Below are positions 1-5,711 of a stretch of DNA of 5,711 nucleotides, piece after piece. The DNA is from Candidatus Lindowiibacteriota bacterium (GTDB lineage: Bacteria > Lindowbacteria > 2-12-FULL-62-27): the NCBI GenBank assembly GCA_023249255.1, contig JAHFCY010000209.1, forward strand, positions 1-5,711. Reading direction: 5' to 3'. Each line of letters starts with the position of its first letter. The stretch's first letter is position 1. Under the pieces are notes generated by a model, which did no database searches, was not told where the DNA came from, and saw only the letters and a list, made by a program, of their open reading frames with translations. The translations under genes and the position numbers were made by a program.

Positions 1-321
1 TCCGCGTACGAAAAGGACGACCCGTTCGAGTTTATGAAAATGGTCAGTCCGAACTTCAAAGGCAACCGCGAGAATGTATTGCGAAGCGTGCAGGACCAAC
101 TTGCGGCGGTGGACAACATCAAATTCGATGGAGTATGGTTGGGCTCATTCGTCCCGGGAGACACAAACATCGTGGAAGTCTCATTCACATGGCAGCGCCG
201 ATGGCGCGTGGCCGCAACGGGTGTCGAAGAGCGCGCGCAGGGCACGGCGCTGTTCCGGCTCGAGAAATTAAACAACCAATGGCTCCTTCAGGAGATCCGC
301 GACCGCAATCCGTTGTTCTGA
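1..321 (+). CDS. C-terminal part of an NTF2/SnoaL-like protein (5' truncated by window edge)
   Basis: The frame is open from base 1 and ends at TGA 319-321, so about 106 residues are visible. The first in-frame ATG (34) has no Shine-Dalgarno sequence and lies inside continuing coding sequence (SAYEKDDPFEF before it), so I treat the gene as entering from the left. The visible part starts with a helix of the type 'Y-x-K-x-D-x-x-x-F-M-x-x-V-S-x-x-F', followed by alternating beta segments (VEVSFTWQRRWRV, GTALFRLEKLNNQWLLQEI) ending in an LxKxNxxWxLxEI strand. This is the usual layout of NTF2-like/SnoaL-like (DUF4440-type) small domains, often found as periplasmic or lipid-anchored proteins. The fold assignment is by pattern only and no active site can be named. 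It converges on the minus-strand AbiEii-like gene with a 26-base gap. Confidence 0.6.
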   Translation, partial: SAYEKDDPFEFMKMVSPNFKGNRENVLRSVQDQLAAVDNIKFDGVWLGSFVPGDTNIVEVSFTWQRRWRVAATGVEERAQGTALFRLEKLNNQWLLQEIRDRNPLF

Positions 322-347
322 TCAGTCTGCCAGGTATCGGCTGCACC

Positions 348-1061
348 TCACTTCGTCGCGGTTTCCAAATCATATACCAACTGTTTGATGTTCGTAACGT
401 AGAATTTCTTTATGTCGTCCCACTTCGGCCGGTAGTCTCCGATGTATTCGGGACTCACGTCGCTTTCGGCGTCGGCGAAATAGACCAGCGACTTTCCAAC
501 ACCGACCGGATTGATCTTCGTCGCGCCATATTTCTTGACAAAACAAGCGCAGGCCTTTCGAAATGGCAGGTCCCTCAAAATGAAAAACAAATCCACAAAA
601 TCCCTCTTTGTGCCCCTCTGGTAGATGGCCAATAGTTTCATCGCCGCGATATCCCGAATACCGGCCATCTTCACCCCGGAATATTTTACGATTTCTTCGA
701 ATGAAATATACGGCAGCCGGAAGTACGAAAACTTCGCCTTGTCCGTCTTGAGCAACAGCGTTCCGTTTCCTCGTTGGAGAACCTCATACTTTACTCCGGA
801 ACGATCGATGTCTTTCAGAACAGAGCCGGCATCGAATGCCCGTTTTGTGAAAAAATCCAAGTCATAGGATATCCTGTGACCCAGTTGCAACGCCAGCGCC
901 GTTCCTCCAGCCAGAACAAAATCGTATTTTTTGGCGAGCCGGGTCAGGCGGGCGAGAAGACCTTTGCAGCCTGCCGACAAGGCTTCAGGATGCACGACCG
1001 CCGCCAAACCATATCCGCCAGAAATTCTTCGATTGCTCGCTGATTTTTCGGCTTGTCTCAC
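348..1061 (-). CDS. AbiEii/AbiGii-family nucleotidyltransferase (toxin-like)
   Basis: This 237-residue protein is a member of the nucleotidyl-transferase AbiEii/AbiGii toxin family (DNA polymerase beta-like fold). In AbiE systems such proteins act as the toxic NTase of type IV-like toxin-antitoxin/abortive infection modules. Motifs visible: HPEALS near residue 24, AGGT at 51-54 (nucleotide-binding GG-T), GHRISYDLDF at 61-70 with the metal-binding pair D67/D69, and the family's third motif at 139-159, with K142, R149, K152, D154 and D157 in AAMKLLAIYQRG-TKRDFVDL. All expected catalytic positions look intact. The GTG at 1061 has GAGG only two bases upstream, a poor spacing. The GTG at 995 (just before HPEALS, where family members usually begin) is an equally credible start and would shorten the overlap with the upstream gene from 77 to 11 bases. 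It is probably cotranscribed and translationally coupled with that gene. Stop TGA is at 350-348. Confidence 0.87.
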   Translation of the reverse strand: MRQAEKSASNRRISGGYGLAAVVHPEALSAGCKGLLARLTRLAKKYDFVLAGGTALALQLGHRISYDLDFFTKRAFDAGSVLKDIDRSGVKYEVLQRGNGTLLLKTDKAKFSYFRLPYISFEEIVKYSGVKMAGIRDIAAMKLLAIYQRGTKRDFVDLFFILRDLPFRKACACFVKKYGATKINPVGVGKSLVYFADAESDVSPEYIGDYRPKWDDIKKFYVTNIKQLVYDLETATK

Positions 1062-1371
1062 AGACCTCGATCAAAAACCCGGCCGAATGAATCTTCTGTA
1101 ACCATTCAACCGCATCCATCCGTCCGAGTTCGAGCAGACGTTCGGCGACATACCGGCCGTGTTTCTTCGGCTTGATCTTTTCGGCGTTCGTGTCCCAGAA
1201 ATAGGGATGGAGCCACCTCGGCAGCCGGTTGCGCTCCGCCGCCGCCCTCATCAGGGCGGTGGCTTTGGGACCATCAATCGCGCCGATATAGCGGTGGACG
1301 GTTTTCCCGTTCTCCCGGGCCGCCGTGTATACATATTTCTTCCTCCCGATTTCCTTAACAACGATGCTCAA
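985..1371 (-). CDS. Small accessory/antitoxin-like protein preceding the AbiEii gene (DUF6922-like C-terminal half)
   Basis: This 128-residue protein starts at TTG 1371-1369. The start is supported by GAGGA at 1382-1378, six bases upstream. Residues 5-32 hold a 'KYVYTAARENGKTVHRYIG' element of the type seen at the N-terminus of many small prokaryotic DNA-related proteins. Residues 55-123 run HPYFWD, then an amphipathic segment RYVAERLLELGRMDAVEWL, then ETSRKIS and SKNFWRIWFG. This FWD...GR-x-DAV-x-WL...SR-x-IS...NFW pattern is what I associate with DUF6922-type proteins encoded directly upstream of AbiEii-like nucleotidyltransferases; the family name is from memory and unverified. The position, the overlap with the toxin-like gene and the small size suggest an antitoxin or regulator. 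It does not show an AbiEi winged-helix, so the mode of inhibition is unknown. The protein ends WFGGGRAS, and its stop codon lies inside the next gene. Confidence 0.75.
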   Translation of the reverse strand: MSIVVKEIGRKKYVYTAARENGKTVHRYIGAIDGPKATALMRAAAERNRLPRWLHPYFWDTNAEKIKPKKHGRYVAERLLELGRMDAVEWLQKIHSAGFLIEVCETSRKISEQSKNFWRIWFGGGRAS

Positions 1372-1377
1372 GCCTGT

Positions 1378-1382
1378 TCCTC
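1378..1382 (-). promoter_or_regulatory. Ribosome binding site deciding the TTG start of the antitoxin-like gene
   Basis: On the minus strand GAGGA precedes the TTG at 1371 by six bases (acaggc). No ATG or GTG with a comparable site lies nearby in frame, so TTG is the best start. Confidence 0.6.
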
Positions 1383-1401
1383 ATCTTGTCCGTATCTTAC
1401 C

Positions 1402-1457
1402 AAATTTTGTTTTCTAAATCTACTTTCGAGGAGAAATTTCGACGGTGTGAGAAATTT
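1402..1457. repeat. Three AAATTT-centred sites upstream of the toxin-antitoxin-like unit
   Basis: AAATTT cores occur at 1402-1407, 1434-1439 (inside the palindrome GAAATTTC) and 1452-1457. The last two belong to a direct repeat GAGAAATTT (1431-1439 and 1449-1457) with an 18-base offset. They lie 30-90 bases upstream of the TTG start, where an autoregulating antitoxin would bind. A weak minus-strand promoter (TTTAGA 1418-1413, 16 bases, TAAGAT 1396-1391) overlaps the first site. The repeat is visible; the operator role is inference. Confidence 0.35.
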
Positions 1458-1485
1458 GGCGGTGGCGCAGGGCAGGACGGCAAGC

Positions 1486-1498
1486 CGCTTCCGAAGCG
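1486..1498. repeat. Perfect 13-base dyad in the divergent intergenic region
   Basis: CGCTTC-C-GAAGCG is a perfect inverted repeat around a single central base. That is too tight to form an RNA hairpin but typical of a dimeric DNA-binding protein site. It lies between the antitoxin-like gene and the Rrf2 gene, just upstream of the candidate Rrf2 promoter. Confidence 0.35.
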
Positions 1499-1504
1499 AA
1501 TCTG

Positions 1505-1532
1505 TTGAAAATGGTTCATTGTTGCCTTTAAC
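1505..1532 (+). promoter_or_regulatory. Candidate sigma-70 promoter of the Rrf2 gene
   Basis: TTGAAA at 1505-1510 (5 of 6 to consensus) is followed after 16 bases by TTTAAC at 1527-1532 (4 of 6). The predicted transcription start near 1539 falls inside the adjacent dyad. The leader to the ATG would be about 80 bases. Confidence 0.35.
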
Positions 1533-1556
1533 AAAAAAGACTTGATTGTCTCTTTT
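1533..1556. promoter_or_regulatory. Candidate operator dyad in front of the Rrf2 regulator
   Basis: AGAC-TTGATT-GTCT at 1538-1551 is extended by A-rich and T-rich arms with a single mismatch (1537/1552), giving a near-symmetric 24-base site. It lies immediately downstream of the candidate -10 element. Rrf2/IscR-family dimers bind dyads of this general size and often repress their own gene, so autoregulation is a reasonable inference. An alternative reading as a weak hairpin with a T-run is less likely, because no gene ends here. Confidence 0.4.
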
Positions 1557-1609
1557 TATATGGTACGGTCGCGAACGGATGGCGATCGGGCCTTCCACAT
1601 CCCGAATTG

Positions 1610-1617
1610 AGGAGGGG
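1610..1617 (+). promoter_or_regulatory. Strong Shine-Dalgarno site fixing the Rrf2 start
   Basis: AGGAGGGG ends three bases before the ATG at 1621, with its AGGAGG core five bases upstream. It rules out in-frame upstream starts at 1546 and 1579, which lack such a site. Confidence 0.8.
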
Positions 1618-1620
1618 CGG

Positions 1621-2073
1621 ATGTTTTCAACCAAATGCCGGTACGCGATCAAAGCGGTGGTGGTTCTGGCGCGGGCGGAGCAAGCGGGGCAGGAGAAGGG
1701 TGTTCGCATCCGGGACCTGGCCAGGACGTCACATCTTCCGGGGGCGTACCTTGCCAAGATCGTCTGCGAGCTGGCGCGGGCGGGTGTGGTGACGACCGCC
1801 AAGGGTCCCGGCGGCGGCGTGCGGCTGGCTCGCGCGGCGGAGAAGATCACTCTCAGCGACGTCGTGGAAGCCGTCGACCGGGTGGATGGGTCCCGGCGGT
1901 GCGTACTGGAGTTCAAGCCGTGCAGTGAAGTCAAATTCTGTCCGCTGCACCGGACCTGCAAGCACATCCGCGAACGGATATTGAAACAATCCACGTTCAA
2001 GAATCTCTGCCGGGCATACGATCGCTGCTTTCCGGGGGCGAAGCAGCCGCCGGTTACGGTTAAGGCAATGTAG
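1621..2073 (+). CDS. Rrf2-family transcriptional regulator with IscR-like cysteines
   Basis: This 150-residue protein is a typical length for Rrf2 regulators, which are dimeric winged-helix proteins that sense Fe-S status, NO or redox. MFSTKCRYAIKAVVVLAR at the N-terminus is the family signature, and residues 27-56 form the helix-turn-helix (VRIRDLARTSHLPGAYLAKI). Residues 61-70 (KGPGGGVRLA) are the wing with its conserved G-P-GG, and TLSDVVEAVD at 77-86 begins the dimerisation helix. C94, C101 and C107 followed by PLH match the three-cysteine-plus-His cluster-ligand arrangement of IscR/NsrR-like members, here C-x6-C-x5-C-x2-H. Further cysteines lie at 6, 49, 113, 130 and 136. The start is chosen by the Shine-Dalgarno site and the family N-terminus. 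It is transcribed divergently from the AbiEii-like unit and on the same strand as the secreted-protein genes that follow 97 bases later; whether it controls them cannot be told from the sequence. A T8 tract follows at 2087-2094 with no convincing stem. Confidence 0.9.
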   Translation: MFSTKCRYAIKAVVVLARAEQAGQEKGVRIRDLARTSHLPGAYLAKIVCELARAGVVTTAKGPGGGVRLARAAEKITLSDVVEAVDRVDGSRRCVLEFKPCSEVKFCPLHRTCKHIRERILKQSTFKNLCRAYDRCFPGAKQPPVTVKAM

Positions 2074-2104
2074 GATGTGCTGGTCATTTTTTTTGGCCCG
2101 ATTG

Positions 2105-2133
2105 TTGATGAAGCGACCGTTTTATCCTTTATT
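2105..2133 (+). promoter_or_regulatory. Weak candidate promoter for the FecR-like/ubiquitin operon
   Basis: TTGATG (2105-2110) and TTTATT (2128-2133) are separated by 17 bases, each matching 4 of 6 consensus positions. This is the best-placed pair in the gap between the Rrf2 gene and the secreted-protein genes. It could easily be chance. Confidence 0.25.
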
Positions 2134-2169
2134 CACCCGCATCTTCTCCCGGGGTACGGGTGTAAGATG
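2134..2169 (+). repeat. Interlocked inverted repeats immediately before the FecR-like gene
   Basis: CACCCG (2134-2139) pairs with CGGGTG (2157-2162), and CATCTT (2140-2145) pairs with AAGATG (2164-2169). Their order is A-B-A'-B', so they could form a pseudoknot or compete as alternative hairpins in the mRNA leader. The second arm contains an ATG and ends one base before the candidate start at 2171. Confidence 0.35.
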
Positions 2170-2170
2170 A

Positions 2171-3379
2171 ATGTTTCGTCGGCGAATGGATCAGATGGGA
2201 GTTGATTTGAAAAATCGGACTCATATAGAGACCAATCTCATCGCAGACCTGAGTGTGGCATTCAATATTATCATCGTGGCTGCGGCATGCTGTCTGCTCC
2301 CGATTGCCCCCGCCTGCCGGACGGGCAGGGATTGCCCATTGCCGATTGCCGTCCAAATGGCCGAAGCCGCCCAAATCCTGAACGGTTCCCTCGCTGATAT
2401 CCATGGAGATGTCAAAATCCAGCGCAGCGGGTCATCCATCGCGTCGCCCGCCCGATCCGGCTCGCGCGTGGAGCCGGGCGACGCCGTCATCACCGGCCAG
2501 TCCGGCCGCGCCGCCATCAAATTCGAGCATGGCCAAATCGACCTCGACAACGCCACGCGCCTCACGCTTCTAAGGTGCATGTCGAGCCACGACGAATCAT
2601 TTGCCGAACTGGCGCTTTCGGACGGCGCTGTCACGGCCCTTATTAATATGGAGAGAGGCAAAGAGTTTTGGTTTGACATCATCACCCCGACGAAGAGCGC
2701 TCGCGGGCGCGGAAACAAAAAGGGCGTGGCGCATCTGGCCGTGTCTCATCGATCCGGCACAACCGTCACGGACAGCGAGGTCGGGCAGTGGCAGTATCAA
2801 CCCATCATGTTGCCGGATCAGCCGCCGGCTGTTCAGGCCGCGCTGACGAACAACGCCAAAGCGTCCGTTCTGCTCAAGGATTATATCGGGACTACCCTGA
2901 ACCAGAACACATTGGGCGCGTACGAAGTTCGGCGAGCGGCGGGCGAGCCGGATATCGGCCTGTTTGCGCCGTCAAACACCGCGGCACCCGTCATCAGCGG
3001 GACTGCAAAGATCGGCGGGAAACTCACGTGCAGTCCGGGCAAATGGATCGGCAATCTTCCGCCCACATTCAAATTCCAGTGGCTCCGGGACGGCAAGGAA
3101 ATCTCCGGCGCGACCGATGAGTCTTACACCGTCGTTGAGGACGACGGCCTTCACAAGATCAGTTGCAAGGTGACCGGGACGAACGAGACCGGCGAAAGTT
3201 CGGCAACCAGCAATGAAGTCGGCGTCGAGGTCGAGAAGCCCAAGCCCGCCGAACCTGAAACTCCCCCCGCGCCCGCCCCGGCGGTCGTGCCGCCTCTTTC
3301 TCTGACGATCACGCTACAGGAAGGAAAAGGCGCGATGATGTCGAGTTCATCGACTGCGACGTCGGCCGAAACAAAATAA
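2171..3379 (+). CDS. Exported FecR-domain protein with a C-terminal Ig-like domain
   Basis: This 402-residue protein has a long, poorly conserved-looking N-terminus. Met1, Met6 (2186) and Met9 (2195) are all possible starts and none has a strong ribosome site. Residues 30-48 ([19 protein letters not shown]) form a signal-type hydrophobic segment; the Cys pair could also make it a lipoprotein. Residues about 70-210 look like a FecR domain: [70 protein letters not shown]. The usual VRGT-like motif is altered to GRGN. Residues 272-350 form one Ig-like domain with C287, W304 and C332, closely resembling the repeats of the next gene. Residues 357-375 are Pro/Ala-rich and the tail is Ser/Thr-rich. 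In other bacteria FecR domains occur in sigma-factor regulators and in free-standing exported structural proteins; with no sigma factor here the latter is more likely. It is one base upstream of the ubiquitin gene, so the two are almost certainly cotranscribed. Confidence 0.8.
2313..2329. repeat. Short palindrome with flanking GATTGCC repeats inside the FecR-like gene
   Basis: CCTGCC-GGACG-GGCAGG is a perfect 6-base stem with a 5-base loop. It is flanked by GATTGCC at 2302-2308, 2330-2336 and 2344-2350. It falls just after the hydrophobic segment and encodes the odd stretch [13 protein letters not shown]. The arrangement looks like a small mobile palindrome or slippage product in the signal-peptide region; the sequence alone does not prove this. 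Confidence 0.4.
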
Positions 3380-3380
3380 T

Positions 3381-3476
3381 ATGCCGGCGCGTTTGAGAGT
3401 TTCCCAAAAAATCGGATTTCTGATCCTCGCGGCCGCGTGTTTTCTGTCGGTCGTTCCCATCGACATCGCCCATGCG
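3381..3476 (+). other. Signal peptide of the ubiquitin fusion protein
   Basis: The 32 residues comprise a basic start (R4, R6, K10), a hydrophobic core I11-V25 and a c-region ending A30-H31-A32, a good signal peptidase I site. Cleavage after A32 would leave the ubiquitin Met1 (M33) as the mature N-terminus. LAAAC at 16-20 is a weaker, alternative lipobox. The neighbouring FecR-like protein has a similar VAAACC core. Confidence 0.8.
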
Positions 3477-5711
3477 ATGCAAATTTTCGTCAAGACTTTG
3501 AATGGAAAAACCATTACGCTTGACGTGGAGTCGTCCGACAGTATCGAGAACGTAAAGGCCAAAATTCAGGATAAAGAAGGACTGGTTCCATCGAGCCAGC
3601 GGCTGATCTTCGCCGGCAAAGAGCTTGAGGACGGCCGAACCCTCTCCGACTACAATATCCGGAAGGAATCGACGATTCATCTGGTGCGCCGCGACTCCTC
3701 GACGCAAACGACGGCGGCGAAGCCTTCGCTGGAGCTATGGGTCTACGCTGGCGCGACGTTCAAAGCGGTGTCGGCCGGCGGCGTGCCGCCGTATTCTTAT
3801 TCGCTGTCCGCGAACAATTCCGGCGGGAAAATATCCGCCGACGGAATTTACACCGCAGGTTCGACGTTCGACGTGGCCGACGTCATCCGGGTCACCGACG
3901 TGAACAGCACGTTCCTTGAATGCCGGGCCAATGTCCGGGCGGGGTTGGGCATCACCCCGGCGACGTCGAAGGTTGTGCCGGGCGGGCCGCAGAAATTCGA
4001 CGGGTCGGGCGGGTCGGGCAAATATACCTACTCGATTTTACACAACAAATCCGGCGGCGCGATCGACGCGTCGACCGGGGAATACACGGCCGGATCGAAG
4101 ATCGGCGTGTCGGACGTGATTCGAATGACGGACGGAACATCCGAAGTGGACGCAACGGTCAGCGTCGAAGTCGAGAAGCCATCAAACACCGGCGCGCCCA
4201 CAATCAGCGGCACACCAAAGATCGGCGAAAAACTCACGTGCGATCCAGGTGACTGGAGTGGGAATCCGAAGTTCACGTACCAGTGGTTGCGGGATGGCGA
4301 GAAGATCATGGGTGCGGACGAGGAGAAATACACGACGACCGCAGACGACGACATGAAAAAGATCTCATGCGAAGTGACCGCAACGAACTCGGGCGGTTCG
4401 ACGTCGACGGTCTCAAACGAGATCGTGCCGAAGATGCAGGCGCCGGTCAACGCCGGCGGAGCCGGACTGCCAAAGATATCGCCCTCGGAACCCACGGTCG
4501 GGGATGTCCTGACGTGCAATCCGGGCAAGTGGAGCGGGGATCCGAAGTTCACGTACCAGTGGTTGCGGGATGGCTCAAAGATCGACGGCGCGGACGGGGC
4601 GACGTACACGACAACCGATGCCGACGACATGAAGAAGCTCAAATGCGAAGTGACCGCGACAAATTCTGGCGGCTCGAATTCCGCCATCTCAAACGTTGTC
4701 GTGCCGAAGATGCTGGCACCGGTGAACGCCGGCGGAACCGCGATGCCGAAGATATCGCCCTCGGAACCTACGGTCGGAAACGTTCTGACGTGCAATCCGG
4801 GCAAGTGGAGCGGGGATCCGAAGTTCGCGTACCAGTGGCTGCGGGATGGCGAGAAGATCAAGGGCGCGGACGAGGCGACGTATACGACGGCCGAGGTCGA
4901 CGACATGAAAAATATCTCATGCGAAGTGACGGCGACAAATTCTGGCGGCTCGAATTCCGCTATCTCAAACCATGTCGTGCCGAAGATGTCGGCGCCGGTG
5001 AACGCCGGCGGAACCGCGATGCCGAAGATATCGCCCGTCGAACCGACGGTTGGCGGTGTTCTGACGTGTAATCCGGGCAAGTGGAGCGGGAATCCGAAGT
5101 TCGCGTACCAGTGGTTGCGCGATGGCTCAAAGATCGACGGCGCGACCGATGCGACATACACGACGACCGCGGACGACGATATGAAAAATATATCGTGCGA
5201 AGTGACTGCAACAAACTCGGGCGGATCAAAGTCGGCAATCTCAAACGAGGTCGTGCCGAAGATGTCTGCGCCGGTGAATGACAAGTCGGCGTTGCCGAGG
5301 ATAACGCCCTCGCAACCTACGGTTGGCGATGTCCTGACGTGCAATCCGGGAACTTGGAGCGGCGATCCGAAGTTCGCGTACCAGTGGTTCCGGAACGGCG
5401 AGAAGATTCCGGGCGCGGACGAAGAGAAATTCACGACGACCGAGGCCGACGACATGAAGAAGCTCAAATGCGAAGTGACCGCGACAAACTCGGGCGGCAC
5501 AAAGTCGGCAATCTCGAACGAGGTCGTGCCGAATATGTCGGGGCCGATAAACGACAAGTCCGCGATGCCGAAGATATCGCCACCGGAACCTACGGTCGGG
5601 GACGTTCTGACGTGTGACCGGGGCAAGTGGAGTGGGAATCCGAAGTTCGCGTACCAGTGGTTGCGGGACGGAGAGAAGATCACGGGCGCGACCGATGCGA
5701 CATACACGACG
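3381..5711 (+). CDS. Secreted ubiquitin-domain protein with bacterial Ig-like repeats (3' end beyond window)
   Basis: There are 777 codons from ATG 3381 to the window edge, open without a stop. The upstream gene stops at 3379, so translation probably reinitiates (TAA-T-ATG); no Shine-Dalgarno is visible, and an in-frame TGA at 3336 with no start between leaves 3381 as the start. Domains in order: signal peptide 1-32; ubiquitin 33-104; Ser/Thr linker 105-115; two bacterial Ig-like domains about 116-187 and 189-264, each with a YS-x-NxSGG-x-I-x-A-x-G-x-YTAG core; then Ig-like repeats of 91-92 residues from 271 onward, the sixth cut by the edge. Each complete repeat has LTC...W-S-G...YQW-R-G...[10 protein letters not shown] with the two Cys 43 residues apart. 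The protein is predicted to be exported and probably displayed at the surface or released. The ubiquitin lacks a C-terminal Gly-Gly and is internal, so it cannot be activated in the usual way. Function is unknown; ligand mimicry or use as a stable tip domain are both possible. Confidence 0.93.
3477..3692 (+). other. Eukaryote-like ubiquitin domain
   Basis: Residues 33-104 align without gaps to human ubiquitin 1-72, with 12 differences: T9N, E16D, P19S, T22S, I36L, P37V, D39S, Q40S, Q49E, Q62R, L67I and L71R. That leaves 60 of 72 identical. Met1, Lys6/11/27/29/33/48/63, the Leu8-Ile44-Val70 patch with His68, Ser65 and R72 are all kept. Positions 73-76 are D-S-S-T in place of L-R-G-G. Hand-counted GC is about 50% here against 60-65% in sampled Ig-like repeats downstream, consistent with a different origin. 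The domain is well above the resemblance of prokaryotic beta-grasp proteins such as ThiS, MoaD or SAMPs. Confidence 0.96.
3726..4172 (+). repeat. Two tandem bacterial Ig-like domains (type with YTAG motif)
   Basis: The copies span about 3726-3941 and 3945-4172. Shared elements are GG-x-P/K-Y-x-YS, N-x-SGG-x-I, Y-TAGS and DVIR-x-TD. The first copy is more diverged, with a Cys (C181) where the second has none. Together they form a spacer between the ubiquitin and the Cys-containing repeat array. Confidence 0.75.
4191..5711 (+). repeat. Tandem Ig-like repeats of 273-276 bases (five complete, sixth partial)
   Basis: Units begin at 4191, 4464, 4740, 5016, 5289 and 5562. The first conserved Cys codon lies at 4239, 4515, 4791, 5067, 5340 and 5613, a spacing of 276, 276, 276, 273 and 273 bases. 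Units 2 and 3 are nearly identical at the DNA level across the [11 protein letters not shown] block, which points to recent duplication or gene conversion. Linkers vary between PVNAGG and P(V/I)NDKS. Every complete unit has a Cys-Trp-Cys layout like a disulfide-bonded Ig fold. The array continues past the window, so the total copy number is unknown. Confidence 0.92.

What the first reader, a model, noticed from the sequence alone, without database searches (positions are those of the whole stretch)
3477..3692. A near-eukaryotic ubiquitin encoded in a bacterial secreted protein
The sequence directly shows a gap-free match to human ubiquitin at 60 of 72 positions, with all seven lysines, Met1 and the Ile44 patch intact. 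Ubiquitin this close to the eukaryotic form is very rare in bacteria; I recall a secreted ubiquitin in Bacteroides fragilis as the known precedent. Lateral acquisition from a eukaryote is the simplest inference, and the lower GC of this segment fits.
Basis: partly seen in the sequence, partly recalled or inferred. Interest (0 to 1): 0.97.

Follow-up and report, generated by a model that had tools for sequence, protein, structure and literature searches.

The report
Surface-displayed ubiquitin in bacteria
A little-known groundwater bacterium makes large exported proteins whose outermost end is an almost perfect copy of ubiquitin, the tagging protein of animal and plant cells; relatives of this design occur sparsely in at least 17 phyla, anchored to the cell surface in many different ways and sometimes carried by phages.

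Summary
Window 3477-3692 encodes ubiquitin: 60/72 identical to human, gap-free, predicted fold within about 0.5 Å of solved ubiquitin. A signal peptide ends exactly before ubiquitin Met1. The C-terminal LRGG is missing; the chain continues into two beta-sandwich domains and Ig-like repeats, cut by the contig end. It is not a chimera: the same genome has a second copy, and all three held genomes of the phylum (Lindowbacteria) carry the gene (6 copies), usually behind a conserved exported partner gene. 68 of 85 collected loci place Met1 directly at the signal-peptidase site. Behind ubiquitin sit lineage-specific anchors: autotransporter barrel, SLH, IPTL-CTERM, LPXTG, T9SS tail. Some barrels carry ubiquitin as sole passenger. 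Five phage contigs (two types) carry the gene inside phage modules. The GC dip is explained by amino-acid composition. Best reading: a surface-displayed, non-conjugated ubiquitin acting as a binding head; target unknown. Closest precedent is the secreted toxin BfUbb. I rate it a new variant of a known kind.

The parts
3381..5711 (+). Ubiquitin-headed exported protein (777 aa shown, runs off the contig end, C-terminus missing)
   Evidence: Open frame; homologues of 1481-2111 aa frame length in the same family of genomes
3381..3476 (+). Sec signal peptide, aa 1-32, AHA cleavage site directly before ubiquitin Met1
   Evidence: Basic start, hydrophobic core, AxA site; same junction in 68 of 85 loci. 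No dedicated signal-peptide predictor was available
3477..3692 (+). Ubiquitin domain, aa 33-104, no LRGG tail
   Evidence: 60/72 to human, Pfam E 2e-27, AF2 model and Foldseek
3693..3722 (+). Disordered linker after ubiquitin
   Evidence: pLDDT < 50 at model residues 73-82
3729..3938 (+). Beta-sandwich domain 1, conserved in all six Lindowbacteria copies
   Evidence: AF2 model, alignment A2
3948..4166 (+). Beta-sandwich domain 2, similar to domain 1
   Evidence: AF2 model
4176..5711 (+). Run of Ig-like repeats (stalk), cut by the contig end
   Evidence: Pfam Ig_2 / Ig_3 / I-set
2171..3379 (+). Upstream partner gene, stop one base before the ubiquitin ATG: exported protein with a FecR-like region by eye, Ig-like or Pro-rich linker and conserved tail
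   Evidence: Homologue directly upstream of the ubiquitin gene in L007, L008 and L010; only its conserved tail is visible in L009. Pfam FecR not matched
3287..3376 (+). Conserved C-terminal tail of the upstream gene product, [30 protein letters not shown]
   Evidence: Same tail in the window, L007, L008, L009, L010

Best explanation
The gene encodes a cell-envelope protein in which ubiquitin is used as an exported protein-binding head and not as a conjugated tag. The Sec pathway exports the chain, signal peptidase cuts after AHA so that native Met1 becomes the mature N-terminus, and ubiquitin folds at the free outer end of a long stalk of beta-sandwich and Ig-like domains. Relatives use the anchor normal for their lineage (autotransporter barrel, SLH, sortase, IPTL-CTERM, T9SS), which suggests that display of ubiquitin at the surface is the common purpose. 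Since the conjugation tail is missing and the domain is outside the cytoplasm, it most likely acts by non-covalent binding to a partner outside the cell: either a surface or envelope protein of a neighbouring prokaryote (as for the secreted antibacterial BfUbb) or ubiquitin-recognising proteins of protists that graze on the bacteria. Shown by sequence: ubiquitin identity, Met1 at the cleavage site, C-terminal anchors in relatives, purifying selection, phage carriage. Inferred: actual surface exposure, binding as the activity, and the kind of partner. In Lindowbacteria the protein probably works with the exported product of the gene directly upstream.
For: Identity and fold. Met1 at an AxA-type site in 68 of 85 loci, and signal peptide directly before ubiquitin again in the clear hits of an unbiased HMM sample of Verrucomicrobiota, Bacteroidota and Bacillota. 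Anchors by HMM above cut-off: autotransporter L016, L023, L029, L032, L055, L057, L064, L068, L092; SLH L021, L036, L073, L078; sorting tails L031, L051, L070; IPTL-CTERM L022, L048, L062, L075; LPXTG L090. In L023, L029, L064, L068 and L092 only a short stretch separates ubiquitin from the barrel, so ubiquitin is the passenger. Selection: median pS 0.85 against pN 0.13 between loci, dN/dS about 0.24 between the two copies of this genome. Ubiquitin is the best-kept module in Lindowbacteria, 74-86% against 53-75% for the next domain. Conserved gene pair. No E2 found in the three genomes.
Against: The anchor of the Lindowbacteria proteins themselves is not recognised; the window copy lacks its C-terminus and complete homologues end in ..TIDPGKGG or ..IVDPSGGGS. 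No binding partner is known. In the unbiased sample the Ile44 patch is no better kept than average surface (0.77) and the F4/E64/T66 face is kept best (0.97), so binding need not resemble eukaryotic recognition (15 sequences). The E2 search had no positive control in its panel.
Confidence: 0.62

Rival explanations
1. Antagonism between bacteria: the ubiquitin head is the toxic or inhibitory part, as in BfUbb, presented on a stalk or barrel and acting on contact with sensitive relatives. (A specific form of the best explanation.)
For: BfUbb is a signal-peptide-cleaved ubiquitin starting at Met1 that inhibits sensitive B. fragilis strains (PMC5705921). Free secreted forms with Cys-bearing tails occur in Flavobacterium L033, L042 and in L161. 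Sparse, strain-like distribution with decayed copies in Pseudomonas fits a weapon under turnover.
Against: Most fusions are anchored and not free; no toxic activity is known for them; the domain sits at the N-terminus, whereas contact-dependent toxins usually carry the toxin at the C-terminus (general knowledge).
Confidence: 0.35
2. Defence against or manipulation of protists: the displayed ubiquitin is seen by, or blocks, the ubiquitin-recognising machinery of amoebae, ciliates or other hosts. (A specific form of the best explanation.)
For: Closeness to eukaryotic ubiquitin and long purifying selection on it. Many loci come from rumen or freshwater metagenomes rich in protists, by record titles. 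BfUbb binds human E1 covalently and inhibits ubiquitination in vitro (PMC3352274).
Against: Found in groundwater and sediment bacteria and in Methanothrix MAGs with no known host. The E1-facing residues R42 and R72 are among the least kept (0.53), and the tail glycines are usually gone. Habitat counts were not tested against a background.
Confidence: 0.3
3. Passive role: ubiquitin is only a very stable, fast-folding, protease-resistant cap for exported proteins.
For: Attached to many unrelated C-terminal parts; ubiquitin is exceptionally stable (general knowledge).
Against: In several autotransporters ubiquitin is the only passenger. A cap needs no particular surface, yet Q2, F4, E64, T66, T12, T14, K27, K29 and K33 are kept in the unbiased sample. 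Fast folding hinders Sec export (general knowledge).
Confidence: 0.15
4. Artefact: eukaryotic contamination or a chimeric contig.
For: Draft MAG, 366 contigs, 3.9% contamination; a few database hits without signal peptide and with LRGG may be eukaryotic (L025, L026, L044, L082).
Against: Six homologous loci in three genomes with the same junctions. Isolates carry such genes: complete P. protegens FD6 chromosome L093, complete R. albus 7 plasmid L014. Bacterial signal peptide, conserved gene pair and host-matched GC3.
Confidence: 0.01

Closest known systems
BfUbb, secreted ubiquitin of Bacteroides fragilis (PMC3352274, PMC5705921)
   Same: Signal peptide cleaved exactly before Met1; near-eukaryotic ubiquitin; no C-terminal GlyGly; sparse distribution
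   Different: BfUbb is a free 76-residue protein with known antibacterial activity; here ubiquitin is fused to a stalk of 670 or more residues, and in relatives to surface anchors
Eukaryotic ubiquitin and ubiquitin fusions (polyubiquitin, Ub-L40, Ub-S27a)
   Same: Sequence (60/72) and fold
   Different: No LRGG processing site, exported by Sec, fused to extracellular domains, no E2 found in the genome
Bacterial conjugation operons of the Bil type and other prokaryotic E1/E2/JAB systems (general knowledge)
   Same: Ubiquitin-like fold in bacteria
   Different: No E1, E2 or JAB gene seen next to it; exported; no GlyGly tail
Autotransporters, SLH, IPTL-CTERM, sortase and T9SS surface proteins
   Same: Overall plan: signal peptide, N-terminal functional part, C-terminal anchor (relatives)
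   Different: The functional part is ubiquitin; the Lindowbacteria anchor is not identified
Secreted ubiquitin effectors of plant-parasitic nematodes (cited in PMC5705921)
   Same: Exported ubiquitin with an extension
   Different: Eukaryotic, small, processed in the host

Membership tests
Ubiquitin (Pfam PF00240) | Match to the family profile above curated cut-off | tested here: met
   95.1 bits against 25.4
Ubiquitin (Pfam PF00240) | Ubiquitin beta-grasp fold | tested here: met
   AF2 pLDDT about 90 over the domain, 0.3-0.6 Å rmsd to solved ubiquitin
Conjugatable ubiquitin | C-terminal GlyGly exposed or a processing site | tested here: not met
   Ends [12 protein letters not shown], no LRGG
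Conjugatable ubiquitin | E2 enzyme in the genome | tested here: inconclusive
   PF00179 found in 0 of 3 genomes but in no control genome either; one ThiF/MoeB-type E1 homologue above cut-off per genome
BfUbb-type secreted ubiquitin | Signal peptide cleaved directly before Met1 | tested here: met
   By sequence, AHA|MQIF; cleavage itself not measured
BfUbb-type secreted ubiquitin | Free 76-residue protein | tested here: not met
   777 or more residues
BfUbb-type secreted ubiquitin | Antibacterial activity | not testable with these tools
   Needs experiment
Surface-anchored protein | Known C-terminal anchor | tested here: inconclusive
   Window copy truncated; complete Lindowbacteria homologues L008 and L010 show none in Pfam; 21 relatives elsewhere do
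FecR-domain protein (upstream gene) | Pfam FecR match | tested here: not met
   No match up to E = 1; AF2 model too poor to judge (mean pLDDT 45)

The most novel reading that the evidence does not exclude
Prokaryotes of at least 17 phyla share a phage-spread class of surface ubiquitins: one conserved binding head, starting exactly at the signal-peptidase site, mounted on whatever cell-surface anchor the lineage uses, and universal and duplicated in Lindowbacteria. Ubiquitin would then have a second, non-conjugating life as an outward-facing ligand in bacteria and some archaea.
Probability: 0.6. Interest if true: 0.92.

Novelty: new variant of a known kind. Interest (0 to 1): 0.85.

Why it matters
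Ubiquitin of nearly eukaryotic sequence is usually taught as absent from bacteria, with BfUbb as the exception. A recurrent design that displays it outside the cell, kept by strong selection and carried by phages, makes a direct question testable: what outside a bacterium recognises ubiquitin? An answer would bear on competition between bacteria, on grazing by protists and on the use of ubiquitin beyond conjugation. Several carriers are cultured isolates, so gene removal and labelling are feasible.

Tried and rejected
Contamination or chimera: rejected by six homologous loci and isolates. Foreign GC as evidence of recent transfer: rejected, the dip is compositional. Origin by tree: 72 residues do not resolve it; human ubiquitin sits on a near-zero branch inside a star. 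D16/S22 as joint markers of one bacterial lineage: no association (P = 0.45). Intact ubiquitin pathway in Lindowbacteria: no E2 or UCH peptidase found, without positive controls. Sequenced phages in the annotated collection: none at E <= 1e-5. Upstream gene as FecR: not matched by Pfam and the AF2 model failed. Literature: ten searches found BfUbb papers but no description of anchored surface ubiquitins; most subscription journals and all bioRxiv preprints are missing from that library, so novelty is provisional.

Full report
What is there. The window is a whole contig (C266, 5711 bases) of a 3.35 Mb draft genome. On the + strand, ORF 3381-5711 starts with a signal peptide ([32 protein letters not shown]) and continues without a gap into [18 protein letters not shown]..., 60 of 72 residues identical to human ubiquitin with all seven lysines and the Ile44 patch. 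Pfam calls ubiquitin at E = 2e-27 and Ig-like domains behind it. The frame is open to the contig end. AlphaFold2 on six Lindowbacteria sequences gives a ubiquitin fold, a disordered linker (model residues 73-82) and two beta-sandwich domains (mean pLDDT 87); Foldseek places ubiquitin first with 0.3-0.6 Å rmsd. The tail that eukaryotic ubiquitin uses for conjugation is absent ([12 protein letters not shown]).

It is real and conserved in its phylum. The genome has a second copy on another contig (C341), 86% identical in ubiquitin, with the same signal peptide, the same following domain and other Ig-like repeats. Two further genomes of the same phylum are held and both carry it, six copies in all. 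One of those contigs, 121,448 bases, has the same length and ubiquitin protein as MFPR01000041.1 of Candidatus Lindowbacteria bacterium RIFCSPLOWO2_12_FULL_62_27, so the window belongs to that phylum. Ubiquitin is the best-kept module: 74-86% identity among five copies against 53-75% for the next domain; the sixth, L011, is divergent (51%). In four copies (window, L007, L008, L010) the gene directly upstream encodes an exported protein that ends in a conserved tail (PPLSLTVTxxEGKGAVMSSSSTVTS), with its stop within a few bases of the ubiquitin gene; L009 shows only the tail because its contig begins there. It looks like FecR by eye, but Pfam does not confirm it.

The GC argument falls. The ubiquitin segment has 50.5% GC; drawing codons for the same amino acids from the contig's other genes gives 52.3 +/- 1.8% (P = 0.19). 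Across 70 loci GC3 of the ubiquitin segment runs from 10 to 96% and follows the flanking GC with r = 0.87: the genes are adapted to their hosts. Synonymous sites are saturated between loci (median pS 0.85) while proteins stay alike (median pN 0.13), which means long purifying selection in prokaryotes.

Relatives elsewhere. Of 85 loci analysed, 68 have a hydrophobic segment and an AxA-type site directly before Met1. They span at least 17 phyla by record title, among them two Methanothrix MAGs (archaea), and include isolates such as Saccharibacillus, Cohnella, Paenibacillus, Paracidovorax valerianellae, Dyella, Flavobacterium, Pseudovibrio, Loktanella, Conexibacter, Malaciobacter, Rhodopirellula, Leeia and Pseudomonas protegens FD6 (complete chromosome). 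Ruminococcus albus 7 carries one on its plasmid pRUMAL01. Because that scan selects for similarity, I also sampled groups with the Pfam profile alone: Verrucomicrobiota 9 of 287 genomes besides the seed, Bacteroidota 5 of 394, Bacillota 1 clear hit of 397, Pseudomonadota none clear in 397 (one marginal), Pseudomonas about 12 of 297 above cut-off, several of them decayed, weak or lacking a signal peptide. So the gene is sparse but taxonomically very wide, and in the phylum samples the clear hits again show a signal peptide followed directly by ubiquitin.

Architecture. Behind ubiquitin the proteins are mostly unrelated but many end in the surface anchors of their lineages. Of 29 distinct proteins scanned, 21 carry one: autotransporter barrel (nine), SLH (four), T9SS-type tail (three), IPTL-CTERM (four), LPXTG (one). 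In L023, L029, L064, L068 and L092 ubiquitin plus a short linker is all that precedes the barrel, so ubiquitin is the passenger. Free forms exist too (L027, L085 ending LRGG; L033, L042, L161 with Cys-bearing tails; BfUbb also lacks GlyGly). The common reading of these facts is display of ubiquitin at the cell surface.

Phages. In IMG/VR the same kind of gene lies inside phage modules: L149-L151 (ubiquitin with IPTL-type tail) just upstream of small and large terminase, and L152-L153 (ubiquitin-autotransporter) between tail genes and the tape-measure gene. In L152 the cassette is flanked by a 167-base direct repeat, 146 identical, of a tail-gene fragment. This gives a plausible vehicle for the wide, sparse distribution. 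Sequenced phages of the annotated collection gave no hit.

Mechanism. Shown by sequence: export signal, native N-terminus at the cleavage site, no conjugation tail, C-terminal anchors in relatives, selection on the head. Inferred: the head is exposed and works by non-covalent binding. The partner is open. BfUbb shows that an exported ubiquitin can act on other bacteria (PMC5705921) and can also engage human E1 in vitro (PMC3352274); from memory, later work named a peptidyl-prolyl isomerase as the bacterial target, which I could not verify here. In the unbiased sample of 15 sequences the F4/Q2/E64/T66 face (0.97) and the core (0.90) are kept best, the Ile44 patch (0.77) is ordinary and the E1-facing arginines are lax (0.53); this points away from conjugation and away from a simple copy of the main eukaryotic binding face, but the sample is small.

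Origin. The 72-residue tree is a star in which human ubiquitin sits on a near-zero branch. Descent from a eukaryotic ubiquitin is the natural reading of that shape, but neither the number of transfers nor their direction is resolved. For Lindowbacteria a single old acquisition followed by duplication is compatible with the data.

Verdict. The thing is a ubiquitin-headed exported protein, member of a broad and apparently undescribed design. The library searched lacks most subscription journals and bioRxiv preprints, so that last word is provisional.

Noticed in passing
L149-L151, L152-L153: Ubiquitin genes of the exported type lie inside phage head/packaging and tail modules; in L152 the cassette is flanked by a 167-base direct repeat (1907-2073 and 3906-4072).
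   Followed up: partly
L034, L041: Two Methanothrix (archaeal) MAGs carry a signal peptide directly followed by ubiquitin, with similar signal peptides.
   Followed up: no
L164, L168, L167, L169: Pseudomonas genomes also hold small ubiquitins without signal peptide, two ending LRGG or LKGGL; perhaps a separate cytoplasmic class.
   Followed up: no
L060, L061, L080, L084, L087: Actinobacterial genomes and MAGs share a ubiquitin without clear signal peptide fused to a conserved domain (TGVVTYDLMNTTGAPPLG...).
   Followed up: no
window 3287-3376: Conserved 30-residue C-terminal tail of the upstream exported protein, kept in five copies behind a variable Pro-rich linker; possible docking peptide.
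   Followed up: partly
L010 2681-7006 (-): The Lindowbacteria homologue in G002 has two F5/8 type C domains and an NBR1-like Ig domain (PF16158) behind ubiquitin.
   Followed up: no
L009 6566-8950, L010 372-2699: Downstream of two Lindowbacteria ubiquitin genes lies a conserved exported protein with a Gly-rich C-terminus ending KISW.
   Followed up: no
window 348-1371 (-): AbiEii-type nucleotidyltransferase gene (348-1061) overlapping a DUF6922 gene (985-1371): a likely type IV toxin-antitoxin pair.
   Followed up: no
window 1621-2073: Rrf2-family transcriptional regulator upstream of the gene pair.
   Followed up: no
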